The notes beneath the pieces are model-generated. The model saw only the letters and a program-made list of their open reading frames with translations, did not search any database and was not told the origin of the DNA. 64,000 nucleotides of DNA, taken from the NCBI GenBank assembly GCA_025937835.1, contig JAICQO010000026.1, positions 1-64,000 of the forward strand, written 5' to 3'. Made by a program: the position numbers and the translations under genes. This document shows, piece by piece, positions 1-64,000 of this stretch. The stretch comes from Polyangiaceae bacterium (GTDB taxonomy: Bacteria > Myxococcota_A > Polyangia > Polyangiales > Polyangiaceae). How positions within the stretch are numbered: the first letter of the stretch is position 1; every line of letters starts with the position of its first letter.

Positions 1-279
1 CGTCCAGCTCGCCGAGCGCTCGCAGCGCTCGAGCGCGTACGCCTCGATCGACGAGAAGCCGAGCGCGTGATGCCCGCCACAGCGCTCGAGCAAGTCGAGG
101 CCGCGCCCCATCTCGAAGCGCAATCGCCCCGCCTCGCCAGCGCGACGCGCAAGCTCCGCGTCGAGCGCCTGCAGCCCTTCGACGGAACAGCCCGGTGCAC
201 GCGGACGCTCGCGTCGTCGTCGGACGCGACCAGCAAGCGAGCCCGGAGAATGCACAGGCGCGAGCAGCTGAGTGAGCAT
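1..279 (-). CDS. N-terminal part of a gene running off the left edge (myxobacterial HNH/DUF222-like family?)
   Basis: An ATG on the minus strand at 279 opens a frame of 93 codons with no stop up to base 1, and an in-frame TAG lies just upstream. The product has an Arg-rich start, then an Ala/Glu/Leu-rich helix, then a GGHHALGFSSIEAYALERC segment at about residues 70-88. This pattern of a Gly-Gly-His turn, a 'GF..' motif and an amphipathic 'Y..E' helix resembles, from memory, the N-terminus of a large family in Polyangia that often ends in an HNH nuclease. The catalytic part, if any, lies outside the window. The reading frame is seen; the family is a guess. Confidence 0.45.
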   Translation of the reverse strand, partial: MLTQLLAPVHSPGSLAGRVRRRRERPRAPGCSVEGLQALDAELARRAGEAGRLRFEMGRGLDLLERCGGHHALGFSSIEAYALERCERSASWT

Positions 280-490
280 GGTGTATCTCTATACACCCGT
301 GATTTCGAGCCTCCTCACGGGCGCGTGGCGGGCCGATCAGCGCTGCGAACGCGTTGCAAATCAATTTCTCGCCGAAAAGCCAACGGTGCGCGACCTCGGC
401 GCCGCAATTGGCAATCGCGGCACGAGTCAGCGCTCAGGAGCAGCGGGTGCCCCAAAAGCTGTCAAGGAAGAAAGCAGGTTCAGACCGGGA

Positions 491-983
491 ACATAGGTGA
501 CACGTTCTTGATGGGCGTGGAACCTGCGCTCCATGCCTTGGAAAGAGACGTCACCGATGATGAACGAGCGGTTGAGGTTTGTGGCGGCGATGTTGGAGGG
601 GGAGGAGAGTTTTGGAGAGCTCTGCGAGCGCTTCGGGGATAAGCCGAAAGCAAGGGTACAAGTGGAAGGAACGCTACGAAACGGGCGGAGCACAGGCGCT
701 GGTCGACCGGTCAAGGGCGCCGCATTCGCACCCGCACGCGGTATCGTCGGATGTAGAGCAACTGCTGCTGGCGCAAGAACGAGCTCGTCGGTCTTGAAGA
801 GGTAGACAACGACCGCTGGCGAGTCTTCTTCGGCACCATCCTCCAGGGAATTCTCGACGTGAGACGCACCCGTGAGCTGCGCAACGCGCGCAACTTCGGG
901 CTGCTAGTCAGAGCCGACGGCGTCATGCCCCGAAAAAGACGACGTCGGCGACGCCAACCACGGTGAAAAAGTGTCACCCATGT
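491..983 (+). mobile_element. IS481-type element reduced by internal deletion, both ends kept
   Basis: The left end ACATAGGTGACAC (491-503) and the reverse complement of the right end GTGTCACCCATGT (971-983) match at 12 of 13 positions, giving terminal inverted repeats. Between them lies only the start and the end of an IS481-like transposase, so the element is about 0.5 kb instead of the usual 1.0-1.3 kb. A second right-end-like sequence, TGTCACCCATGT, sits at 997-1008, so the true boundary may be 1008. The element cannot make an active transposase but could have been mobilised in trans, as MITEs are. Confidence 0.65.
533..966 (+). pseudogene. IS481-family transposase remnant (frameshifted, internally deleted)
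   Basis: From ATG 533 the reading MPWKETSPMMNERLRFVAAM continues to the helix-turn-helix region. An extra G in the run near 637-640 shifts the frame, after which the expected FGISRKQGYKWKERYETGG text resumes in the next frame, through a linker containing RSRAPHSHPHAVSSDVEQL. At about 770-775 the text jumps to the normal C-terminus of the family (WRVFFGTILQGILD, 814-858) and ends at TGA 964-966. Roughly 230 central codons with the whole DDE integrase core are missing. Family assignment rests on the recognisable N- and C-terminal wording. Confidence 0.7.
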
Positions 984-1027
984 CGTCGGTCTGTTTTGTC
1001 ACCCATGTACGCGCTTGCACCCGCGAC

Positions 1028-1165
1028 AGATTCACACCCGCACGAGGCTATCGGCGGAGGTAGCAACTACTGCTGAGGGCGCGACTAAGTTGGGGGCCGC
1101 GATGCTGTGAGCTATTGCGCGCGCAGCTTGCGGCGGGCGGGGAACCATCGCTTGATGGCTGAGGG
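1028..1165 (+). pseudogene. Second, more decayed IS481-type transposase fragment
   Basis: Bases 1030-1080 align with 722-775 of the neighbouring remnant (ATTCxCACCCGCACG..., then CAACTxCTGCTG with small indels). The following bases can be read as a broken LSWGP...ELLRAQLAAGGEPS, similar to the 'HPTWGxRKLL' region just after the linker in IS481-like transposases. That is the part lost from the first remnant, so this is a different copy. Several stops interrupt it and no right end was found beyond it. Confidence 0.45.
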
Positions 1166-1245
1166 TGCTCACGCAGCTGGGGGACCATCCGCTGGTAAAC
1201 GAAGTCCTCGTGCGTTGGCCGCGGGTGACCAGCTGCGGAGCTGAC

Positions 1246-1485
1246 TTAGCCAGCCCTCGTTGACGACCGACACCCGCCGCGACGATCGCTAGCGGTAGCG
1301 GTTCGCGATCCCCGAACCCGGAACGCGGGGACGACCTGGTCGCTCAGCCTCGAAATCGGCTCAGCGAGGATCGCGCGTGCGCGCTTTGCGGGCGCGACCT
1401 TGGTCCGGCGCTCGTCCTTGTGGGGCTTGCACCAGAGGCAGCCCGCTCGGCGGTGTTTGGGTCGACGACGTTTGTGGTGGGCCAT
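1246..1485 (-). CDS. Small conserved basic CxxC protein
   Basis: A 79-residue frame from ATG 1485. The first 40 residues carry the pattern KRRRPKHRRAGCLWCKPHK, i.e. a basic run followed by Cys-x-x-Cys-Lys-Pro. This resembles a widespread family of very small proteins of unknown function that often sit near insertion sequences and in accessory islands. The last ~35 residues look unconstrained and may be decayed. It lies between the IS remnants and the first microsatellite, on the strand of the accessory genes that follow. Function unknown; a short zinc-binding or nucleic-acid-binding peptide is possible. Confidence 0.45.
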   Translation of the reverse strand: MAHHKRRRPKHRRAGCLWCKPHKDERRTKVAPAKRARAILAEPISRLSDQVVPAFRVRGSRTATASDRRGGCRSSTRAG

Positions 1486-1602
1486 GATGGCTGCACCCCG
1501 AACGCCTTCGGCTGAGTGGACCCATGAACCCGCGCCATGCGAAGCAGTGTAGCGCTTCGCTCGCCCGCGCCAATCGGAAGCCGCGCGCGGCAGCGGCGTT
1601 GG
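1486..1602. other. Intergenic, no gene seen
   Basis: Together with 1603-1856 this is a 370-base stretch without a convincing gene. The left part holds no motif I recognise; the right part is the microsatellite and repeat described separately. ORFs here are GC-driven shadows. Confidence 0.5.
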
Positions 1603-1704
1603 AGGCGGTAGCGGAAGCGGTTAGCGGTAGCGGTAGCGGTTAGCGGTAGCGGTAGCGGTTAGCGGTAGCGGTTAGCTGTAGCGGTAGCGGAAGCGGAAGC
1701 GGAA
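1603..1704 (+). repeat. GCGGTA/GCGGTTA/GCGGAA microsatellite
   Basis: About 100 bases built from AGCGGT-type hexamers with interspersed TAGCGGT heptamers and three AGCGGA units near the right end. It directly abuts the conserved repeat at 1705-1814. Because six- and seven-base units alternate, no frame is kept, so it is unlikely to be coding. Confidence 0.9.
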
Positions 1705-1814
1705 GCGGTCGCGTTGCAGTGGGGGCTTGCGCGGCTGCTTCGTCGAACTGCGTCGCGCTCCGCTGCCCACCGCTGGGCCGTGACGTGCTGCGCGCCCTTT
1801 TCTCCGGTGCCCCC
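1705..1814 (+). repeat. Dispersed ~110 bp repeat, copy 1
   Basis: Shares with 3064-3172 an identical 41-base left box (starting GCGGTCGCGTTGCAGTGGGG), a partly conserved middle (TGCGYCGCGCTCCG) and an identical ~27-base right box (containing CGCCCTTTTCTCCGGTGCCC). The middle ~25 bases differ. The left edge grades into a GCGGTN microsatellite in both copies. It is in direct orientation with copy 2, the two enclosing the SdpI-like and four-helix-bundle genes. Confidence 0.9.
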
Positions 1815-1856
1815 ACCATCGAACGTTCTCGTTGAATCCCCTCGAATTAGCGTGGC

Positions 1857-2207
1857 TCACGCGCCGCGATGAGGCGGCCGGGATGCCAGCCTACTCGCCA
1901 CGGCAATGCCTTTCCAGGCGGTCAGCGCGAGCCCCGAGAGCAACACGACCACACAGACGATGGCCGAGGTTTTCTGGTCGACGGCGGGCACGAGTTCTAG
2001 CCCGATGGCGACGCCGGCCGTCAGCAGCCCGACGATGAGCAGGAAACTTCCAGTCGTTTGATTGGCGCCGTACCAGACCGCTTCGTCGCGAAGCGTGGAC
2101 GGGATGCGCAAGCCGTAAATTCGGTTCGGGGGCACCTTCCTCAACTTGAGCGGCGCGCCCGCGACCACCATCAGGATCCCAACTGCGACGAACAGGAGCC
2201 CGACCAT
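1857..2207 (-). CDS. SdpI/YhfL-like small membrane protein
   Basis: A 116-residue protein from ATG 2207, preceded by a good AGGTGAAGGG ribosome site; the longer upstream frame is not needed. It has three hydrophobic segments (about residues 2-18, 50-70 and 80-98) and, between the first two, the pattern KVPPNRIYGLRIPSTL followed by W..AN..TG. That Pro-Asn-Arg-x-x-Gly-(I/L)-Arg plus W..N...G combination is the hallmark of the SdpI family (PF13630). Bacillus SdpI gives immunity to the SdpC toxin, but most family members are uncharacterised; no toxin gene is visible nearby. It lies between the two direct repeats. Confidence 0.75.
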   Translation of the reverse strand: MVGLLFVAVGILMVVAGAPLKLRKVPPNRIYGLRIPSTLRDEAVWYGANQTTGSFLLIVGLLTAGVAIGLELVPAVDQKTSAIVCVVVLLSGLALTAWKGIAVASRLASRPPHRGA

Positions 2208-2479
2208 CCCTTCACCTCGTGCCAGCGAGGCTAGCACGGCGCGAGACGCCCGGCGGTTGCGAATCAGCGTACCGCCTTCGTCTCGAACGCGCGATGGAGC
2301 CCTCCCGATGCCTCCCGGTCCGGGAGTTTGCGAGCGGTGGCTACTTCGATCGCAACCGTTCAGGCCTCGCGCCAGACGCGCGCGAGTTCCGGGGCGGCAG
2401 GGCTGCAAGTGATCTGATTCGCTCCAGCTGCACGCCGCCGCGACGTGCGGCGTGCAGCGGCGTGACGAACCGGCCAGGC

Positions 2480-2806
2480 CTAACGCCGAGCCAGCTTCCA
2501 GAGCATGGGCACGAGCCGCTGAAGCAAGCTCGTACCCGCGGCTGCGTCGCTCGCGTTCAGGTAGCCCCAGGCGATGGCGACCTTGAGACCGGCGAGGGTT
2601 TCGTTGGCGCTGCCTGCGGCCGTGAAGAAGCGCGCCCGCGCGTTGCCCGGATCCGAGAAGTCCCCCTCCGCGATGTTGAGCGCGACACTGCTCGCTGCGC
2701 GAGCGATCTGATCCGCGAGCGCGCGGTCCCGCCGCCGGATCAGCGGCATCAGCGGCCGAAGCGCCGCGATCATTTCGAAGCTCAAACCCGCAACCTGCAA
2801 AGCCAT
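2480..2806 (-). CDS. Four-helix-bundle protein (S23 / bAvd-like)
   Basis: 108 residues from ATG 2806; the upstream extension to 2959 is Arg/Pro-rich shadow. The text is nearly all helical, with RRRDRALADQIARAASSVALNI near residues 40-60 (the 'L..Q..RA..S...NIAEG' signature), then AEGDFSDPGNARARFFTAAG and a final Leu-rich helix ending WKLARR. This matches the four-helix-bundle family TIGR02436, which includes proteins from intervening sequences of 23S rRNA and the Avd accessory protein of diversity-generating retroelements. No reverse transcriptase, template repeat or rRNA is present, so it is a stand-alone member. Known relatives form pentameric barrels that bind nucleic acid. It lies between two direct ~110 bp repeats. 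Confidence 0.8.
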   Translation of the reverse strand: MALQVAGLSFEMIAALRPLMPLIRRRDRALADQIARAASSVALNIAEGDFSDPGNARARFFTAAGSANETLAGLKVAIAWGYLNASDAAAGTSLLQRLVPMLWKLARR

Positions 2807-2969
2807 GAGTTGCCTTTCTGCTCGCCTAGCTTGCGAGCGCCCCTCGCAAGCCGGCGCGCGCAGGCGGAGTCCAGGCTGCCCGCAGGGCACCGGCGCAGCC
2901 GGCGCGAAGCGGCCTGGACGCCGCCGAGCACGCCGGCACAATGGGAGACGCAGCAGCAACCCGCCCCGG

Positions 2970-3063
2970 TGGTCGCGGAGGCGGTCGCGGTTAGCGGTTA
3001 GCGGTTAGCGGTCGCGGAGGCGGTCGCGGTCGCGGTTAGCGGTCGCGGTTAGCGGTCGCGGTC
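2970..3063 (+). repeat. GCGGTC/GCGGTTA/GCGGAG microsatellite
   Basis: A second tract of the same style as 1603-1704 but with other unit variants (GGTCGC, GGTTAGC, GGAGGC). It again abuts the conserved ~110 bp repeat on its right. With 2807-2969, in which I see nothing, and the repeat that follows, it fills the gap between the four-helix-bundle gene and glutamate dehydrogenase. Confidence 0.9.
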
Positions 3064-3172
3064 GCGGTCGCGTTGCAGTGGGGGCTTGCGCGGCTGCTTC
3101 GTCGTGGTGCGCCGCGCTCCGGCACCTCGCGCGCGCCCCGCCGCCCTGCGCGCCCTTTTCTCCGGTGCCCCC
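3064..3172 (+). repeat. Dispersed ~110 bp repeat, copy 2
   Basis: Direct copy of 1705-1814: the first 41 bases and the last ~27 are identical, while about 25 bases in the middle are replaced by different GC-rich sequence. It ends in a C run (3168-3176) 12 bases before the stop of glutamate dehydrogenase. Confidence 0.9.
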
Positions 3173-3184
3173 CCCCAATCCCGA

Positions 3185-4531
3185 TCAAGGGAAGATTTCG
3201 CGGTCCAGGTACGCCTTGGCTAGCCGTTCCAGCGCGACCGCGTAGCAGGCGGTGCGGTAGTCGCATTCCTTGTTGCGCGCGTATTGCTCCATGCGCGCGT
3301 AGGCGTCGAGCATGGCCCGCTCGAGGCGGTCGTCCACGTCTTCGAGGGTCCACTGTTCGCTGCGGCGATTCTGCACCCACTCGTAGTAACTGGCGGTGAC
3401 GCCGCCGGCGTTGGCGAGGACGTCGGGGAGGATGTCGATGCCGCGACGCTTGAGGACGTCCTCGCCCTCGGGGGAGCAGGGGCCGTTGGCGCCTTCGGCG
3501 ACGAGGCGCACCTGGAGGGCTTCGGCCTCGGTGGGGCCGACCTGGTTCTCGAGCGCGGCGGGGACGAACAGATCGGCCTGGAACGAGAAGAAGTCTTCGC
3601 GCGAGATGGCGCTGCCGTTCGGGTAGCCGGCGATGCTGCCGGTCTTCTCGACGTATTGCTTGAGGCGATAGGCGTTGAAGCCTTCGGGATTCACCAGGTA
3701 CCCGGTGTGATCGCCGACCGCGACGAGCGACACGCCGAGCTGCCCGAGCAAGAGCGCGACGTTGGAGCCGACGTTGCCGTAGCCCTGGAGGATCAGCTTC
3801 TTGCCCTGGAGGTCGAATTTGTTGAGCTCGGCCCAGCGCCGCACGCAGTGCACGAGGCCCTGGCCCGTGGCTTTTTCGCGGCCGAGGGTGCCGCCGATGC
3901 TGACGGGCTTGCCGGTGACGACGCCGAGCACGGCCTGCTTCGAGACCACCCCGACGGTGTTCATGTACGTGTCGAGCGCCCAGGCCATGGTCTGCGCGTT
4001 GGTGCCGACGTCGGGCGCGGGGATGTCGTAGTCGGGGCCGATGTTGCCGCCGAGGGAGTGGAAGAAGCGGCGAGTGACGCGGCTGAGCTCCGCGCGCGAG
4101 ACGCTGCGCGGGTTGAACTTGACGCCGCCCTTGGCGCCGCCGAAGGGCAGGCCCATCAGCGCGCATTTCCAGGTCATGACGGACGCGAGCGCCTTGACGT
4201 CGTCGAGCGAGACGTCTTCGTGGTAACGCATGCCGCCCTTGTACGGGCCGAGCGTGTCGTTGTGCTGGATGCGGTAGCCCTTGAAGAGGCGGACCTCGCC
4301 GTTATCCATCCGCACCGGAAAGTGGACGATGATCTCGGACTTGGGTTGGCTCAAGATCGTGCGGACGTGCTCGGGCGTACCCGCGAGCTTCGCCGCGGCG
4401 TCGAGGTAACCCTGAACCACGCCGAAGAAGTCGTAGCGTGGGGCCGGGGGGAGCTTGCTGCTTCGCGGCATCCGATCGTCATTCGCGAGGCGCTGCGAGA
4501 CCGGAGGCATCGAGGAAGTGGTGTCGCTCAT
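3185..4531 (-). CDS. gdhA: Glu/Leu/Phe/Val dehydrogenase (glutamate dehydrogenase)
   Basis: 448 residues from ATG 4531. The enzyme interconverts glutamate with 2-oxoglutarate and ammonia in the cytosol. Visible motifs: YKGGMRYH (97-104), the catalytic-lysine loop LPFGGAKGGV (128-137), the substrate-side PAPDVGTN (171-178), and the Rossmann dinucleotide motif GYGNVGS (250-256). Length fits the hexameric bacterial class (about 420-450), with a ~30-residue non-conserved N-terminus. The frame stays open upstream to 5491, but that part overlaps cdsA in another frame and is spurious. It follows cdsA in the same direction after ~107 bases; cofactor preference cannot be told from sequence alone. Confidence 0.93.
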   Translation of the reverse strand: MSDTTSSMPPVSQRLANDDRMPRSSKLPPAPRYDFFGVVQGYLDAAAKLAGTPEHVRTILSQPKSEIIVHFPVRMDNGEVRLFKGYRIQHNDTLGPYKGGMRYHEDVSLDDVKALASVMTWKCALMGLPFGGAKGGVKFNPRSVSRAELSRVTRRFFHSLGGNIGPDYDIPAPDVGTNAQTMAWALDTYMNTVGVVSKQAVLGVVTGKPVSIGGTLGREKATGQGLVHCVRRWAELNKFDLQGKKLILQGYGNVGSNVALLLGQLGVSLVAVGDHTGYLVNPEGFNAYRLKQYVEKTGSIAGYPNGSAISREDFFSFQADLFVPAALENQVGPTEAEALQVRLVAEGANGPCSPEGEDVLKRRGIDILPDVLANAGGVTASYYEWVQNRRSEQWTLEDVDDRLERAMLDAYARMEQYARNKECDYRTACYAVALERLAKAYLDREIFP

Positions 4532-4638
4532 CCCGCTCAGCTTACCAGGGCGGCGCGAGCGTGGTGACAGGCCGATTGGCCAGGAAAGCCTGTGGTTTCC
4601 GGGCGCTCTGGGTGGGAGAGGGCGCCGGTTCGCTGTGA

Positions 4639-5454
4639 CTACTGCGTCAGCGTCGCAAACAGATACACGAGCGGGCCGACCACGAGCAGGGCGTCGATGC
4701 GGTCGAGCATGCCGCCGTGTCCGGGCACGAGGGCGCCGCTGTCTTTGATGCCGGTGGAGCGCTTGAGCAGCGACTCGGCGAGATCGCCGAGCTGGCCGGC
4801 CGCGCCGCAGACGACGGCCAGCGCGATGCCGCGAGCGAGGTCGAGCTCGGGGAGGAAGGTGAAATGGCCGATCAGGGTGCCCACGGAAGCGCCAACGAGC
4901 GCGCCGACGAAGCCGGCACGGGTCTTCTTCGGGCTGACGGCGGGATAGAGCGGCGTCTTGCCCAGAAAGCGGCCGAAGAAGTAGCCGCCGGTGTCCGCGA
5001 GCCAGGCGAACATCAACGCCAGCAGCACCCACCCGGCACCCGACGGGAAGTCGCGGCGTAACAGAGCGAGGGTCGTGATGGTGGCGCCGACGTAAAAGGG
5101 ACCGGCTGCTCCGGCCATCATGCGAAGCCCTGCGGTCGGGATCTCGCCGAGGCGGAACAAGGGCAAGAGCGCGCCCGCGAGCGGCACGAACAGGATCACG
5201 ATCAGCAACACGCGCGCGTCGGTCGTGAAACGATAGACCGCTGCCGCCGTGGCCACGGTGAGCGCGACACACACCGCCTGGCTGATGCCGTCGCCGGGGT
5301 GCGTCATCCGGAACAGCTCGTGCGCGGCGACCGCTGCGGCCAACAGCACGACCGCGAAGAAGCCCCAGGCCGGTCCGCGGAACATCAGGAACAACAGCGG
5401 CGGCACGACCACGGCGGCCGAGACCAGGCGCAGGGTGAGGTTCGACGCGGCCAA
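4639..5454 (-). CDS. cdsA: Phosphatidate cytidylyltransferase
   Basis: Makes CDP-diacylglycerol from phosphatidate and CTP, the entry to phosphatidylglycerol and phosphatidylethanolamine synthesis, at the inner membrane. The protein is a string of hydrophobic helices ending in the family signature SLLKRSTGIKDSGALVPGHG then G.LDRIDA near the C-terminus, with the metal-binding Asp residues present. I chose the TTG at 5454 because a GGGAGG ribosome site lies five bases upstream and the resulting 271 residues match the family. The frame is open back to 5622, but those residues are polar and unlike CdsA. Confidence 0.92.
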   Translation of the reverse strand: MAASNLTLRLVSAAVVVPPLLFLMFRGPAWGFFAVVLLAAAVAAHELFRMTHPGDGISQAVCVALTVATAAAVYRFTTDARVLLIVILFVPLAGALLPLFRLGEIPTAGLRMMAGAAGPFYVGATITTLALLRRDFPSGAGWVLLALMFAWLADTGGYFFGRFLGKTPLYPAVSPKKTRAGFVGALVGASVGTLIGHFTFLPELDLARGIALAVVCGAAGQLGDLAESLLKRSTGIKDSGALVPGHGGMLDRIDALLVVGPLVYLFATLTQ

Positions 5455-5615
5455 AGGAGCCTCCCGTATCAGTCGAAGGGCCCGGCAACAAGCCCCTCGC
5501 CGGTCGAAAAGTACGCCAAATGCCGTGGACTTCCCAGGAAGTAGGCGGGGCCGCCGGGAGTCGCCGGGTTGCGTCCTCCGGCGCTGCTCGCTAGGAGAAG
5601 GCGCCTCCCGAGGGA

Positions 5616-8231
5616 ATGTCACCGCTCGCCGCTCACTTCCGCTCCCGACTCGGCCTGATGGCTGCGGCGGTTCTGGTAGCGCTCGTCGCCCGGGTCGAGC
5701 GGCCAGCGCCGCGCGAGCGCACGGTGGAGGGCCTCGCCGCGATGCTCGGCGAAGCGGCCGGCGGCGTGGTCCGCGAGAGCGACCTCGCCTGGGAGGGCAG
5801 CCACGACTTCTTGAGCGAGCTGTTCGCGGGGCGGCGGATCTTGTTCTTGGCGAGCCCGTTCCCGGGAGCGCCGCGCGATCTGTACCGCGCGCGTGTGCGG
5901 CTGACGTTCGGCGGGTCTCCGCTCGACGTCTGGCAAGTGCGGAACCTGACCGAGACGCCGCGCGGTGACGAAGTCGGGCTCGAGCTCAACGGCTCGCGCG
6001 CGGTGTTCGCGACGCTCGCCTTCGGACGCATTCAGGGCATCAGCGTGCTCGAGACGCTCGGGGTGCGCGACGGCGATCGGCCGCGCGGCATCGGCGATCG
6101 TTTGTTGTTCGCGCTGTCTTCGTTTCAGCGGACCGGGAGCTTCGGCGGTCTCGGGCGCACGAACATCGTGCTCGACCTGCCGGCGCGCATGGCGCACCTG
6201 TCGCTCGACATGGACCGGCTCGGGGTGGACTTCGGCGAGGACGGGCGTGCGCTGTCGTTCGATCTTGAGCGGCGGGTGCTGCGCTCCCAGGACGGAGGCG
6301 AAGCCCACGCCGCGCGCGCGCTGCCCGAGATCCACGGGCCGAAACCGCTGATTTTCTGGGCCGTAGACAGCGTGCGCGCCGAGGTGGGACCGGAGCCGAT
6401 CGCCTGGCTCGAGAACGTCGTGTTCGGCGCCCGGGATAGCTTGCGGCGCACGACCTACGCGCTGTTCAAGGGAGACGACGACGGGCACCTGCGCGCCGAC
6501 GCCGAGCAGCGGCGGGCCCGGGTGCTGGACGCTTCGGCCGTGAGCAGCAGCGCCGACACCTGGCCGCCGCCGGCGATCCCGTCCCTGTGGAAGGATCCGA
6601 AGCCGGGCGAGGGCGAGTGGAGCGCGGTCCAACACGACTTCCTCAAGACCGCCGTGACCGGCAGCGGCGAGACGCCAGCTCCTTACTTCTATCGCACCAC
6701 GATCCGCCCCGATCCCGAGCGCCCGTACTCCGAGGTGCTGTTGATCGCGATGGACATGCGGCAGCTCGAGCTCGGCATGCAGGCGGGATACGAGGACCCG
6801 AAGCCGACGACCGGGCCGCCCGGCGAGGGCCGCTTGCCGCGCGACCCGTCGATCTACCGGCGCGTGGTCGCGACCTTCAACGGCGCGTTCAAGACCACCC
6901 ACGGCGAGTACGGGATGATGGTGAACAAGCGCGTGCTCTTGCCCCCCGTGCGGGGCGGCGCGACGCTGGTGGTGGACGACGGCGGCGGCGTCGGGCTCGG
7001 GAGCTGGCCGCCGAGCGACGAAATCCCCGACAATCTGCTGTCTTACCGGCAGAACCTCGACCCGCTCGTGGAAGACGGCGTCGCGAACCCGACGGGGCGG
7101 CAGCTCTGGGGCTGGCAGCTCGAGGGCAAGAGCGTGATGACCGAGCGCACGGCGGTGTGCGTGACGCCGTCGGGCCACCTCTATTACGCGTGGGGCTCGG
7201 AGATCGACGGGCGCACGCTCGGCAAGGCGCTGCGCCAGGCCGGCTGCCAATACGCGATGCACCTCGACATGAACCCCGGGCATTGCGGGTTCGTGTTCGC
7301 CGACATCAAAGATCCGCGCTCCGGAGCGATGACGCTGAAGCTCGCCAGCGACCGGATGAAGCTGAACCCGGACAAGTACGCGCGCTGGTCCGCCAAGGAC
7401 TTCTTCTACGTGATGCTGCGCAACCCGATGCCGCCGGCGCGGCCCGGCTTCGAGTGGGCGTCCGACGGCGGGGTGCAGCCGCCTCCAGCCTGGATCCCCG
7501 GTCTGTTCGCGGGGAAGCGGCAGATCGGCCAGCTCGAGGTGTCTCTCTTCAGTGTCGAGCGCGGTCGCGTCGAATACCGGGCGCGGCGCGGCTCGCTCGA
7601 GCGCGGCGGCGCCGGCGCGGCGTTGTCGGCGGACGAAGCCTCGCACGTGATCGGAGCGATCGGGCTCGGGCACGGGACCGACGGCGCGCGCTTCGGCTTC
7701 GTCTCGGAGGGCGGCGCGCCGGCACCTCTCGACGCGCGCTACGCGACGCTGCTGCTCGAAGCGGGCGCTGCGCCGCGCTTGCTCGCCGCTGGGGACGTGC
7801 CGACGCTCGGCCCCGGTCAGCAAGCCGTGCAGTTGCCGCTGCTCGCCTGGGCCGGCAAGACGCTCGAGCGCGCCGGTGAGCGCGGAGCGCTGCGGCGTCG
7901 CGGAGCGCTGTGCGTGACGGCCAGCGGGCGCGTGGTCGTGGCTCAGACCGAGCACGACAGCAGCGCTCCGCTGGTGCAGACGCTGCTCGACGCAGGCTGC
8001 GATGACGTCGTCGAGCTCGACCGCGGCTCGCACCATCCGAGCTTCGTCCACCGCGCCGGAACGGCGACTCCGCCCATGAGCGACTACGAGGGCTCGGTGC
8101 TGTACTTGCTGGGTCGCCCGATGCTGCCCCACGCCTACCGCTGGAAGCCGAAGGGCAGCGTGCCGAGCACGAAGGTGACGAGCTACGACGTGCCGCGACC
8201 GGTGAAACGCGAACGCCGCACGACGGACTGA
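5616..8231 (+). CDS. Large exported protein with duplicated phosphodiester-glycosidase-like segment
   Basis: 871 residues from ATG 5616, preceded by GAGGGA. Residues ~8-26 form one hydrophobic segment (signal or anchor). The centre (about 410-570) has FNGAFKTTHGEYG, then CVTPSGHLYYAWGSE and HLDMNPGHCGFVFAD, reminiscent of the phosphodiester glycosidase/NAGPA (DUF2233) fold, in which a gene product displays its 'N-G-x-F' and 'D-x-x' motifs. The CVTPSG...D...GHCGF unit recurs in diverged form at ~765-810 (CVTASGRVVVAQTE, then VELDRGSHHPSF). The enzymatic role is an inference. It is divergent from cdsA and convergent with the next gene. The long antisense frame over the same bases has no recognisable content. 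Confidence 0.75.
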   Translation: MSPLAAHFRSRLGLMAAAVLVALVARVERPAPRERTVEGLAAMLGEAAGGVVRESDLAWEGSHDFLSELFAGRRILFLASPFPGAPRDLYRARVRLTFGGSPLDVWQVRNLTETPRGDEVGLELNGSRAVFATLAFGRIQGISVLETLGVRDGDRPRGIGDRLLFALSSFQRTGSFGGLGRTNIVLDLPARMAHLSLDMDRLGVDFGEDGRALSFDLERRVLRSQDGGEAHAARALPEIHGPKPLIFWAVDSVRAEVGPEPIAWLENVVFGARDSLRRTTYALFKGDDDGHLRADAEQRRARVLDASAVSSSADTWPPPAIPSLWKDPKPGEGEWSAVQHDFLKTAVTGSGETPAPYFYRTTIRPDPERPYSEVLLIAMDMRQLELGMQAGYEDPKPTTGPPGEGRLPRDPSIYRRVVATFNGAFKTTHGEYGMMVNKRVLLPPVRGGATLVVDDGGGVGLGSWPPSDEIPDNLLSYRQNLDPLVEDGVANPTGRQLWGWQLEGKSVMTERTAVCVTPSGHLYYAWGSEIDGRTLGKALRQAGCQYAMHLDMNPGHCGFVFADIKDPRSGAMTLKLASDRMKLNPDKYARWSAKDFFYVMLRNPMPPARPGFEWASDGGVQPPPAWIPGLFAGKRQIGQLEVSLFSVERGRVEYRARRGSLERGGAGAALSADEASHVIGAIGLGHGTDGARFGFVSEGGAPAPLDARYATLLLEAGAAPRLLAAGDVPTLGPGQQAVQLPLLAWAGKTLERAGERGALRRRGALCVTASGRVVVAQTEHDSSAPLVQTLLDAGCDDVVELDRGSHHPSFVHRAGTATPPMSDYEGSVLYLLGRPMLPHAYRWKPKGSVPSTKVTSYDVPRPVKRERRTTD

Positions 8232-8241
8232 CCCATGGCGC

Positions 8242-10137
8242 TCAGCGCTTGATCGGGCGGAGGCCGATCGAGACCTGCTTGCGGCTGCCGTCGATCGTGA
8301 GCTTGCGCGTGTTGTGACCCGTGCAGACCACCTCGTAGAAGCGCCTCTTGCCCTCGGGCACGCGCACGCGCACGCCGGAGCGTCCGACGCGCTTGCCCTT
8401 GCGGTAGAGCTCGGCGCAGTCCGGCGCCATGAACACCTGGGTGACCGGCCCTTCGAGCAAGCCCTCGTCGCTCGGGATCGGCTCGGACGAATCGGCGGGA
8501 GCCGGCGCGGGATCCGCGGCAGCGCTCGTCGCGGCTTCGGGAGCGGCGGGAGCGGCGGGAGCTGCTTCGGCTGCGTCAGCGGTTTCAGCAGCGCTGACTG
8601 CAGATGCAGGCGGCGCCGGCTCTGCTGAGGGTGCGGCTTCGGCTTCGGTCGAAGGGGTGGCGGCAGGTTCAGCGGTGGCTTCCGCCGTTGCGGCGGGGAC
8701 CGCCGTTTCGGTCGTCGGCGGTTGCTCTGCCTTCGGCTCGTTGACGGCGTGGATCGCCGGCGCTTCGGGAGCGTCGACGGGCGCCTGCGCCGCCGTTTCC
8801 GGCTCCATGGGCAACGGTTCGTCGTCGCCGGACCCGAGCCACAGCAAGAGGCCCGCGATCACGGCGGTGGCGATGCCGAGCGGCAGGATCGCCGAGCGCG
8901 TGTGGGATGGTGCATTCGGGGGAGTGCCGGCCTTGGCAGGGACCGAAGCGGTCGCCCTCGCCGGCTTCTCGGCCTTCGGGGGTTCGCTCTTGGCCTTGGC
9001 GGCCGGCTTCTCGGAAGAAGCGGGCTTTGCCTCGGGCGGTTTCTCGGAAGCGACGGGCTTCGCCTCGGGCGGCTTCTCGGAAGGAGCGGGCTTTGCCTCG
9101 GGCGGCTTTTCGGAAGCGGCGGACGCGTCGACGCGCGGCGGCTTCTCGCTCATCACGCGCGTCGGTTCGTCGCTCGGCGGCCCGCTCGACACCGTCTCGC
9201 TGCGCTCGACCTCGGGAGGTGGCGCGCTCGGGGGTGTGCTGGGGCTTGGCGGGCGCGGCGCGGGGGGAACGGAGAGCCGCCCGCTCGGCGCAGGCGCGGG
9301 GGCGCTCTGCGGGCGGGGAACGGTGCTCGGACGGACCGAGCTCGGCCCGGAGTCGCGGCTCGCGACCTCGGGCGGGCGAGCGGATTGAGCCGCGCGCGCC
9401 GCGCGCACGGAGAGCGGCGTCACCGACGCGCGCGGGATCGGTGTACCGCGCGGTGAGCTGGCCGGTGTGCGCTCCGACAGTGGCGCCGGCACGCCGGAAC
9501 GCGGCCCGGCGTCGGGAATGCTCGCACGCGCCGCGCTGGGGCGGCTCGGGCCGGACGGCGGTGTCGATGCCGGAGCGCGCGCGGGCGGCGGCGCGCTGCT
9601 CGTGGGGCTCGGCGGCTGGAAAGGCAAGGTCGGCGAGCCACTGGCAGATGCGGGACCGAGCGTCTCGGCTCGAGCCGCGAGTGTCTCGGGGCCGGGCGCG
9701 GCGCTGCGCGCGGTCGGCGGAGGCGGCTCGGAAGAGCGCAGCGGAGGCCTCGAATCCGAGGGCTGCAGATCGGCCGGCAATGTCGGCCCTCTCGGGATCA
9801 CCGGCGAGACCAGCGGACTCTCGGCGTCTTCGCCCGCCCATTCCGAGTCGATTTCGCCGGTCTCGGGCGCGCTCGACAAGGCGCGCGAAGGCCGCGCCGC
9901 GTCCGAGAGCAACGACGGCCTCGAAGGAACGGGTCCCTCGGAGCCGGGAGCACTCGGCGGCGCGCCCGAGCTCGGCGTAGGCGGAGCGACGGGAGGAGGC
10001 GTTTGGGGCGGCGCGGCTGGGCTCGGCGCCGCCGAGGCGGGGGGGCGTGCCGCGACCTGATTCTCGCTGTTGGTTTTCTCGGCCTTGGGCTGCGTCTGGC
10101 TGCCGGCTGCGCGGTCTTTCTTCCCTCTTCGGCTCAT
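8242..10137 (-). CDS. Disordered Pro/Ala/Ser-rich membrane-anchored protein with PEGA-like C-terminus
   Basis: 631 residues from ATG 10137. Residues ~20-415 are Pro/Ser/Ala-rich and without predicted fold, including four imperfect repeats of SEKPPEAKP near 330-390. One membrane helix (ILPLGIATAVIAGLLLWLGS, ~415-434) follows. After an Ala/Pro/Glu-rich stretch comes a folded 70-residue end (MAPDCAELYRKGKRVGRSGV..., closing with KLTIDGSRKQVSIGLRPIKR) that resembles a PEGA-type surface module. The layout suggests a long cytoplasmic disordered arm, one crossing and a periplasmic module. Similar myxobacterial proteins are often Ser/Thr kinases, but no kinase motif is seen here. Function unknown. 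Confidence 0.75.
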   Translation of the reverse strand: MSRRGKKDRAAGSQTQPKAEKTNSENQVAARPPASAAPSPAAPPQTPPPVAPPTPSSGAPPSAPGSEGPVPSRPSLLSDAARPSRALSSAPETGEIDSEWAGEDAESPLVSPVIPRGPTLPADLQPSDSRPPLRSSEPPPPTARSAAPGPETLAARAETLGPASASGSPTLPFQPPSPTSSAPPPARAPASTPPSGPSRPSAARASIPDAGPRSGVPAPLSERTPASSPRGTPIPRASVTPLSVRAARAAQSARPPEVASRDSGPSSVRPSTVPRPQSAPAPAPSGRLSVPPAPRPPSPSTPPSAPPPEVERSETVSSGPPSDEPTRVMSEKPPRVDASAASEKPPEAKPAPSEKPPEAKPVASEKPPEAKPASSEKPAAKAKSEPPKAEKPARATASVPAKAGTPPNAPSHTRSAILPLGIATAVIAGLLLWLGSGDDEPLPMEPETAAQAPVDAPEAPAIHAVNEPKAEQPPTTETAVPAATAEATAEPAATPSTEAEAAPSAEPAPPASAVSAAETADAAEAAPAAPAAPEAATSAAADPAPAPADSSEPIPSDEGLLEGPVTQVFMAPDCAELYRKGKRVGRSGVRVRVPEGKRRFYEVVCTGHNTRKLTIDGSRKQVSIGLRPIKR

Positions 10138-10251
10138 TGCTCTCGCGCAACCATATGGCCCGGTTTGTCGAAAAATGCGAGTCGGCCGAGCGCCCGCTTC
10201 AATTTCACAGGCCCACGGATGTGTGTGTGCAGCGCCGAGAATGTGTGCCCT

Positions 10252-11223
10252 TCAGGCGCGTGCGCGCCGCAGCATCCAGGCGAGCGGGACCAGGGCTGCC
10301 GCGAGCGCCGCCTGCGACGCGCCGACCGGTAACTCGAGGAGGAACGCGCACAGGTAGCCGAGCCCGCCGGACAGCGCGCCCGCGGCCACGGCGACCGCCA
10401 TCACTCCTGGAAGTCGCCTGGCGCAGAGCAACCCCGCCGTCGCCGGCAAGACCGCGAACGCGAACACCGGCAGCGCCCCGAGCGCGCGGGTCGCGACCGA
10501 CACCTCTAGCGCGAACACGCTCCAGAACGCGAGCTCGAGCCGCCTCACGGGCAGGCCCTGGACGCGCGCGCCGTCGCGGTCGAAGCCGGCGAACAGCAAC
10601 GGCCGCGTCAGAGCCGCGAGCATTGCCGCGGCCGAAAGTGTGCCTCCCAGCACCCAGAGCACGTCTTCCGGTCGAACCAGCACCGCCGTTCCGAACAGGA
10701 TCGCCGCCACGTCGTGGGCCTCTTGCGCGATCCGCGCCCCGAGCAACACGACCAGCGCCGAGGCCGCGAGATAGACGAACGCCACCGCGGTCTCCTGCGA
10801 CAGGCGGCGCGGCCTCACGCCGAGAAGGAACGCGCAGGCGAGGGTCGTCGTCAGCGCGCACGCGAGCGGCGGTAGTTGAAGCCCACACTGGATTTCGAGG
10901 AAGAACGCCAGCACCACGCCGAGCCCGGCGGCCTGGCTCAGCGTGGCAGTGACGAACACGGCGCGGCGCAGCACCACGAACACGCCGAGCGCTCCGAGCC
11001 CGGCCCCCGCCAGCACGGCGCAGGCGATCGGATCTCGGTACAGGCCGATGCCGTCTACGAACTGCGAGAGCGAGGGGGACGCTTCGACGCCGCTCGCCGC
11101 CTCGTGCGCCACGGTTTTCGCGCTGGCTGCGCTTGCGGCGCCCCGGGTTTCGGCGGGCTCTGTTTCGAGGAGCTGGTCGAATGCATCGAGCTCGGGACGC
11201 ACGCTCGGAGCGGGCTCGGTCAT
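10252..11223 (-). CDS. znuB: Metal ABC transporter permease (ZnuB/ABC-3 family)
   Basis: Inner-membrane channel subunit of a zinc- or manganese-type importer. Of 323 residues, the first ~55 are polar and unusual for the family; the rest is a run of hydrophobic helices with the ABC-3 pattern DPIACAVLAGAGLGALGVFV, later LSQAAGLGVVLAF and, near the end, a Pro/Ala-rich helix pair. The start ATG at 11223 overlaps the stop of the ATPase gene by four bases (ATGA), so the two are translationally coupled. An internal start near residue 55 is possible. Metal choice is inferred from the operon, not from the subunit. Confidence 0.88.
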   Translation of the reverse strand: MTEPAPSVRPELDAFDQLLETEPAETRGAASAASAKTVAHEAASGVEASPSLSQFVDGIGLYRDPIACAVLAGAGLGALGVFVVLRRAVFVTATLSQAAGLGVVLAFFLEIQCGLQLPPLACALTTTLACAFLLGVRPRRLSQETAVAFVYLAASALVVLLGARIAQEAHDVAAILFGTAVLVRPEDVLWVLGGTLSAAAMLAALTRPLLFAGFDRDGARVQGLPVRRLELAFWSVFALEVSVATRALGALPVFAFAVLPATAGLLCARRLPGVMAVAVAAGALSGGLGYLCAFLLELPVGASQAALAAALVPLAWMLRRARA

Positions 11224-11915
11224 GGGCGCGTTCCGTGCGCGGCGTATTCGCCTAGCAGCTCGACGCCGCCCGCAGAGAGCTCGCGGCGCTCGCGATCGAA
11301 GCGCAGGACCCGGTCAGCATACTTTCGTGCGAGCTCGAGCGCGTGGGTGACGACCAGCAGCGACAGCGAAGACTCGCGCTGCACGGCCTTCAAGAGCTGC
11401 CACGCGCTTTCCTCCGCGCCCGCGTCCATCGCCGAGGTGGGTTCGTCGAGCACCGCGAGCTCGCAATCGCTGGCCTGGATGCGCGCCAGCAGCACCCGCT
11501 GCTTCTGACCTTCGGACAGCTCCGAGAACGGCTGCTCGGCGAGCTCGGTCGCGCCCATAAGCTCGAGCGCGCGCAGAACGCGGCGTCGTCGCTGTGCGCG
11601 ACCCGAGAGCCAGCCCTTTTCTCGGAGCGTTCCCATGGCCACCACGTCCTTCACGGCCACGGGATAGTGCGATTCGAGCTCCTGGCGCTGGCCGAGGTAA
11701 GCCAGGCCGAGCCCGGGCCGCTCGTGGCGGACGCTGCCCGAGACCGGCTCCAAGAGCCCGAGCAGCGTCTTGATCCAGGTGGTCTTGCCCGAGCCGTTCT
11801 GACCCGTCACCACCCACAGCTCGCGCGAGCGGATCGTGACGTCGATGGCTGGCAGGATGGCGCGGCCCGAGTAACCGACGCACAGCGCGTGGGCCGAGAG
11901 CAGCGCGTCGCTCAC
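11220..11915 (-). CDS. znuC: Metal ABC transporter ATP-binding protein
   Basis: 231 residues from GTG 11915, which overlaps the stop of the binding-protein gene (GTGA). It has Walker A GQNGSGKTT (38-46), a Q-loop in AYLGQRQELE, the signature LSEGQKQRVLLARI, Walker B LAVLDEPTSAMD and the switch His in LLVVTHALE. It powers uptake of the metal delivered by ZnuA through ZnuB on the cytosolic face of the inner membrane. The frame extends upstream to 13001 but that part overlaps znuA and is spurious. Confidence 0.92.
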   Translation of the reverse strand: MSDALLSAHALCVGYSGRAILPAIDVTIRSRELWVVTGQNGSGKTTWIKTLLGLLEPVSGSVRHERPGLGLAYLGQRQELESHYPVAVKDVVAMGTLREKGWLSGRAQRRRRVLRALELMGATELAEQPFSELSEGQKQRVLLARIQASDCELAVLDEPTSAMDAGAEESAWQLLKAVQRESSLSLLVVTHALELARKYADRVLRFDRERRELSAGGVELLGEYAAHGTRP

Positions 11916-12817
11916 ACGCCCTCCGTGAGCTGCTTCAGGACCTGCTCGATGAATGCGACGTAGCTCTGTCCGCCCTGGAAGTTGGTCGCGCCCGGGATGC
12001 GGAGCAGCTTGCCAGCGAGCTTTTCGGCCACGAGCTGCGACGTGCGCGTCGGATGAAACGCCTCTTGCACGACGGTACGCGCGCCTTTTTGCCGCGCGAG
12101 CGCGATCAGCTCCGCGACGTGACGGGGATCGGGCGGGACACCGGGCTTGGACTCGATGTGATCGACGACGACCAGGCCCGTCCACTCGGCGAGGTACGCG
12201 AGCGAGCGGTGATAGGCGACGATCGGGCGGCCTTTCAGCTTCTCGAGCGACTTTTGAAAGCGTGCCCGGGCATCGCGCAGGCTCGTGACGAACGCCTTCG
12301 TGCGTTCCAGGTACAGGCTGCTGCCCTCGGGGTCGAGCTCGGCGAGGCGCTTGCCGATGCCGACCGCGACGCGCTCCGCAGCTCGCGGGTCTAGCAAATA
12401 GTGCGGGTTGCCGCTCGGGTGGATGTCGCCCTGCGAGCGATCGACTCGGGTCGTGGGACGCTCGAGCAAATCCACGAGCGTCGAGCAATCCAGGAAACCG
12501 CGCGCGCCGAGCTGCACGCGGCCGTTGCGCGAACCGAGCTGCAGCGTAGGAAGCCAACCGAGCTCCAGCTCGGCTCCAACGGCCAAGAGCAGCTCGGCGT
12601 GGCTGAGCTCGAGCGCCAGGCTCGGCTTGGCGTCCACCCAGTGCGGATCTTGTGCGGGTGAGCTGAGCGCCTTCACCGAGACGCGCTCGCCTCCGACGGC
12701 GCTGGCGAGCGCAGCCAGATCGGGCGTGGTCGCGACGACCGACAATTTGGCTTCGGCGCGAGGCGCCGCCCAGAAGCAGGCGGCGCAGAGCAACAGCGAA
12801 AAAATCATGCGGATCAT
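11912..12817 (-). CDS. znuA: Metal-binding periplasmic protein (ZnuA, cluster A-1)
   Basis: 301 residues from ATG 12817 with a signal peptide (MIRMIFSLLLCAACFWAAPR..., cleavage near residue 23). Ligand candidates are His59 (DPHWVDAKP), His139 (GNPHYLLDP), His203 (AYHRSLAYL) and an acidic group in the C-lobe. The ligand triad of His residues suits zinc. The flexible His-rich loop of Gram-negative ZnuA is reduced to QGDIHPSGNPH. Start lies 15 bases after the barrel gene, so the genes are cotranscribed; the next gene overlaps by four bases. Confidence 0.9.
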   Translation of the reverse strand: MIRMIFSLLLCAACFWAAPRAEAKLSVVATTPDLAALASAVGGERVSVKALSSPAQDPHWVDAKPSLALELSHAELLLAVGAELELGWLPTLQLGSRNGRVQLGARGFLDCSTLVDLLERPTTRVDRSQGDIHPSGNPHYLLDPRAAERVAVGIGKRLAELDPEGSSLYLERTKAFVTSLRDARARFQKSLEKLKGRPIVAYHRSLAYLAEWTGLVVVDHIESKPGVPPDPRHVAELIALARQKGARTVVQEAFHPTRTSQLVAEKLAGKLLRIPGATNFQGGQSYVAFIEQVLKQLTEGV

Positions 12818-12832
12818 GCGGATCTCCGAGAA

Positions 12833-14086
12833 TCAAAAGCGGTGGGCGCCGTGCGCGCCGATCGCGAACTCGGCGGCCAGGAAAGCCGCCCAGACGGGCT
12901 TGGAAAAGCCGGAGTCCCGCGAGCCCTGCAAGCGCAGGCGCGAGAACTCCGAGGGCAGGAAGGAGGCCTGAGCGCTGACGCGGGTGCGTGCAGAGCTCCA
13001 CTCGGGGTCGAGCGGATCGTCGACCACGTGGCCGTGCTCGTCGTAGCTCGGCGTGCCGAGCTCGTAGCGGGCTCCGAGCGCGTAGCGGCGCGCGAAGCGC
13101 ACCACGAGCTCACCGTAGCCGCCCGCGTCCAGCGAGCGTCGTTCTTCCAGCTTGCGCCGCCGGAGCAGCCACTCCATCTGCAGCGTGAGCTCGGTTCGCC
13201 CGGTCTCCTTGAGCGGGCGGTACTTGAGATAGGCGTCCATGCCGTAGACCTCGGCGCGATCGCCGTCCTGGTTGCCGTTCGGGCCGAGCGCACCCGACAC
13301 GCCGAAGGCCAGCGACCAGTCGTTCGAGAGCGGGAAGAACTGCTTCAGCGCGGCCACGTACAAAAGGTCGTCGGGGCCCTCGACCTCGACGCCGTCTTCG
13401 CCCGCGAAGCTGCGGGCCGTCGCGTCCTCGCCGACCTTCGTGGCCGAAGCGACGAGCTCGACGTACCAGGGCAGCGGCGTCAGCCAGGACAGCTCGAGGC
13501 CGAGTCCGCGGTTTCCGTCGCCGCCGAAGACGCGCCCGAGCGCGAACGGTTGATCGACGAAGTTCCAGGCATGGAGATGCGTCGAGTTCAGGCGGCCGAA
13601 GCGCGTCAAGAACTGGCCGGCGCGCGCTTGCAGACGCGAGCCGAGGTCCAGGGTCGTGGCGTACGCCTCTTCCAGCTCGACGCCTTCTTCGCCGAATACG
13701 AGCCCTGCGTCGAAGCGAAAGTACGGATCGACCGCGGACCCGAGCGAGAGCTCGAGAGCCTGCAGATTGAAGCCGTTCTCGGCGGGATCGTGCCCGCCCG
13801 TCTGGTGGTGGTCGGGATCGGAGAACGCGGCGAGCGCAAAGTCGGCGATCACGGCGATGTCCGGGTTCAGGCTCTGGACGCCGGCGCCCGGCGAAGGCGA
13901 GCGCGTGGCCTGGGGATCCGCCGCAGCCTGGTCCGCTGCAAGCGCGGCCTGGATTTCAGCGAGGTCGGGGGCCGCAGGCTTTGCGGCGGGTTCGGTCACG
14001 GGAGCTTCCGCCCGCGCGATCTGCGCGGATGCGGCTAGGGCGATGGCGCTCACGGAGCACCTCGAACGAAATGCAAATCGGTTCAA
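12833..14086 (-). CDS. Outer-membrane beta-barrel in the zinc-uptake operon
   Basis: 417 residues if translation begins at TTG 14086, which gives a normal signal peptide (MNRFAFRSRCSVSAIALAAS..., cleavage after ...IARA) and has AGGTG seven bases upstream; GTG 14053 (406 residues) is the alternative. After an Ala/Pro linker, the text shows alternating aromatic beta strands (VDPYFRFDAGLVFGEEG, RFGRLNSTHLHAWNF, LELSWLTPLPWYVELVAS) and ends in Phe (GAHGAHRF), the outer-membrane insertion signal. Similar barrels accompany zinc transporters in other Gram-negatives. It probably lets metal or a metallophore cross the outer membrane; no TonB plug is evident. Confidence 0.75.
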   Translation of the reverse strand: MNRFAFRSRCSVSAIALAASAQIARAEAPVTEPAAKPAAPDLAEIQAALAADQAAADPQATRSPSPGAGVQSLNPDIAVIADFALAAFSDPDHHQTGGHDPAENGFNLQALELSLGSAVDPYFRFDAGLVFGEEGVELEEAYATTLDLGSRLQARAGQFLTRFGRLNSTHLHAWNFVDQPFALGRVFGGDGNRGLGLELSWLTPLPWYVELVASATKVGEDATARSFAGEDGVEVEGPDDLLYVAALKQFFPLSNDWSLAFGVSGALGPNGNQDGDRAEVYGMDAYLKYRPLKETGRTELTLQMEWLLRRRKLEERRSLDAGGYGELVVRFARRYALGARYELGTPSYDEHGHVVDDPLDPEWSSARTRVSAQASFLPSEFSRLRLQGSRDSGFSKPVWAAFLAAEFAIGAHGAHRF

Positions 14087-14231
14087 GCAACACCTGTGCA
14101 CCCGTCGGCCGAGCTGGCCGCGGGCGAATGGAAGGGTCGATACACGGGCGGAGCACGAGCGCTCTGCCCACACGCGAGCGTTCGCGCCGAGCTCGCTTCG
14201 AGAGCCCGGCACGCAACGCGGATCAGACCCT

Positions 14232-14684
14232 CTAGACCGGAGGTGCGAGCTTGGGTGCGACGGCCAAGATTGGCAGGCTCGACTCGGCGCGCGGCGAACC
14301 GGCACCGAGCCGGGGCGCGCGCCCTTCGAGCGTGAGGCAGGAGACACCGGCGTCGCTGGGCGCGAGGGCCGGCGAGGCGCTGAGCGCGGGCACGGTGCAG
14401 TGCTCGTGCTCGTCCTCCGCAGTCGCCGCGGCGCGCAGGGTCGGATCAGCGCTGCGGGGCTCGCTGAAAGCCGCGGGCTCGGCGCTGGAGACGTGGGTGA
14501 GCTCGCCGTGTTCGGCGCACACTGCGTGACTCGAGGTCAGATGGTGCAGCGCCGGCAACACCTGCGCCGAGCCGATCAGCGTCAGCAGCGCCAGGGAAAG
14601 CACGCGCGCGAGCCACGCAAGCGGAGCGTGGGGAGCGTGGCGGGGCGTGCGGGTCGGACCGAGCAAGCCCGGCGAGTCAAGCAC
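14232..14684 (-). CDS. Small exported His/Glu-containing protein, first gene of the zinc operon
   Basis: 150 residues from GTG 14684. A basic start is followed by one hydrophobic segment (LAWLARVLSLALLTLIGSAQ, ~22-41), then HHLTSSHAVCAEHGELTHVS and later EDEHEHC, i.e. clustered His, Cys and acidic residues fit for binding a metal ion. The rest is low-complexity Ala/Pro/Ser. It lies 145 bases upstream of the barrel gene in the same direction and 47 bases from a divergent gene. Role in periplasmic metal handling is an inference from position and composition. Confidence 0.6.
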   Translation of the reverse strand: MLDSPGLLGPTRTPRHAPHAPLAWLARVLSLALLTLIGSAQVLPALHHLTSSHAVCAEHGELTHVSSAEPAAFSEPRSADPTLRAAATAEDEHEHCTVPALSASPALAPSDAGVSCLTLEGRAPRLGAGSPRAESSLPILAVAPKLAPPV

Positions 14685-14731
14685 GGCGGCTCGAGCTATG
14701 CCAACCTCCCCGGCAGTCGTCGGGTTTCCAT

Positions 14732-17248
14732 TTGAACTGCCGTGTTGCCTGTTGCCTGGTCCTGGGGTCGGTAGCGCTCGCTGCTCCGCTCCCGGCTCAC
14801 GCCAACGGTCGCTTCCCGCGCGCCGATCTGATCGTGTTCGATCCCAACGAGCCGCAGCGCTTCGTGGTTCGCACGACGTTCGGAGTGCTCGAGTCTCGCG
14901 ACGCGGGCGAAAGCTTCAGCTGGATCTGCGAGAAGGCGTTCGAGCTCGCCGACGAGGAAGATCCGATGCTCGCCGTGACCGACGACGGCTCGCTCGTCGC
15001 CTCCACGCTGGACGGCGTGCTGGTCGGCGGTCGCGACGAGTGCGGCTTCCGCCAGGTGCCCGAGCTCCTCGACGAGATCGTCCCCGACCTGACGCTCGAT
15101 CGCAGCGACCCGCGTCGAGTCCTCGTATTCCGCGCTCGCGGCTTGTTCGACAATCAGTTCGAGTCCGAGCTGCTGTTGTCGGAAGACAACGGCGAGTCCT
15201 TCGCGCCGCTCGGCGAGCCGCTGGCAAAGCAGCTGCTCCCGCTCAGCATCGACATCGCCCCGAGCGACTCCGAGCGCGTCTATCTGACGGCGCGCCTGCC
15301 GCGTGAACAAAAGTACGCGAGCGTCCTGCTCCGCTCCGACGATGGCGGCCAGAGCTTCGAGTCGTATCCGATCGACCTCACGAGCGATCTGGCCCTGGCG
15401 TTCCTCGCTGGGGTGTCGCCGGAAGATCCGTCGCGCGTCTACGTGCGGATCGCCGATCCGCTCGGTACGCGGCTGATGCAGAGCAGCGACGGCGGCGAGT
15501 CGTTCGAGCTCGTGCACCAGGGGACCGGCTCGCTCTCGGGGTTCGCTATCGCGCCCGATGGACGGACGATCGCGTTCGGCGGACCGGTCGACGGCGTATG
15601 GGTCGTGCCGGACGGCGGCGAACCCGAGCAGCGCGCTGCGCTCGGCGTGAGCTGCCTCGGCTGGAACGAAGACGGCCTGTATGCGTGCAGCAACAGCACC
15701 GAGGATTTCGCCGTCGGCCGCTCCAACGACGATGGACGGAGCTTCCGGCGCCTCGTGGCGTTCGAGGAGCTGTGCGGCAACACGCGCTGTCCCGCCGACA
15801 CGCCGGTCGGCGCTCTGTGCGCCCCGGCCTGGAACGCGCAGGGTCCGCTGCTGAACGCGACGTGCAACGTGACCGCGCCACCTACATGCGCGGCAGGCTC
15901 CGCGAGCGGCGGCTCCCGCGGTGGCGCGGGCGGAGCGAGCTCCGGAGGCCGCGCCAACAGCCAGAGCGGAGAGGCCTCGGGTGGTTGCGGCTACGCCCCG
16001 GGCCGCGCGGACCACCGGCTGCTGTTCGCGGCGCTCGTTGCGCTCCTCGCCGTGCGTCGGCTGCGCCGTCGGCGTGCGCTCGCGCCGTTCGCGTTGGCGG
16101 CGACCTGCGCCTGCTCGGGCTCGCGCGAGGTCGAGGCCTACGACGGGCCGCCCGCGTATCCGAACCTGCGTGTCCCGTTCGAAACCGAGGGGCGTCGCGT
16201 GGCCTACGTGTCGAACAGCCTGTCCGACACGATCAGCGTGCTCGATCTCGAAGCGTTCGAGGTTCTGGCGAACGTCCCGGTGGGCCGCGACCCGGTGAGC
16301 GTCGACGGTCCGCACCACCTGGCAATCGATCGCGAGCGCGGCTTTCTGTACGTGGCGCTGTCGTATCCGCTCGCCGCGGAGAGCCTCGGGCCCCACGGGG
16401 GGCACGGGCTGTCGGACCTGTCCGGCTACGTCCAGCGGCTCTCGCTCGACGATCTCGCGCCGCTCGGCGAGGGCCGCGTCGATCCGAGCCCCGGCGACCT
16501 CGTGCTCGGAGCCGGGGGCGAGCGCGTGTTCGTCACGCATTACGATCTGGTCAAGGCGCTCGACCAGACGTTCCTCGAAGAGCGCCGCGCCACGCTGCTC
16601 TGGTTCGAGCCGGCGCCGGAGCTCGGGGTGTCCGCGGGAGCCGTGCGCGTCACGGTCTGCGTCGCGCCCCACGGCGTGCTGCTGCCCGAAGAGGCGGACC
16701 GCGCGTTCATTGCCTGCGCCGGCGAGGACAGCGTGGCGATCGTCGACGTCGCGACCAGCAGCGTCGAGCGCGTGCCCGTCGCCGACTCGATAGGCCGGCC
16801 CGGCTTCCCGATCCACGAGCCGTACGCGCTGCTCGCGGATCGCGAGTTCCGGCGCCTGATCGTCTCCAACCTGTCTGGAAAGAGCCTGATGTCGTTCGCG
16901 GTCGGAGCGAGCCTCACGCGGGAGTGGGTGGCGCCGGTGCTCGGCTTGCCGTATTTCGCCGCCTGGCTCGACGCGGAGCGGGTGCTCGTGCCGCTGCAGA
17001 CGCCTTCCGGAGTCGCGGTGCTCGAGGCGGCGAACGGGCAGCTCGCCGCCGAGGCGTCGTACCGCGACAGCGAATGCGAGAACCCACACGAAGCGGTGGT
17101 CAGCTCCGACGGCCGGGTATTCTTGGTGTGCGAGGGCGACCACGAACGAAACGGCGCGATCGTCGAGCTCGACCGGGACACGCTCGCGATCGAGCGGCGC
17201 GTCGAGGTCGGCGTTTTTCCCGATCGCCTGCTGTTGCGAGAGCCGTAG
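14732..17248 (+). CDS. Secreted BNR-repeat protein with internal MYXO-CTERM tail joined to a YncE-like lipoprotein propeller
   Basis: 838 residues from TTG 14732. Signal peptide (MNCRVACCLVLGSVALAAPL) is followed by BNR/sortilin-like repeats with 'S.DGG.SF' motifs (DAGESF, EDNGESF, DDGGQSF, SDGGESF, NDDGRSF). At ~385-445 come a Gly/Ser linker, GGCGYAPG, a hydrophobic helix (LLFAALVALLAV) and RRLRRRR: a MYXO-CTERM-type tail that normally ends a protein. Here it runs straight, without stop, into ALAPFALAATCACSGS, a lipobox, and a second propeller (VAYVSNSLSDTISVLDLEAF ...) of YncE type. An internal GTG (16052) could start a separate lipoprotein. Both propellers would sit outside the inner membrane. 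Confidence 0.75.
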   Translation: MNCRVACCLVLGSVALAAPLPAHANGRFPRADLIVFDPNEPQRFVVRTTFGVLESRDAGESFSWICEKAFELADEEDPMLAVTDDGSLVASTLDGVLVGGRDECGFRQVPELLDEIVPDLTLDRSDPRRVLVFRARGLFDNQFESELLLSEDNGESFAPLGEPLAKQLLPLSIDIAPSDSERVYLTARLPREQKYASVLLRSDDGGQSFESYPIDLTSDLALAFLAGVSPEDPSRVYVRIADPLGTRLMQSSDGGESFELVHQGTGSLSGFAIAPDGRTIAFGGPVDGVWVVPDGGEPEQRAALGVSCLGWNEDGLYACSNSTEDFAVGRSNDDGRSFRRLVAFEELCGNTRCPADTPVGALCAPAWNAQGPLLNATCNVTAPPTCAAGSASGGSRGGAGGASSGGRANSQSGEASGGCGYAPGRADHRLLFAALVALLAVRRLRRRRALAPFALAATCACSGSREVEAYDGPPAYPNLRVPFETEGRRVAYVSNSLSDTISVLDLEAFEVLANVPVGRDPVSVDGPHHLAIDRERGFLYVALSYPLAAESLGPHGGHGLSDLSGYVQRLSLDDLAPLGEGRVDPSPGDLVLGAGGERVFVTHYDLVKALDQTFLEERRATLLWFEPAPELGVSAGAVRVTVCVAPHGVLLPEEADRAFIACAGEDSVAIVDVATSSVERVPVADSIGRPGFPIHEPYALLADREFRRLIVSNLSGKSLMSFAVGASLTREWVAPVLGLPYFAAWLDAERVLVPLQTPSGVAVLEAANGQLAAEASYRDSECENPHEAVVSSDGRVFLVCEGDHERNGAIVELDRDTLAIERRVEVGVFPDRLLLREP

Positions 17249-17251
17249 CGA

Positions 17252-18739
17252 TCAGAACCCGCTGCAGAACTTCCAACCCGGGAAGCGTGTGGGAACTTCG
17301 TAGCTGCAGGTGCCCTTCGAACAGGCGCGGGTGAAGCGCGGCGTCTGACAGACTTCGTAAAACGTGACCTGCGTCGCCTTGCGATTGCAGTCCGCCTCCG
17401 CCCTGCACGACAGATCGCTGCCGCCCGAGGCGCTGGCGAGGCAGCACACTTCCCCGGGCCAGCAATCGCTGTGCTCGTCGCACCGCACGGGCGTTTGGGG
17501 CGGGTTCGCGTCGAACGGAGTGCCCTGGCAGTTTGCGCTGCAGGCGAAAGTCGGCGTCGTTCCGGACCTCGAGAAGCAACAATCCACGCCGTTCTCGATC
17601 GAACATTCGATGCTGCCGCAAGTGACGGTCGGCGCCACGCAGGCTCCCGCGCCGTCGCAGACCGTGTCCGCGTCCGGGAGGTCCACGTTGGTGCCACACG
17701 CGCTGCCTTCGGCTTTGTAAGTGGCGCCGCAATCCGCCTTCGTCTTGCACTCGCCGACCGACTTGCAGCGATTCGTGTCGATGTTTCCCGGCACGCTCCC
17801 CGTCACGCATTCGGCGTCGAATGCACAGCTCACGGCCGGGCAGCTCGAATCATCCGCGGGCATGACGTCGCACTGGCCCGTGCCGGGGCGGCACGCCATG
17901 CACTGCCCGTCGCAGCTGCTCTCGCAGCACACGCCGTCCACGCAGTGGTCGTTCGCGCACTCGACGTCCGAGTCGCAGCTCTCGCCGAGCGCGCTCTTTG
18001 CCACGGTGCATCCGCCCGCATCGTCACACAGGTGCGTGGAGTCGCACTCCTCGCCCTCGCCACGCGCGATGAAACTGCAGACGCGTTCCCCGCTGCCGCA
18101 TCCGGCCCCGCCGGGCAGGCAGCGGTTCTCCGTGACGGAGCTCGGGTAGTCGCGGCAGGCGGTGTCGGCGGGGCAGGGGATCGCGCCGCACTCGCTGTCG
18201 TCCTCCGGCGCCTGGTCGCAATGACCGTCCTCGCCGCACGCCTGGCAGGCCGAGTCGCAGCGGCTGTCGCAGCACACGTCGCCACCCGTCAGCGTCGCCG
18301 CGCAGTAGCCGGAGCCACATTCGCTGGCATCGTCGCAGCTCTCGCCGAGGCTCTGCTTGCCCTCGACCACACACTCGCCCTCGCCGTCGCACTCGCCGGT
18401 GCCGTCGGCGCAGGACGCTCCGGAGTCCTCGTCGACCGCCTCGCACTCGGCGTCGTAGCTCCGGCACTCGGTGTCCTCTGGGCAATCGACGGGCCCTGGC
18501 GCTCCCGCCGCGCCTGCTTCGCCGCCAGCGTCCGGCGCTCCACCGCCTCCGGAGGTTGGAGCGCCCGCGGCGCCGCTCGAACCACCCAGGCCGGCTCCAG
18601 CACCGCCCGCGTCGTTCGCTCCGGCCGCACCCGTTTCGTCGCCGTCACCGAATACCCGGTCGGTGTCGACGGAGCACGACGCTGCCACGATCAGCACCGA
18701 GCTTATCCCCCAAACACCGCGCAACAAGCTGTGTTTCAC
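17252..18739 (-). CDS. Cys-rich lipoprotein with disulfide repeats
   Basis: 495 residues from GTG 18739, overlapping the preceding stop by four bases. Signal peptide with lipobox (IVAASC), then a Gly/Ala-rich linker (residues ~30-90), then many Cys-containing repeats of the type C..D..C....C..G.C...C (CDDASECGSGYC, CDSRCDSACQACGEDGHC, CVDGVCCESSCDGQCMACRPG). This is the 'Dickkopf-like/Cys-rich' architecture of many myxobacterial surface lipoproteins. It is the last gene of the DUF4380-NAGS cluster. No enzymatic motif is seen; an adhesion or surface role is only an inference. Confidence 0.8.
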   Translation of the reverse strand: MKHSLLRGVWGISSVLIVAASCSVDTDRVFGDGDETGAAGANDAGGAGAGLGGSSGAAGAPTSGGGGAPDAGGEAGAAGAPGPVDCPEDTECRSYDAECEAVDEDSGASCADGTGECDGEGECVVEGKQSLGESCDDASECGSGYCAATLTGGDVCCDSRCDSACQACGEDGHCDQAPEDDSECGAIPCPADTACRDYPSSVTENRCLPGGAGCGSGERVCSFIARGEGEECDSTHLCDDAGGCTVAKSALGESCDSDVECANDHCVDGVCCESSCDGQCMACRPGTGQCDVMPADDSSCPAVSCAFDAECVTGSVPGNIDTNRCKSVGECKTKADCGATYKAEGSACGTNVDLPDADTVCDGAGACVAPTVTCGSIECSIENGVDCCFSRSGTTPTFACSANCQGTPFDANPPQTPVRCDEHSDCWPGEVCCLASASGGSDLSCRAEADCNRKATQVTFYEVCQTPRFTRACSKGTCSYEVPTRFPGWKFCSGF

Positions 18740-19065
18740 GCTGGCCTCACTCTCCGCCGTTTGACGCGCCGGTCGGGCTCCACGCGGACGATCTCCGAGT
18801 CCGACTCGCGACGGTAGCGCACCTGCTCGAACAAGCGCTCGCGGCGCTCGTCGTAGAACAGCCGCACTTCGCGGATCAGCCCCTCTTTGGACGCGGCCTG
18901 CGCCGACTCGGATTCGCTGTCCGCCTTCCAGCTGCCGAGATCTGCCGGCAGGGGTTCGAGCGTTCCGAGCCGCTCTTCCTTCATGCCCGGGACGTTCTGA
19001 AAGACGAACGTCAGGTACACCCCGACGCCGATCGCGGCCACCACCAGCAAGAACACGTAAAACAT
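18736..19065 (-). CDS. Single-pass membrane protein of unknown function
   Basis: 109 residues from ATG 19065. One membrane helix (MFYVFLLVVAAIGVGVYLTF) at the start is followed by a polar domain with Glu/Arg/Asp-rich text (GLIREVRLFYDERRERLFEQ and RVEPDRRVKRRRV at the end). The start is two bases after the stop of the acetylglutamate-synthase gene and its stop overlaps the lipoprotein start, so it belongs to that operon. I do not recognise the family. Confidence 0.75.
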   Translation of the reverse strand: MFYVFLLVVAAIGVGVYLTFVFQNVPGMKEERLGTLEPLPADLGSWKADSESESAQAASKEGLIREVRLFYDERRERLFEQVRYRRESDSEIVRVEPDRRVKRRRVRPA

Positions 19066-19067
19066 GC

Positions 19068-20330
19068 TCAGAGAGACCCCGGGGCTTCTTTCGGTCCAAC
19101 GAAATCCGGCGGCATGGCCTCGGCGTGTTTGACGAGCTCCGGAACCCGCTCCGGCTCGAGGCCGCGGAAGTAGACGTTCCAGCCCGGCCTCCGCAGCATA
19201 CCGTCGCACTCGCTCTGATACCAGGCGGCGATCGGGTTGTTCGGGCGGGCGCGCCAAAAAATCCGTGGAAAATCCCGCTCGATCGCGTGCCACAGGTCGT
19301 GGCCGATGCCTTCACCCTGTGCTTCGGGTAGGACCGAGAACTTGCTCAAGTACGGGGCCGGCGTTGCCGCATGCAGAATCGCGGCTCCGCGGTACGACGC
19401 CTCGACGTAGACCGCGAGCGGGGGCCGCTCGAAGAAGTCGGGGGCCAGTGTTCGGCCGAAGCTCTCTTCCAGCAGCGAGCGGAGCCGCGCCACGTCCTGC
19501 TCCGTGTAAGCGTCGCGGCGTTGGATCTCCGTTCCGATCTTGATCAGGGTGCCCGCGCCCTTGACCGTGAACAGCTCCCTCAACAGGTTGAGCGGCGAGG
19601 TGACGCTCACGAGCAGCGAGCTCGAGCCCACCGCATCCAGCAACGTGTCGGCGCCAGTGATGAGCTCCAGATCCCGCTTGCCGAAGCGCTTCGCGGCGAG
19701 CAGCGCGTGGTGGTCCGTCCTCAGGTTTATGACCGAGACCCAGCCCCCCGAAGCCGACAGCGTGTGCCCCGGTCCCAAGACGATGGGCCGGTCCGCGCGC
19801 GCGGGGATGCCGCCACGTCTCCGTAACAACACGACTTTTCGCGTATCGAGCCGCCGGGCGAGCTCGGCCAGCGCCATCAGCCGCTGTTCGGTCCCGACGC
19901 CGGGGTCGGGCGTGAAGCTGACGATCGGGAAGCGCTCGCTGCGTACATCGCTCACCAGCGACTGCGCGAGGTCCGGCTCGTTCGCGGTGTGCAGCGTGTG
20001 AGAGAGCCCGGCCGCCGGCAGACGGCGCGCGAGCCGCTCGGCGCCTCCCGCAGCCGACTCCGGATCGAAGAGACCGAGCACCAGCGGCGCGAACAGCCCG
20101 AGCTCCCCGAGGAAGTGCAGCTGCTCGACCAGGGCGCCAACGCCTTCTCGCAGCACCGGCCCGCCGGGCGCGATCACCGCGAAGCTCTCCTTCGGCAGCT
20201 TGCGGAACAGTCGCAGGTAGAGCTCTGCCTCCGAGCGGCGACCGACGCTCTCGAGGAACGTCAGCACGACTTCGGCCGCGTTCGGCGACACGGTGAGTGG
20301 TGCAGGGGCGGGCGCAGGCGGCGCAGGCAC
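19068..20330 (-). CDS. argA: N-acetylglutamate synthase, kinase-like domain plus DUF619 acetyltransferase domain
   Basis: 420 residues from GTG 20330. The first ~270 residues look like an amino-acid-kinase domain (FAVIAPGGPVL near 50, GTLIKIGTEI near 270). The C-terminal ~150 is the NAT/DUF619 type of acetyltransferase: YLSKFSVLPEAQGEGIGHDL (acetyl-CoA pyrophosphate loop), then RDFPRIFWRARPNNPIAAWY, with the trailing GWNVYFRG. That is the arrangement of vertebrate-like NAGS and of the bifunctional NAGS/K of Xanthomonas and Maricaulis. The product would make N-acetylglutamate from glutamate and acetyl-CoA in arginine synthesis. Kinase activity is uncertain: typical ATP-site Gly and Lys residues are not clear. 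Confidence 0.75.
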   Translation of the reverse strand: MPAPPAPAPAPLTVSPNAAEVVLTFLESVGRRSEAELYLRLFRKLPKESFAVIAPGGPVLREGVGALVEQLHFLGELGLFAPLVLGLFDPESAAGGAERLARRLPAAGLSHTLHTANEPDLAQSLVSDVRSERFPIVSFTPDPGVGTEQRLMALAELARRLDTRKVVLLRRRGGIPARADRPIVLGPGHTLSASGGWVSVINLRTDHHALLAAKRFGKRDLELITGADTLLDAVGSSSLLVSVTSPLNLLRELFTVKGAGTLIKIGTEIQRRDAYTEQDVARLRSLLEESFGRTLAPDFFERPPLAVYVEASYRGAAILHAATPAPYLSKFSVLPEAQGEGIGHDLWHAIERDFPRIFWRARPNNPIAAWYQSECDGMLRRPGWNVYFRGLEPERVPELVKHAEAMPPDFVGPKEAPGSL

Positions 20331-20357
20331 GGCTGATCCTTGGTTCTTGACCGACCG

Positions 20358-21269
20358 TCAGCCTAGGGTTCGGCGGACGAGGTCCACGAGCGTAGCGGCG
20401 GGCGCGAGCGGCAGGCCCTTCGGGAGCGCTCGAAGGTACCAGGTCGAGCGCCAGGAAATACTGGATCCAGCTGGAATTTCTTGGAACTCGCCCTGGCTCT
20501 CGAGCTCCACGTAGGCCTCCGCCGGCGTTGGCTGCGGGCTGGCATAGATTTCGATGCTGGCCTCGTTCGGCGCGACGAGCTCGCGGCGCGGCGGGTCGAA
20601 GGCCTTCACCAGCAACACTCGTTCGGGTGTCAGGTGCGCGAGCCAGCCGCTTCCTTCACCGAAGAGCTTGCCGTGCGGGGGCGCCTGCCCCGAGTGCTGA
20701 AACCAGACGCAGCCCGCCTCGCGCCTGGTCGGTAGCGGCAGCTCCCCCGAAGGTTCATCGTCCGAGGCGTAAAAGCTGAGCCCGAGCGGGCCGACCCGCG
20801 TGATCTCCCACGGCGCGACGCGCTTCGCCCCCGCGCCGCGGTTTTCGATCGAGTAGGTGATCTCGAGCGAGCGCCGCGCCGGATCGGCGAGGAAGCGCTT
20901 TCGCACCGACAGCCCCTCGATCGCCGGAGCCTGCGCGGGCGTGACCGCGGGTCCCTCGACTTCGCAGCCGAGCGGCAGCTCGCGGAGCGTGAACGGCGCC
21001 GAATCGACCGCGGCCACGGGTGGCCAGCCCCAGCCGAACGGCCCATTTTGCGGGCTGGTCCAGAACGTGGACCCATAGTTCTGTGGGTGGACCGCCGGAC
21101 CGACCAACGTCTCGCGCCCCGCGACGCGCGCCGACGTCAGGCGGCCGCCGACCTCGGGGTCGACCTCGAAGAACAGGTCGTCGAACTCGAGCACGGCGCG
21201 CGCGCCGCGCCGCACCGGACCGAGCAGAGCTCCCGGCGCACGGCCGAGCTCAATCCCGGTATCCAGCAT
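20358..21269 (-). CDS. DUF4380-type galactose-mutarotase-fold protein
   Basis: 303 residues from ATG 21269. Text such as EVDPEVGGRLTSARVAGRET near 36-56, FWTSPQNGPFGWGWPP (~67-84), VRKRFLADPARRSLEITYSI and APWEITRVGPLG fits the DUF4380 family, with a beta-sandwich fold related to aldose 1-epimerase. Substrate unknown. It starts the operon DUF4380, NAGS, 109-residue protein, lipoprotein, 27 bases before NAGS. The 203 bases upstream (21270-21472) hold only a GGCCAGC-type low-complexity stretch. Confidence 0.75.
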   Translation of the reverse strand: MLDTGIELGRAPGALLGPVRRGARAVLEFDDLFFEVDPEVGGRLTSARVAGRETLVGPAVHPQNYGSTFWTSPQNGPFGWGWPPVAAVDSAPFTLRELPLGCEVEGPAVTPAQAPAIEGLSVRKRFLADPARRSLEITYSIENRGAGAKRVAPWEITRVGPLGLSFYASDDEPSGELPLPTRREAGCVWFQHSGQAPPHGKLFGEGSGWLAHLTPERVLLVKAFDPPRRELVAPNEASIEIYASPQPTPAEAYVELESQGEFQEIPAGSSISWRSTWYLRALPKGLPLAPAATLVDLVRRTLG

Positions 21270-21472
21270 GTCGGCGAACTACCATTCTGCGTGAGCTGAC
21301 GCAACGAGATCACCGCGCGCCACCTCGGCGCGACGTCGTGCTCGACCGCTCTCACCTCCGCGTGAAATCCGAGTTAAGGATCGCCGACCCCAGCGGCGAG
21401 CGGCCAGCGGCCAGCAGCCAGTAGCCGCGGGCGGACCGCCCCAACCCGGAAAGTTCAACGGACTCGAGACGA

Positions 21473-22150
21473 ATGACGATGCACCCCAAGTCCCCGGCCC
21501 AACCTTCGACGCGCGCACGACGGCTCCGCCTCCCGCTGACGCTGTCGTGCCTGCTCGTGACGGCCACGGTAGTCGCGCAGAGCGCCGACGATCCCGAGAG
21601 CCTCTTGCGTCGCTACCCGTTCGATCCCGCCTGCCCCTGGGGGCGGATCTCGAACGGCAAGGGCATGATCGTGCGCTGCCTGACCGAAGAGGAGAGCGGC
21701 GCCGTGATGCGCCAGGCGCCCGCCGCCGCGCCCGCGTCCCCTGCTGCTCCGCCGAGCGCCGCCGGTGGCGCACCGGCCGCCGCCGCACCCGCCGCGCCCG
21801 TTGCCGGCACCGCCGCCGTCACCCCCGACGAGCTCCAGGTCACGGTCGGACCGATCGTCGCCGATCAGGGCGAGCTCAGCGCCACCAAGCTGTCGCAACC
21901 GAAGACCCGCTACGCCAAATGCGTGAGCGACTTCGGTGGGCTCGCGACCAAGAGCGGCGAGGTGCACGTGCGCTTCCTCGTGCGGTCGCGTGGCATCGCG
22001 GAAGGGGTGAGCGTCGCCAAGCGGGTCAACGTCTCTGCCGAAGCGGCGCGCTGCGTCGCGGACATCGTCGATCGCCGCCGCGTTGGTCCCCCGGAAGCGC
22101 CGCTCGTGGGCGCGACCGTGGTGGTCCGCTTCGACAGGACCAAGAAGTGA
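21473..22150 (+). CDS. Exported AgmX/PglI C-terminal-like protein
   Basis: 225 residues from ATG 21473 with a signal peptide or anchor (LTLSCLLVTATVVAQS, ~22-37) and a CPWGRISNGKGMIVRCL pair of Cys. After an Ala/Pro linker comes a ~90-residue end: RYAKCVSDFGG, GEVHVRFLVRSRGIAEGVSV, AARCVADIVDRRRV, the arrangement of the AgmX/PglI C-terminal module (two conserved Cys flanking a TonB-C-like sheet). In Myxococcus, AgmX is a gliding-motility protein, but the module is used widely. It overlaps the next gene by four bases (GTGA), so the two are co-translated. Confidence 0.75.
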   Translation: MTMHPKSPAQPSTRARRLRLPLTLSCLLVTATVVAQSADDPESLLRRYPFDPACPWGRISNGKGMIVRCLTEEESGAVMRQAPAAAPASPAAPPSAAGGAPAAAAPAAPVAGTAAVTPDELQVTVGPIVADQGELSATKLSQPKTRYAKCVSDFGGLATKSGEVHVRFLVRSRGIAEGVSVAKRVNVSAEAARCVADIVDRRRVGPPEAPLVGATVVVRFDRTKK

Positions 22151-24012
22151 CCGAACCGCCGAACGCCGCGGAAACTCCGGGGTTTTCTGCGCGTTACACC
22201 GAACGGGCCGCGGCCTGGGAAAAGCAGGCCAAGGAGCTCGGCGCCCGCTCACGTTTGCTCTCCAACCTGCGCGGGTTGTCGTTCGCCGTCTTCGCAGGCA
22301 GCTGTGTGGCGCTGCTCGCTCGTGCCCCGTCCGAGATCGCGACACCGCTCGCGCTGCTCGGCTTCGCGGCGTTCCTCGGGCTCGTGTTCGTTCACGCGCG
22401 CCTGATCGACCAACAGGATCTGGCAGAGCGCTGGGTCGACGTGAACCGCGCCGCGCTCTCGCGCGCCGCCCACGACTTCGCGGCGATCGCCGATCTCGGT
22501 GAGGGCCTCGCGCCGAGCGGTCACATGTTCGCGGGTGATCTCGATCTGTTCGGGCGCGCGTCGCTGTTCCAGCGCCTGTCGGTGGCGCGCACGCGCTTCG
22601 GCCGCGAGCGCCTGGCCGAGATCCTGCTGGAGCCCGCCACGCTGGAGCAGGCGCGGCTGCGACAGCACGCGGTGCAACAGCTCGCTTCGGACCTCGAGCT
22701 CTGCCAGCGCTTCGAGGCGCACGCCCTGGGCGTTGCGGGCCAGAAGCCGGGCCCGGGCGGGCGCGTGCGCAGCGCCGTGAATCCGGAGCCGCTGCTCAAG
22801 TGGGCCGAGTCCACGCCGAGCCTCGTGAACGACCCGCTGAGCCGCTTCGGCTCGCTGCTCTTGCCGCCGCTGACGATCGGCGCGCTCGTGGCCTATTTCG
22901 GCTTCGGGGCTCCGGGTTGGCCGGCGCTGCTCGGCCTCGTAGCGCAGGCGCTGCTGTTGGTCCGGGCGGCGCGCGAGACCGGCATCGCGTTCGGCGCGGT
23001 CTCGGCGACCGAGGGCGCGTTCCTCCGCTACGGCGCGCTGCTCGAGATCGTCGAAGGCTTGAGTCACGAGGACCCGCTGCTCCGAGACTTGAAGGCGCGG
23101 CTCGAGACGAGCTCGGGCATGCCGTCGCGCGCGATGAACCAGTTCAAGTCGATCGTGGGTTGGTTCGATCTGCGCCACAACGGGCTCGTGCATCCCATCG
23201 TCAACCTGATCCTGCTCTGGGACATTCACTGCACGCTCGCGCTCGAGCGCTGGCAGCTGCGCGCGGGCAAGCACCTGCGCGTCTGGTTCGACGTGATCGG
23301 CTGGTTCGAGGCGCTGTCGTCCCTCGCGGCGTTCGCGCGCGACGAGCCCGATGCCGTCTACCCCGAGCTCGACGAAGGCCCCGCCAGGTTCGAGGCCGAA
23401 GCGCTCGGCCATCCGCTGATCGCCCCCGGCCGGCGCGTCCCGAACGACGTGTCGCTCGCCGCGCCTGGCACCGCGCTGCTCGTCACGGGCTCGAACATGT
23501 CGGGAAAAAGCACGCTGCTCCGCGCCATGGGGCTCGCTACCGTGCTCGCCCTGGCAGGCGCGCCGGTCCCGGCTCGGCGCTTCCGCGTCTCGCGGCTCGT
23601 GCCCGCGACCAGCATCCGCGTGGCGGACTCGCTCGAGGCCGGGGTCAGCCACTTTTACGCCGAGATCGGCAAGCTGAAGCGCGTCGTGGACGCCGCGCAG
23701 GGGCCGTCTCCGGTGCTGTTCCTGCTCGACGAGGTGCTGCACGGTACCAACTCGCGCGAGCGACAGATCGGCGCGCGCTGGGTGCTCGCGCGTCTGCTCG
23801 AGCTCGGGTCCTTGGGTGCGGTATCCACCCACGATCAGGAGCTGTGCCGGCTGCCGGACGCGCTGATGTCGACGGTGCGGCTCGTTCACCTGCGAGAGAG
23901 CGTCAAGGACGGCAGCATGACCTTCGACTACAAGGTGTACCCGGGCCCCGTGAGCTCGGGTAATGCGCTGCGCCTGATGCGCAACATCGGGCTCGAAGTG
24001 CCGCTCGAGTAG
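22147..24012 (+). CDS. Membrane-anchored MutS-type ATPase
   Basis: 621 residues from GTG 22147, which overlaps the preceding stop. Two pairs of hydrophobic helices are visible (about 46-90 and 238-275). Then come a helical 'lever' region and the MutS domain V: P-loop TGSNMSGKSTLLRAMG (~447-462), HFYAEIGKLKRVV, Walker B FLLDEVLHGTNSRERQIGAR (~523-543) and the STHDQEL switch. The mismatch-binding domain I (Phe-x-Glu) is absent. Such membrane MutS homologues occur in several phyla and are usually called 'DNA mismatch repair protein' on the ATPase only; a role in repair is not supported here. Function unknown. Confidence 0.85.
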   Translation: MTEPPNAAETPGFSARYTERAAAWEKQAKELGARSRLLSNLRGLSFAVFAGSCVALLARAPSEIATPLALLGFAAFLGLVFVHARLIDQQDLAERWVDVNRAALSRAAHDFAAIADLGEGLAPSGHMFAGDLDLFGRASLFQRLSVARTRFGRERLAEILLEPATLEQARLRQHAVQQLASDLELCQRFEAHALGVAGQKPGPGGRVRSAVNPEPLLKWAESTPSLVNDPLSRFGSLLLPPLTIGALVAYFGFGAPGWPALLGLVAQALLLVRAARETGIAFGAVSATEGAFLRYGALLEIVEGLSHEDPLLRDLKARLETSSGMPSRAMNQFKSIVGWFDLRHNGLVHPIVNLILLWDIHCTLALERWQLRAGKHLRVWFDVIGWFEALSSLAAFARDEPDAVYPELDEGPARFEAEALGHPLIAPGRRVPNDVSLAAPGTALLVTGSNMSGKSTLLRAMGLATVLALAGAPVPARRFRVSRLVPATSIRVADSLEAGVSHFYAEIGKLKRVVDAAQGPSPVLFLLDEVLHGTNSRERQIGARWVLARLLELGSLGAVSTHDQELCRLPDALMSTVRLVHLRESVKDGSMTFDYKVYPGPVSSGNALRLMRNIGLEVPLE

Positions 24013-24059
24013 GACTAGATCCGGACGCCGCGCCCGGAAATCGTGTTAAGACGCGGTCC

Positions 24060-26609
24060 GTGCGCACTTCGCCCGATAGAGTCGAGCGCTTCTTTCGCGC
24101 TCTGACAGCGCTCCAAGTCCGCCACCCGTGGACGCTGCTCGGCCTCACGCTATTGCTCACGGCGCTCGCGGTGCTCGCGGCCAGAAAGCTCGAGCTCCAC
24201 ACCTCGCTCGGCGAGCTCTTGCCGAGCGGGAAAGAGAGCGTGATCGTCGCTGATCGCGTCAACAAACGCTTGCCCTCGGTGTCCAGCATCGTGGTCGTGG
24301 CGGAGGGCCGAGACAACGAAGGCTTGAAGCGCTTCGTGGATGCGGTGACGCCGGAGCTGCGCAAGATCGATCCGAGCCTGGTCGGGCAGGTCGATTCCGG
24401 CATCCACGCCACTCAGGAGTTCTTCGAGAAGAACAAGCTGCTCTACGCCCCGCTCGACCTCGTGAACGAGGTGCGCGACCGGATCGTCGACCGCTACGAC
24501 TACGAGGTCGGGCAGAGCCTCGGCACCTTGCTGGAGGAGGACGACCCGCCGCCGCCGATCACCGAAGAGTCGATCCGCAAGGAAATCGAGGCCCGAACGC
24601 CGAAGACGGACACGCCGAAGCATCAGTCGTATCCGGGCGGATATTACCTCGATCCCGAACGCCATCAGGTCGTGGTCCGGGTGCTGACGCCGCTCGGCAG
24701 CGGCGACATCGAGCGCGCCGAGCTGCTGCGCTCGCTCGTGCAGCAAGCGGTCGATCGCGTCCAGCCGAAGCAGTTCGATCCGACGATGAAGGTCGGGCTC
24801 AGCGGCAACCTGCTGACCGGTGTCGAGGCCTACCTCAGGATCAAGGGCGACCTCGCGCACGTCGGGTTCTGGGGCGTGACGGGCGTCTTGATCGTGGTGC
24901 TCGTGTTCTTCATGCGCCTGCGCACCGTGGTCTCGATGACGGTCGCGGTCGGCGCGGGCGCGGCCTGGACCTTCGGCGCTTCCTATTTTCTGGTCGGGCA
25001 TCTGAACTCCTCGACGGGGTTCTTGTTCAGCATCATCGTCGGCAACGGCATCAACTTCGGCGTCGTGTACATGGCCCGCTTCCTCGAGGCGCGGCGCGAC
25101 CACGACGTCGAACAGAGCGCGTTCATCGCCCACCACGAGACCTGGTCGGGCACGCTGTCGGCGGCGCTGGCCGCGGCCGCGTCGTACGGCGCGCTATCGA
25201 TCACCGACTTTCGAGGCTTCAAGCAGTTCGGCCTGATCGGCGGCACGGGCATGGTGCTGTGCTGGATCACGACCGAGCTGGTGCTGCCCGTGGTGCTGGT
25301 GCTGTTCGAGAAGTTGAGCCCGTCGAACCGCAAGAGCGGCTTCCGCAGCGTGCTCGCGGGACACTACGGGCGCCCGTTCGCCTGGCTCGCGACGCGCTCG
25401 CCGAGCGTGGTGATCGGCATTTCACTGGCGATCACGCTGTCGGCGTTGGCGCTCGGAGCGCGCTACGTGAAGCTCGATCCGATGGAGTACAACATGCGCA
25501 CGGTGGACAACGCCGCCACCGAGCGCCCCACCGAGATCCGCCGGCTCGCGCAGGTCGCCGACCGCATCCTCGGCAAGCTGCGCCAGGACGGGCTGGCGAT
25601 CGCCGTCGATCGGCTCGAGCAGGTGCTGCCGCTGAAGAAGGCGCTCGAGGCCCGGCGCGACTCGGTGCCCAAGGACCAGCGGCCGTTCGATTCGGTGGTC
25701 ACGATCCACTCGCTCTTGCCGAGCGACCAGGAGCAGAAGATCGCCCGCATCGGCGAGATCCGCGAGACGCTGGATCGCGCGCGGCGCCGCGGCTTCATCA
25801 AGGATCACGACTGGCAAAAGATCCAGGAGCTGGTCCCCGAGCGCGGCGTGAAGCCGATCGGCATCGCCGATCTGCCCGAGCAGATGGCCCAACCCTTCAC
25901 CGAGAAGGACGGCCGGCGGGGCCTGCTCGTGTACCTCGGCCCGAAGAAGGACGAGAGCGTCTGGGACGGCCATTACCTGTTGCGCTGGGCCGACAGCTTC
26001 CGGCGCACGGTCTTGCCGGACGGCTCCGTCGTGCAGGGCAGCGGTCGGGCCGTGATCTTCGCCGACGTGATCCTGGCGATCGTCCAGGACACTCCGCGCG
26101 CCTTGCTGGCCTCGCTGCTGTCGACGATGCTGATCATCCTGGTCACGTTCCGCGGCAAACGTGACGCATGGTGGGTGATAAGTTCCGTGCTGCTCGGCTT
26201 CACCTGGACGATCGGCGTGCTCGCGATCTGGAAGACGACCTACACACCCGAAACCGGGTTGTTGGTCGAGGGCATGAAGATCAACTTCCTGAACTTCGTG
26301 GCGTTACCGATCACGATCGGCGTCGGCGTCGACTACTCGGTGAACGTGATGCAGCGCTATCGGCTATCCGGTGGCGACATGCGGCGCGTGATCGTCGAGA
26401 CCGGCGGCGCCGTCGTGCTCTGCTCGCTGACGACGCTCGTGAGCTACCTGTCGCTCACCTTGTCGATCAACGGCGCGATCCGCAGCTTCGGCATCGCTGC
26501 CGCGATCGGCGAGCTGTGCTGCATGCTGAACGGCGTGCTGGTCTTGCCCGCGGTGCTGTACTGGCTCGATCAGCGCAAGCTGAAGAAGGCTCAGGCCGCG
26601 GCCGTCTGA
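24060..26609 (+). CDS. RND-superfamily (MMPL/HpnN-like) exporter
   Basis: 849 residues from GTG 24060. The plan is a transmembrane helix (LLGLTLLLTALAVLAARKL), a periplasmic domain to ~265, a five-helix block (VGFWGVTGVLIVVLVFFM..., ...SIIVGNGINFGVVYMARF), then a repeat of this plan (second helix block from ~680, with TIGVGVDYSVNVMQRY). The 'GNGINFG.VYMARF' and 'GVGVDYSVN.M.RY' motifs carry the Asp-containing proton-relay segment typical of MMPL and hopanoid-transporter (HpnN) proteins. Substrate is likely a lipid or hydrophobic compound; no outer-membrane partner is adjacent. Its end overlaps the convergent next gene by 19 bases. Confidence 0.85.
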   Translation: MRTSPDRVERFFRALTALQVRHPWTLLGLTLLLTALAVLAARKLELHTSLGELLPSGKESVIVADRVNKRLPSVSSIVVVAEGRDNEGLKRFVDAVTPELRKIDPSLVGQVDSGIHATQEFFEKNKLLYAPLDLVNEVRDRIVDRYDYEVGQSLGTLLEEDDPPPPITEESIRKEIEARTPKTDTPKHQSYPGGYYLDPERHQVVVRVLTPLGSGDIERAELLRSLVQQAVDRVQPKQFDPTMKVGLSGNLLTGVEAYLRIKGDLAHVGFWGVTGVLIVVLVFFMRLRTVVSMTVAVGAGAAWTFGASYFLVGHLNSSTGFLFSIIVGNGINFGVVYMARFLEARRDHDVEQSAFIAHHETWSGTLSAALAAAASYGALSITDFRGFKQFGLIGGTGMVLCWITTELVLPVVLVLFEKLSPSNRKSGFRSVLAGHYGRPFAWLATRSPSVVIGISLAITLSALALGARYVKLDPMEYNMRTVDNAATERPTEIRRLAQVADRILGKLRQDGLAIAVDRLEQVLPLKKALEARRDSVPKDQRPFDSVVTIHSLLPSDQEQKIARIGEIRETLDRARRRGFIKDHDWQKIQELVPERGVKPIGIADLPEQMAQPFTEKDGRRGLLVYLGPKKDESVWDGHYLLRWADSFRRTVLPDGSVVQGSGRAVIFADVILAIVQDTPRALLASLLSTMLIILVTFRGKRDAWWVISSVLLGFTWTIGVLAIWKTTYTPETGLLVEGMKINFLNFVALPITIGVGVDYSVNVMQRYRLSGGDMRRVIVETGGAVVLCSLTTLVSYLSLTLSINGAIRSFGIAAAIGELCCMLNGVLVLPAVLYWLDQRKLKKAQAAAV

Positions 26610-28894
26610 CGCCGGAACGCGTACAGCCCCAGCATCAGCATGTAGAGCACCGCCACCAGCGCGGCCTCTTGCGTCTGGAGCTCGAGGAACAGCTGCGCTT
26701 CGCGGCGGCGCGCGAGCTCGAACCCGAGCAAGCCCGAGGCCAGGCAGCCCACCTTGACGAGCACGAGCAAGAGCGCCTCCAGCCGTAGCGAAGGCCCCGC
26801 CAGGAACAGGAGCGCGATCGGTACCAGGTATTTCGCCGTCACGATCGGCACCGCCAGCGCCGCGGCCTGCGCCTCCCCGGCCTCGATCGGCGTGAGCGAC
26901 AGGGCGAACCGGAAATCCACGTTCGCGAAGCGCAGCGCCCCGAGCAACACGAAGAACGCCATGAACCCATACGCGGCCTGACCGAGCGGCAGCACCCACG
27001 AAGCGGTCGGCGACGCGACGCGCGCTTCCACGCGCGCGGCGGCGCGGCTGAAGCCCACGTACGACACCCACAGACAGGTCACGTTCAAGAACGGCAGCGG
27101 CGAAAGATCCGTGGCGAAGCCCATCACCGTCAGCAGGCTCAGCAACACCGCGAACCGAACCCGCTCGGCTCCGTCCCGCGCCGCCAAGCTCGCCGCGGCG
27201 AACGCGGCGAACGCCACGCCGAGGCGCGCCAGCACCCCCGCGTGCTCGAACCACCCGAGCAGCGGGTACGTCCACTGCCACTCCTTGAGCACGGGAGCAT
27301 AGAGTGCGGTGAGCGGCAGCAGCGCAAGCGCCAAAAAGGTGCGCACCCCGCGCTCGCGAAACAGGCCGAGCGCGTGCGACAGGATCAGCCAGGTGCTGCC
27401 GTAGAGCAGGTTGCGGGCCGTGCCGTAGTAGTACGGGCCGAAGCCCAAGAGCAGCAACATCACCGCGCAGGCGCTGATCCCGAGCGCGTAACGGAGCTTC
27501 ACCCCGCCGAGTCGCGACCACGCCGCGCCGATCGCCGTGATCACGGCCGCGAGCCCCAGCCAGAAGCCGACGGTCCAGCGCGCGTTGACGTGATTCTGGA
27601 GCGTCACGAGCGTTTGGTGCGCCGAGCTGCCGACCGCAAACGCCGCGGCGAACCCCACCGCTATCAGCGCCGCGTAGCGAACGCTCGCCGAGAGCGCGCG
27701 CCGGCTTGCCACGCCGAGGCCGAGAGCGCCGAGCCACGGCACGACGGTGCTCGGGAAAACCAGGCCCGGTAACAACAGGAGCGAGGCCGTCGCGACCGGT
27801 TTGGCGGACAGGCCGCGGGCGCCGGCCGCGAACGCTGCCACGATCACGAACAGCAACGCCAGCACCGCTGGCAGCTCCCAGAGCACCGGGCTCGAACGCG
27901 CTGCCTTCGCCTGTAGCGGCGCGAGCCGCGCGGCCACGCGTTGTTGAGCCGCTCGATACTCGGGCGCGATCGTCAGCTCTGCCACCGGAAATTCGCCACG
28001 ATACGTGTCCGGCACCGGCTCGCAGCTCACGGCGCCCATCAAAAACAGCGTGGTCGGCATGTCGGTGTCGTGGCGCACGCCGCGCGGGAAGACCGGTCCG
28101 CTCGCGAAGAACGCCGTCTGCGAGGGGATCCCGGTCGAGTGATAGCCGTGCGCGTCGTGGCCGTGATCCCCGAGCACGATCAGGCTATCTTCCGCTCCGA
28201 GCCGCTCCGCGATCGTGCGCAGGAAGTCGTCGGTCTCGCGGAACTTGGCGATGTACTCCGGGTGTCCGATGCCGACGCGGTGCGCAGTCGCGTCCGTGTC
28301 GATCACGTGCGTGACGATCACGTCGAGGCTCGGGTCCGAAAGCCAATCGAGAGTTTGGTCTCGGCCGAAAGCGTCGCGGCTCGCCGACCCTGGCGGTCGC
28401 TCCTCGAACGTCGCGTGCTTCGTGAGCGACGTCTGGTAGAGCGAGATGAAGGCGTGATCGGCGACCGCCGCCACTCGCAGCCCGCGCCGAGAAAGGCGCA
28501 GGATGAAGTTGTCGGCCGCCACGTTCATCCCCGTGTAGTTGTGGAAGCCGGTCACCATCAACGGCTCCGTGCCCTCGAACATGGTTCGAAAGCACAGGAG
28601 CGACAGCTGCGACATGCACGGCTGCATCCGCCCCCACAGCGCCTGGCTCCGGTGCGACGAGAGCCAGGGCATGATCGCATCGTCGAACGCGGTCTCCGCG
28701 CGCAAACTGTCGACCGCGGCTACCACCAAGCGCCTGCGCGGCGTGCCCGGGAACTGGCACACACCGTCGAATCGGATCGCGTCCCCGCGCGGCGCCGCCG
28801 CGGTGGCTTCGCCGGAACCGAGGCTGACCCGCAGCGTTACCGCCAGCAACAGCACCGGCACTGCCAGCAACAGCAAGAGCCAGCGCGCATTCAC
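26591..28894 (-). CDS. PIG-N/alkaline-phosphatase-superfamily membrane phosphotransferase
   Basis: 767 residues from GTG 28894 (open upstream to 28957). A signal anchor (ARWLLLLLAVPVLLLAVTLR) leads to an extracytoplasmic catalytic domain: VVAAVDSLRAE (metal-binding Asp), GMNVAADNF, THVIDTDATAHRVGIGHPEY and VLGDHGHDAHGYHSTGI, which provide the Asp/His metal ligands of the alkaline-phosphatase superfamily. From ~370 to the end there are about 13 hydrophobic segments. This two-part plan is that of PIG-N/PIG-O/PIG-G ethanolamine-phosphate transferases of GPI synthesis, unusual for bacteria. The nucleophile Thr/Ser is not certain. Substrate unknown; a lipid- or glycan-linked phosphate transfer is inferred. 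Confidence 0.75.
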   Translation of the reverse strand: MNARWLLLLLAVPVLLLAVTLRVSLGSGEATAAAPRGDAIRFDGVCQFPGTPRRRLVVAAVDSLRAETAFDDAIMPWLSSHRSQALWGRMQPCMSQLSLLCFRTMFEGTEPLMVTGFHNYTGMNVAADNFILRLSRRGLRVAAVADHAFISLYQTSLTKHATFEERPPGSASRDAFGRDQTLDWLSDPSLDVIVTHVIDTDATAHRVGIGHPEYIAKFRETDDFLRTIAERLGAEDSLIVLGDHGHDAHGYHSTGIPSQTAFFASGPVFPRGVRHDTDMPTTLFLMGAVSCEPVPDTYRGEFPVAELTIAPEYRAAQQRVAARLAPLQAKAARSSPVLWELPAVLALLFVIVAAFAAGARGLSAKPVATASLLLLPGLVFPSTVVPWLGALGLGVASRRALSASVRYAALIAVGFAAAFAVGSSAHQTLVTLQNHVNARWTVGFWLGLAAVITAIGAAWSRLGGVKLRYALGISACAVMLLLLGFGPYYYGTARNLLYGSTWLILSHALGLFRERGVRTFLALALLPLTALYAPVLKEWQWTYPLLGWFEHAGVLARLGVAFAAFAAASLAARDGAERVRFAVLLSLLTVMGFATDLSPLPFLNVTCLWVSYVGFSRAAARVEARVASPTASWVLPLGQAAYGFMAFFVLLGALRFANVDFRFALSLTPIEAGEAQAAALAVPIVTAKYLVPIALLFLAGPSLRLEALLLVLVKVGCLASGLLGFELARRREAQLFLELQTQEAALVAVLYMLMLGLYAFRRQTAAA

Positions 28895-28932
28895 GCGCGC
28901 GTCATAGCCCGACCCGGTTTGTCGTACCAGGA

Positions 28933-29832
28933 TCAGGTGCCGAACGCCGCGAGCCACGTCTTCTGGCCGACGATGCCGTCGGCGACCAGGCCGCGCTGCT
29001 TCTGGAAAGCCTGGCAGACACGCTTCGACTGGGGCCCGTAGGCGCCGTCTGCGACGATCTCGAAGCCGAGCTTTCGCAGGCGCTTCTGAAAGCGGCGCAC
29101 CACGTCACCCGTCATCGCCGGAGACCTGTGCCACACGAGGTGGACGCCCGGCCAGAGGTCGCCGGGAGGCAGCGCCGGGAGCGGTGGCGGCGGAGCCGAT
29201 ACGATGGAGCAGAGCGCGCTGAGGTCGGTCCGGTTGCCCGCGAAGCGATTTTGCCCGCAGCGAGGCACGCCGGGGAGCGACGCCGGCTGGTTGTGGATGC
29301 CGTCGCTGTAGTGCCAGAAAGACCAGCGCCGCCAGGCAGCTGGGACCTCGAGCTCTTGCTCTGAAGTGTAGCCGGCGAGCCACAGCGGGTAGCTGCCGAA
29401 GAACTCGTCGTTCGGGTTCTTCAAGAACTCGCGCCAGAACGTACCCGTGTAGAGGATCGGCTCGCGATCGAAGAGCTCGGCAGCCTCGAGCAGGAACTCC
29501 TTGGTCCAGCGGAGGACCTGCTCGGGCGTGTGCCCGTTCGATTCCTCGAGCGCGAGCACGGGCGGCAGGTCGAGGAAGCCGGGGCTCCCCACCACCGAAT
29601 GGAAGTGGACGGCCTGGGTCGCCGCGTCCGCACCGACGCGCGCGAAATGGTACGCGCCGCGATACAGACCGACGTCCTGCGAGCGCTGCCAGTTCTGCTC
29701 GAAGCGGCCGTCGACCCACGACGCGCCTTCGGTGGCGTGGATGAAACAGAAGCTCACGCCGCCGTCGACGACGTTGTGCCAGTTGAGCTCGGCCTGATGG
29801 TGACTGACGTCGATCCCCAGAATCCTCGCCAT
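28933..29832 (-). CDS. GH25 muramidase with C-terminal peptidoglycan-binding domain
   Basis: 299 residues from ATG 29832. Residues 1-195 carry GIDVSHHQAELNWHNV with the conserved first Asp, CFIHATEGASW, AYHFARVGADAATQA and VLALEESNG, the position of the catalytic Asp-x-Glu of GH25 lysozymes, where the usual D.E is replaced by L-E. Residues ~235-299 are a peptidoglycan-binding-1 domain (VRRFQKRLRKLGFEIVADGA, then YGPQSKRVCQAFQKQ and DGIVGQKTWLAAFG). No signal peptide is seen, so export would need another route or a phage-like lysis setting. No phage genes lie nearby. Confidence 0.85.
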   Translation of the reverse strand: MARILGIDVSHHQAELNWHNVVDGGVSFCFIHATEGASWVDGRFEQNWQRSQDVGLYRGAYHFARVGADAATQAVHFHSVVGSPGFLDLPPVLALEESNGHTPEQVLRWTKEFLLEAAELFDREPILYTGTFWREFLKNPNDEFFGSYPLWLAGYTSEQELEVPAAWRRWSFWHYSDGIHNQPASLPGVPRCGQNRFAGNRTDLSALCSIVSAPPPPLPALPPGDLWPGVHLVWHRSPAMTGDVVRRFQKRLRKLGFEIVADGAYGPQSKRVCQAFQKQRGLVADGIVGQKTWLAAFGT

Positions 29833-29941
29833 CTCGGTCTGGCTCCTATGTCCGAAGCTGGAGCATCGGAATGGTCAGTTTTGCGGCGCTACACCGGCGC
29901 AGTCGCCCTCGTCTTGAGCGACAAACGCTCATGAACTGCCG

Positions 29942-29989
29942 AGAATCGCGGAAAGCTCGGACGAAGAGAGTGAGCGCGTGGGGAGGGGC
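29942..29989 (+). repeat. 48 bp dispersed repeat, copy 1
   Basis: Matches 36265-36312 at 40 of 48 positions, with the last 19 identical (TGAGCGCGTGGGGAGGGGC). It lies between the GH25 and YceI genes and is followed at once by the palindrome 29990-30014. Confidence 0.85.
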
Positions 29990-30014
29990 CCCCGCCGAAT
30001 TCAATTCGGCGGGG
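29990..30014. promoter_or_regulatory. Perfect 12 bp palindrome with one-base centre
   Basis: CCCCGCCGAATT, one C, then AATTCGGCGGGG. As RNA it would form a very stable hairpin but no U run follows on either strand, so it is not a standard terminator. It could be a mobile-repeat end, a protein site or an RNA-processing structure. Confidence 0.4.
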
Positions 30015-30044
30015 AGGAGTCGCGTGCCGCCCCTGAGAAGAGGT

Positions 30045-30566
30045 CTAGCTTCCGGCGGGGTCCACTGCGCGCAAGCGAGCGACGATTCGCACCCTGTCCG
30101 CGAGCCGGATCGTGCCCAGCATGGCCGCATACGGGCGGATCCCCCAGCGGCTCGGGACGAGCTCGACGTCGGCCACGAAATCACCGCCCTCCGAGCGCGC
30201 GGAAAAGGTGATGCTCCGGCGCTGTCCCACGAGCTCGAGCTCGCCGCGGACCTCGAGCACGGGGCCCACGCGCGCGGTGCGTGCCTCGAAGCGCGCGAGC
30301 GGGTAGGTGCGCGTATCGAGGATTCGCGTCTGAACCGTGTGCTCGATTTCCTGACGTTGGGCCGCGTCGAGCTCGTGTCGGTCGAGCTCACCCTTGCGGA
30401 TGACTCCGTCCACACGCAGCGACGCGGTCTCGAAGGTGGCGCTGAGCGCGTCGGCGTCGATCGTCACCCGGAAGCGCTCGAGGCTGAGCCGCAGGTCGTG
30501 CGCCGCTCGCGAGAGGACGCCTTCCTTGAAGGTGAAGACGTGGATCTCGCCGGTGGCGGTCGGCAT
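30045..30566 (-). CDS. YceI-family protein
   Basis: 173 residues from ATG 30566. The text VFTFKEGVLSRAAHDLRLSL, LDRHELDAAQ, ILDTRTYPLARFEA and GELELVGQRRSITF follows the YceI/lipocalin-like sequence order (beta-barrel that binds isoprenoid or other lipid). No signal peptide is present, so this member is probably cytosolic. Arg residues replace some usual hydrophobic barrel positions near the C-terminus. It is downstream of no clear partner; the next gene in the same direction is GH25, 212 bases on. Confidence 0.8.
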   Translation of the reverse strand: MPTATGEIHVFTFKEGVLSRAAHDLRLSLERFRVTIDADALSATFETASLRVDGVIRKGELDRHELDAAQRQEIEHTVQTRILDTRTYPLARFEARTARVGPVLEVRGELELVGQRRSITFSARSEGGDFVADVELVPSRWGIRPYAAMLGTIRLADRVRIVARLRAVDPAGS

Positions 30567-31001
30567 GCCCCTCCATGGTACCGGCTCGGCAGCACGAAAC
30601 TACTGCGCCGTCCTGGACGACTCGGGGGTCGTCTCCCGAGCGGGCGAGCGTTCCCGCGATCCAATCCGGGCGCGGGATCTGCGCCCCCTCACGACACCCT
30701 CCGAGCTCAGGCGAGAGGGTCCCCCTTCCACACACAGAAAGCCAAGCCTTGACGGGTACTTACGCTTCAGTTTAGGTTGAAGTATTTAGGGCATGCCGAA
30801 TTTCTCAACAGCGCGCTGGGATCGATTTCCCACCCGTCTGCTCCATGATAGGGGCTCGCGTTCAATTCGGGTGGCGCCGTGCGGCTGGACCGACTGTCCG
30901 GACGTGACCGCGTCACCGGTTTCGGTCGAAGCAGTTCGCGCTGAGGGGCGCGGGCCGGCTTCCCCCGGCATCGGCAACCCCCGACGGCCAGGGCAAATCT
31001 C
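30567..31001 (+). other. 435-base intergenic region, promoter and long leader of the FHA-GGDEF gene
   Basis: The region between the divergent YceI and FHA-GGDEF genes has a local AT-rich patch at 30745-30800, rare in this window. Apart from the promoter listed separately I see no RNA family, including no GEMM-type c-di-GMP riboswitch. If the promoter is right, the leader is more than 200 bases. Confidence 0.4.
30749..30777 (+). promoter_or_regulatory. Candidate sigma-70 promoter for the FHA-GGDEF gene
   Basis: TTGACG at 30749-30754 (match 5 of 6 to TTGACA), 17 bases spacing, then TTAGGT at 30772-30777 (a weak -10). It lies in the AT-rich patch and reads toward 31002. Confidence 0.35.
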
Positions 31002-31898
31002 TTGAGCGAGCAAGACGAGAAAACCCGGGTCACCCAGGTGGTCCAGGCACCCCCGCCCGATCCGGGCCAGGGGAACGACTGCTTGGTGGTGATCTACACC
31101 GCCGAGCAAGGCCTGCTCGGAAAGCGCTTCGTGCTCGACCGGAGCCCGCTGCGTGTGGGTCGAGGTGCCGACAATCATGTCGTGCTCGAGGGCGACAGCG
31201 TCTCGCGGCGCCACGCGCACTTCGAGCGCCGCGGTAACTCGTGGTTCGTCGTGGACGACGGCTCGACCAACGGCACCTACCTGAACGAAGAACAGATCGC
31301 TCACGACGCCCTGCTCAACAACGGCGATCGGATCAAGGTCGGCCCCACCATCCTCAAGTTTTTGTCCGGCCTCGACGCGGAGTCCAAGTACCACGAAGAG
31401 ATCTACCGGATGACGATCGTGGACGGGCTGACCCAGATCCACAACAAGCGGTACCTGTTCGAGGCGCTCGAAAAAGAGCTGATCCGAGCGCGCCGCTACG
31501 AGCGCGAGCTCTCGCTCGTCATCTTCGACATCGATTTCTTCAAGCGCATCAACGATCAATACGGGCACCTCGCCGGCGATCACGTGCTGCGCGAGCTCGC
31601 GCGCGTGGTGCAGGAGCGGATCCGGCGCGACGAGGTGTTCGCCCGCTACGGCGGGGAGGAGTTCGTGATCGTCTTGCCCGAGACCGGCCTCGGCGGTGCC
31701 CGCGCCCTGGCAGAAGATCTGCGCGAGCGCGTCGCGACGCATGCGTTCGTGTTTCAGGGCGAGCGCATCCCGGTCACGATCAGCATCGGCTGCGCACAGC
31801 TGTCGAAGGACGACCGCGCCGCCACCGAGCTCATTCAGCGCGCGGACGAGAAGCTCTACGAAGCCAAGCGCAGCGGGCGGAACCGCGTCTCGTCTTAG
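31002..31898 (+). CDS. FHA-domain diguanylate cyclase
   Basis: 298 residues from TTG 31002. FHA domain at ~28-120 with LRVGRGADNHVVLEGDSVSR (Arg and Ser that bind phospho-Thr), HAHFERRGNSW and DDGSTNGTYLN. Then a GGDEF domain at ~135-295: DGLTQIHNKRYL, IDFFKRINDQYGHLAGD and the active-site loop RYGGEEFV. So it should make cyclic di-GMP and be steered by a phosphorylated partner, possibly a Ser/Thr kinase such as that encoded at 33064-34791. The usual inhibitory RxxD site, five residues before GGEEF, reads RRDE, so product inhibition may be weakened. Its end overlaps the convergent next gene by four bases. Confidence 0.9.
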   Translation: MSEQDEKTRVTQVVQAPPPDPGQGNDCLVVIYTAEQGLLGKRFVLDRSPLRVGRGADNHVVLEGDSVSRRHAHFERRGNSWFVVDDGSTNGTYLNEEQIAHDALLNNGDRIKVGPTILKFLSGLDAESKYHEEIYRMTIVDGLTQIHNKRYLFEALEKELIRARRYERELSLVIFDIDFFKRINDQYGHLAGDHVLRELARVVQERIRRDEVFARYGGEEFVIVLPETGLGGARALAEDLRERVATHAFVFQGERIPVTISIGCAQLSKDDRAATELIQRADEKLYEAKRSGRNRVSS

Positions 31899-32995
31899 CG
31901 CGCGGCGCGTCGCCGTTCGACCGTCGTTCCGTCGAAGCCCGCGCCGAAGCCGAGCTGCAGGCTCGCCCACGGGCCGCGCACGCTCGAGCCCGTGGCGACG
32001 CCGCCGACCGGAAGCACGACGTAGCCCGCCTCGACCGAGAGCTCGACGACGAAGGCGCGCCCGACGGTCGTGGAAAGCGCCGCCATCGGCCAACCCCACG
32101 GCGCGACCGCATTCGAGGCCCGACCACCGGTGTCTGCCTGGGAGCCGATCAGCCCCATCCGGATCCCGGCGCCCGCGCGTCCGGTGATGAGGCCCGAGGG
32201 GCCCGCTCGGCCGTACACCATCAGCCACGCGCCCACGGTTCCGGAGCGGATGTCGTAGTGGACGCTGCCGCTCGACACGGTGCCCGCCTCGAACAGCAGA
32301 TCCGCCGACCAGCTCATGTGCGCGAAGCGCTCTTCGCTGACCCTCACGCCGCCGCCGTAGAGGAAGCCTTCCTTTTCGAGGAACGAGCGCGCCGTGCCCA
32401 TCACGACCGTGCGGAAGGTGCGCTCCGGGGCGGGCTCCGCCTCCGAGCGGTCGCGTCGCTCCGGCGAGCTCAGGTCCGGCGTCGGCGCCGGCTTCCCCGA
32501 GGCGAGCGTCACGGCGGCGGGCGCCGCGGCCCGCTTTCGGACTGCAGCGGCGGCGGCGCTCCGCGCGGCGCTGGGCGGCTCGGGTCCTTCGGGCGGGGTT
32601 CGAGGCGTGGGGTTGAGCTCGAGCTCCGCCCAGCTCGACAGGACGAGCTCGGCGGCCGCCAGCGCCACCCAACGCGCGCGCGCCCGCGGATCGAGCGGTG
32701 CGGCGTTGAAGGAGCGCTCCACGTCCTTGCGGCTGAGCGGATCGTGCACGCGGATCGTGACGCGCAGACCGCCACAGCGCACGGCGACCAGCGTGACCTC
32801 GGGGGCCTGCTCCTCGACCGGAATCGCGCCGAGCTCGGCGACGACCAGGCGCCGCACCTCGTGCTCGTCGAGCTCGCCACAGTCGGACACGCCGAGCAAC
32901 AGCGGTGGCCCCGAGGCTCTGGCCGGCGCGCTCAAGCTCCCGACCCCGCCCAGACCGAGCACGACGCCCAGTATTTTTACGGCCCGAATCGACAA
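31895..32995 (-). CDS. Exported protein of unknown function, C-terminal barrel-like
   Basis: 366 residues from TTG 32995 with a signal peptide (VKILGVVLGLGGVGSLSAPA, cleavage near ...ARAS). Residues ~30-125 contain VSDCGELDEHEVRRLVVAEL and a single pair of Cys; a Pro/Ala/Ser linker follows to ~190; the end alternates small and aromatic residues (GFLYGGGVRVSEERFAHMSW, VHYDIRSGTVGAWLMVYG, GPWASLQLGFGAGFDG), as in small outer-membrane barrels. The architecture, a Cys-paired N-domain followed by a barrel, is common in myxobacteria. Function unknown. Confidence 0.75.
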   Translation of the reverse strand: MSIRAVKILGVVLGLGGVGSLSAPARASGPPLLLGVSDCGELDEHEVRRLVVAELGAIPVEEQAPEVTLVAVRCGGLRVTIRVHDPLSRKDVERSFNAAPLDPRARARWVALAAAELVLSSWAELELNPTPRTPPEGPEPPSAARSAAAAAVRKRAAAPAAVTLASGKPAPTPDLSSPERRDRSEAEPAPERTFRTVVMGTARSFLEKEGFLYGGGVRVSEERFAHMSWSADLLFEAGTVSSGSVHYDIRSGTVGAWLMVYGRAGPSGLITGRAGAGIRMGLIGSQADTGGRASNAVAPWGWPMAALSTTVGRAFVVELSVEAGYVVLPVGGVATGSSVRGPWASLQLGFGAGFDGTTVERRRAAR

Positions 32996-33063
32996 CCCCC
33001 GCCAGCATACAGCCGCGGCGGTGCGGTTCGCCAGATTCTAAGCAACTGGGAGCGCGAGCCCGC

Positions 33064-34791
33064 TCACGCCGCCGCGCCCGCTTCGAGCTCGACGAACAGC
33101 GGCTCGAGCGCCGAGAGGCGGCGCAGCGGTGCGCAGAACTCCGTCGACACCTCGACCAGCCGCTTCTCGAGCTCGTCGGCGCGGCGGCCCAGGTCACCGA
33201 CCGAGCGCTGCCGATCGGCCTCTTCGCGCTCGAGCTGCTCCTCGTGCTTGGCGAGCGCGGCGCGCAGCTCCTTGATCTGGAATTCGATGTCGTCGACCTC
33301 GCCGCGCCGCGCCGCGACCTGGACCTCGGAGGCCTTGACGGCGTCGTGCCCGTCGGCCCAGCGCTCGATCCACTTGGCCGCTTCCCGATAGGCCTCTGCG
33401 AGCTCGCGATAGGGCACGCTGAGGGCCGAACGGCCTTCCCAGCGCAGCATCTCCGGCATCATCTCCACGAGCTTCTGGCGCGGCACGTCGGCCTCGGCGC
33501 GCACGCCGTCGGCCAGGGCCTGCGTGGCTTTCAGGTCATCGCGGGCGCGGCTCGCGTCGAGGCCGAGCGCGTCGACGGCGTGGCCGAAGCGCTCGCGGAT
33601 CTCTCTGCCTCGCGACTCGATGGCTTCGAGGGTGCGCTGCTGCTCCATGGCGCGCGCGCGCAGCTCGGCGATTTCGCGCACCAGCTTCTTTACCTCGACC
33701 AGCTTCTCGCCGAGCGCGGCTTCGCCGGCGGGGTAGGCGGTCTTCAACATGCGATCGAACACCGCCGTGCGGTGCGCCCACTGGTCGATGGCGATCGGTG
33801 GCAGCGTCTTCGGCGGTCCGCGCGACGGGCTGACCTCGTTCAGGACCTCGCGCGGCGCGCGGACGCCGAGCGCGAGCGCGACGGCGAGCAGATCCGCGTG
33901 GACGCGGTGCGCATCCACGGGGCGATCTTTTGGCTCCTTCTCCAGCAGCTCCATCACGAGCTTCTCGAGCGGCTCAGGGACGCCGCTCACGCGCTCGCGC
34001 AGCGGTTTGGGCGCCTCCTTCAGGTGCTTGATGAAGAAGGCCGCCACGTCGCTGGCGTCGAACGGCAGCTGACCCGACAGCATCTCGTACAAGATCACGC
34101 CCAGCGAATACAGGTCCGCCGACGGCCCCGCGTCGATCGAGCTGATGCGCTCCGGAGCCATGTACTCGGGCGTGCCGAAGACCTCCCCCGCGCCGGTCAA
34201 GCGCGTGTCCTGCATCGAACGCGCGATCCCGAAGTCCAGGATCTTGACCCAATCGCCGCCCTCGTGACCCTCCGACAGAAAAATGTTCTCGGGCTTGAGG
34301 TCGCGGTGGATCACCTCGAGGTCGTGGGCACGCGCCAATGCCCGGGCGATCTGGAGCGCGATCGGCAGCGTGCGCGAAAGTGTCATCTTGCCACGCTCGA
34401 CCACGTGAGCGAGCGTCACGCCGCGGAGCAGCTCCATCACCAGGTACAGGCTGCCCTCGGGCGTCTCGCCCTGGTCGAAGATCTCGATGATGTTGGGGTG
34501 CGCGAGCTTCTGCGCGGCCTTGGCTTCGCGCCGGAAGCGCTCGCGGATCACCTCGCTCTTCGCGAAGCGCTCGCTCATGACCTTGATCGCGCACGGGCGA
34601 TCGACCAGCCGGTGGTGCGCGGCGTAAACCGTGGCCATCCCGCCCTCGCCGATCGGGCGGTCGATCACGTAACGCCCGGCGAGGGTCACGCCGACCAGCG
34701 GGTCCTGCATCTCCTCCAGGGCCCGCCCGCACAAGAAGCACGTCGCGCTGTCGCTCGGGTACTGGAGCTTGCAGTGGGCGCACGCCTTCAT
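33064..34791 (-). CDS. Ser/Thr protein kinase with zinc ribbon and coiled coil
   Basis: 575 residues from ATG 34791. A zinc ribbon (CAHCKLQYPSDSATCFLCG, 4-22) is followed by a Hanks kinase domain (about 40-305): IGEGGMATVYAAHH, the ATP Lys in PCAIKVMSE, catalytic VIHRDLKPENIFLS, ILDFGIARS and GTPEYMAPERISS. Residues ~360-560 are a Glu/Arg/Leu-rich coiled coil with no membrane helix. It should be a soluble kinase whose C-terminal coil mediates dimerisation or target binding. It starts 165 bases from the divergent SH3-type gene; no phosphatase is adjacent. Confidence 0.92.
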   Translation of the reverse strand: MKACAHCKLQYPSDSATCFLCGRALEEMQDPLVGVTLAGRYVIDRPIGEGGMATVYAAHHRLVDRPCAIKVMSERFAKSEVIRERFRREAKAAQKLAHPNIIEIFDQGETPEGSLYLVMELLRGVTLAHVVERGKMTLSRTLPIALQIARALARAHDLEVIHRDLKPENIFLSEGHEGGDWVKILDFGIARSMQDTRLTGAGEVFGTPEYMAPERISSIDAGPSADLYSLGVILYEMLSGQLPFDASDVAAFFIKHLKEAPKPLRERVSGVPEPLEKLVMELLEKEPKDRPVDAHRVHADLLAVALALGVRAPREVLNEVSPSRGPPKTLPPIAIDQWAHRTAVFDRMLKTAYPAGEAALGEKLVEVKKLVREIAELRARAMEQQRTLEAIESRGREIRERFGHAVDALGLDASRARDDLKATQALADGVRAEADVPRQKLVEMMPEMLRWEGRSALSVPYRELAEAYREAAKWIERWADGHDAVKASEVQVAARRGEVDDIEFQIKELRAALAKHEEQLEREEADRQRSVGDLGRRADELEKRLVEVSTEFCAPLRRLSALEPLFVELEAGAAA

Positions 34792-34955
34792 CCGACGACC
34801 GTTATCCTCTCCGAGGCGGGGGACAGTTTCTAGCCCCGTGAGCGGCCTGGTCGGGCCGGCCTGCGCCCCGCTTTCGTTCAGGCCTGGGTTTCACGGGCCA
34901 CGGTATGGTAAACCCTCGCCCAAGCTCGGGTTTGGCTCGGGCTTCGGAGCCCCGA

Positions 34956-35825
34956 ATGGAACGGCGCAAGCCCCTGCGTATCGAGGTACCGAGGGAGGAT
35001 CGGCCTCGGTTCGGTCGGGTCGGCGTGATCGCGCTGATCGGCTTCGCCGTGGGGGTTTCTTGGCCGCACCTGGCCGGAGTTCGCATCGTGCCGAGGGCGC
35101 CCACCCCCGCGAGCGAAGCGGCCAACGACGAGCTCTCCGGGGCGCCCGCCCCGACTGCAGAGCCTGCTGCGTCGAAAGCCGACGCGCAGCCCGCCGAGCC
35201 CGCGCCGCCCGCGGCGCCGCTCCCGCTTCGGTTCACCATCGGCGAGGGTGAAGTCACGAGCTGTCGCGACGCCCAGGGCAAGCGCGTCTCGAGCTGCGAC
35301 GAGGTGGATTTCGACGGCGTCGCCCGCGGCCGCCTGGCCACGCTCGCGGCCTGCGACGCGAGCTCCCGCGCGCGCGGCGTGCTGTCGGTCGGGTTCGATC
35401 TCGACTTCGAGCGCGATCGCGTGACCGGCATCCAGAAGGGTAAGAGCACCACGGTCTCGGACGCCGATGCGCGCACCCTGATCGGTTGCCTGAACGAGAC
35501 GCTGGGCGAGGTCTCGCTCGCGTCGATCACCCACGCCAATGCCCGCTACACGGTCTTCTATCGGGTGGAGTTCCGGGACCCGGTCGAACCCGCTGCCGCA
35601 GCCAACGACGCCGCGCCGGCCGTCACCCCCGCGAGTGGTCGAGCCACCGTGGCCTGGGACGTGGCGCTGGTGCGCTCGGGGGCTTCGCGCGAGGACGACG
35701 TCGTGGCCCGCGTGCTGCAGGGAACGCGGGTGACGGTCACCGGGCGAAAGGGCGATTGGTACCGGGTCAAATACGACGGCAAGGGCTCGGAGGGCTGGGT
35801 GTTCCGCACCGCGCTCGGCATGTGA
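34956..35825 (+). CDS. Membrane-anchored protein with C-terminal SH3 domain
   Basis: 289 residues from ATG 34956, preferred over ATG 34905 because GGAG lies seven bases upstream. One membrane helix (~23-40: VGVIALIGFAVGVSWP), a Pro/Ala linker, then VTSCRDAQGKRVSSCDEVDF (paired Cys) and LATLAACDASSRARGVLSVG, an AgmX-like small domain, and finally a bacterial SH3 (VARVLQGTRVTVTGRKGDWY ... GSEGWVFRTALG) that may bind cell wall or peptide. Function unknown. Confidence 0.8.
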   Translation: MERRKPLRIEVPREDRPRFGRVGVIALIGFAVGVSWPHLAGVRIVPRAPTPASEAANDELSGAPAPTAEPAASKADAQPAEPAPPAAPLPLRFTIGEGEVTSCRDAQGKRVSSCDEVDFDGVARGRLATLAACDASSRARGVLSVGFDLDFERDRVTGIQKGKSTTVSDADARTLIGCLNETLGEVSLASITHANARYTVFYRVEFRDPVEPAAAANDAAPAVTPASGRATVAWDVALVRSGASREDDVVARVLQGTRVTVTGRKGDWYRVKYDGKGSEGWVFRTALGM

Positions 35826-35901
35826 GGGCGCGCCACCCGAGCAGCGCGGCTCGTGGCGCGGCGTGCCTGGCGAGGGAGTTCGTGATAGACGTGGTCAGTC
35901 G

Positions 35902-36264
35902 ATGTCAGACGACGATTCTGATTCGAGCCAGCGCGGCGCGCCGTCGGATGTCGCTCTGATCCACGGTGTCACCCCTGAGGGTGATTTACGCATCCTGCGC
36001 AAGCGCAACGATCGGCTCGAGCTCGGCGGCGTGCGCGCGCTGCGCGAGGGCATGCCGATCACCGGCGAGGTCGTGCGGCTCACTCCTCGCAAGGAGTTTC
36101 CGCTGCTGTGCGACGTGGCGACGGAGCTGCCCGCGCCCGAGCGCCCGTCGGACGTGGCCGAGGCTCGCGGAGAATCGCGCAAGGGCCCCGCTCAGGTGGC
36201 GACCGATCGCTACCGGGACAACTGGGACGTCATCTTCTCCCGGCAGCGCACCGAGCTGAACTAG
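35902..36264 (+). CDS. Small acidic hypothetical protein
   Basis: 120 residues from ATG 35902 (the frame is open 39 bases further up). An acidic Ser-rich start (MSDDDSDSSQ), then LRILRKRNDRLELGGVRALR and GMPITGEVVRLTPRKEFPLL, a short beta-rich core, and a charged tail. A similar small 'RG/RLTP' protein family occurs in myxobacteria, without known function. The stop is followed immediately by the 48 bp repeat. Confidence 0.7.
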   Translation: MSDDDSDSSQRGAPSDVALIHGVTPEGDLRILRKRNDRLELGGVRALREGMPITGEVVRLTPRKEFPLLCDVATELPAPERPSDVAEARGESRKGPAQVATDRYRDNWDVIFSRQRTELN

Positions 36265-36312
36265 AGATTGGCGGAAAACTCCGGCGAAATGACTGAGCGC
36301 GTGGGGAGGGGC
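36265..36312 (+). repeat. 48 bp dispersed repeat, copy 2
   Basis: Begins on the base after the preceding TAG. 40 of 48 positions match 29942-29989. It is followed by GGCGAACGCC, a short hairpin quite different from the palindrome that follows copy 1. Confidence 0.85.
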
Positions 36313-36350
36313 GGCGAACGCCGAGCAGTCACTAGTCTAGCGCGCTCGTC

Positions 36351-36536
36351 CTAGGCGACGATGTGCAGCCGCCCCGTGACCGGGTCGATCGGGGGCGGGG
36401 TGGCTGGCGCGACCTGGGGCGCGGCCTGCGCGATCAGCTGCAACGCCTGCTGCCCCTGCACTTCGCTCGTGTCCAGGAGCTTTCGGTAAAGCGCCAGGTC
36501 GTAGTTGGCGCCCGAGGCGCCTCCGGAGATCTGCAT
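36351..36536 (-). CDS. Short YjfB-like (putative motility protein) peptide
   Basis: 61 residues from ATG 36536. The text MQISGGASGANYDLALYRKL followed by LDTSEVQGQQALQLIAQA has the length, the 'I...' opening and the 'LLD...Q...LL' heptad of YjfB (PF14070). It then ends in a Pro-rich tail. It lies 61 bases downstream of the DUF4340 gene in the same direction. YjfB is grouped with motility proteins but has no established function. Confidence 0.5.
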   Translation of the reverse strand: MQISGGASGANYDLALYRKLLDTSEVQGQQALQLIAQAAPQVAPATPPPIDPVTGRLHIVA

Positions 36537-36597
36537 CGAGCTCGATGAACGGTCACTCCGCCTCGGACTGGAGGAACTTTCGCGTTCGCACCTCCGC

Positions 36598-38766
36598 CTA
36601 CAGCGCTTCGCGAAGCTCCCGGACCTGCGCGGCGCCGATGGCATAGGTTGCGTCGACGTGGTCGATACGCGCGAAGCGCACGCTCTCACCGCGGAGAGAG
36701 GTCTCCGCGCCGACGCGGATCGTGCGGCTCTGTGCCGGCTCTTCTCCGAGAAAGCGGATCTCGAGCCACGGCCGTTCGAAGCCCTCGCCGGCTCGCGCAG
36801 GGCCGGCGTGGAGCGCCGCCTCGGCGCGCAGCGCACCCGCGGTCGCCACCAGGCGCTCGATCAGGGCCGGCGCGAGCTCTCCGACACCTGCCTTCGCCAC
36901 GAAGCCGTCGGCGCGCCGCTCGAGCTCGAGGGTCGTCGTCCCCGCCCGGAACACGATGCCGCGGTAGCTCGCTGGATCGACCACGAACACCGAGCGCGAC
37001 AAGAGCGAGGTCGAGAGCTCGTAGATCAGCGGCTTCGGCAGCACGAACACTCCTTCGTGGCCCGTGAGCGTGGCGAAGAAGCCGCCGCGGGTCTCGGCGC
37101 CGACCACGAGCCGCAGCGTCTGCGGCTTGCCGGATTTTTCGGTGCCGATTTCCACCGTCAGCGTGGGGTGCTCGAGCCCGTGGGCAGGCTCGGGCTTGGG
37201 CGCCGCCCAGCGGTCCGCTTCGAGCGTGCCGAGCGCCTGGACCAGACCCAGCACCGCACCCGCGTCGTGCTCGTGCCCCGCGGGCTCGACGAGCTGGAAC
37301 GTTCCCGTGTCCGTGCGCCGCAGCCGTTCGCGCACGGCTCCGCGGCGGATGACCAGCGTCTTGAAGTCGGACGGCGTGAGCTCGAGCAAGCGGCGCGCTC
37401 GGAACCGCTCCGGATCGGGGATCAGCGCGGCGGCGACGTCGGCCGGCACCAGCAGCACGCGACCGTCGTCGCGGCGCCGCAGCGGCAGATCCCGGTTGGG
37501 CCGCGGTTTTCCGAGATCGACCCGCTCTTCGTAGTGCGCGATGTGTTCGACGGCCGACGACGCGAGGCGGATCGTCGCGGCGGGGGGCTCGAGCCCGAGC
37601 GCGGCGAGATCCGGAGCGTTCACCGGCTCGCCGCGCACCGAGACCAGCCCGGAAAGCACACCGTTGCCGGTCTCGAGCTCCACCTTGGACGGCGGCTTTC
37701 CGGCAAGCTCGAAGCCCTGTTCGGTGCGCTTGAGGACGAGCTTTTGCTCGCCCCGCTCGAGCGTGAAGGTCTCGATCTCGTCGGCGCGCAACGCGAAGGC
37801 CGTGTCGTCGTCGAGGTGCGCGGCGAAGCCTTCGAACAGCCGGCGGATGCCGGGGCTCACGCAATAGCTGCCCGGCTGCGGAGAAGTGCGGCGGAAGGCC
37901 AGGAGCTCGGGCTTGCCCGGGCACGGGCCGCCAAGCTCGATCCGAGCGACCGGGCGATTTTCCGTTGGTTCGAGCACCATCGCGATCGCGTCCGCCCCGA
38001 ACGCATCGTTGCCACCCTCGAGGGTGCTCGTCGCCCGCGCGCTGCCCAGCTCGATCAGCAGCTGATCGCTCGCGGTGCGCGAGACGCGCTCGCCGCCTTC
38101 CCGCCGGAACGCGGGCCCGGAGCGCACGAAGCGTTGCTCGGCGCCCGAGCCGCGGCGGATCGAGAAACGGACCAGGTCCGAGGGCGTGTAGCTCACGAGC
38201 CAGCTCGGCCGCAGCGACTCTTCGGTGACCGACAGCTCGGCGAGCGCGCCGGTCTTGATCAGGCCGATCCGCGGCGCGTCCGCGCCGAAGCCCGTCACTT
38301 CGACGTAGCTCGAGTCGCTCGGGCTCGTGGCCTGCTTGCCGATGCTGATCTTGCCGCGGGATCGGCGAAACTCGACCTCTAGCTCGAGGCTCGGTTCGGT
38401 GAGCCCGAAGGCGGCGCGGTCGGCCTTCGCGGCGTCGAGCTCACGCGAGAACGCCGAGAGCTCGAGCGCGCGCAGGAACGAGCGGGCCGCCTCAGCGTCG
38501 GCTTCGACTTCACCTCGACCGACGACCCAGTAGCGGGTGGTCCCGCCGTCGGGCGCGGGCTCCGCCCGGAGCGCCAAAGTCCGATCGCCCTGCCGGATCC
38601 GAACGCGGACCAGCTCGTCGCGCGGGAAGAGCTGGATCAGGTTGCGAGGGCGGGCTTCTCGTTCTTCCGAGGTGGGGCGGTCCCGCGTCAGGTACACGAC
38701 CCCGGTGGTGGCGAGCGCGAGCCCCACCAGCACCAGGTTCGTGACGAGCTTACGATCGAGTCGCAT
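36598..38766 (-). CDS. DUF4340 protein with five repeat units, ABC-transporter-associated
   Basis: 722 residues from ATG 38766, with one N-terminal helix (LVLVGLALATTGVVYL). Similar beta-hairpin units of the form 'D..(L/F)..hhIxRG...-L.R...G.F.h' begin near residues 50, 197, 329, 467 and 600, about 140 apart. DUF4340 proteins are usually found behind the GldA/F/G-like ABC genes and are thought to be their periplasmic partner. The gene start overlaps the end of the GldG-like gene by 17 bases. All signs point to a cell-surface complex, but cargo is unknown. Confidence 0.85.
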   Translation of the reverse strand: MRLDRKLVTNLVLVGLALATTGVVYLTRDRPTSEEREARPRNLIQLFPRDELVRVRIRQGDRTLALRAEPAPDGGTTRYWVVGRGEVEADAEAARSFLRALELSAFSRELDAAKADRAAFGLTEPSLELEVEFRRSRGKISIGKQATSPSDSSYVEVTGFGADAPRIGLIKTGALAELSVTEESLRPSWLVSYTPSDLVRFSIRRGSGAEQRFVRSGPAFRREGGERVSRTASDQLLIELGSARATSTLEGGNDAFGADAIAMVLEPTENRPVARIELGGPCPGKPELLAFRRTSPQPGSYCVSPGIRRLFEGFAAHLDDDTAFALRADEIETFTLERGEQKLVLKRTEQGFELAGKPPSKVELETGNGVLSGLVSVRGEPVNAPDLAALGLEPPAATIRLASSAVEHIAHYEERVDLGKPRPNRDLPLRRRDDGRVLLVPADVAAALIPDPERFRARRLLELTPSDFKTLVIRRGAVRERLRRTDTGTFQLVEPAGHEHDAGAVLGLVQALGTLEADRWAAPKPEPAHGLEHPTLTVEIGTEKSGKPQTLRLVVGAETRGGFFATLTGHEGVFVLPKPLIYELSTSLLSRSVFVVDPASYRGIVFRAGTTTLELERRADGFVAKAGVGELAPALIERLVATAGALRAEAALHAGPARAGEGFERPWLEIRFLGEEPAQSRTIRVGAETSLRGESVRFARIDHVDATYAIGAAQVRELREAL

Positions 38767-40267
38767 CCGTGCTCTCGCCGGGGCTCTCGGGGCGTCTCCG
38801 TGACCGGGTCTCGACGGCCCGGCGCCGGAGCAGCACGAACGCGCCGAGCAGCGCCGCTGTCCCCGGCATGTAGATCATCACGTAACGCAGCACCTCGCCG
38901 AGCGATTCCTGGCTGAGCGAGAGCCCGATCTCGCGCGGCGGCTTCTCGGGCACGCTCACCAGCGTGGGGCGCGCCGCCACCCAGGCCAGCGCGTTCTCCA
39001 CGAACAGGCGGTTGCCGTACAGCGCGGCTTCGCGAAAGCTGCGGTTCTGCGCGACCGTCGCGCTACCGACGAGCACGATCCGCGTCGGGGCGCCGCCCGG
39101 GGCCGGCGGCAGCTCGTGGGCCACCGCCAGCACCTGGCGCGAGCGCTGCCGGTCGAGGGCAAGATCGGCGCGGCGCTCGAGGATCGGCTTCAGGCTGTCG
39201 AGCGCGACGGCCTGCTCCGAAGACTCGAGCAGCGCTTCGGCCGGCGCTCGCGGAGTGACGCTCTGCGCTTCACTCACGAGCACGTCGAACACGCTCTGAT
39301 CGCCCTTGGTGAGCCCGTGCGTGACGGCGTGAGCGCGCGGCTTCGCAAAGAACACCTCGCCGACGCCGCGGGGTAGGCGTCGCGCGGGATCCGTTTCCAG
39401 CACCAGATTTCCCCCGAGCTTCGCTACGGCGAGCTCCGCGAGGGGTTCGAGACCCAGCGCCCCCAAGCGCTCCTGTTCGACGGGGGCAGGGGAGAGCAGG
39501 GCGAGCACGCTCGTGCCCGACTTCGTCGCCGTCACGATCGCTTCCGTGTCCGGGGCATCGAAATGCAGGCGCGGTCCGGCGATCACCAGCACTCGACAGC
39601 CCTCGAGGCCAGGGCCCCCCTGGCGCGGCCCGCCGAGCTTTCGTTCTTCGACCTCGAAGTTGTTCTTTTCGATGCGCGTGCGCAGCTCCGCCAGGCCGTC
39701 GGGGCCGGCATCGAAGGCTCCGAGCTCTTCGTGGCCGGTCGAGAAGCAGACGGTGGAGCGGGTCCGGACCAGGACGTTGGCAATGCCCTCCGTCAGCGCT
39801 TGCTCGAGCTTCGGCCGTACCCGCTCGCCGTCGGGCTCGAGGCGGAGTAAGTCGTCGGAGGTCACGAACCAGTGCCGATCAGCCTGGGTGATCAGCACGC
39901 TGGCGTCGGTCACGGTCTGACCCTCGCCGGTCTCGGCCGCGACGATTCCGTACTTCTTCTGAAGAGCCGCAAACTCCGCGGGGTGTTGTTCGGGATCGAT
40001 CTGTCGCACCCGCAGCTTTCCGGTCTCGGCGCCGTAGGCCGAGAGCAGCTGGCGCAGGCTCGGGTTCAGCGGGTCGCTGCGGCCGAGCAGCAAGGTGACG
40101 TCCACCGGCTCGGCCAGCCCGTGCAGCGTGCGGAGCGTCGGCTCCGACAGGGTGTACAGCGCTTCTCGCGTCAGATCCCAGCGCTCGTAGAAGCGGCTGG
40201 CGAGCAGGTTCAGGTTGAGCGTGACGGCGACGGCCGCCACCACGCCGATCGCGCCGGCCCGGTTCAC
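38750..40267 (-). CDS. GldG-like ABC transport auxiliary membrane protein
   Basis: 505 residues from GTG 40267. One N-terminal helix (AGAIGVVAAVAVTLNLNLLA), the GldG/IFT52-like periplasmic domain with RWDLTREALYTLSEPTLRTL (the 'D.T....Y.LS..T...L' signature), GEGQTVTDASVLITQADRHW and VCFSTGHEELGAFDAG, then a second helix near the C-terminus (MIYMPGTAALLGAFVLLRRR) and a basic tail. In Bacteroidetes GldG acts in gliding with GldA and GldF; here it is the third gene of an ABC operon. Confidence 0.88.
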   Translation of the reverse strand: MNRAGAIGVVAAVAVTLNLNLLASRFYERWDLTREALYTLSEPTLRTLHGLAEPVDVTLLLGRSDPLNPSLRQLLSAYGAETGKLRVRQIDPEQHPAEFAALQKKYGIVAAETGEGQTVTDASVLITQADRHWFVTSDDLLRLEPDGERVRPKLEQALTEGIANVLVRTRSTVCFSTGHEELGAFDAGPDGLAELRTRIEKNNFEVEERKLGGPRQGGPGLEGCRVLVIAGPRLHFDAPDTEAIVTATKSGTSVLALLSPAPVEQERLGALGLEPLAELAVAKLGGNLVLETDPARRLPRGVGEVFFAKPRAHAVTHGLTKGDQSVFDVLVSEAQSVTPRAPAEALLESSEQAVALDSLKPILERRADLALDRQRSRQVLAVAHELPPAPGGAPTRIVLVGSATVAQNRSFREAALYGNRLFVENALAWVAARPTLVSVPEKPPREIGLSLSQESLGEVLRYVMIYMPGTAALLGAFVLLRRRAVETRSRRRPESPGESTDATRS

Positions 40268-41013
40268 TCGGCGCTCCACGACTCGACCACGCGCGTGCAC
40301 AGAAACAAGCAGCAAGCGACCAGAGTGACGTCGAGCACCACCCGCCGCGAATCGACTATTCCCCGGGAAAAGTCGTCCATTTGCGAGCCCATCGACAGGT
40401 ACGCGGAGACGTCTCGGAGCCAGCCGTCCTCCAGCAGATACTCGCCGATCCCGAGCACGAACAACCCGAACACGACGAACACCGTGAGCAGCAGCGCGAC
40501 CAGCTGACTCCGCGTCATGGCGCTCATCAAGGTACCGATCGCCAGGTACGTCGCGCCGACCCCCAGCAGACCGAGGTAACAAGAGAGCACGGTCCCCGCG
40601 TCGAGGTCGCCAGATTTTCCGAGGATCAACACGTACAAGAGCGTCGGCGCCCACATGATCGCGAACGTGGTGAGCAGCGCCAGGTACTTGCCGGCCACGA
40701 CGGCGCTCGGGCTCACGGGTGCGGTGAGCAGGGTCTCGATCGTGCCGCTCCGCCGCTCTTCGGCGAATGAGCGCATCGTGAGCGCCGGGCACAACAACAT
40801 CAAGGTGATGAGCAGCAGCACCGACTCCTGCCCGAAGAAGGCCTGGAGCGGTCCGGAATCAACGGACGGCTCGGGCAGGGTCGCGAAATGCACGACGATC
40901 GCGTAGAAAATGCCGCCTTCGAGCAAGAGGAACACGACCAGCAACACCCAGGCGAGCGGCGTCACCCACAACGCGAGCAGCTCGCGCCGATAAACCGCCA
41001 GGGCTCCGGTCAC
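40264..41013 (-). CDS. ABC-2-type permease, GldF-like
   Basis: 249 residues from GTG 41013, overlapping its neighbours by four bases on both sides. Six hydrophobic segments, with MRSFAEERRSGTIETLLTAP between the second and third (the coupling loop of ABC-2 permeases) and a later long aromatic segment. It forms the inner-membrane core with the ATPase encoded immediately upstream. Confidence 0.9.
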   Translation of the reverse strand: MTGALAVYRRELLALWVTPLAWVLLVVFLLLEGGIFYAIVVHFATLPEPSVDSGPLQAFFGQESVLLLITLMLLCPALTMRSFAEERRSGTIETLLTAPVSPSAVVAGKYLALLTTFAIMWAPTLLYVLILGKSGDLDAGTVLSCYLGLLGVGATYLAIGTLMSAMTRSQLVALLLTVFVVFGLFVLGIGEYLLEDGWLRDVSAYLSMGSQMDDFSRGIVDSRRVVLDVTLVACCLFLCTRVVESWSAE

Positions 41014-41954
41014 GCCGACGGCTCCGTGAGCGCCGAAAAGACCTGCTCGAGAGAGGCCTTGGCCGGGGAGAGCGCGCGCACGGCGACACCCGCCTCGACC
41101 CAGGCTTTGGTCAGGGCCTGTGCGGCGTCGCCGGCGTCCCGGCCCGGCATCAGCTCGATCTCGAGCTCGAGGTCGCGCGCGCTCGGCGTGCCTGCGAAGC
41201 GTAGCTCTTTCACGCCGGGCACCGCGCGCGCCACGGCTTCGGCGCGCCCTTCGGGGTCGTTCACGACCGCTCTCAGCGAGCCTGCGCGCCCGCGCGAGAG
41301 CAGGGCCTCGATCGAGCCCTCCGCCACCAGCTTACCGCGATCGATCACGAGCGCGCGCCCGCACACCGCCTCGACCTCGGAGAGGATGTGGGTCGAGAGC
41401 AGGATCGTGTGGTCACGGCCCAGCTCGCGCACGAGCTCGCGCACCTCGCGGATCTGGTTCGGATCGAGGCCCGCGGTCGGCTCGTCGAGGATCAACAGCG
41501 GGGGGGAAGCGACCAGCGCGTCCGCGAGCCCGACGCGCTGACGGTAGCCCTTCGAGAGGTGCAAGATCAGCGTGTCGGCGACGTCGCTGACGCGCGCCCG
41601 CTCCATGGCTGCCCCGACGGCCGCGGTGCGCTTCGAGCGCGGGACGCGCTTCAATGCCGCTCGAAAGCCGAGGTACTCGCGGACCTTGAGCTCCGGGTAG
41701 AGCGGCGACGCCTCCGGCATGTAGCCGAGCCGCTCGCGCGCCCGCAGCGGCTGCTGCTGCATGTCGAAGCCGTGGAGCAGCACACGGCCGCGCGTCGGAG
41801 CCAAAAAGCCCGCCAGCATTCGCAGCGTCGTGCTCTTGCCGGCGCCGTTCGGGCCGAGGAAGCCGACCACCTCTCCCGTGCCGACGCTGAAGGACACGTC
41901 GTCCACGGCGAGCACCGTGCCGTAGTCCTTGGCCAGGTGCTCGGCTTCGATCAT
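41010..41954 (-). CDS. ABC transporter ATPase, GldA-like
   Basis: 314 residues from ATG 41954. Walker A GPNGAGKST (35-43), signature LSKGYRQRVGLADAL, Walker B LLILDEPTAGLD and the switch STHILSE. A C-terminal ~90-residue extension follows the ATPase core, as in GldA/NatA-type proteins. First gene of the four-gene operon; secA ends 10 bases away in the same direction. Confidence 0.92.
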   Translation of the reverse strand: MIEAEHLAKDYGTVLAVDDVSFSVGTGEVVGFLGPNGAGKSTTLRMLAGFLAPTRGRVLLHGFDMQQQPLRARERLGYMPEASPLYPELKVREYLGFRAALKRVPRSKRTAAVGAAMERARVSDVADTLILHLSKGYRQRVGLADALVASPPLLILDEPTAGLDPNQIREVRELVRELGRDHTILLSTHILSEVEAVCGRALVIDRGKLVAEGSIEALLSRGRAGSLRAVVNDPEGRAEAVARAVPGVKELRFAGTPSARDLELEIELMPGRDAGDAAQALTKAWVEAGVAVRALSPAKASLEQVFSALTEPSA

Positions 41955-41963
41955 CGCCCGGGA

Positions 41964-45095
<3,132 letters not shown>

Positions 45096-45263
45096 AGGTG
45101 CCGGATCTTTCGGACCGGAAGCTACTCCTTTGCCTGGGCGGGTGCCACTGCCTTTTCGGCCGGGCATCTCGCGACAATCTGCAGCATTTTCGGGAATCTA
45201 TGCGCGCGCTTCGAGGGCGCGGACGGCACGCACGCCGGCGTGGTTGAATCTCACGGACGGAGC

Positions 45264-46049
45264 GTGAGAAAAGGGGCCGTGGGCGAGATCGGTAGATCGG
45301 TTGCGGCCTCCGTCGTGTGGCTCGTGGTGTCGTCGCTTGCGCCGTGCGCTTGGGGTGCGGAGCCACCAACCGCGGGTTTTCCTGGCGAGCCCGCTGCGCC
45401 TGCGCCGCCGCCGCCCGTCGTTGCGCCGCCCGCCAGTGCTGCTTCACCAGCACCAGCACCAGCACCAGCACCAGCACCAGCACCAGCGCCGACCGTGATC
45501 TACGTCGCTGCGCCGCCCCCGGTTGCCTCGCCGCCGCCCCCGCAACCGCCGCGCGACGTGACGCTCTCCTTCTCCCCGTTGCACCTGCTGCTGCCGGTGC
45601 TCGAGCTGCAAGCCGAGCTGCGCCTCGGGAACTACTTCGGGCTCACGGCGTTCGGCGGGGTGGGGCGCGTGACGGTCGAGGTTCCGGACTCGTACGATCC
45701 GCGCGCCACCGACGAGGAGGCGCTCACGCTGTACGAAGCGGGTGCGATCCTGAGCGTGTACCCGCTCGAGCCGTTCCGGAGCCTGATGTTGGGCGTCGAG
45801 CTCGACTGGGTGCACGTGAGCTCCGACGACCTCGGCGACGAGAGCATCCAGGGCTTCGCGACCGGCCTCTCGCTCGGTCCGCTGCTCGGGTACAAGCATG
45901 TTTCCGCGGCCGGTTTCACGGTGGTCGTGCAAGGCGGCGTCGCGCGCATCGCGCTCCACGCCGAGGCCTCCGACGAGGCGGGCACGGACGAAGAAGACGA
46001 CGAGCAGTGGGTTCCGATCCTGAACCTGAACCTGGGCTGGTCGTTCTAG
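45264..46049 (+). CDS. Outer-membrane barrel-like exported protein with a Pro-Ala repeat
   Basis: 261 residues if GTG 45264 is the start (GGAG four bases upstream, and a good signal peptide MRKGAVGEIGRSVAASVVWL...CAWG); GTG 45279 is an alternative. A Pro/Ala linker with PAPAPAPAPAPA leads to a ~165-residue domain of alternating strands (LRLGNYFGLTAFGGVGRVTV, SLMLGVELDWVHVSSDD, WVPILNLNLGWSF) ending in Phe. It is a small outer-membrane barrel of unknown function. It is divergent from secA. Confidence 0.75.
   Translation: MRKGAVGEIGRSVAASVVWLVVSSLAPCAWGAEPPTAGFPGEPAAPAPPPPVVAPPASAASPAPAPAPAPAPAPAPTVIYVAAPPPVASPPPPQPPRDVTLSFSPLHLLLPVLELQAELRLGNYFGLTAFGGVGRVTVEVPDSYDPRATDEEALTLYEAGAILSVYPLEPFRSLMLGVELDWVHVSSDDLGDESIQGFATGLSLGPLLGYKHVSAAGFTVVVQGGVARIALHAEASDEAGTDEEDDEQWVPILNLNLGWSF
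45445..45486 (+). repeat. (CACCAG)7 microsatellite inside a gene
   Basis: Seven perfect CACCAG units coding the Pro-Ala linker. Loss or gain of one 6-base unit keeps the frame, so it changes linker length only. Confidence 0.95.
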
Positions 46050-46062
46050 CTTTCATCCGGGT

Positions 46063-46548
46063 TCAAGGCGCGCTGCGAGCCCTGCGTGCGAGTCGTTGCT
46101 TCTGACGGAACTCGCCCTCTTCCCACTGCCGTCGATCTTCTTCGGTCAGTAGCTCGAGCTTCGGCACCTCACAAGGTCTGCCGCCCTCGCCGATCGCCAC
46201 GTACACGAGGTGTGCCGAGTTGGTGAGCATCGTCTCGGCGGTGATCGGATTCTCCGCGTGGACCTTGACGCTCACCTCGATCGACGTGCGACCGACGTAG
46301 GTCACGCGCGCGTCGCACACCAACAGGTGCCCGAGGTGTACCGGTTTGTCGAAGGTCATCGAGTCGATAGCGATCGTCACGCACTGGCGTTGCGCGTGGC
46401 GCATGGCGGCGATGGCTCCAGCCTCGTCGACCATTTTCATGATCTCGCCGCCATGGACGTTGCCGAGCGCGTTGGCGTGCTCCGGCAACATCAACTGGTG
46501 CAGCGTGACGCGCGAACGCTCCGGGGATTTGGGCTGGGCGGGGGTCAT
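46063..46548 (-). CDS. Acyl-CoA thioesterase (hotdog fold)
   Basis: 161 residues from ATG 46548 (a GTG nine bases upstream, 46557, is possible). NVHGGEIMKMVDEAGAIAAM has the conserved Asn/His-Gly-Gly and catalytic Asp helix of hotdog thioesterases, followed by MTFDKPVHLGHLLVCDARV and VYVAIGEGGRP. Cytosolic hydrolysis of acyl-CoA is expected; chain-length preference cannot be told. It resembles YciA/BACH. It converges on the barrel gene and is divergent from rseP. Confidence 0.9.
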   Translation of the reverse strand: MTPAQPKSPERSRVTLHQLMLPEHANALGNVHGGEIMKMVDEAGAIAAMRHAQRQCVTIAIDSMTFDKPVHLGHLLVCDARVTYVGRTSIEVSVKVHAENPITAETMLTNSAHLVYVAIGEGGRPCEVPKLELLTEEDRRQWEEGEFRQKQRLARRARSAP

Positions 46549-46658
46549 CGGTGGCACGCTACCCGGCCCCCAGGGTGCGTGCTACGGTCCGCCCGGCCGC
46601 TCTGCCGCTCCGCCGCTCTGCCGGGTTCGGCCGCTGTCCCGGCCCGCTCGCTCCCGCG

Positions 46659-48350
46659 ATGGACGTCGTTTACTTCGTGATTCTGGTCAGCTCGCTGATC
46701 TTCGTGCACGAGCTCGGCCATTTCCTATTCGCCAAGGCCTTCGGCGTGAAGGTGCTGACCTTCAGCCTCGGCTTCGGTCCCAAGCTGCTCCGGCTTCGCG
46801 GCCGCGAAACCGAGTACTGCATCTCGATCGTCCCGCTCGGCGGCTACGTGCGCATGCTCGAGGAGTCGCGCAGCGACATCGTGCTGCCCGAGGACCGCCA
46901 GCGCACCTTCGAATCACTCGCGATCTACAAGCGCGTGATGATCGCGCTGGCCGGGCCGTTGATGAACCTGGCGTTCCCGGTCCTGCTCTACTTCTCGGTG
47001 TTCGTCAGCGACGGTCCGTTCTTGCCGCCGACCGTGGGAGTGGTGCTGCCGAACCACCCGGCGGACGGCAAGCTGCTGCCGGGCGATCGGATCATGGCGG
47101 CGGATGGCGAGGACGTCGGCACCTTCGACGAGCTGAAGCGCGTGATCGGGCAGAGCCCGGGAAAAACGCTGCGGTTCACGGTTTTCCGGGACAACCACCA
47201 CGTGGACGTCGAGGTGCCGGTGGAGGGCCGCACCGAGCGTCGCGAGCTCGACGTCTCCGAGCGCGTCGGCACGATCGGCATCCAGCCGAGCGCGCCCGCG
47301 CCGGTGATTGGCGTGCCCAACTCGGAGTCGCCGGCCTACCGCGCCGGCCTGCGCAGCTTCGATTTCATCACCCAGGTGAGCGGCTCCCCCGTCCGCAAGT
47401 ACATGGATCTCACGGCGGCGCTCAACGACAACGCTGGCGAGACGCTGCCCATCACCTACCTGCGCCCGACGCTCGTCCCGAACGCGCTCGGCGGCCTCGC
47501 CGACGTGGCCGTGTTCGAGGCCGGTGTGGTCGCGCTCACGCCCGATCCCTCCGGCACCACGCTGTTCGAGCGCACCGGTATCGAGCTCGCCGATCTGTAC
47601 GCCGCGATCGTGCCCGAGGGCTCGGTGTTCTACCGCGCGGGGCTGCGCCCGGGCGATCGGATCTTGCGCCTCGACGACGAGCCGGTGCCCGCCTGGTCCA
47701 CGTTTTGCGAGCGGATTTTGGCCGAGCCGAACCGCCCGCACCGCATCGAGTACCAGGCCGCGCGAGACGGGCGCGTGCGGTCGGGCACGGTGCAGCTCCG
47801 GCGCGAAGAGTTCAACGACGAGCACGGTCAATCCTTCGAGCGCTACGTGCTCGAGATCCAGCACTGGGGGCCCGTGTCGCCCGACGATCGCGTCGCGCAC
47901 CCCACGCCGATCCGCTACGCCTTCACCAAAGCGCTGGAAGAGACGGCCAGCGTGACGCGCTTCGTGCTGGTCGGCCTGGTGCGCCTGGTGCAGGGCCGGA
48001 TCAGCTTGAGCTCGCTGAGCGGCCCGATCACGATCTTTCAGGTCGCGGGAGAGGAGGGGCGCAAGGGCACCGATTACTTCCTGTGGGCCATGGCGCTCGT
48101 CAGCATCAACCTCGGCTTGTTCAACCTGCTTCCGATCCCGGTGCTCGACGGAGGGCACCTGTTGTTTTTGCTGATCGAAGGGCTGCTGCGCCGGCCCTTG
48201 CCGCTGCGCGTGCGCGAGATGGCACACATCGTCGGCATGGCGATCCTGATCGGCTTGATGCTGCTGGCCTTCAAGAACGACATCGACAAGCGCTGGGGCG
48301 GCGCGATCGGTGCGCGCGCGGCCCTGGCTTCGGACGAGCGCTCGGGGTAG
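46659..48350 (+). CDS. rseP: RseP/YluC-type site-2 protease with three PDZ domains
   Basis: 563 residues from ATG 46659; the open frame upstream is Arg/Pro-rich and rejected. HELGH (17-21) gives the zinc His residues, and NLLPIPVLDGGH near 485-497 gives the third ligand Asp. Between them lie three PDZ-like domains, around 125-180 (VLPNHPADGKLLPGDRIMAA), 220-275 (NSESPAYRAGLRSFDFITQV) and 315-370 (VPEGSVFYRAGLRPGDRILR). E. coli RseP has two. Intramembrane proteolysis releases anti-sigma or signal-peptide remnants. It is followed four bases later by rsmB. Confidence 0.9.
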   Translation: MDVVYFVILVSSLIFVHELGHFLFAKAFGVKVLTFSLGFGPKLLRLRGRETEYCISIVPLGGYVRMLEESRSDIVLPEDRQRTFESLAIYKRVMIALAGPLMNLAFPVLLYFSVFVSDGPFLPPTVGVVLPNHPADGKLLPGDRIMAADGEDVGTFDELKRVIGQSPGKTLRFTVFRDNHHVDVEVPVEGRTERRELDVSERVGTIGIQPSAPAPVIGVPNSESPAYRAGLRSFDFITQVSGSPVRKYMDLTAALNDNAGETLPITYLRPTLVPNALGGLADVAVFEAGVVALTPDPSGTTLFERTGIELADLYAAIVPEGSVFYRAGLRPGDRILRLDDEPVPAWSTFCERILAEPNRPHRIEYQAARDGRVRSGTVQLRREEFNDEHGQSFERYVLEIQHWGPVSPDDRVAHPTPIRYAFTKALEETASVTRFVLVGLVRLVQGRISLSSLSGPITIFQVAGEEGRKGTDYFLWAMALVSINLGLFNLLPIPVLDGGHLLFLLIEGLLRRPLPLRVREMAHIVGMAILIGLMLLAFKNDIDKRWGGAIGARAALASDERSG

Positions 48351-48354
48351 CCGC

Positions 48355-49653
48355 GTGGCCAAGCTTCCTTCCGTGAACCTCGCGCCCACGGGGCGGCGCA
48401 TCGCCGCTCGCGTGATCGGGCGGGTGTTGTTCGACGAGGCCTATGCCGCAGCCGCGCTGGATACGGAGCTCTCGCGCGCGAGCGGCCTCGATCCTCGGGA
48501 GAAGGGCCTGGCCACTGAGATCGCCTACGGCGTGCTGCGCATGCGGCCGGCGCTGCTCGCGCGCATCCAGCGCCACGTGAAGAAGCTGCCGAAGGACGAG
48601 GTCACGCTGCTCCACTTGTTGGTCGCGGCCTACCAGCTGCTCGTGCTCGAGCGAGTTCCGGCGTTCGCTGCCGTGAACGCCGCGGTCGAGGCCGTACGCG
48701 AGGAGCGCGGCAAGCCCCTGTCCGGCTTCGTGAACGCCGTGCTGCGTAAGCTCGCAGCCAGCGGCGAGCGGCTCGATCCGCGAGCGGCCGTGCTCGAGAG
48801 CGGACCGCGCTGGCTCGTCGAGCGCCTGATCGAGTCCGTGGGCGAAGACGAAGCGGCCGCGCTGTTCGGCGCGACGGGCGCTCCGAGCCCGACGCTGCGG
48901 CTGGTCTCGGGTCGCCCGATTCCGGACTGGCTCAGCTCGTCGGAGCTCGGCCGCGTATCGCCGCGCGCCCGGCGCGCATCCGACGGAGGCGATCCGAGGC
49001 GCCGCACCGGCTACGCCGAGGGCAGCTTCGTGATCCAGGAAGAAGGAGCCCAGGCGATCGCGCTGCTGCTCGGAGCGCGCGCCGGAGAAAAGGTGCTCGA
49101 TGCCTGCGCGGGTCGCGGGCAGAAAACGTCTCTGTTCGCCGAGCAGGTAGGCGACGGCGGCAGCGTCTGGGCGAGCGATCTACATGAGAGCAAGCTGGAC
49201 GCGCTGTCGGCCGAGTGTCGCCGGCTCGGGCTTTCGGAGCCGACGCGCCGCGCGGTCGATCTCAGCGTCGGCGTCGCCGACCTACCAGGGGACTTCGACC
49301 GGGTGCTGGTCGACGCGCCTTGCAGCGGCACCGGCACGCTGGCGCGCCGCCCCGAGATCCGCGAGCGCCTCACGCCGGGCGATCCGGAGCGGCTCTCGCT
49401 CTTGCAATCGGCGATCCTCGAGCGCGCCGCGAGCCGGGCTCGCCCGGGCGGCCGCGTGTTGTACGCCGTGTGCAGCGTGCTGCCCGAAGAAGCGGAGCGC
49501 GTCGTGGAGCGCGCTCCGCCCTTTCTCGAGCCCGCGCCGTTCGACGCGCCGGAGCTTTCGGGGCGGCTCGCGCTCGACTCGACGTGGCTCCGGCTTTTGC
49601 CGGGCGCCCACGGCACCGACGGCTACTTCGTGGCGAGCTTCGTGCGGCGCTGA
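48355..49653 (+). CDS. rsmB: 16S rRNA m5C967 methyltransferase
   Basis: 432 residues from GTG 48355. The N-terminal NusB-like helical part (~1-135) is followed by the SAM-binding domain: EEGAQAIALLLGARAGEKVL then DACAGRGQKTS (motif I), VDAPCSGTGTLARRPEIR (motif IV with a catalytic Cys) and GRVLYAVCSVLPEE (motif VI with the nucleophile Cys). The latter pair is the signature of RsmB/Fmu. It methylates C967 of 16S rRNA. Confidence 0.92.
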   Translation: MAKLPSVNLAPTGRRIAARVIGRVLFDEAYAAAALDTELSRASGLDPREKGLATEIAYGVLRMRPALLARIQRHVKKLPKDEVTLLHLLVAAYQLLVLERVPAFAAVNAAVEAVREERGKPLSGFVNAVLRKLAASGERLDPRAAVLESGPRWLVERLIESVGEDEAAALFGATGAPSPTLRLVSGRPIPDWLSSSELGRVSPRARRASDGGDPRRRTGYAEGSFVIQEEGAQAIALLLGARAGEKVLDACAGRGQKTSLFAEQVGDGGSVWASDLHESKLDALSAECRRLGLSEPTRRAVDLSVGVADLPGDFDRVLVDAPCSGTGTLARRPEIRERLTPGDPERLSLLQSAILERAASRARPGGRVLYAVCSVLPEEAERVVERAPPFLEPAPFDAPELSGRLALDSTWLRLLPGAHGTDGYFVASFVRR

Positions 49654-49657
49654 GCGC

Positions 49658-50224
49658 TCACATCCGCTCGGCCTGACACGCCATCAGCTCCGTGGAGCAG
49701 CCCGTGTAGCAGCCCTGGAGCTGGATCGCGTAGATCGCGCAGTCCGGATTCGTGAAGATACAGCCCTGCGCGCAGGTGGCGTCGCAGCCGCACTCCTCGA
49801 GGCACGGCACGGTCGGTCCGCAGACACCGCCGCTCAGGTCACCGTCGGCCCCGTCGGGGCCGAACGCCGGTTCATAGAGCTCTCCGCAGCCCTCTTCCAT
49901 ACAGTCCGCGTAGGCCTGGCACTCCGGGCCCGGATCGTCCCCCGCCGTTTGCGGGACGAACGTGTCAATCAGGCTGCCCTCGCAAGGGGGAGCGCCGCCG
50001 TCCGAAGGGGTGGGAGCGGCGCCGCCGTCTTCACCCTGCGTTCCGCCGGTCGTGGTTCGACCGCCGGTGTCGTCTCGGCCGCCGGTCGTGGCTCGGCCGC
50101 CGGTGGTGGAGTTGCTTCGACCGCCGGTTTCTTCCGGATCGCTGCCGTCGTCGTCACCACAACCCGCGATCGTGACTGCGCTCGCGAACGCTGCGAGCGC
50201 GACGCTGAATTTCCAAGTTTGCAT
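49658..50224 (-). CDS. Cys-rich lipoprotein
   Basis: 188 residues from ATG 50224. Signal peptide and lipobox (SAVTIAGC at ~16-23), a GGR/TTGG linker (RSNSTTGGRATTGGRDDTGG) and a Cys-rich end with 12 or more Cys (CQAYADCMEEGCGEL, CLEECGCDATCAQGC, CYTGCSTELMACQAE). It resembles many myxobacterial surface lipoproteins. Divergent from dapA. Confidence 0.8.
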   Translation of the reverse strand: MQTWKFSVALAAFASAVTIAGCGDDDGSDPEETGGRSNSTTGGRATTGGRDDTGGRTTTGGTQGEDGGAAPTPSDGGAPPCEGSLIDTFVPQTAGDDPGPECQAYADCMEEGCGELYEPAFGPDGADGDLSGGVCGPTVPCLEECGCDATCAQGCIFTNPDCAIYAIQLQGCYTGCSTELMACQAERM

Positions 50225-50253
50225 CGAGAGCTCCTGAGGGCCCGCTGGCCGAG

Positions 50254-50269
50254 GGGCGCAATTGCGCCC
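50254..50269. promoter_or_regulatory. Perfect 16 bp palindrome in the lipoprotein/dapA divergent region
   Basis: GGGCGCAATTGCGCCC followed by an A run (50270-50275). The A run would be a U run before, not after, the hairpin in either transcript, so a terminator is unlikely. A dimeric-regulator operator between two divergent genes is plausible. Confidence 0.4.
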
Positions 50270-50403
50270 AAAAAAGCAGTCGATACGTTTCTCGACGCCG
50301 CGAGCCGCGTCAAGCCCCGCCTCGCTGCCCCGAGATTCCGGCGCGAACCGACGCCCCGCAGCCGGCCCTTGTCTCGGACTCGAGAACGGGGCAAAGCAGC
50401 CGA

Positions 50404-51294
50404 ATGACTGTGCTTCCTCCCGGCGCTTACACCGCCCTCGTCACGCCGTTCAGCCCGGACGGCAACGCGGTCGACTGGCAAGCCTACGAGCGCCTGATCG
50501 ATGGTCAGCTCGAAGCGCGCGTCACGGGTCTCGTGCCCTGCGGCACCACGGGCGAGAGCCCGACCCTGAGTGAAACGGAGCAGCGCGAGCTGATCGCGCG
50601 CGCCGTGAAGTTGTCGCGCGGCCGGGCCACGGTGGTCGCCGGCATCGGCAGCAACAGCACGAAGAAGACCATCGACAGCGCCCGCGCCGCGCTCGAAGCC
50701 GGAGCGGACGGCGTGATGGCCGTGATGCCCTATTACAACAAGCCCTCGCAAGACGGGCTGTTTGCGCACGTGAAGGCGCTGTCGGATGCCGTTTCGTGCC
50801 CGGTCATGCTCTACAACATCCCCGGCCGCTGCGCGGTGGATCTCAGCGTCGACACCCTGCTCCGGATCCTGGAAGCGTGCCCCAATGTCGTGGCGCTCAA
50901 GGACGCGAGCGGGGGTGTTCTCTACACGCAGGAGCTGTTGCTCAAGAGCGCGCGCTCGCTGCTCGTGCTCGCGGGCGACGACGCGCTGACGCTGCCGCTG
51001 ATGGCGGTGGGCGCGCGCGGCGTGATCAGCGTCACCAGCAACCTCTACCCTCGCGCGGTGAGCGAGGTCGTCGAAGACGCGCTCGCCGGTCGCAGCGTCG
51101 AGGCCGCCGCGAAGAACAAGCGCCTGTACGCCGTGCACCGCGCGATGTTCGTCGAGCCGAACCCGCAGCCGATCAAGGCGGCGCTTTCGCTGAAGGGCCG
51201 CATGAGCGCGAGCGTGCGCCTGCCGCTGGTCGAGGCCAGCCAGTCCGTGAAGGGCATGCTGGCGGACGTGCTCAAGACCTTCGAGGCGTCGTGA
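50404..51294 (+). CDS. dapA: 4-Hydroxy-tetrahydrodipicolinate synthase
   Basis: 296 residues from ATG 50404. Condenses pyruvate with aspartate semialdehyde in lysine and diaminopimelate synthesis. GTTGES (47-52), YYNKPSQDGLFAH (110-122), YNIPGR (137-142) and the Schiff-base lysine VALKDASG (Lys166) are all present. Length is normal. Its stop overlaps the start of dapB by four bases. Confidence 0.96.
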   Translation: MTVLPPGAYTALVTPFSPDGNAVDWQAYERLIDGQLEARVTGLVPCGTTGESPTLSETEQRELIARAVKLSRGRATVVAGIGSNSTKKTIDSARAALEAGADGVMAVMPYYNKPSQDGLFAHVKALSDAVSCPVMLYNIPGRCAVDLSVDTLLRILEACPNVVALKDASGGVLYTQELLLKSARSLLVLAGDDALTLPLMAVGARGVISVTSNLYPRAVSEVVEDALAGRSVEAAAKNKRLYAVHRAMFVEPNPQPIKAALSLKGRMSASVRLPLVEASQSVKGMLADVLKTFEAS

Positions 51295-52073
51295 AGCTCG
51301 CGATCTCAGGCGCCAGCGGGCGCATGGGGCTTGCCGTGGCACGGCTCGCACACGCGGCCGGTGACCAGATCGTCGGCGCGAGCTGCGGCGCGACCGACCC
51401 CGCGCTCGGTCGCGATCTCGGCGAGCTGATCGGCGTCGGCTCGATGGGCGTGTCGCTGACCGGTGACGTGAGCTCGGCCTTGCTCTCGGCCGAGGTGGTG
51501 ATCGATTTCTCGACCGCGGCCGCTGTTCCGGATCTGTTCGGCGCCGCCGCGCGCCAGAAGGTCGCGATCGTGAGCGGCACGACCAACCTCGGCGATCCGG
51601 GAGAGCGCGCGCTCGCACGCGCCGTAGAGCAGGTGCCGGTGCTGTGGGCCCCGAACATGAGCCTCGGCGTTCAGGTCCTGGCCGAGCTCGTCGAGCAAGC
51701 GGTGCGCCGGCTCGGGCCCGGCTTCGACGTCGAGATCGTCGAGGTGCACCACCGAAAGAAGATCGACGCACCGAGCGGCACGGCGAAGCGCCTGGCGCAG
51801 GCCGCCAAAAACGCCCGCGCAGAGCTGTCCGAGCTCGCGGGTCGCGAGGGCGACGTCGGCGCGCGCAAGCCGAGCGAGCTCGGGGTGATGGCGCTGCGCG
51901 GCGGAGACGTCGTCGGCGACCACACCGTATTCCTGTTCGGCGACGGCGAGCGCCTCGAGCTCACCCACCGCGCCTCGAACCGCGACGTGTTCGCGCACGG
52001 CGCCATCCGCGCCGCTCGCTACGTGATCGGCAAGCCCGCCGGGCGCTACGGGATCAAGGACGTGCTGGGCTGA
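51291..52073 (+). CDS. dapB: 4-Hydroxy-tetrahydrodipicolinate reductase
   Basis: 260 residues from GTG 51291 (GTGA overlap with dapA). The nucleotide-binding GASGRMG (6-12), APNMSLGVQVL and the signature HHRKKIDAPSGTAKRLA are present. It is the next step after DapA on the way to diaminopimelate for peptidoglycan and lysine. Length is in the family range. Confidence 0.96.
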   Translation: MKLAISGASGRMGLAVARLAHAAGDQIVGASCGATDPALGRDLGELIGVGSMGVSLTGDVSSALLSAEVVIDFSTAAAVPDLFGAAARQKVAIVSGTTNLGDPGERALARAVEQVPVLWAPNMSLGVQVLAELVEQAVRRLGPGFDVEIVEVHHRKKIDAPSGTAKRLAQAAKNARAELSELAGREGDVGARKPSELGVMALRGGDVVGDHTVFLFGDGERLELTHRASNRDVFAHGAIRAARYVIGKPAGRYGIKDVLG

Positions 52074-52104
52074 GCGGTGCGCGGGCGCGCGCTTTCCCCG
52101 GTGC

Positions 52105-52806
52105 TCACGGAAAGAACACGAAGCGCGCGCCGACCGTCACCCATTCGTGCATGGCCGTCTTCGGGATGTCGCCGTCGTCGCTCTCTCCGCCGGGCGGATC
52201 TTCGTCGTATCGCGTGTACTTGCCGATCGAGACGTCGAAGAACGGGCCGAGCCCGAAACCCCGGCTCAGCCGAAAGTCCAGCCCCGCCATGACGCGCGCG
52301 TATTCGGGCCCGGAGTAAGTGAACGAGCCGCGGTCGTCGCCATCGGACATGGCGATCGTCAGCCGTTCGAAGCCGATTCCATAGCCGATCCAGGGGTTGG
52401 TTCGGCCGTGGGGCATGAGCTGAAAGTGCCCTTCCAAACCAGCGCGGATCCCGAGCGCGTAGCAATCGAAGTCCGAGTCGTCGCACAGGTCGTCGAGGTT
52501 GCCCGCGGCCAGGCCGCCGGCGATTCCCAGGTAGCCGCCGAGGAACAGGTTCGGCACGACCTTGCCCCCGAGCTCCACGATCACTGGCACCTGTCCGGTC
52601 GTGACGTCCGACATCTTGGCTGAGCCGACACCGCTGGCCTTGCCGAGCGGGTAGGCGAAGCCGCTGCGAAGCGCCATCTGGAAGCCAAGCCGCACCGCCG
52701 GGCCCCTGCGATCTCCACCGAAATCGTAATCCAGGACGTCCGCGCGTGCCGCCGGCGTCTGGAAGACGACCAGACACAGCCCGAGCGAAGCAGCCAGGGA
52801 CTTCAT
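52105..52806 (-). CDS. Outer-membrane beta-barrel protein
   Basis: 233 residues from ATG 52806 with a clean signal peptide (MKSLAASLGLCLVVFQTPAA...). The mature part alternates hydrophobic and polar residues (VRLGFQMALRSGFAYPLG, FLGGYLGIAGGLAAGN, WIGYGIGFERLTIAMSD, ARVMAGLDFRLSRGFGLG) and ends FVFFP, a near-terminal aromatic. Function unknown. It converges on dapB. Confidence 0.8.
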   Translation of the reverse strand: MKSLAASLGLCLVVFQTPAARADVLDYDFGGDRRGPAVRLGFQMALRSGFAYPLGKASGVGSAKMSDVTTGQVPVIVELGGKVVPNLFLGGYLGIAGGLAAGNLDDLCDDSDFDCYALGIRAGLEGHFQLMPHGRTNPWIGYGIGFERLTIAMSDGDDRGSFTYSGPEYARVMAGLDFRLSRGFGLGPFFDVSIGKYTRYDEDPPGGESDDGDIPKTAMHEWVTVGARFVFFP

Positions 52807-52879
52807 GGACTTCGCATAGGCGGCCCCGGCTCTGATCGCAAGCCCGTTGCGCGGGCGTGGAAAATCGCCCCCGCTCGGA

Positions 52880-54040
52880 TCAGCTCGAGTCGCGGCTGCG
52901 CTTGAGGCGGCCGTCTTTGTCGAACTCGCCTTCGACGTCCGGATCGACGGCGGGCTCATCCGCGGCCTTTTCGGCCTCGTCTTCGTCGCGCTCGTCTTCG
53001 TCGCGTTCGTCGACTTCTTCGTCGTCTTCGTCGTCTTCGGGGCGCTCGTCTTCGTCGCGTTCGTCGACTTCTTCGTCGTCTTCGTCCGTGGGCCAAGCCG
53101 CTGGCAGACGATTTTTGAAAGACCAGTAGAGCCCGTAGTACCCGAGCAGCATCCCCGGAAGACTCAAGATCTGGCCCATGCGCAGCGGAGAGTCCGGGGA
53201 GATACCGTCGTACTCCTTGAAGAACTCGATGCCGAATCGGCCCGTGAAATAGATCGCGAAGAACGCGGCGATCATCACTCCGCGCGGGCGCTTCTCGCGG
53301 CCGAGCTTGCGATCGATCAGGTACAGGCAGAGCAGCACGAACAGGCCGAGGGCGATCTCGTAGATCTGGCTCGGGTGCCGGAGCGGAGCGGGCGAGATGT
53401 TGTCGTCGAAGCGCGGGAAACGAAAGCCCCAGGTGCCGTCCGTCGGCTTGCCGACGATCTCCGAGTTCAGCAAGTTGCCGACCCGAACCAGGGTGGCGCC
53501 GAGCGCCGCCGAGAACGCGAAGCGATCCGCCCCCTCGAGGAAGGGGATGCCGCGGCGCTTGCAGAACAGCCACATCGCCGTGATCAGCCCGAGCACTGCG
53601 CCGTGACTCGCGAGGCCGCCCGTCCAGATCTTCAGCACCCAGGCTGGATCGGCCAGGGCCTTGTCGAGATCGTAGAAGAGGACGTGGCCGAGGCGGGCGC
53701 CGACCAACACGCCGAGCACGCCGTAGATGATGAAGTCGTTCGCGTCCTCGGCGGGGCCGCGCGCGCGGGTGATCTGCCACTTGAGCAGCGCGTGACCGCC
53801 CAGAAACACGAACACGAACAGCAAGCTGTAGTAGCGGATGCCGTACGACTCCGGCATGTAGTTCGCGACCACGGCTGCGAGCACCGCGAAGAACACGCCG
53901 GACCAGAGCTGGTCCTTCTCCTTCCGCACGAGGCCGTAAATGAAGGAGATACCGGCAAACCCTCCCAGCACGGCGACTACCGCGCTGCGCGGCAGGCTGG
54001 TCATTATCGGAGGGATGTCCCAATCAACGGTGGGCAGCAT
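52880..54040 (-). CDS. lgt: Prolipoprotein diacylglyceryl transferase with a long acidic tail
   Basis: 386 residues from ATG 54040. Seven hydrophobic helices, with GVLGVLVGARLGHVLFYD, GGLASHGAVLGLITAMW, RVGNLLNSEIVGKPT and HPSQIYEIALGLF carrying the Lgt motifs (Arg143 and His103 equivalents of the E. coli enzyme). After the last helix (~320) comes a ~65-residue tail made of Asp/Glu/Arg with two copies of DEDDEEVDERDEDER and an Asp-rich end; E. coli Lgt has none. It attaches diacylglycerol to the Cys of lipoproteins, of which several are encoded in this window. Confidence 0.93.
   Translation of the reverse strand: MLPTVDWDIPPIMTSLPRSAVVAVLGGFAGISFIYGLVRKEKDQLWSGVFFAVLAAVVANYMPESYGIRYYSLLFVFVFLGGHALLKWQITRARGPAEDANDFIIYGVLGVLVGARLGHVLFYDLDKALADPAWVLKIWTGGLASHGAVLGLITAMWLFCKRRGIPFLEGADRFAFSAALGATLVRVGNLLNSEIVGKPTDGTWGFRFPRFDDNISPAPLRHPSQIYEIALGLFVLLCLYLIDRKLGREKRPRGVMIAAFFAIYFTGRFGIEFFKEYDGISPDSPLRMGQILSLPGMLLGYYGLYWSFKNRLPAAWPTDEDDEEVDERDEDERPEDDEDDEEVDERDEDERDEDEAEKAADEPAVDPDVEGEFDKDGRLKRSRDSS
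52988..53086 (+). repeat. Tandem 54 bp repeat coding the acidic tail of Lgt
   Basis: A 45-base block at 52988-53032 recurs exactly at 53042-53086, a period of 54 bases or 18 codons. The two copies encode the duplicated acidic tail of Lgt. Confidence 0.9.
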
Positions 54041-54165
54041 TGAGCTCCTCGTCTTGCCCCCCGGGTTCGTTTCCGGGGGATCGAGCGGCCCTCACGTAAC
54101 CCAAAGCGTCCCGCAAAGCCAGGCAGAGCGCTCGAATGCACCGAACCGCGGGCCCGGGGGCGGGC

Positions 54166-54873
54166 TCAGACGCCGAGCGCGGCTAGCTGAGACTCGACGA
54201 TCTCGGCCCAACCGGCGTTTGCTCGCGGATTGGCCGGGCTCGGGTGCAGGATCGTTCCGATCGCGATGCCCCGTCCGTCGAGCGCTCGGCGCGCCGCGGA
54301 CTCCGCGAAGCCACCGACGCCGATCACCAGCTTCGGCTCGAGCAGGCGCGTCATCTCCGAGAGCGCTTGGTCGCAGGCGGCGAACAGCTCCGCCTGCTCC
54401 GAGCGCGGCAGCTTGTCGGGAGTTCGGTTCTTCCCGCTCTCTTCGATGAAGACCAGCGGGCAGTAATTCCAGACGAAGAAGCGCTCGAAGAATTTCTCGG
54501 CCTTGCCGAAGCGTTTCTGCGCCCAGCCCCAGAGCCGCGTGCCACTCACCTCCGAGCGGGGGCAGTCGAAACCCAGCACCGGACGCGCGGGGTGCTCCAA
54601 GCTCGGTTTACCCACCTTGGCCTCGATGCCCAGAAACTCACGCACCATCTTCACGTCCCCGAACGGGACGCCGGTCTGCGCCATCCCGAACGGACCCGGG
54701 TTCATGCCGAGTAAGAACACGCGGCCGCGCTGCTCGCCGTAGCGTTCCAGGTAGGCCTCGTTGGCGCGGCGCGCGTAGTCGAGCGGGTTGTACACGAACG
54801 CCGTCGGCGCGGAGAATTCGAGCTTTGCCACGCGCTTTCCGAGCTCGCGGCTAATGGTGAGCAGCTTCGGCAT
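54166..54873 (-). CDS. SMUG1-like uracil-DNA glycosylase
   Basis: 235 residues from ATG 54873. LGMNPGPFGMAQTGVPFG carries the SMUG-type catalytic loop (GMNPGPFGM..TG.PFG), GTRLWGWA and the late LHPSPANPRANAGW provide the second active-site motif (H-P-S-P..P). It would excise uracil and related bases in base-excision repair. The open frame upstream to 54987 is unrelated. Confidence 0.88.
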   Translation of the reverse strand: MPKLLTISRELGKRVAKLEFSAPTAFVYNPLDYARRANEAYLERYGEQRGRVFLLGMNPGPFGMAQTGVPFGDVKMVREFLGIEAKVGKPSLEHPARPVLGFDCPRSEVSGTRLWGWAQKRFGKAEKFFERFFVWNYCPLVFIEESGKNRTPDKLPRSEQAELFAACDQALSEMTRLLEPKLVIGVGGFAESAARRALDGRGIAIGTILHPSPANPRANAGWAEIVESQLAALGV

Positions 54874-54909
54874 CGGCAGGAAGGCTCGTACTATGGAACA
54901 CTCGGGCGC

Positions 54910-56505
54910 ATGGACAAGGCCGAGCCGATCGACCGGAGGAGCGCCGAACGCGGCAGCTGGGACGCGGTAATCGTGGGCGCCGGACACAACGCGCTGGTGG
55001 CCGGGATCTTCCTCGCGCGCGCGGGGCTACGGGTCCTGATGCTCGAGGCTCGGGCCGTAGTCGGCGGCGCGGCGCGCACGGAGCGGCCGTTCGCGAAGGC
55101 GCCCAACCTGCCGACGTCGACCGGCGCATACCTGCTCGGGCTCATGCCTCCGGAGTTGCTGCGCGCGCTCGGCATCGAGCTTCGCCTGATCCGTCGCGAC
55201 CCGCACTACTTCCTGCCGACGACCTCGGGGCGCTACCTGCTGCTCGGCTCGGACACGGCGCAGGTCGAGCAGAACTTTCGCAAGTTCTTCTCCGACAAGG
55301 ATCTCTCGGAGAACGCGCGCCTCGAGCGGGAGATCGCCGCGCTCCGCGAAGACGTGGCGCCGACCTGGCTCGAGGAGCCGCTGTCGATCGAGGACACCGC
55401 CGAGCGCTACGTGCGGCCCGAGCTCCGCGAGGTGTTCGTGAAGCTCTGCCGCGGTTCGATCGGGGAGTACCTCGGTCGTTTCGAGTTCGACACCGAGCTC
55501 TTGCCGGCGATGTACGCCGTCACCGACGGCTTCTCCGGGTTGTACGGGGGGTGGGATAGCCCCGGGACGGGCATGAATTTCCTGATCCACAACATGTGCC
55601 GGCTGCCGAGCGGCGGCGGCACGTGGATGATCGTCCAGGGTGGCATGGGCAGCGTCACGCAGCAGCTGTTCGCGGCGTTCCGTCGCGCGGGCGGCGAGGT
55701 GATGGTGAACGAGCCGGTCGAGCGCGTGATCGTCGAGGGCGGGAGCGCGCGCGGCGTCGTGCTCGGCGGCGGCCTCGAGCTCCGCGCGAAGGTGGTGGTC
55801 GCGGGCTGCGACCCGTTCACGCTCCGCGACCTGGTCGGCGACGACGCCTTCCCCGAGCCGCTCGGGCAGCGGCTCGACGCCATGAAGAAGCCCGGCTCCA
55901 CCTTCAAGCTGAACCTGGCGCTTGCCCGCATGCCGCGCTTCACGTGTCTGCCCGATCCGCCCGGGAACTTCGGCCCGACCGTGCACCTGCTCCCCGAGGG
56001 CGAGAGCGTGATCTCGGAGCTCCGGAACGCCTTTCGCACGGTTCAGGAGGGGCGGCTCGCCGACTCGCCGACCATCGAGTGGTACGTTCACACGCCGCTC
56101 GATCCCTCGCTCAGCGACGAGCACGGCCGGCTCAGCTCCGCGCTGTTCGTGCAGTGGGTGCCCTACGAGCTCGCCGGCTCGAGCTGGGACGTCGAGGCCG
56201 AGCGCTACGCCGATCGCTTGCTCGCCATCTGCGATCGCTACGCACCCGGGACCTCGAGCCTGGTCGTCGACCGCATGCCGCTCCACCCGCAGGCGATCGA
56301 ACGCCGCTTCGGGATGCGCCACGGCCACATTCACCACATCGACAATTCGTTCGGCTTTTCGGACCGCTTCCCGCACGCGCTGCCGATCCAGGGCCTGTAT
56401 TCGTGCAGCGCCGGGACCCACCCGGCAGGCTCGGTGATCGGCTGCGCCGGCTACGTCGCCTCGAAGCGCGTGCTCGCCGACCTGGAAAAACTACCGCAAA
56501 TGTGA
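54910..56505 (+). CDS. PYROXD2/phytoene-desaturase-like FAD oxidoreductase
   Basis: 531 residues from ATG 54910. N-terminal dinucleotide-binding motif VIVGAGHNALVAGIFLARAG (~20-39) with the 'GAGHN' variant of the PYROXD2/CrtI-like group, then GGAARTERPF, and MGSVTQQLFAAFRRAGGEV with the second Rossmann part VVVAGCDPFTL, and an aromatic C-terminal end PIQGLYSCSAGTHPAGSV. Substrate unknown; no carotenoid genes are nearby. It is followed 12 bases later by pheS. Confidence 0.85.
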   Translation: MDKAEPIDRRSAERGSWDAVIVGAGHNALVAGIFLARAGLRVLMLEARAVVGGAARTERPFAKAPNLPTSTGAYLLGLMPPELLRALGIELRLIRRDPHYFLPTTSGRYLLLGSDTAQVEQNFRKFFSDKDLSENARLEREIAALREDVAPTWLEEPLSIEDTAERYVRPELREVFVKLCRGSIGEYLGRFEFDTELLPAMYAVTDGFSGLYGGWDSPGTGMNFLIHNMCRLPSGGGTWMIVQGGMGSVTQQLFAAFRRAGGEVMVNEPVERVIVEGGSARGVVLGGGLELRAKVVVAGCDPFTLRDLVGDDAFPEPLGQRLDAMKKPGSTFKLNLALARMPRFTCLPDPPGNFGPTVHLLPEGESVISELRNAFRTVQEGRLADSPTIEWYVHTPLDPSLSDEHGRLSSALFVQWVPYELAGSSWDVEAERYADRLLAICDRYAPGTSSLVVDRMPLHPQAIERRFGMRHGHIHHIDNSFGFSDRFPHALPIQGLYSCSAGTHPAGSVIGCAGYVASKRVLADLEKLPQM

Positions 56506-56517
56506 CATGGCACGCCC

Positions 56518-57549
56518 ATGCCGGAAGCCCCCGAAGACCTCGACGCCTACTCCGCCCGCGCGCTCGGCGAGATCAGCGGAGTCTCCGACGCGAAGGCACT
56601 CGACGCCTGGTACCGCGCCCACCTGGCGCCGTCCGGCGCGATGAACGCGTTTCGGAAGCGGATCGGTACGCTGCCGGTGGAGGAGCGCAAGCCCTTCGGC
56701 GCGCGCGTCAACCAGGTCGCGACGGCGCTCAAGGCTGCCTACGATCGCCACACCGAGCAGGTGTCCAAGCTCGAGCTCGAGCGCTCGATCCAGAAAGACA
56801 GCATCGACGTCTCGCTGCCGAGCCGGCCGCGCGCGCGCGGCGGTTACCACCCGATCACGCTCGTCATCCGCGAGTTCGAGAAGGTCTTCAACGATCTCGG
56901 CTTTGCCACCTTCGAATCGCGTCACGCCGAGCTCGACGAGTTCAACTTCGAGCTCTTGAACATGCCGCCCGCGCATCCCGCGCGCGACATGCAAGACACC
57001 TTCTACCTGTCGGAGCGCGCCGTGTTGCGCACGCACACCTCCGCGGGTCAAATCCACGCCATGCGCCGCTACGCGCCGGGCCCGGTGCGTGTGATCTTGC
57101 CCGGGCGCTGCTACCGCCACGAGCAGGTGACCACGCGCGCTGAGTGCCAGTTTCATCAGATCGAGGGCCTGATGGTGGGTCCCGACGTGCGGCTCAGCGA
57201 TCTGAAGGGCGTGCTGCTGCGCTTCGCGCGCCGCATGTTCGGCTCGGACCGGGTGCGCATGCGCGGCAGCTATTTCCCGTTCACGGAGCCGAGCGTCGAG
57301 GTCGACATGCGCTGCACGCTGTGCGGCGGCTCCGGCTGCCGCGTCTGCAAGCAGAGCGGCTGGCTGGAGCTCGGCGGCGCCGGCCTCGTGCATCCGGTGG
57401 TGTTGAAGAACGGCGGCTACGACCCCGAAAAGGTACGCGGCATCGCCTTCGGTATGGGCATCGATCGCACCTTCATGCTGCTCCACGGCGTGCCCGACAT
57501 CCGTTACCTGTTCCAGAACGATCTGCGGTTCTTGACCCAGTTCGGCTGA
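56518..57549 (+). CDS. pheS: Phenylalanyl-tRNA synthetase alpha subunit
   Basis: 343 residues from ATG 56518. It makes Phe-tRNA with PheT. Motif 1 region FEKVFNDLGF, motif 2 RCYRHEQVTTRAECQFHQIE, and motif 3 GIAFGMGIDRTFMLLHG are clear. The insertion with CTLCGGSGCRVCKQSGW, four Cys, is known from some PheS proteins. Confidence 0.95.
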   Translation: MPEAPEDLDAYSARALGEISGVSDAKALDAWYRAHLAPSGAMNAFRKRIGTLPVEERKPFGARVNQVATALKAAYDRHTEQVSKLELERSIQKDSIDVSLPSRPRARGGYHPITLVIREFEKVFNDLGFATFESRHAELDEFNFELLNMPPAHPARDMQDTFYLSERAVLRTHTSAGQIHAMRRYAPGPVRVILPGRCYRHEQVTTRAECQFHQIEGLMVGPDVRLSDLKGVLLRFARRMFGSDRVRMRGSYFPFTEPSVEVDMRCTLCGGSGCRVCKQSGWLELGGAGLVHPVVLKNGGYDPEKVRGIAFGMGIDRTFMLLHGVPDIRYLFQNDLRFLTQFG

Positions 57550-57599
57550 GCCCGTTCGCGTTCGTTTGATCCGTTCCTCGCTGCTTCGTTGAGTTCCGC

Positions 57600-60038
57600 A
57601 TGAGAGTCCCCCTGTCCTGGCTGAACGAGTATTTCGTCGATCCGCTCGACGCCGCCGAAGTGGCAGAGCGGCTGACGCTCGCCGGAATCGAGGTCGAACG
57701 AGTGCAGGCGATCGGCGCCGTCGATCCCAAGGTCGTGGTGGGTGAGATCACGGGCGTCGAGGCCGTGGCCGGGACTCCGGCGCGCCTGTTGCGAATCAAC
57801 GCCGATCGCGCCCGCACCGTGGTCACGACGCTCCCGGAGCTAAAGGTCGGGCAGCGGCTGGCGCTCGCCTTGCCGGGCGCGACGCTCTACGCGGGCGGCG
57901 AGCCAACGCTGCGCGACGTCGAGGGTGGCGAGCTCTACGGTCACGCCTCCGAGGGCGTGCTGGCGAGCGCGGCGGACCTCGGCATCGGAGACGAAGCGTC
58001 GAAGCCCTTGGAGCTCGGCGCGAGCGCGACGCCGGGCTCGCCCGTGCTCGGTGCGCTCGGGCAGGCGCAGGGCCGCGCCGATCGCGTGCTCGAGCTGTCG
58101 ATCGTTCCGAACATCGCGCGCTGCCAGTCGATGCTTGGCGTCGCGCGTGAAGTGCGTGCGATCCTGCGCCGCGCCGCCAACCCCGAGCCCGTGCCGCCGG
58201 CGCTTTCTGGGGAAAATCGGCTGAAGCCGACGATCGAGGCCAGTGACGCCTGCTCGTCGCTCGCGCTGTATCTGATCGAGAACGTCGAGGTGCGCCGCTC
58301 CCCCGCCTGGCTCGAGCAGCGGCTCACGCTCGCCGGCATGTCGCCGATCAACAACGTGGTCGACGCTTCGAACTACGTGACGCTCGAGCTCGGTCAGCCC
58401 ACGCACCCCTACGACGCCGACAAGCTGCCGAGCCTCGATCTCGGGGTGCGCCGCGCGCGGGCCGGTGATCGGTTGCTCACCTTGCAGCAACCCGACACCG
58501 ACGCGCCGCTGGAGATGCCCCCAGGGGTGCCGCTGATCGTATCGAACGACCAGCCCGTGGCCGTGGCGGGCGTGGTCGGCGGCCGCCCGACTTCGATCGG
58601 AGAGCGGACGCGCCGGGTGTTGCTCGAATCCGCGGCCTTCGACTTCGTGCAGATCCGAAAGAGCCAGCAGGCGCTGCGCGCGTCGAGCGAGGCCAGCGCG
58701 CGCTTCAGCCGCGGCGTGAACCCCGAGCTGCCTCCCGTGGCGGCGGCGCGCTTCCTCGAGATTTTGCGACAAACCAGCCCGAACGCGGCGCTGGTCGCGA
58801 CCGGCGAGCGGTCGCTCGGGCTCCCGCCCCCGCGACGCATCGAGCTGGCGCAGGCGGCGCTCGACCAGAGCCTCGGCACGCACATCGAGCTCGAAGAAGC
58901 CGCGGATTGCTTGCGCCGGGTCGGGCTGGGCGTCGAGCTCGGCACCGATCGCCTGACGGCGATCGCCGGCAACTCGCGACAGGACGTGACCCTGCCGTGT
59001 GATCTGATCGAAGAGGTGGCGCGGCTCACCGGCTACGACCGCATCCCCGAGACGCTGCCGATCGAGCAGATCCCCGACCACGCGCCGGACCCGGCGCTGC
59101 TCGCGAGAGAAGAGCTGCGCGATGCGCTCGTGCGCGCGGGGCTGCAAGAAATCATCTGCTACTCGATGACGAGCCCCGAGCTGGAAGCGCGGCTCTTTTC
59201 GGGCGTTCCCGAAGAGGCGCGACAGCCCGCGAAGCTCGTGCAGCTCCTGAACCCCGTCAGCGCCGATCGCTCGGTGCTCCGAACCTCGCTGCTCCCGGGG
59301 CTGCTCGAGATCGCCGCCTCGAACCTGCGCCACACCGGCGGCTGCCGGCTGTTCGAAATCGGGCCGGTGTTTCTGGCCTCCGAAGGTCCGCTCCCGGACG
59401 AGCGCGAACGCGCGGCGTTTCTGCTCGCGGGCAGAGCCGACGAGCCGTCACTGCACGCTCGCGAACCGCGGCGCGTCGACTTCTTCGACGCGAAGGCGGT
59501 GCTCGAGAGCGCGCTCGGGAGCCTCGGTCTCGGCCGCGAGCTGGCGATCGAAGCCGCCAACGAGCCGGCGTTCCGTCCGGGCGCGAGCGCGCGCATTTCC
59601 TCCCGCGGTCGCGTGGTGGGCTCGGTGGGCGCCGTCCACCCGCTGGTCTTGCGCGCGTTCGAGCTCGAAGCGCAGCCGGTGTTCGTGGCCGAGCTCGAGC
59701 TCGGCGTGTTGCTCGCGGGTCTCGGCGAACGCGCGCGCTATGCAGAGTTCGACCGCCTGCCGTCGATCGACATCGACATCGCCTGTGTCGTGGCGCTGTC
59801 GGTCACCGCCGAGGCGGTGCGCCGTGTCGCGCGCGCGGCCGCCGGAGCGCTGCTGCGCGAGGTAGAGCTGTTCGACGTGTTCCGCGGCCCGCAGTTCGGC
59901 GAGGACCAAAAGGCGCTGGCAATCCGCCTGCGGTTGAACGCCGGAAACCGCACGCTGGAAATGGCCGAGGCGCTGGAGGTGCGCGGGCGCGTGGCTGCCG
60001 CCCTGCGGACGGAGCTCTCGGCGACCATCCGCGAGTGA
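57600..60038 (+). CDS. pheT: Phenylalanyl-tRNA synthetase beta subunit
   Basis: 812 residues from ATG 57600. MRVPLSWLNEYF start; N-terminal tRNA-binding (EMAP-like) domain; B3/B4 domain; B5 domain with DLIEEVARLTGYDRIPETLP; a class II-like core and a C-terminal ferredoxin-like anticodon-binding (FDX-ACB) domain ending near SVTAEAVRRVARAAAGALL. All are in usual order and length. Follows pheS by 50 bases. Confidence 0.95.
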   Translation: MRVPLSWLNEYFVDPLDAAEVAERLTLAGIEVERVQAIGAVDPKVVVGEITGVEAVAGTPARLLRINADRARTVVTTLPELKVGQRLALALPGATLYAGGEPTLRDVEGGELYGHASEGVLASAADLGIGDEASKPLELGASATPGSPVLGALGQAQGRADRVLELSIVPNIARCQSMLGVAREVRAILRRAANPEPVPPALSGENRLKPTIEASDACSSLALYLIENVEVRRSPAWLEQRLTLAGMSPINNVVDASNYVTLELGQPTHPYDADKLPSLDLGVRRARAGDRLLTLQQPDTDAPLEMPPGVPLIVSNDQPVAVAGVVGGRPTSIGERTRRVLLESAAFDFVQIRKSQQALRASSEASARFSRGVNPELPPVAAARFLEILRQTSPNAALVATGERSLGLPPPRRIELAQAALDQSLGTHIELEEAADCLRRVGLGVELGTDRLTAIAGNSRQDVTLPCDLIEEVARLTGYDRIPETLPIEQIPDHAPDPALLAREELRDALVRAGLQEIICYSMTSPELEARLFSGVPEEARQPAKLVQLLNPVSADRSVLRTSLLPGLLEIAASNLRHTGGCRLFEIGPVFLASEGPLPDERERAAFLLAGRADEPSLHAREPRRVDFFDAKAVLESALGSLGLGRELAIEAANEPAFRPGASARISSRGRVVGSVGAVHPLVLRAFELEAQPVFVAELELGVLLAGLGERARYAEFDRLPSIDIDIACVVALSVTAEAVRRVARAAAGALLREVELFDVFRGPQFGEDQKALAIRLRLNAGNRTLEMAEALEVRGRVAAALRTELSATIRE

Positions 60039-60174
60039 CGATTCGGCCGAAAACTGAAAGCCCGAGCCGGGGTGGGTTTCGGCCTCGTGAAAATCCTTGG
60101 GTGGTAAGCGCATCCCGAGCAGCGCGGCGCACAAAGGAGTAATCTCCGCCGTTGGTCCGGCAAAGGAGCCCCGC

Positions 60175-61542
<1,368 letters not shown>

Positions 61543-61585
61543 CTCGGCTGGTCTCGATGGTGTAGGCTCCGGCAGCTTGGCTCAC

Positions 61586-62134
61586 ATGCTGCGCAGGGAT
61601 TGTTTGAGGTTTGGGCTGATCGCGCCGGCCGCGGTCCTGTTGGGGGCGACCGCCGCACGAGCGAGTCAGTTCCTCCCGGTTCCGCTAGCGGAGCTGGTGC
61701 GCACCAGCGAGCGGATCTGGGTCGGGGTACCGCTCGAGAAGCACGCGGAGTGGATCGACAGCCCCGTCGGTCGCCTGATCGTCACCTACACGCGCGTGGC
61801 GCGCGATCGCGACGTGCTCGACAGCGGAGGCTCCGCCGAGCTCTGGGTTCGCACGCTCGGCGGCAGCATCGGCAAGATCGGCCAGCTCGTGCCCGGTGAA
61901 GCCAGGCTGGCGCTCGGAGAGCGTTGCCTGGTGTTCCTCTCTCGCGCGTCGGACCATCACCTGGTCAACGCCATGGCGCAGGGTCACTACGCCCTGCGCG
62001 CGAACCGCGGCGTGCCCTTGCTCCAGGCGAGCGACGAGGCGCTGCCGGCCCGCTCGCGCCGCGACTCTGCCGTGTCGCTCCTCACCGGGCAGGAGCTCGA
62101 GCGCGGCGTCGAGCGGATCCGGAGCGCACGGTGA
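61586..62134 (+). CDS. Exported protein of unknown function
   Basis: 182 residues from ATG 61586 (TTG 61577 nine bases earlier). A twin-arginine or Sec-like signal (MLRRDCLRFGLIAPAAVLLG) is followed by ~155 residues: LVRTSERIWVGVPLEKHAEW, GRLIVTYTRVARDRDVLD, SAELWVRTLGGSIGKIGQLV and LGERCLVFLSRASDHHLVNA. This order of repeated strand motifs is seen in exported proteins that often precede a metalloprotease in myxobacteria. Coupled to the protease gene by a four-base overlap. Confidence 0.75.
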   Translation: MLRRDCLRFGLIAPAAVLLGATAARASQFLPVPLAELVRTSERIWVGVPLEKHAEWIDSPVGRLIVTYTRVARDRDVLDSGGSAELWVRTLGGSIGKIGQLVPGEARLALGERCLVFLSRASDHHLVNAMAQGHYALRANRGVPLLQASDEALPARSRRDSAVSLLTGQELERGVERIRSAR

Positions 62135-63021
62135 AGCGAGCGCTGTCTTGGATGCTGCTCTGCGCGGGCGCGTTCGCGGCGTTTCCCGCGCAGGCTTACT
62201 GCATCGCGCGCGCTTGCGACGAAGACGATCCCGGCGCGCAATGCGCGTACGACGGTTTTGGCTGCCCCGTGACCGAGTCGCGGCCGGCGCTGTTCTGGCC
62301 TTCGAAGTGCGTGAGCTTCGGTGTCAACGCTGCCGGCTCGGAGAAGTACGAGATCGACTACGACCTCGCCAACGAGGCGGCCGAGCTCGCCGTCTCGCGC
62401 TGGGTCGAGGCGGACTGCGGCGACGGAGCACCGGGCGTGAAGTTGCTGAACGTCGGACCCGTCGCTTGCGGCGAGGTCGAATACAACCAGACCGGCAACG
62501 CGAACGTCCTCTTGTTCACGGACGAGGAGTGGCCGTTCGGTGACGAACGCCGCACGATCGCCCTGACGATCATTCAGTTCAGCACCGAGACCGGCGAGAT
62601 CTACGACGCGGACATCGCCATCAACTCGGCGAACATGCCGTTCGAATCGCCGAACAACGAAGGCGGGCTGATCCTGTCGTCGGTGCTGACCCACGAGATG
62701 GGTCACTTCCTCGGCCTCGGGCACTCGTCGGAGGCCACCGCCGTGATGGCGCCGAGCTACGCCGACACCGAGACCGGCGAGCTCCGGCAAGACGACATCG
62801 ACGGCATCTGCGCGCTTCACCCCCCGGACGAGGCTGCGTCGGAGGCCGAGTGCACTCCGCGGCACGGGTTGTCGAAGCTCTGCGGGGGGCGCGTGCCGAC
62901 GGCCTCGGGCGGTTGCGCCGTCGCGGTCCCGCCGTCGGGCGGAGCGTCGTGGTGGGCGGCGCTGGCCGCACTGGGCTTTGCCCGACTGAAAGCCCGTTGC
63001 CGGGCTCGCCAGGTGCGCTAG
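62131..63021 (+). CDS. Matrixin-like metalloprotease with MYXO-CTERM tail
   Basis: 296 residues from GTG 62131 (GTGA overlap). Signal peptide MKRALSWMLLCAGAFAAFPA; catalytic SSVLTHEMGHFLGLGHSSE gives HExxHxxGxxH and a downstream Met-turn AVMAPSY, the pattern of metzincins (matrixin, M10). After a Pro/Cys linker comes GGCAVAVPPSGGASWWAALA and ARLKARCRARQ, a MYXO-CTERM-type tail. It should be exported and anchored or released at the outer surface. Confidence 0.9.
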   Translation: MKRALSWMLLCAGAFAAFPAQAYCIARACDEDDPGAQCAYDGFGCPVTESRPALFWPSKCVSFGVNAAGSEKYEIDYDLANEAAELAVSRWVEADCGDGAPGVKLLNVGPVACGEVEYNQTGNANVLLFTDEEWPFGDERRTIALTIIQFSTETGEIYDADIAINSANMPFESPNNEGGLILSSVLTHEMGHFLGLGHSSEATAVMAPSYADTETGELRQDDIDGICALHPPDEAASEAECTPRHGLSKLCGGRVPTASGGCAVAVPPSGGASWWAALAALGFARLKARCRARQVR

Positions 63022-63157
63022 CCGCGTGGGGGCGGGTGGGGCAAAAATGCCCGCCTTCCGGGAGCTCGGCCGGGGGTCGGGGCCCCTGCCTCCGCTTTCT
63101 GGATCTTTCGAGCGACGGATCCCGTCCGCCGGAACGTAGTCTCACCTCGAGGAACGC

Positions 63158-64000
63158 TTGGCGCAGCCGAACACCCCCCAAAATCAGGGCGACCCCGAAG
63201 TACTGAAGGCCATCGGCTCTCGCCGGACACGCGGCGGGAGCCTCGTGCGCTGGCTCTTGTTGCTGCTCGCAGTCGGGCTGGTCGCGGGCGCCGTCTTTTA
63301 CTTCCGCGCGCAGCGCGAAAAGCAGCCGAAGGAGCGCTTCATCACCGCCAAGGCCGAGATCGCGGACGTGAGGGAGACCGTGGTCGCCACGGGCACCTTG
63401 AGCCCGCTCGACGCGGTCGAGGTCGGCGCCGAGGTCACGGGTCGCGTCGTCAAGGTGACCGCGGACATCAACGACCAGGTCAAGGCCGGGCAGATCCTGG
63501 TGGAGATCGACCCCGACCAGCTCAACGCGCGCGTCGAAGAGTCGCAGGCCCAGCTCGTGAGCGCGCAGGCCTCGTTGAAGACCGCCAAGACTACCGTCCA
63601 CGAAGCCGAGCTCAAGGCGACGCGCACGCGCGAGCTCCACGGCCGCGGCCTGGTCTCCAACCAGGAGATGGAAGCGGCAGACGCCGCGCTCGAGCGCGCC
63701 AAGGCCAGCGTGACTTCGGCCTCCGCCCAGATCACGGTCGCGCAGGCCGGCCTCAAGCAAGCTCAAACGAGCCGCAGCAAGGCCCAGATCCGCTCGCCGA
63801 TCGACGGCATCGTGCTGGCGCGCACCGTGGAGGAGGGCCAGACCGTCACGGCGGGCTTCCAGACGCCGGTGCTGTTCACGCTGGCGCGGGCGCTGACCCA
63901 GATGCAGCTCAAGGTCGACGTCGACGAGGCCGACATCGGCAAGGTCGAGCAGGGCGGCCGCGCCACGTTCGTGGTCGACGCTTATCCGAAGCGCCGCTTC
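63158..64000 (+). CDS. MacA/HlyD-type membrane-fusion adaptor, truncated by the window
   Basis: 281 codons from TTG 63158 (GAGGAA upstream) run without stop to the edge. A Pro/Gln-rich start, one membrane helix (LVRWLLLLLAVGLVAGAVFY), a lipoyl-like half-motif (ITAKAEIADVRETVVATGTL), a coiled-coil hairpin (KTAKTTVHEAELKATRTREL ... QAGLKQAQTSRSKAQIRS) and the second lipoyl half DGIVLARTVEEGQTVTAG. This is the MacA-like periplasmic adaptor of a tripartite exporter. The ATPase and outer-membrane partners would lie to the right. Confidence 0.9.
   Translation, partial: MAQPNTPQNQGDPEVLKAIGSRRTRGGSLVRWLLLLLAVGLVAGAVFYFRAQREKQPKERFITAKAEIADVRETVVATGTLSPLDAVEVGAEVTGRVVKVTADINDQVKAGQILVEIDPDQLNARVEESQAQLVSAQASLKTAKTTVHEAELKATRTRELHGRGLVSNQEMEAADAALERAKASVTSASAQITVAQAGLKQAQTSRSKAQIRSPIDGIVLARTVEEGQTVTAGFQTPVLFTLARALTQMQLKVDVDEADIGKVEQGGRATFVVDAYPKRRF

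Follow-up and report, generated by a model that had tools for sequence, protein, structure and literature searches.

A Polyangiaceae open reading frame joining a propeller with a MYXO-CTERM-like tail to a propeller lipoprotein, a candidate twice-cut precursor

FbcH of Bradyrhizobium japonicum is a precursor of cytochrome b and cytochrome c1, i.e., of two envelope proteins, and contains an internal signal that is cut. Among myxosortases, MrtX of Myxococcus xanthus cuts MYXO-CTERM proteins and needs the Cys of their motif, and MrtC is predicted in Chondromyces crocatus (Guo, Haft and Wall 2025, PMC11980579). We analyzed a stretch of 64,000 nucleotides from an uncultured Polyangiaceae bacterium (assembly GCA_025937835.1, contig JAICQO010000026.1, positions 1 to 64,000), referred to here as the window, and found a single open reading frame (ORF) that combines two propellers, A and B, with the sorting signals of both. 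The ORF resembles FbcH in that one bacterial precursor holds two envelope proteins and carries an internal signal, whereas FbcH has neither a C-terminal sorting tag nor a lipoprotein signal and its proteins are unrelated to A and B. Like the proteins processed by myxosortases, the ORF has a Cys motif, a hydrophobic helix and an Arg cluster after a secreted domain, and its genome contains MrtC and many other tails. In contrast to them, its tag is internal, with 390 residues following the Arg cluster, and scores under the family cut-off. A literature search found no published bacterial precursor of such layout; the arrangement is new, while the component families are already known. The parts of the ORF are as follows.

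14732-17248, + strand: fused ORF of 838 aa, TTG start, stop TAG at 17246-17248
14732-15901, + strand: part A, N-terminal Sec-type signal and BNR/Vps10-like propeller, residues 1 to ~390
15902-15979, + strand: Gly/Ser-rich linker, residues ~391-416; a like linker precedes the tail in A homologues
15980-16075, + strand: MYXO-CTERM-like tail with GGC motif, hydrophobic stretch and Arg cluster
16052-16054, + strand: in-frame GTG, residue 441, possible separate start of B
16055-16114, + strand: lipoprotein-type signal of B, with n-region RRLRRRR, h-region ALAPFALAAT and CAC; signals of B homologues align here
16115-17245, + strand: part B, YVTN/YncE-like propeller, residues 462-838

The ORF runs for 838 codons without an internal stop, in a frame that is open stop-to-stop since position 14501, and its third-position GC remains coding-like throughout the join (0.79-0.95). 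Along it, the Sec-type signal, propeller A, linker, tail, lipoprotein-type signal and propeller B follow one another, and the signal of B adjoins the Arg cluster of the tail without a gap (RRLRRRR at residues 442-448, ALAPFALAAT-C-A-C at 449-461). The original prediction of a sorting tail in mid-ORF followed by a second secreted propeller was confirmed by this reading and by homologues of both halves. Since A homologues carry the tail, and B homologues the signal, at exactly those places, both signals are more than chance.

Structural models indicate that both halves are beta-propellers. B scored 35.6 bits against TIGR02276 (YVTN repeat; cut-off 27.85), and its AlphaFold model (pLDDT 86) best matched the YVTN propeller 1l0q in Foldseek, with lactonase-type propellers also matching, in agreement with the YncE-like propeller proposed for this half. 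The BNR-repeat assignment proposed for A stood for the fold and not for the family scores: its AlphaFold model (pLDDT 72, with low confidence in the tail and linker) gave best Foldseek matches to GH74 and DAIP-type propellers, while its scores against the BNR/Vps10 models PF02012 and PF15902 (22.9 vs 27 and 21.3 vs 33 bits) were below the gathering score. When the whole ORF was aligned jointly with both families, A rows were misplaced onto B; this alignment was discarded, and the halves were modelled separately. The conserved residues of both propellers are retained in the window ORF, including the invariant Cys of B.

The tail has the tripartite MYXO-CTERM layout, i.e., the Cys motif GGCGYAPGR (Cys419, codon 15986-15988), the hydrophobic stretch LLFAALVALLAV (residues 430-441, 16019-16054) and the Arg cluster RRLRRRR (residues 442-448, 16055-16075). 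Against TIGR03901 it aligned to model positions 3-33 of 34 with 10.4 bits, below the curated cut-off of 20; its description as a MYXO-CTERM-type tail is thus borne out by its layout and its place in A homologues, and weakened by this score. We found about 26 other tails in the same genome, with TIGR03901 scores from 38.7 down to about 14 bits; the other genuine tails of the genome end shortly past the Arg cluster, no more than about 30-60 residues beyond the Cys. MrtC is encoded in the genome as well (L174; NF040594, 280.3 bits vs a cut-off of 195), and single-Cys tails are the usual form within the genus of the window. We also scanned ~1 Mb of fetched loci with a homemade tail profile, built partly from tails that it found itself, and obtained 51 tails of at least 12 bits, of which 50 lie no more than 35 residues from the stop and one at 38. 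The window tail is missing from that list because its Gly-rich linker lowers its whole-sequence score. A second MYXO-CTERM-like tail occurs in the window at 62908-63003 on the + strand (GGCAVAVPPSGG...RLKARCRARQVR, then a stop), with a TIGR03901 score of 14.1 bits.

The lipoprotein signal of B is internal to the 838-aa ORF and becomes N-terminal only if the GTG at 16052 starts B. This GTG is present in frame as residue 441, as originally predicted, and read from it the signal is complete: MRRLRRRR-ALAPFALAATCA-C. No ribosome-binding sequence is evident before it, nor before the start of A itself. PROSITE PS51257 calls for a Cys 15-35 residues after a start together with an early basic residue, and its sole match in the ORF, valid only with the internal GTG taken as start, ends at Cys461 (codon 16112-16114), position 21 counted from the GTG; the stricter form [LVI]-x-[GAS]-C fails. 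Cys459, with Thr at -1, fails PS51257. In close relatives the lipobox Cys aligns with Cys461 (LCAC in the same-genome paralogue, VSAC in G001, ICAC in L082), and the window lipobox, TCAC with Thr at -3, is weaker than theirs. From the Thr at -1 of Cys459 and the alignment of the lipobox Cys of close relatives, Cys461 is most likely the lipid-bearing residue. The lipobox read earlier as LAATCAC therefore stands as a lipoprotein-type signal, with a weak motif and with the predicted lipid Cys at 461 and not 459. In total, 53 of 71 B homologues match PS51257 near the aligned place, and many of the remaining ones keep a Cys there, one position short of the pattern (e.g., LPAC).

We asked how A and B are encoded in relatives. 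With the whole ORF as query, 59 relatives, the genus and 144 class genomes yielded no A-B fusion elsewhere, only the window place spanning both halves. Further B loci came from 108 family genomes and 183 order genomes queried with B only, and from a scan of named genomes; at these loci A and B were always separate matches. All of these genome sets overlap. The original prediction called for a stop between the halves to be looked for in relatives; we followed 43 A homologues to their end, and 42 of them hit a stop soon after the tail region, while the contig of the remaining one ends first. A Cys motif, hydrophobic stretch and basic residues mark the end in nearly all 43. In the 37 whose spacing a pattern could measure, 31-69 residues (median 41) separate the motif Cys from the end, against ~420 in the window ORF. 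B homologues are genes of their own, each with its own signal and Cys. The unfused A and B genes of Polyangiales, such as those at L088, L089, L107 and L122, comprise the same two families and signals, often as neighbours; there A stops after the tail and B has its own start, whereas here one ORF holds both. That the window ORF represents two ordinarily separate genes merged, as had been proposed, is strongly supported by these comparisons, in which all relatives found keep A and B apart with complete signals. In the B tree, four rows form the fully supported sister group of the window copy; all four are separate genes, the same-genome paralogue and G001 among them. The A copy of the window lies on a long branch with no close kin. 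The 12770-base contig of G001 recurs as L181 (Sorangium sp. isolate bin s1), which places an assembly labelled Sorangium sp. in the genus of the window. Open frames of 859-908 codons upstream of B in some relatives were rejected as further joins; they differ between sister species and have no A match, and were taken as chance open frames in GC-rich DNA.

Of the 72 fetched loci with B, 30 have A as a neighbour. The two genes diverge at 17 of these, share one direction in the order B-cytochrome-A at seven and are mixed at three, and in the remaining three (L122, L124 and L129) A lies upstream of B in the same direction, ~1 kb apart; L122 and L124 are not independent, having identical A and identical B sequences. 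On contig 30 of G268, A also lies upstream of B as a separate gene. In 49 of the 72 loci, B is found together with a di-haem cytochrome c lipoprotein. B and this lipoprotein (~240 aa, PF13442), often with A, form a recurrent conserved set across Polyangiales, with all three genes on one strand at L067, L086, L088, L089, L094, L121 and L187, and the set also occurs at L064 and other loci. We know of no description of this set. While the cytochrome gene often adjoins separate B genes, it is absent from the window, and the one copy found in this genome is on contig C44, near the B paralogue. From the surface-sorting tag of A, the lipoprotein signal of B and the di-haem cytochrome c as the usual third neighbour, we infer that the A and B propellers may be partners in an envelope complex, possibly for redox or substrate binding. 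The genes around the fused ORF, i.e., the zinc-uptake genes upstream and the downstream genes, are not common to the A or B loci of relatives. On the - strand at 11220-14684, divergent from the ORF, are genes for a ZnuA-type zinc-binding protein, an ABC ATPase and a porin-like protein, and among them one for a small His-containing secreted protein (14232-14684). A gene for a Cys-rich lipoprotein-like protein with no Pfam match, also on the - strand (17252-18739, start approximate), converges on the fused ORF, its end lying 3 bases beyond that of the ORF.

The reading we prefer, at close to an even chance, is that linked genes for A, a MYXO-CTERM-tagged BNR propeller, and B, a YVTN-propeller lipoprotein, merged in frame in this lineage and that the precursor is probably cut twice. 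The Arg cluster that ends the tail of A would double as the n-region of the signal of B. The N-terminal signal of A would take the precursor through Sec, the tail would stop transfer and leave RRLRRRR in the cytoplasm, and the 10-residue hydrophobic stretch after the cluster would restart transfer and lead B outward. MrtC would cut near Cys419, and Lgt/LspA would acylate and cut at Cys461, to give two separately anchored propellers and a hairpin remnant of ~40 residues. The topology, both cuts and any selection for the fusion are inferred, and a twice-cut polyprotein is consistent with the anatomy of the ORF and with MrtC in the genome. We counted in favor of the merger the continuous ORF, the signals at the places of the homologues, the A-B linkage, MrtC and the about 26 other tails, the other two frames having no stop close to the join, the retained conserved residues of both propellers and the Cys-dependent cutting by MrtX, and against it the single assembly, the separate genes in relatives, the sub-cut-off tail, the Thr at -3 of the lipobox and the lack of a published precursor of this kind. 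That the protein works as a surface polyprotein, in which an internal MYXO-CTERM tag and cuts by myxosortase and LspA would yield from one start equal amounts of two differently anchored propellers, is a rather doubtful possibility. It is quite unlikely that the fusion is left uncut at one or both signals, with the propellers tethered by a membrane hairpin or one surviving link; the low tail score and the Thr at -3 could reflect relaxed processing, and a myxosortase may require a free C-terminus near its site, but neither key cysteine has been lost, the Arg cluster is retained, MrtC is present and single-Cys tails are usual in the genus.

We also considered an assembly or sequence error at the join: the organism would have two adjacent genes, and the assembly would have dropped A's stop along with a short spacer ahead of B, or carry a miscalled stop codon. 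The fusion is seen in one fragmented assembly only (227 contigs, metagenome-type), all relatives have two genes, and separate A genes upstream of B are known at the loci given above. However, the join keeps both signals complete and in frame, and of the other two frames past it, one first stops at 16296 and the other has no stop before 16700, so no single indel would place the end of A where it lies in relatives. A frameshift error splitting the halves is ruled against by the listing of stops in all frames, none of which lies near the join. The refutation envisaged in the original prediction, two genes in relatives with a stop or frameshift hidden here, held in its first part, while the sequence shows no sign of either a stop or a frameshift. 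Overall we regard such an error as unlikely. A very unlikely alternative is that the stop of A was lost with little effect: B would be an ordinary lipoprotein translated mainly from the GTG at 16052, and the longer read-through protein a by-product. B would then have a complete lipoprotein signal with its Cys at position 21, and the same-genome B paralogue (L064) probably starts at a GTG just ahead of its signal, but a ribosome-binding sequence is not evident before the GTG at 16052, although the start of A is likewise without one.

The in-frame merger of linked genes, found a single time and with both sorting signals preserved, is a genuine observation. Provided that the join exists in the organism and did not arise in assembly, it would represent a rare bacterial polyprotein in which a C-terminal sorting tag can function from within a protein, and the need of myxosortase for a free C-terminus near its site would become testable. 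Furthermore, A, B and the frequently neighbouring di-haem cytochrome c are marked as likely functional partners.
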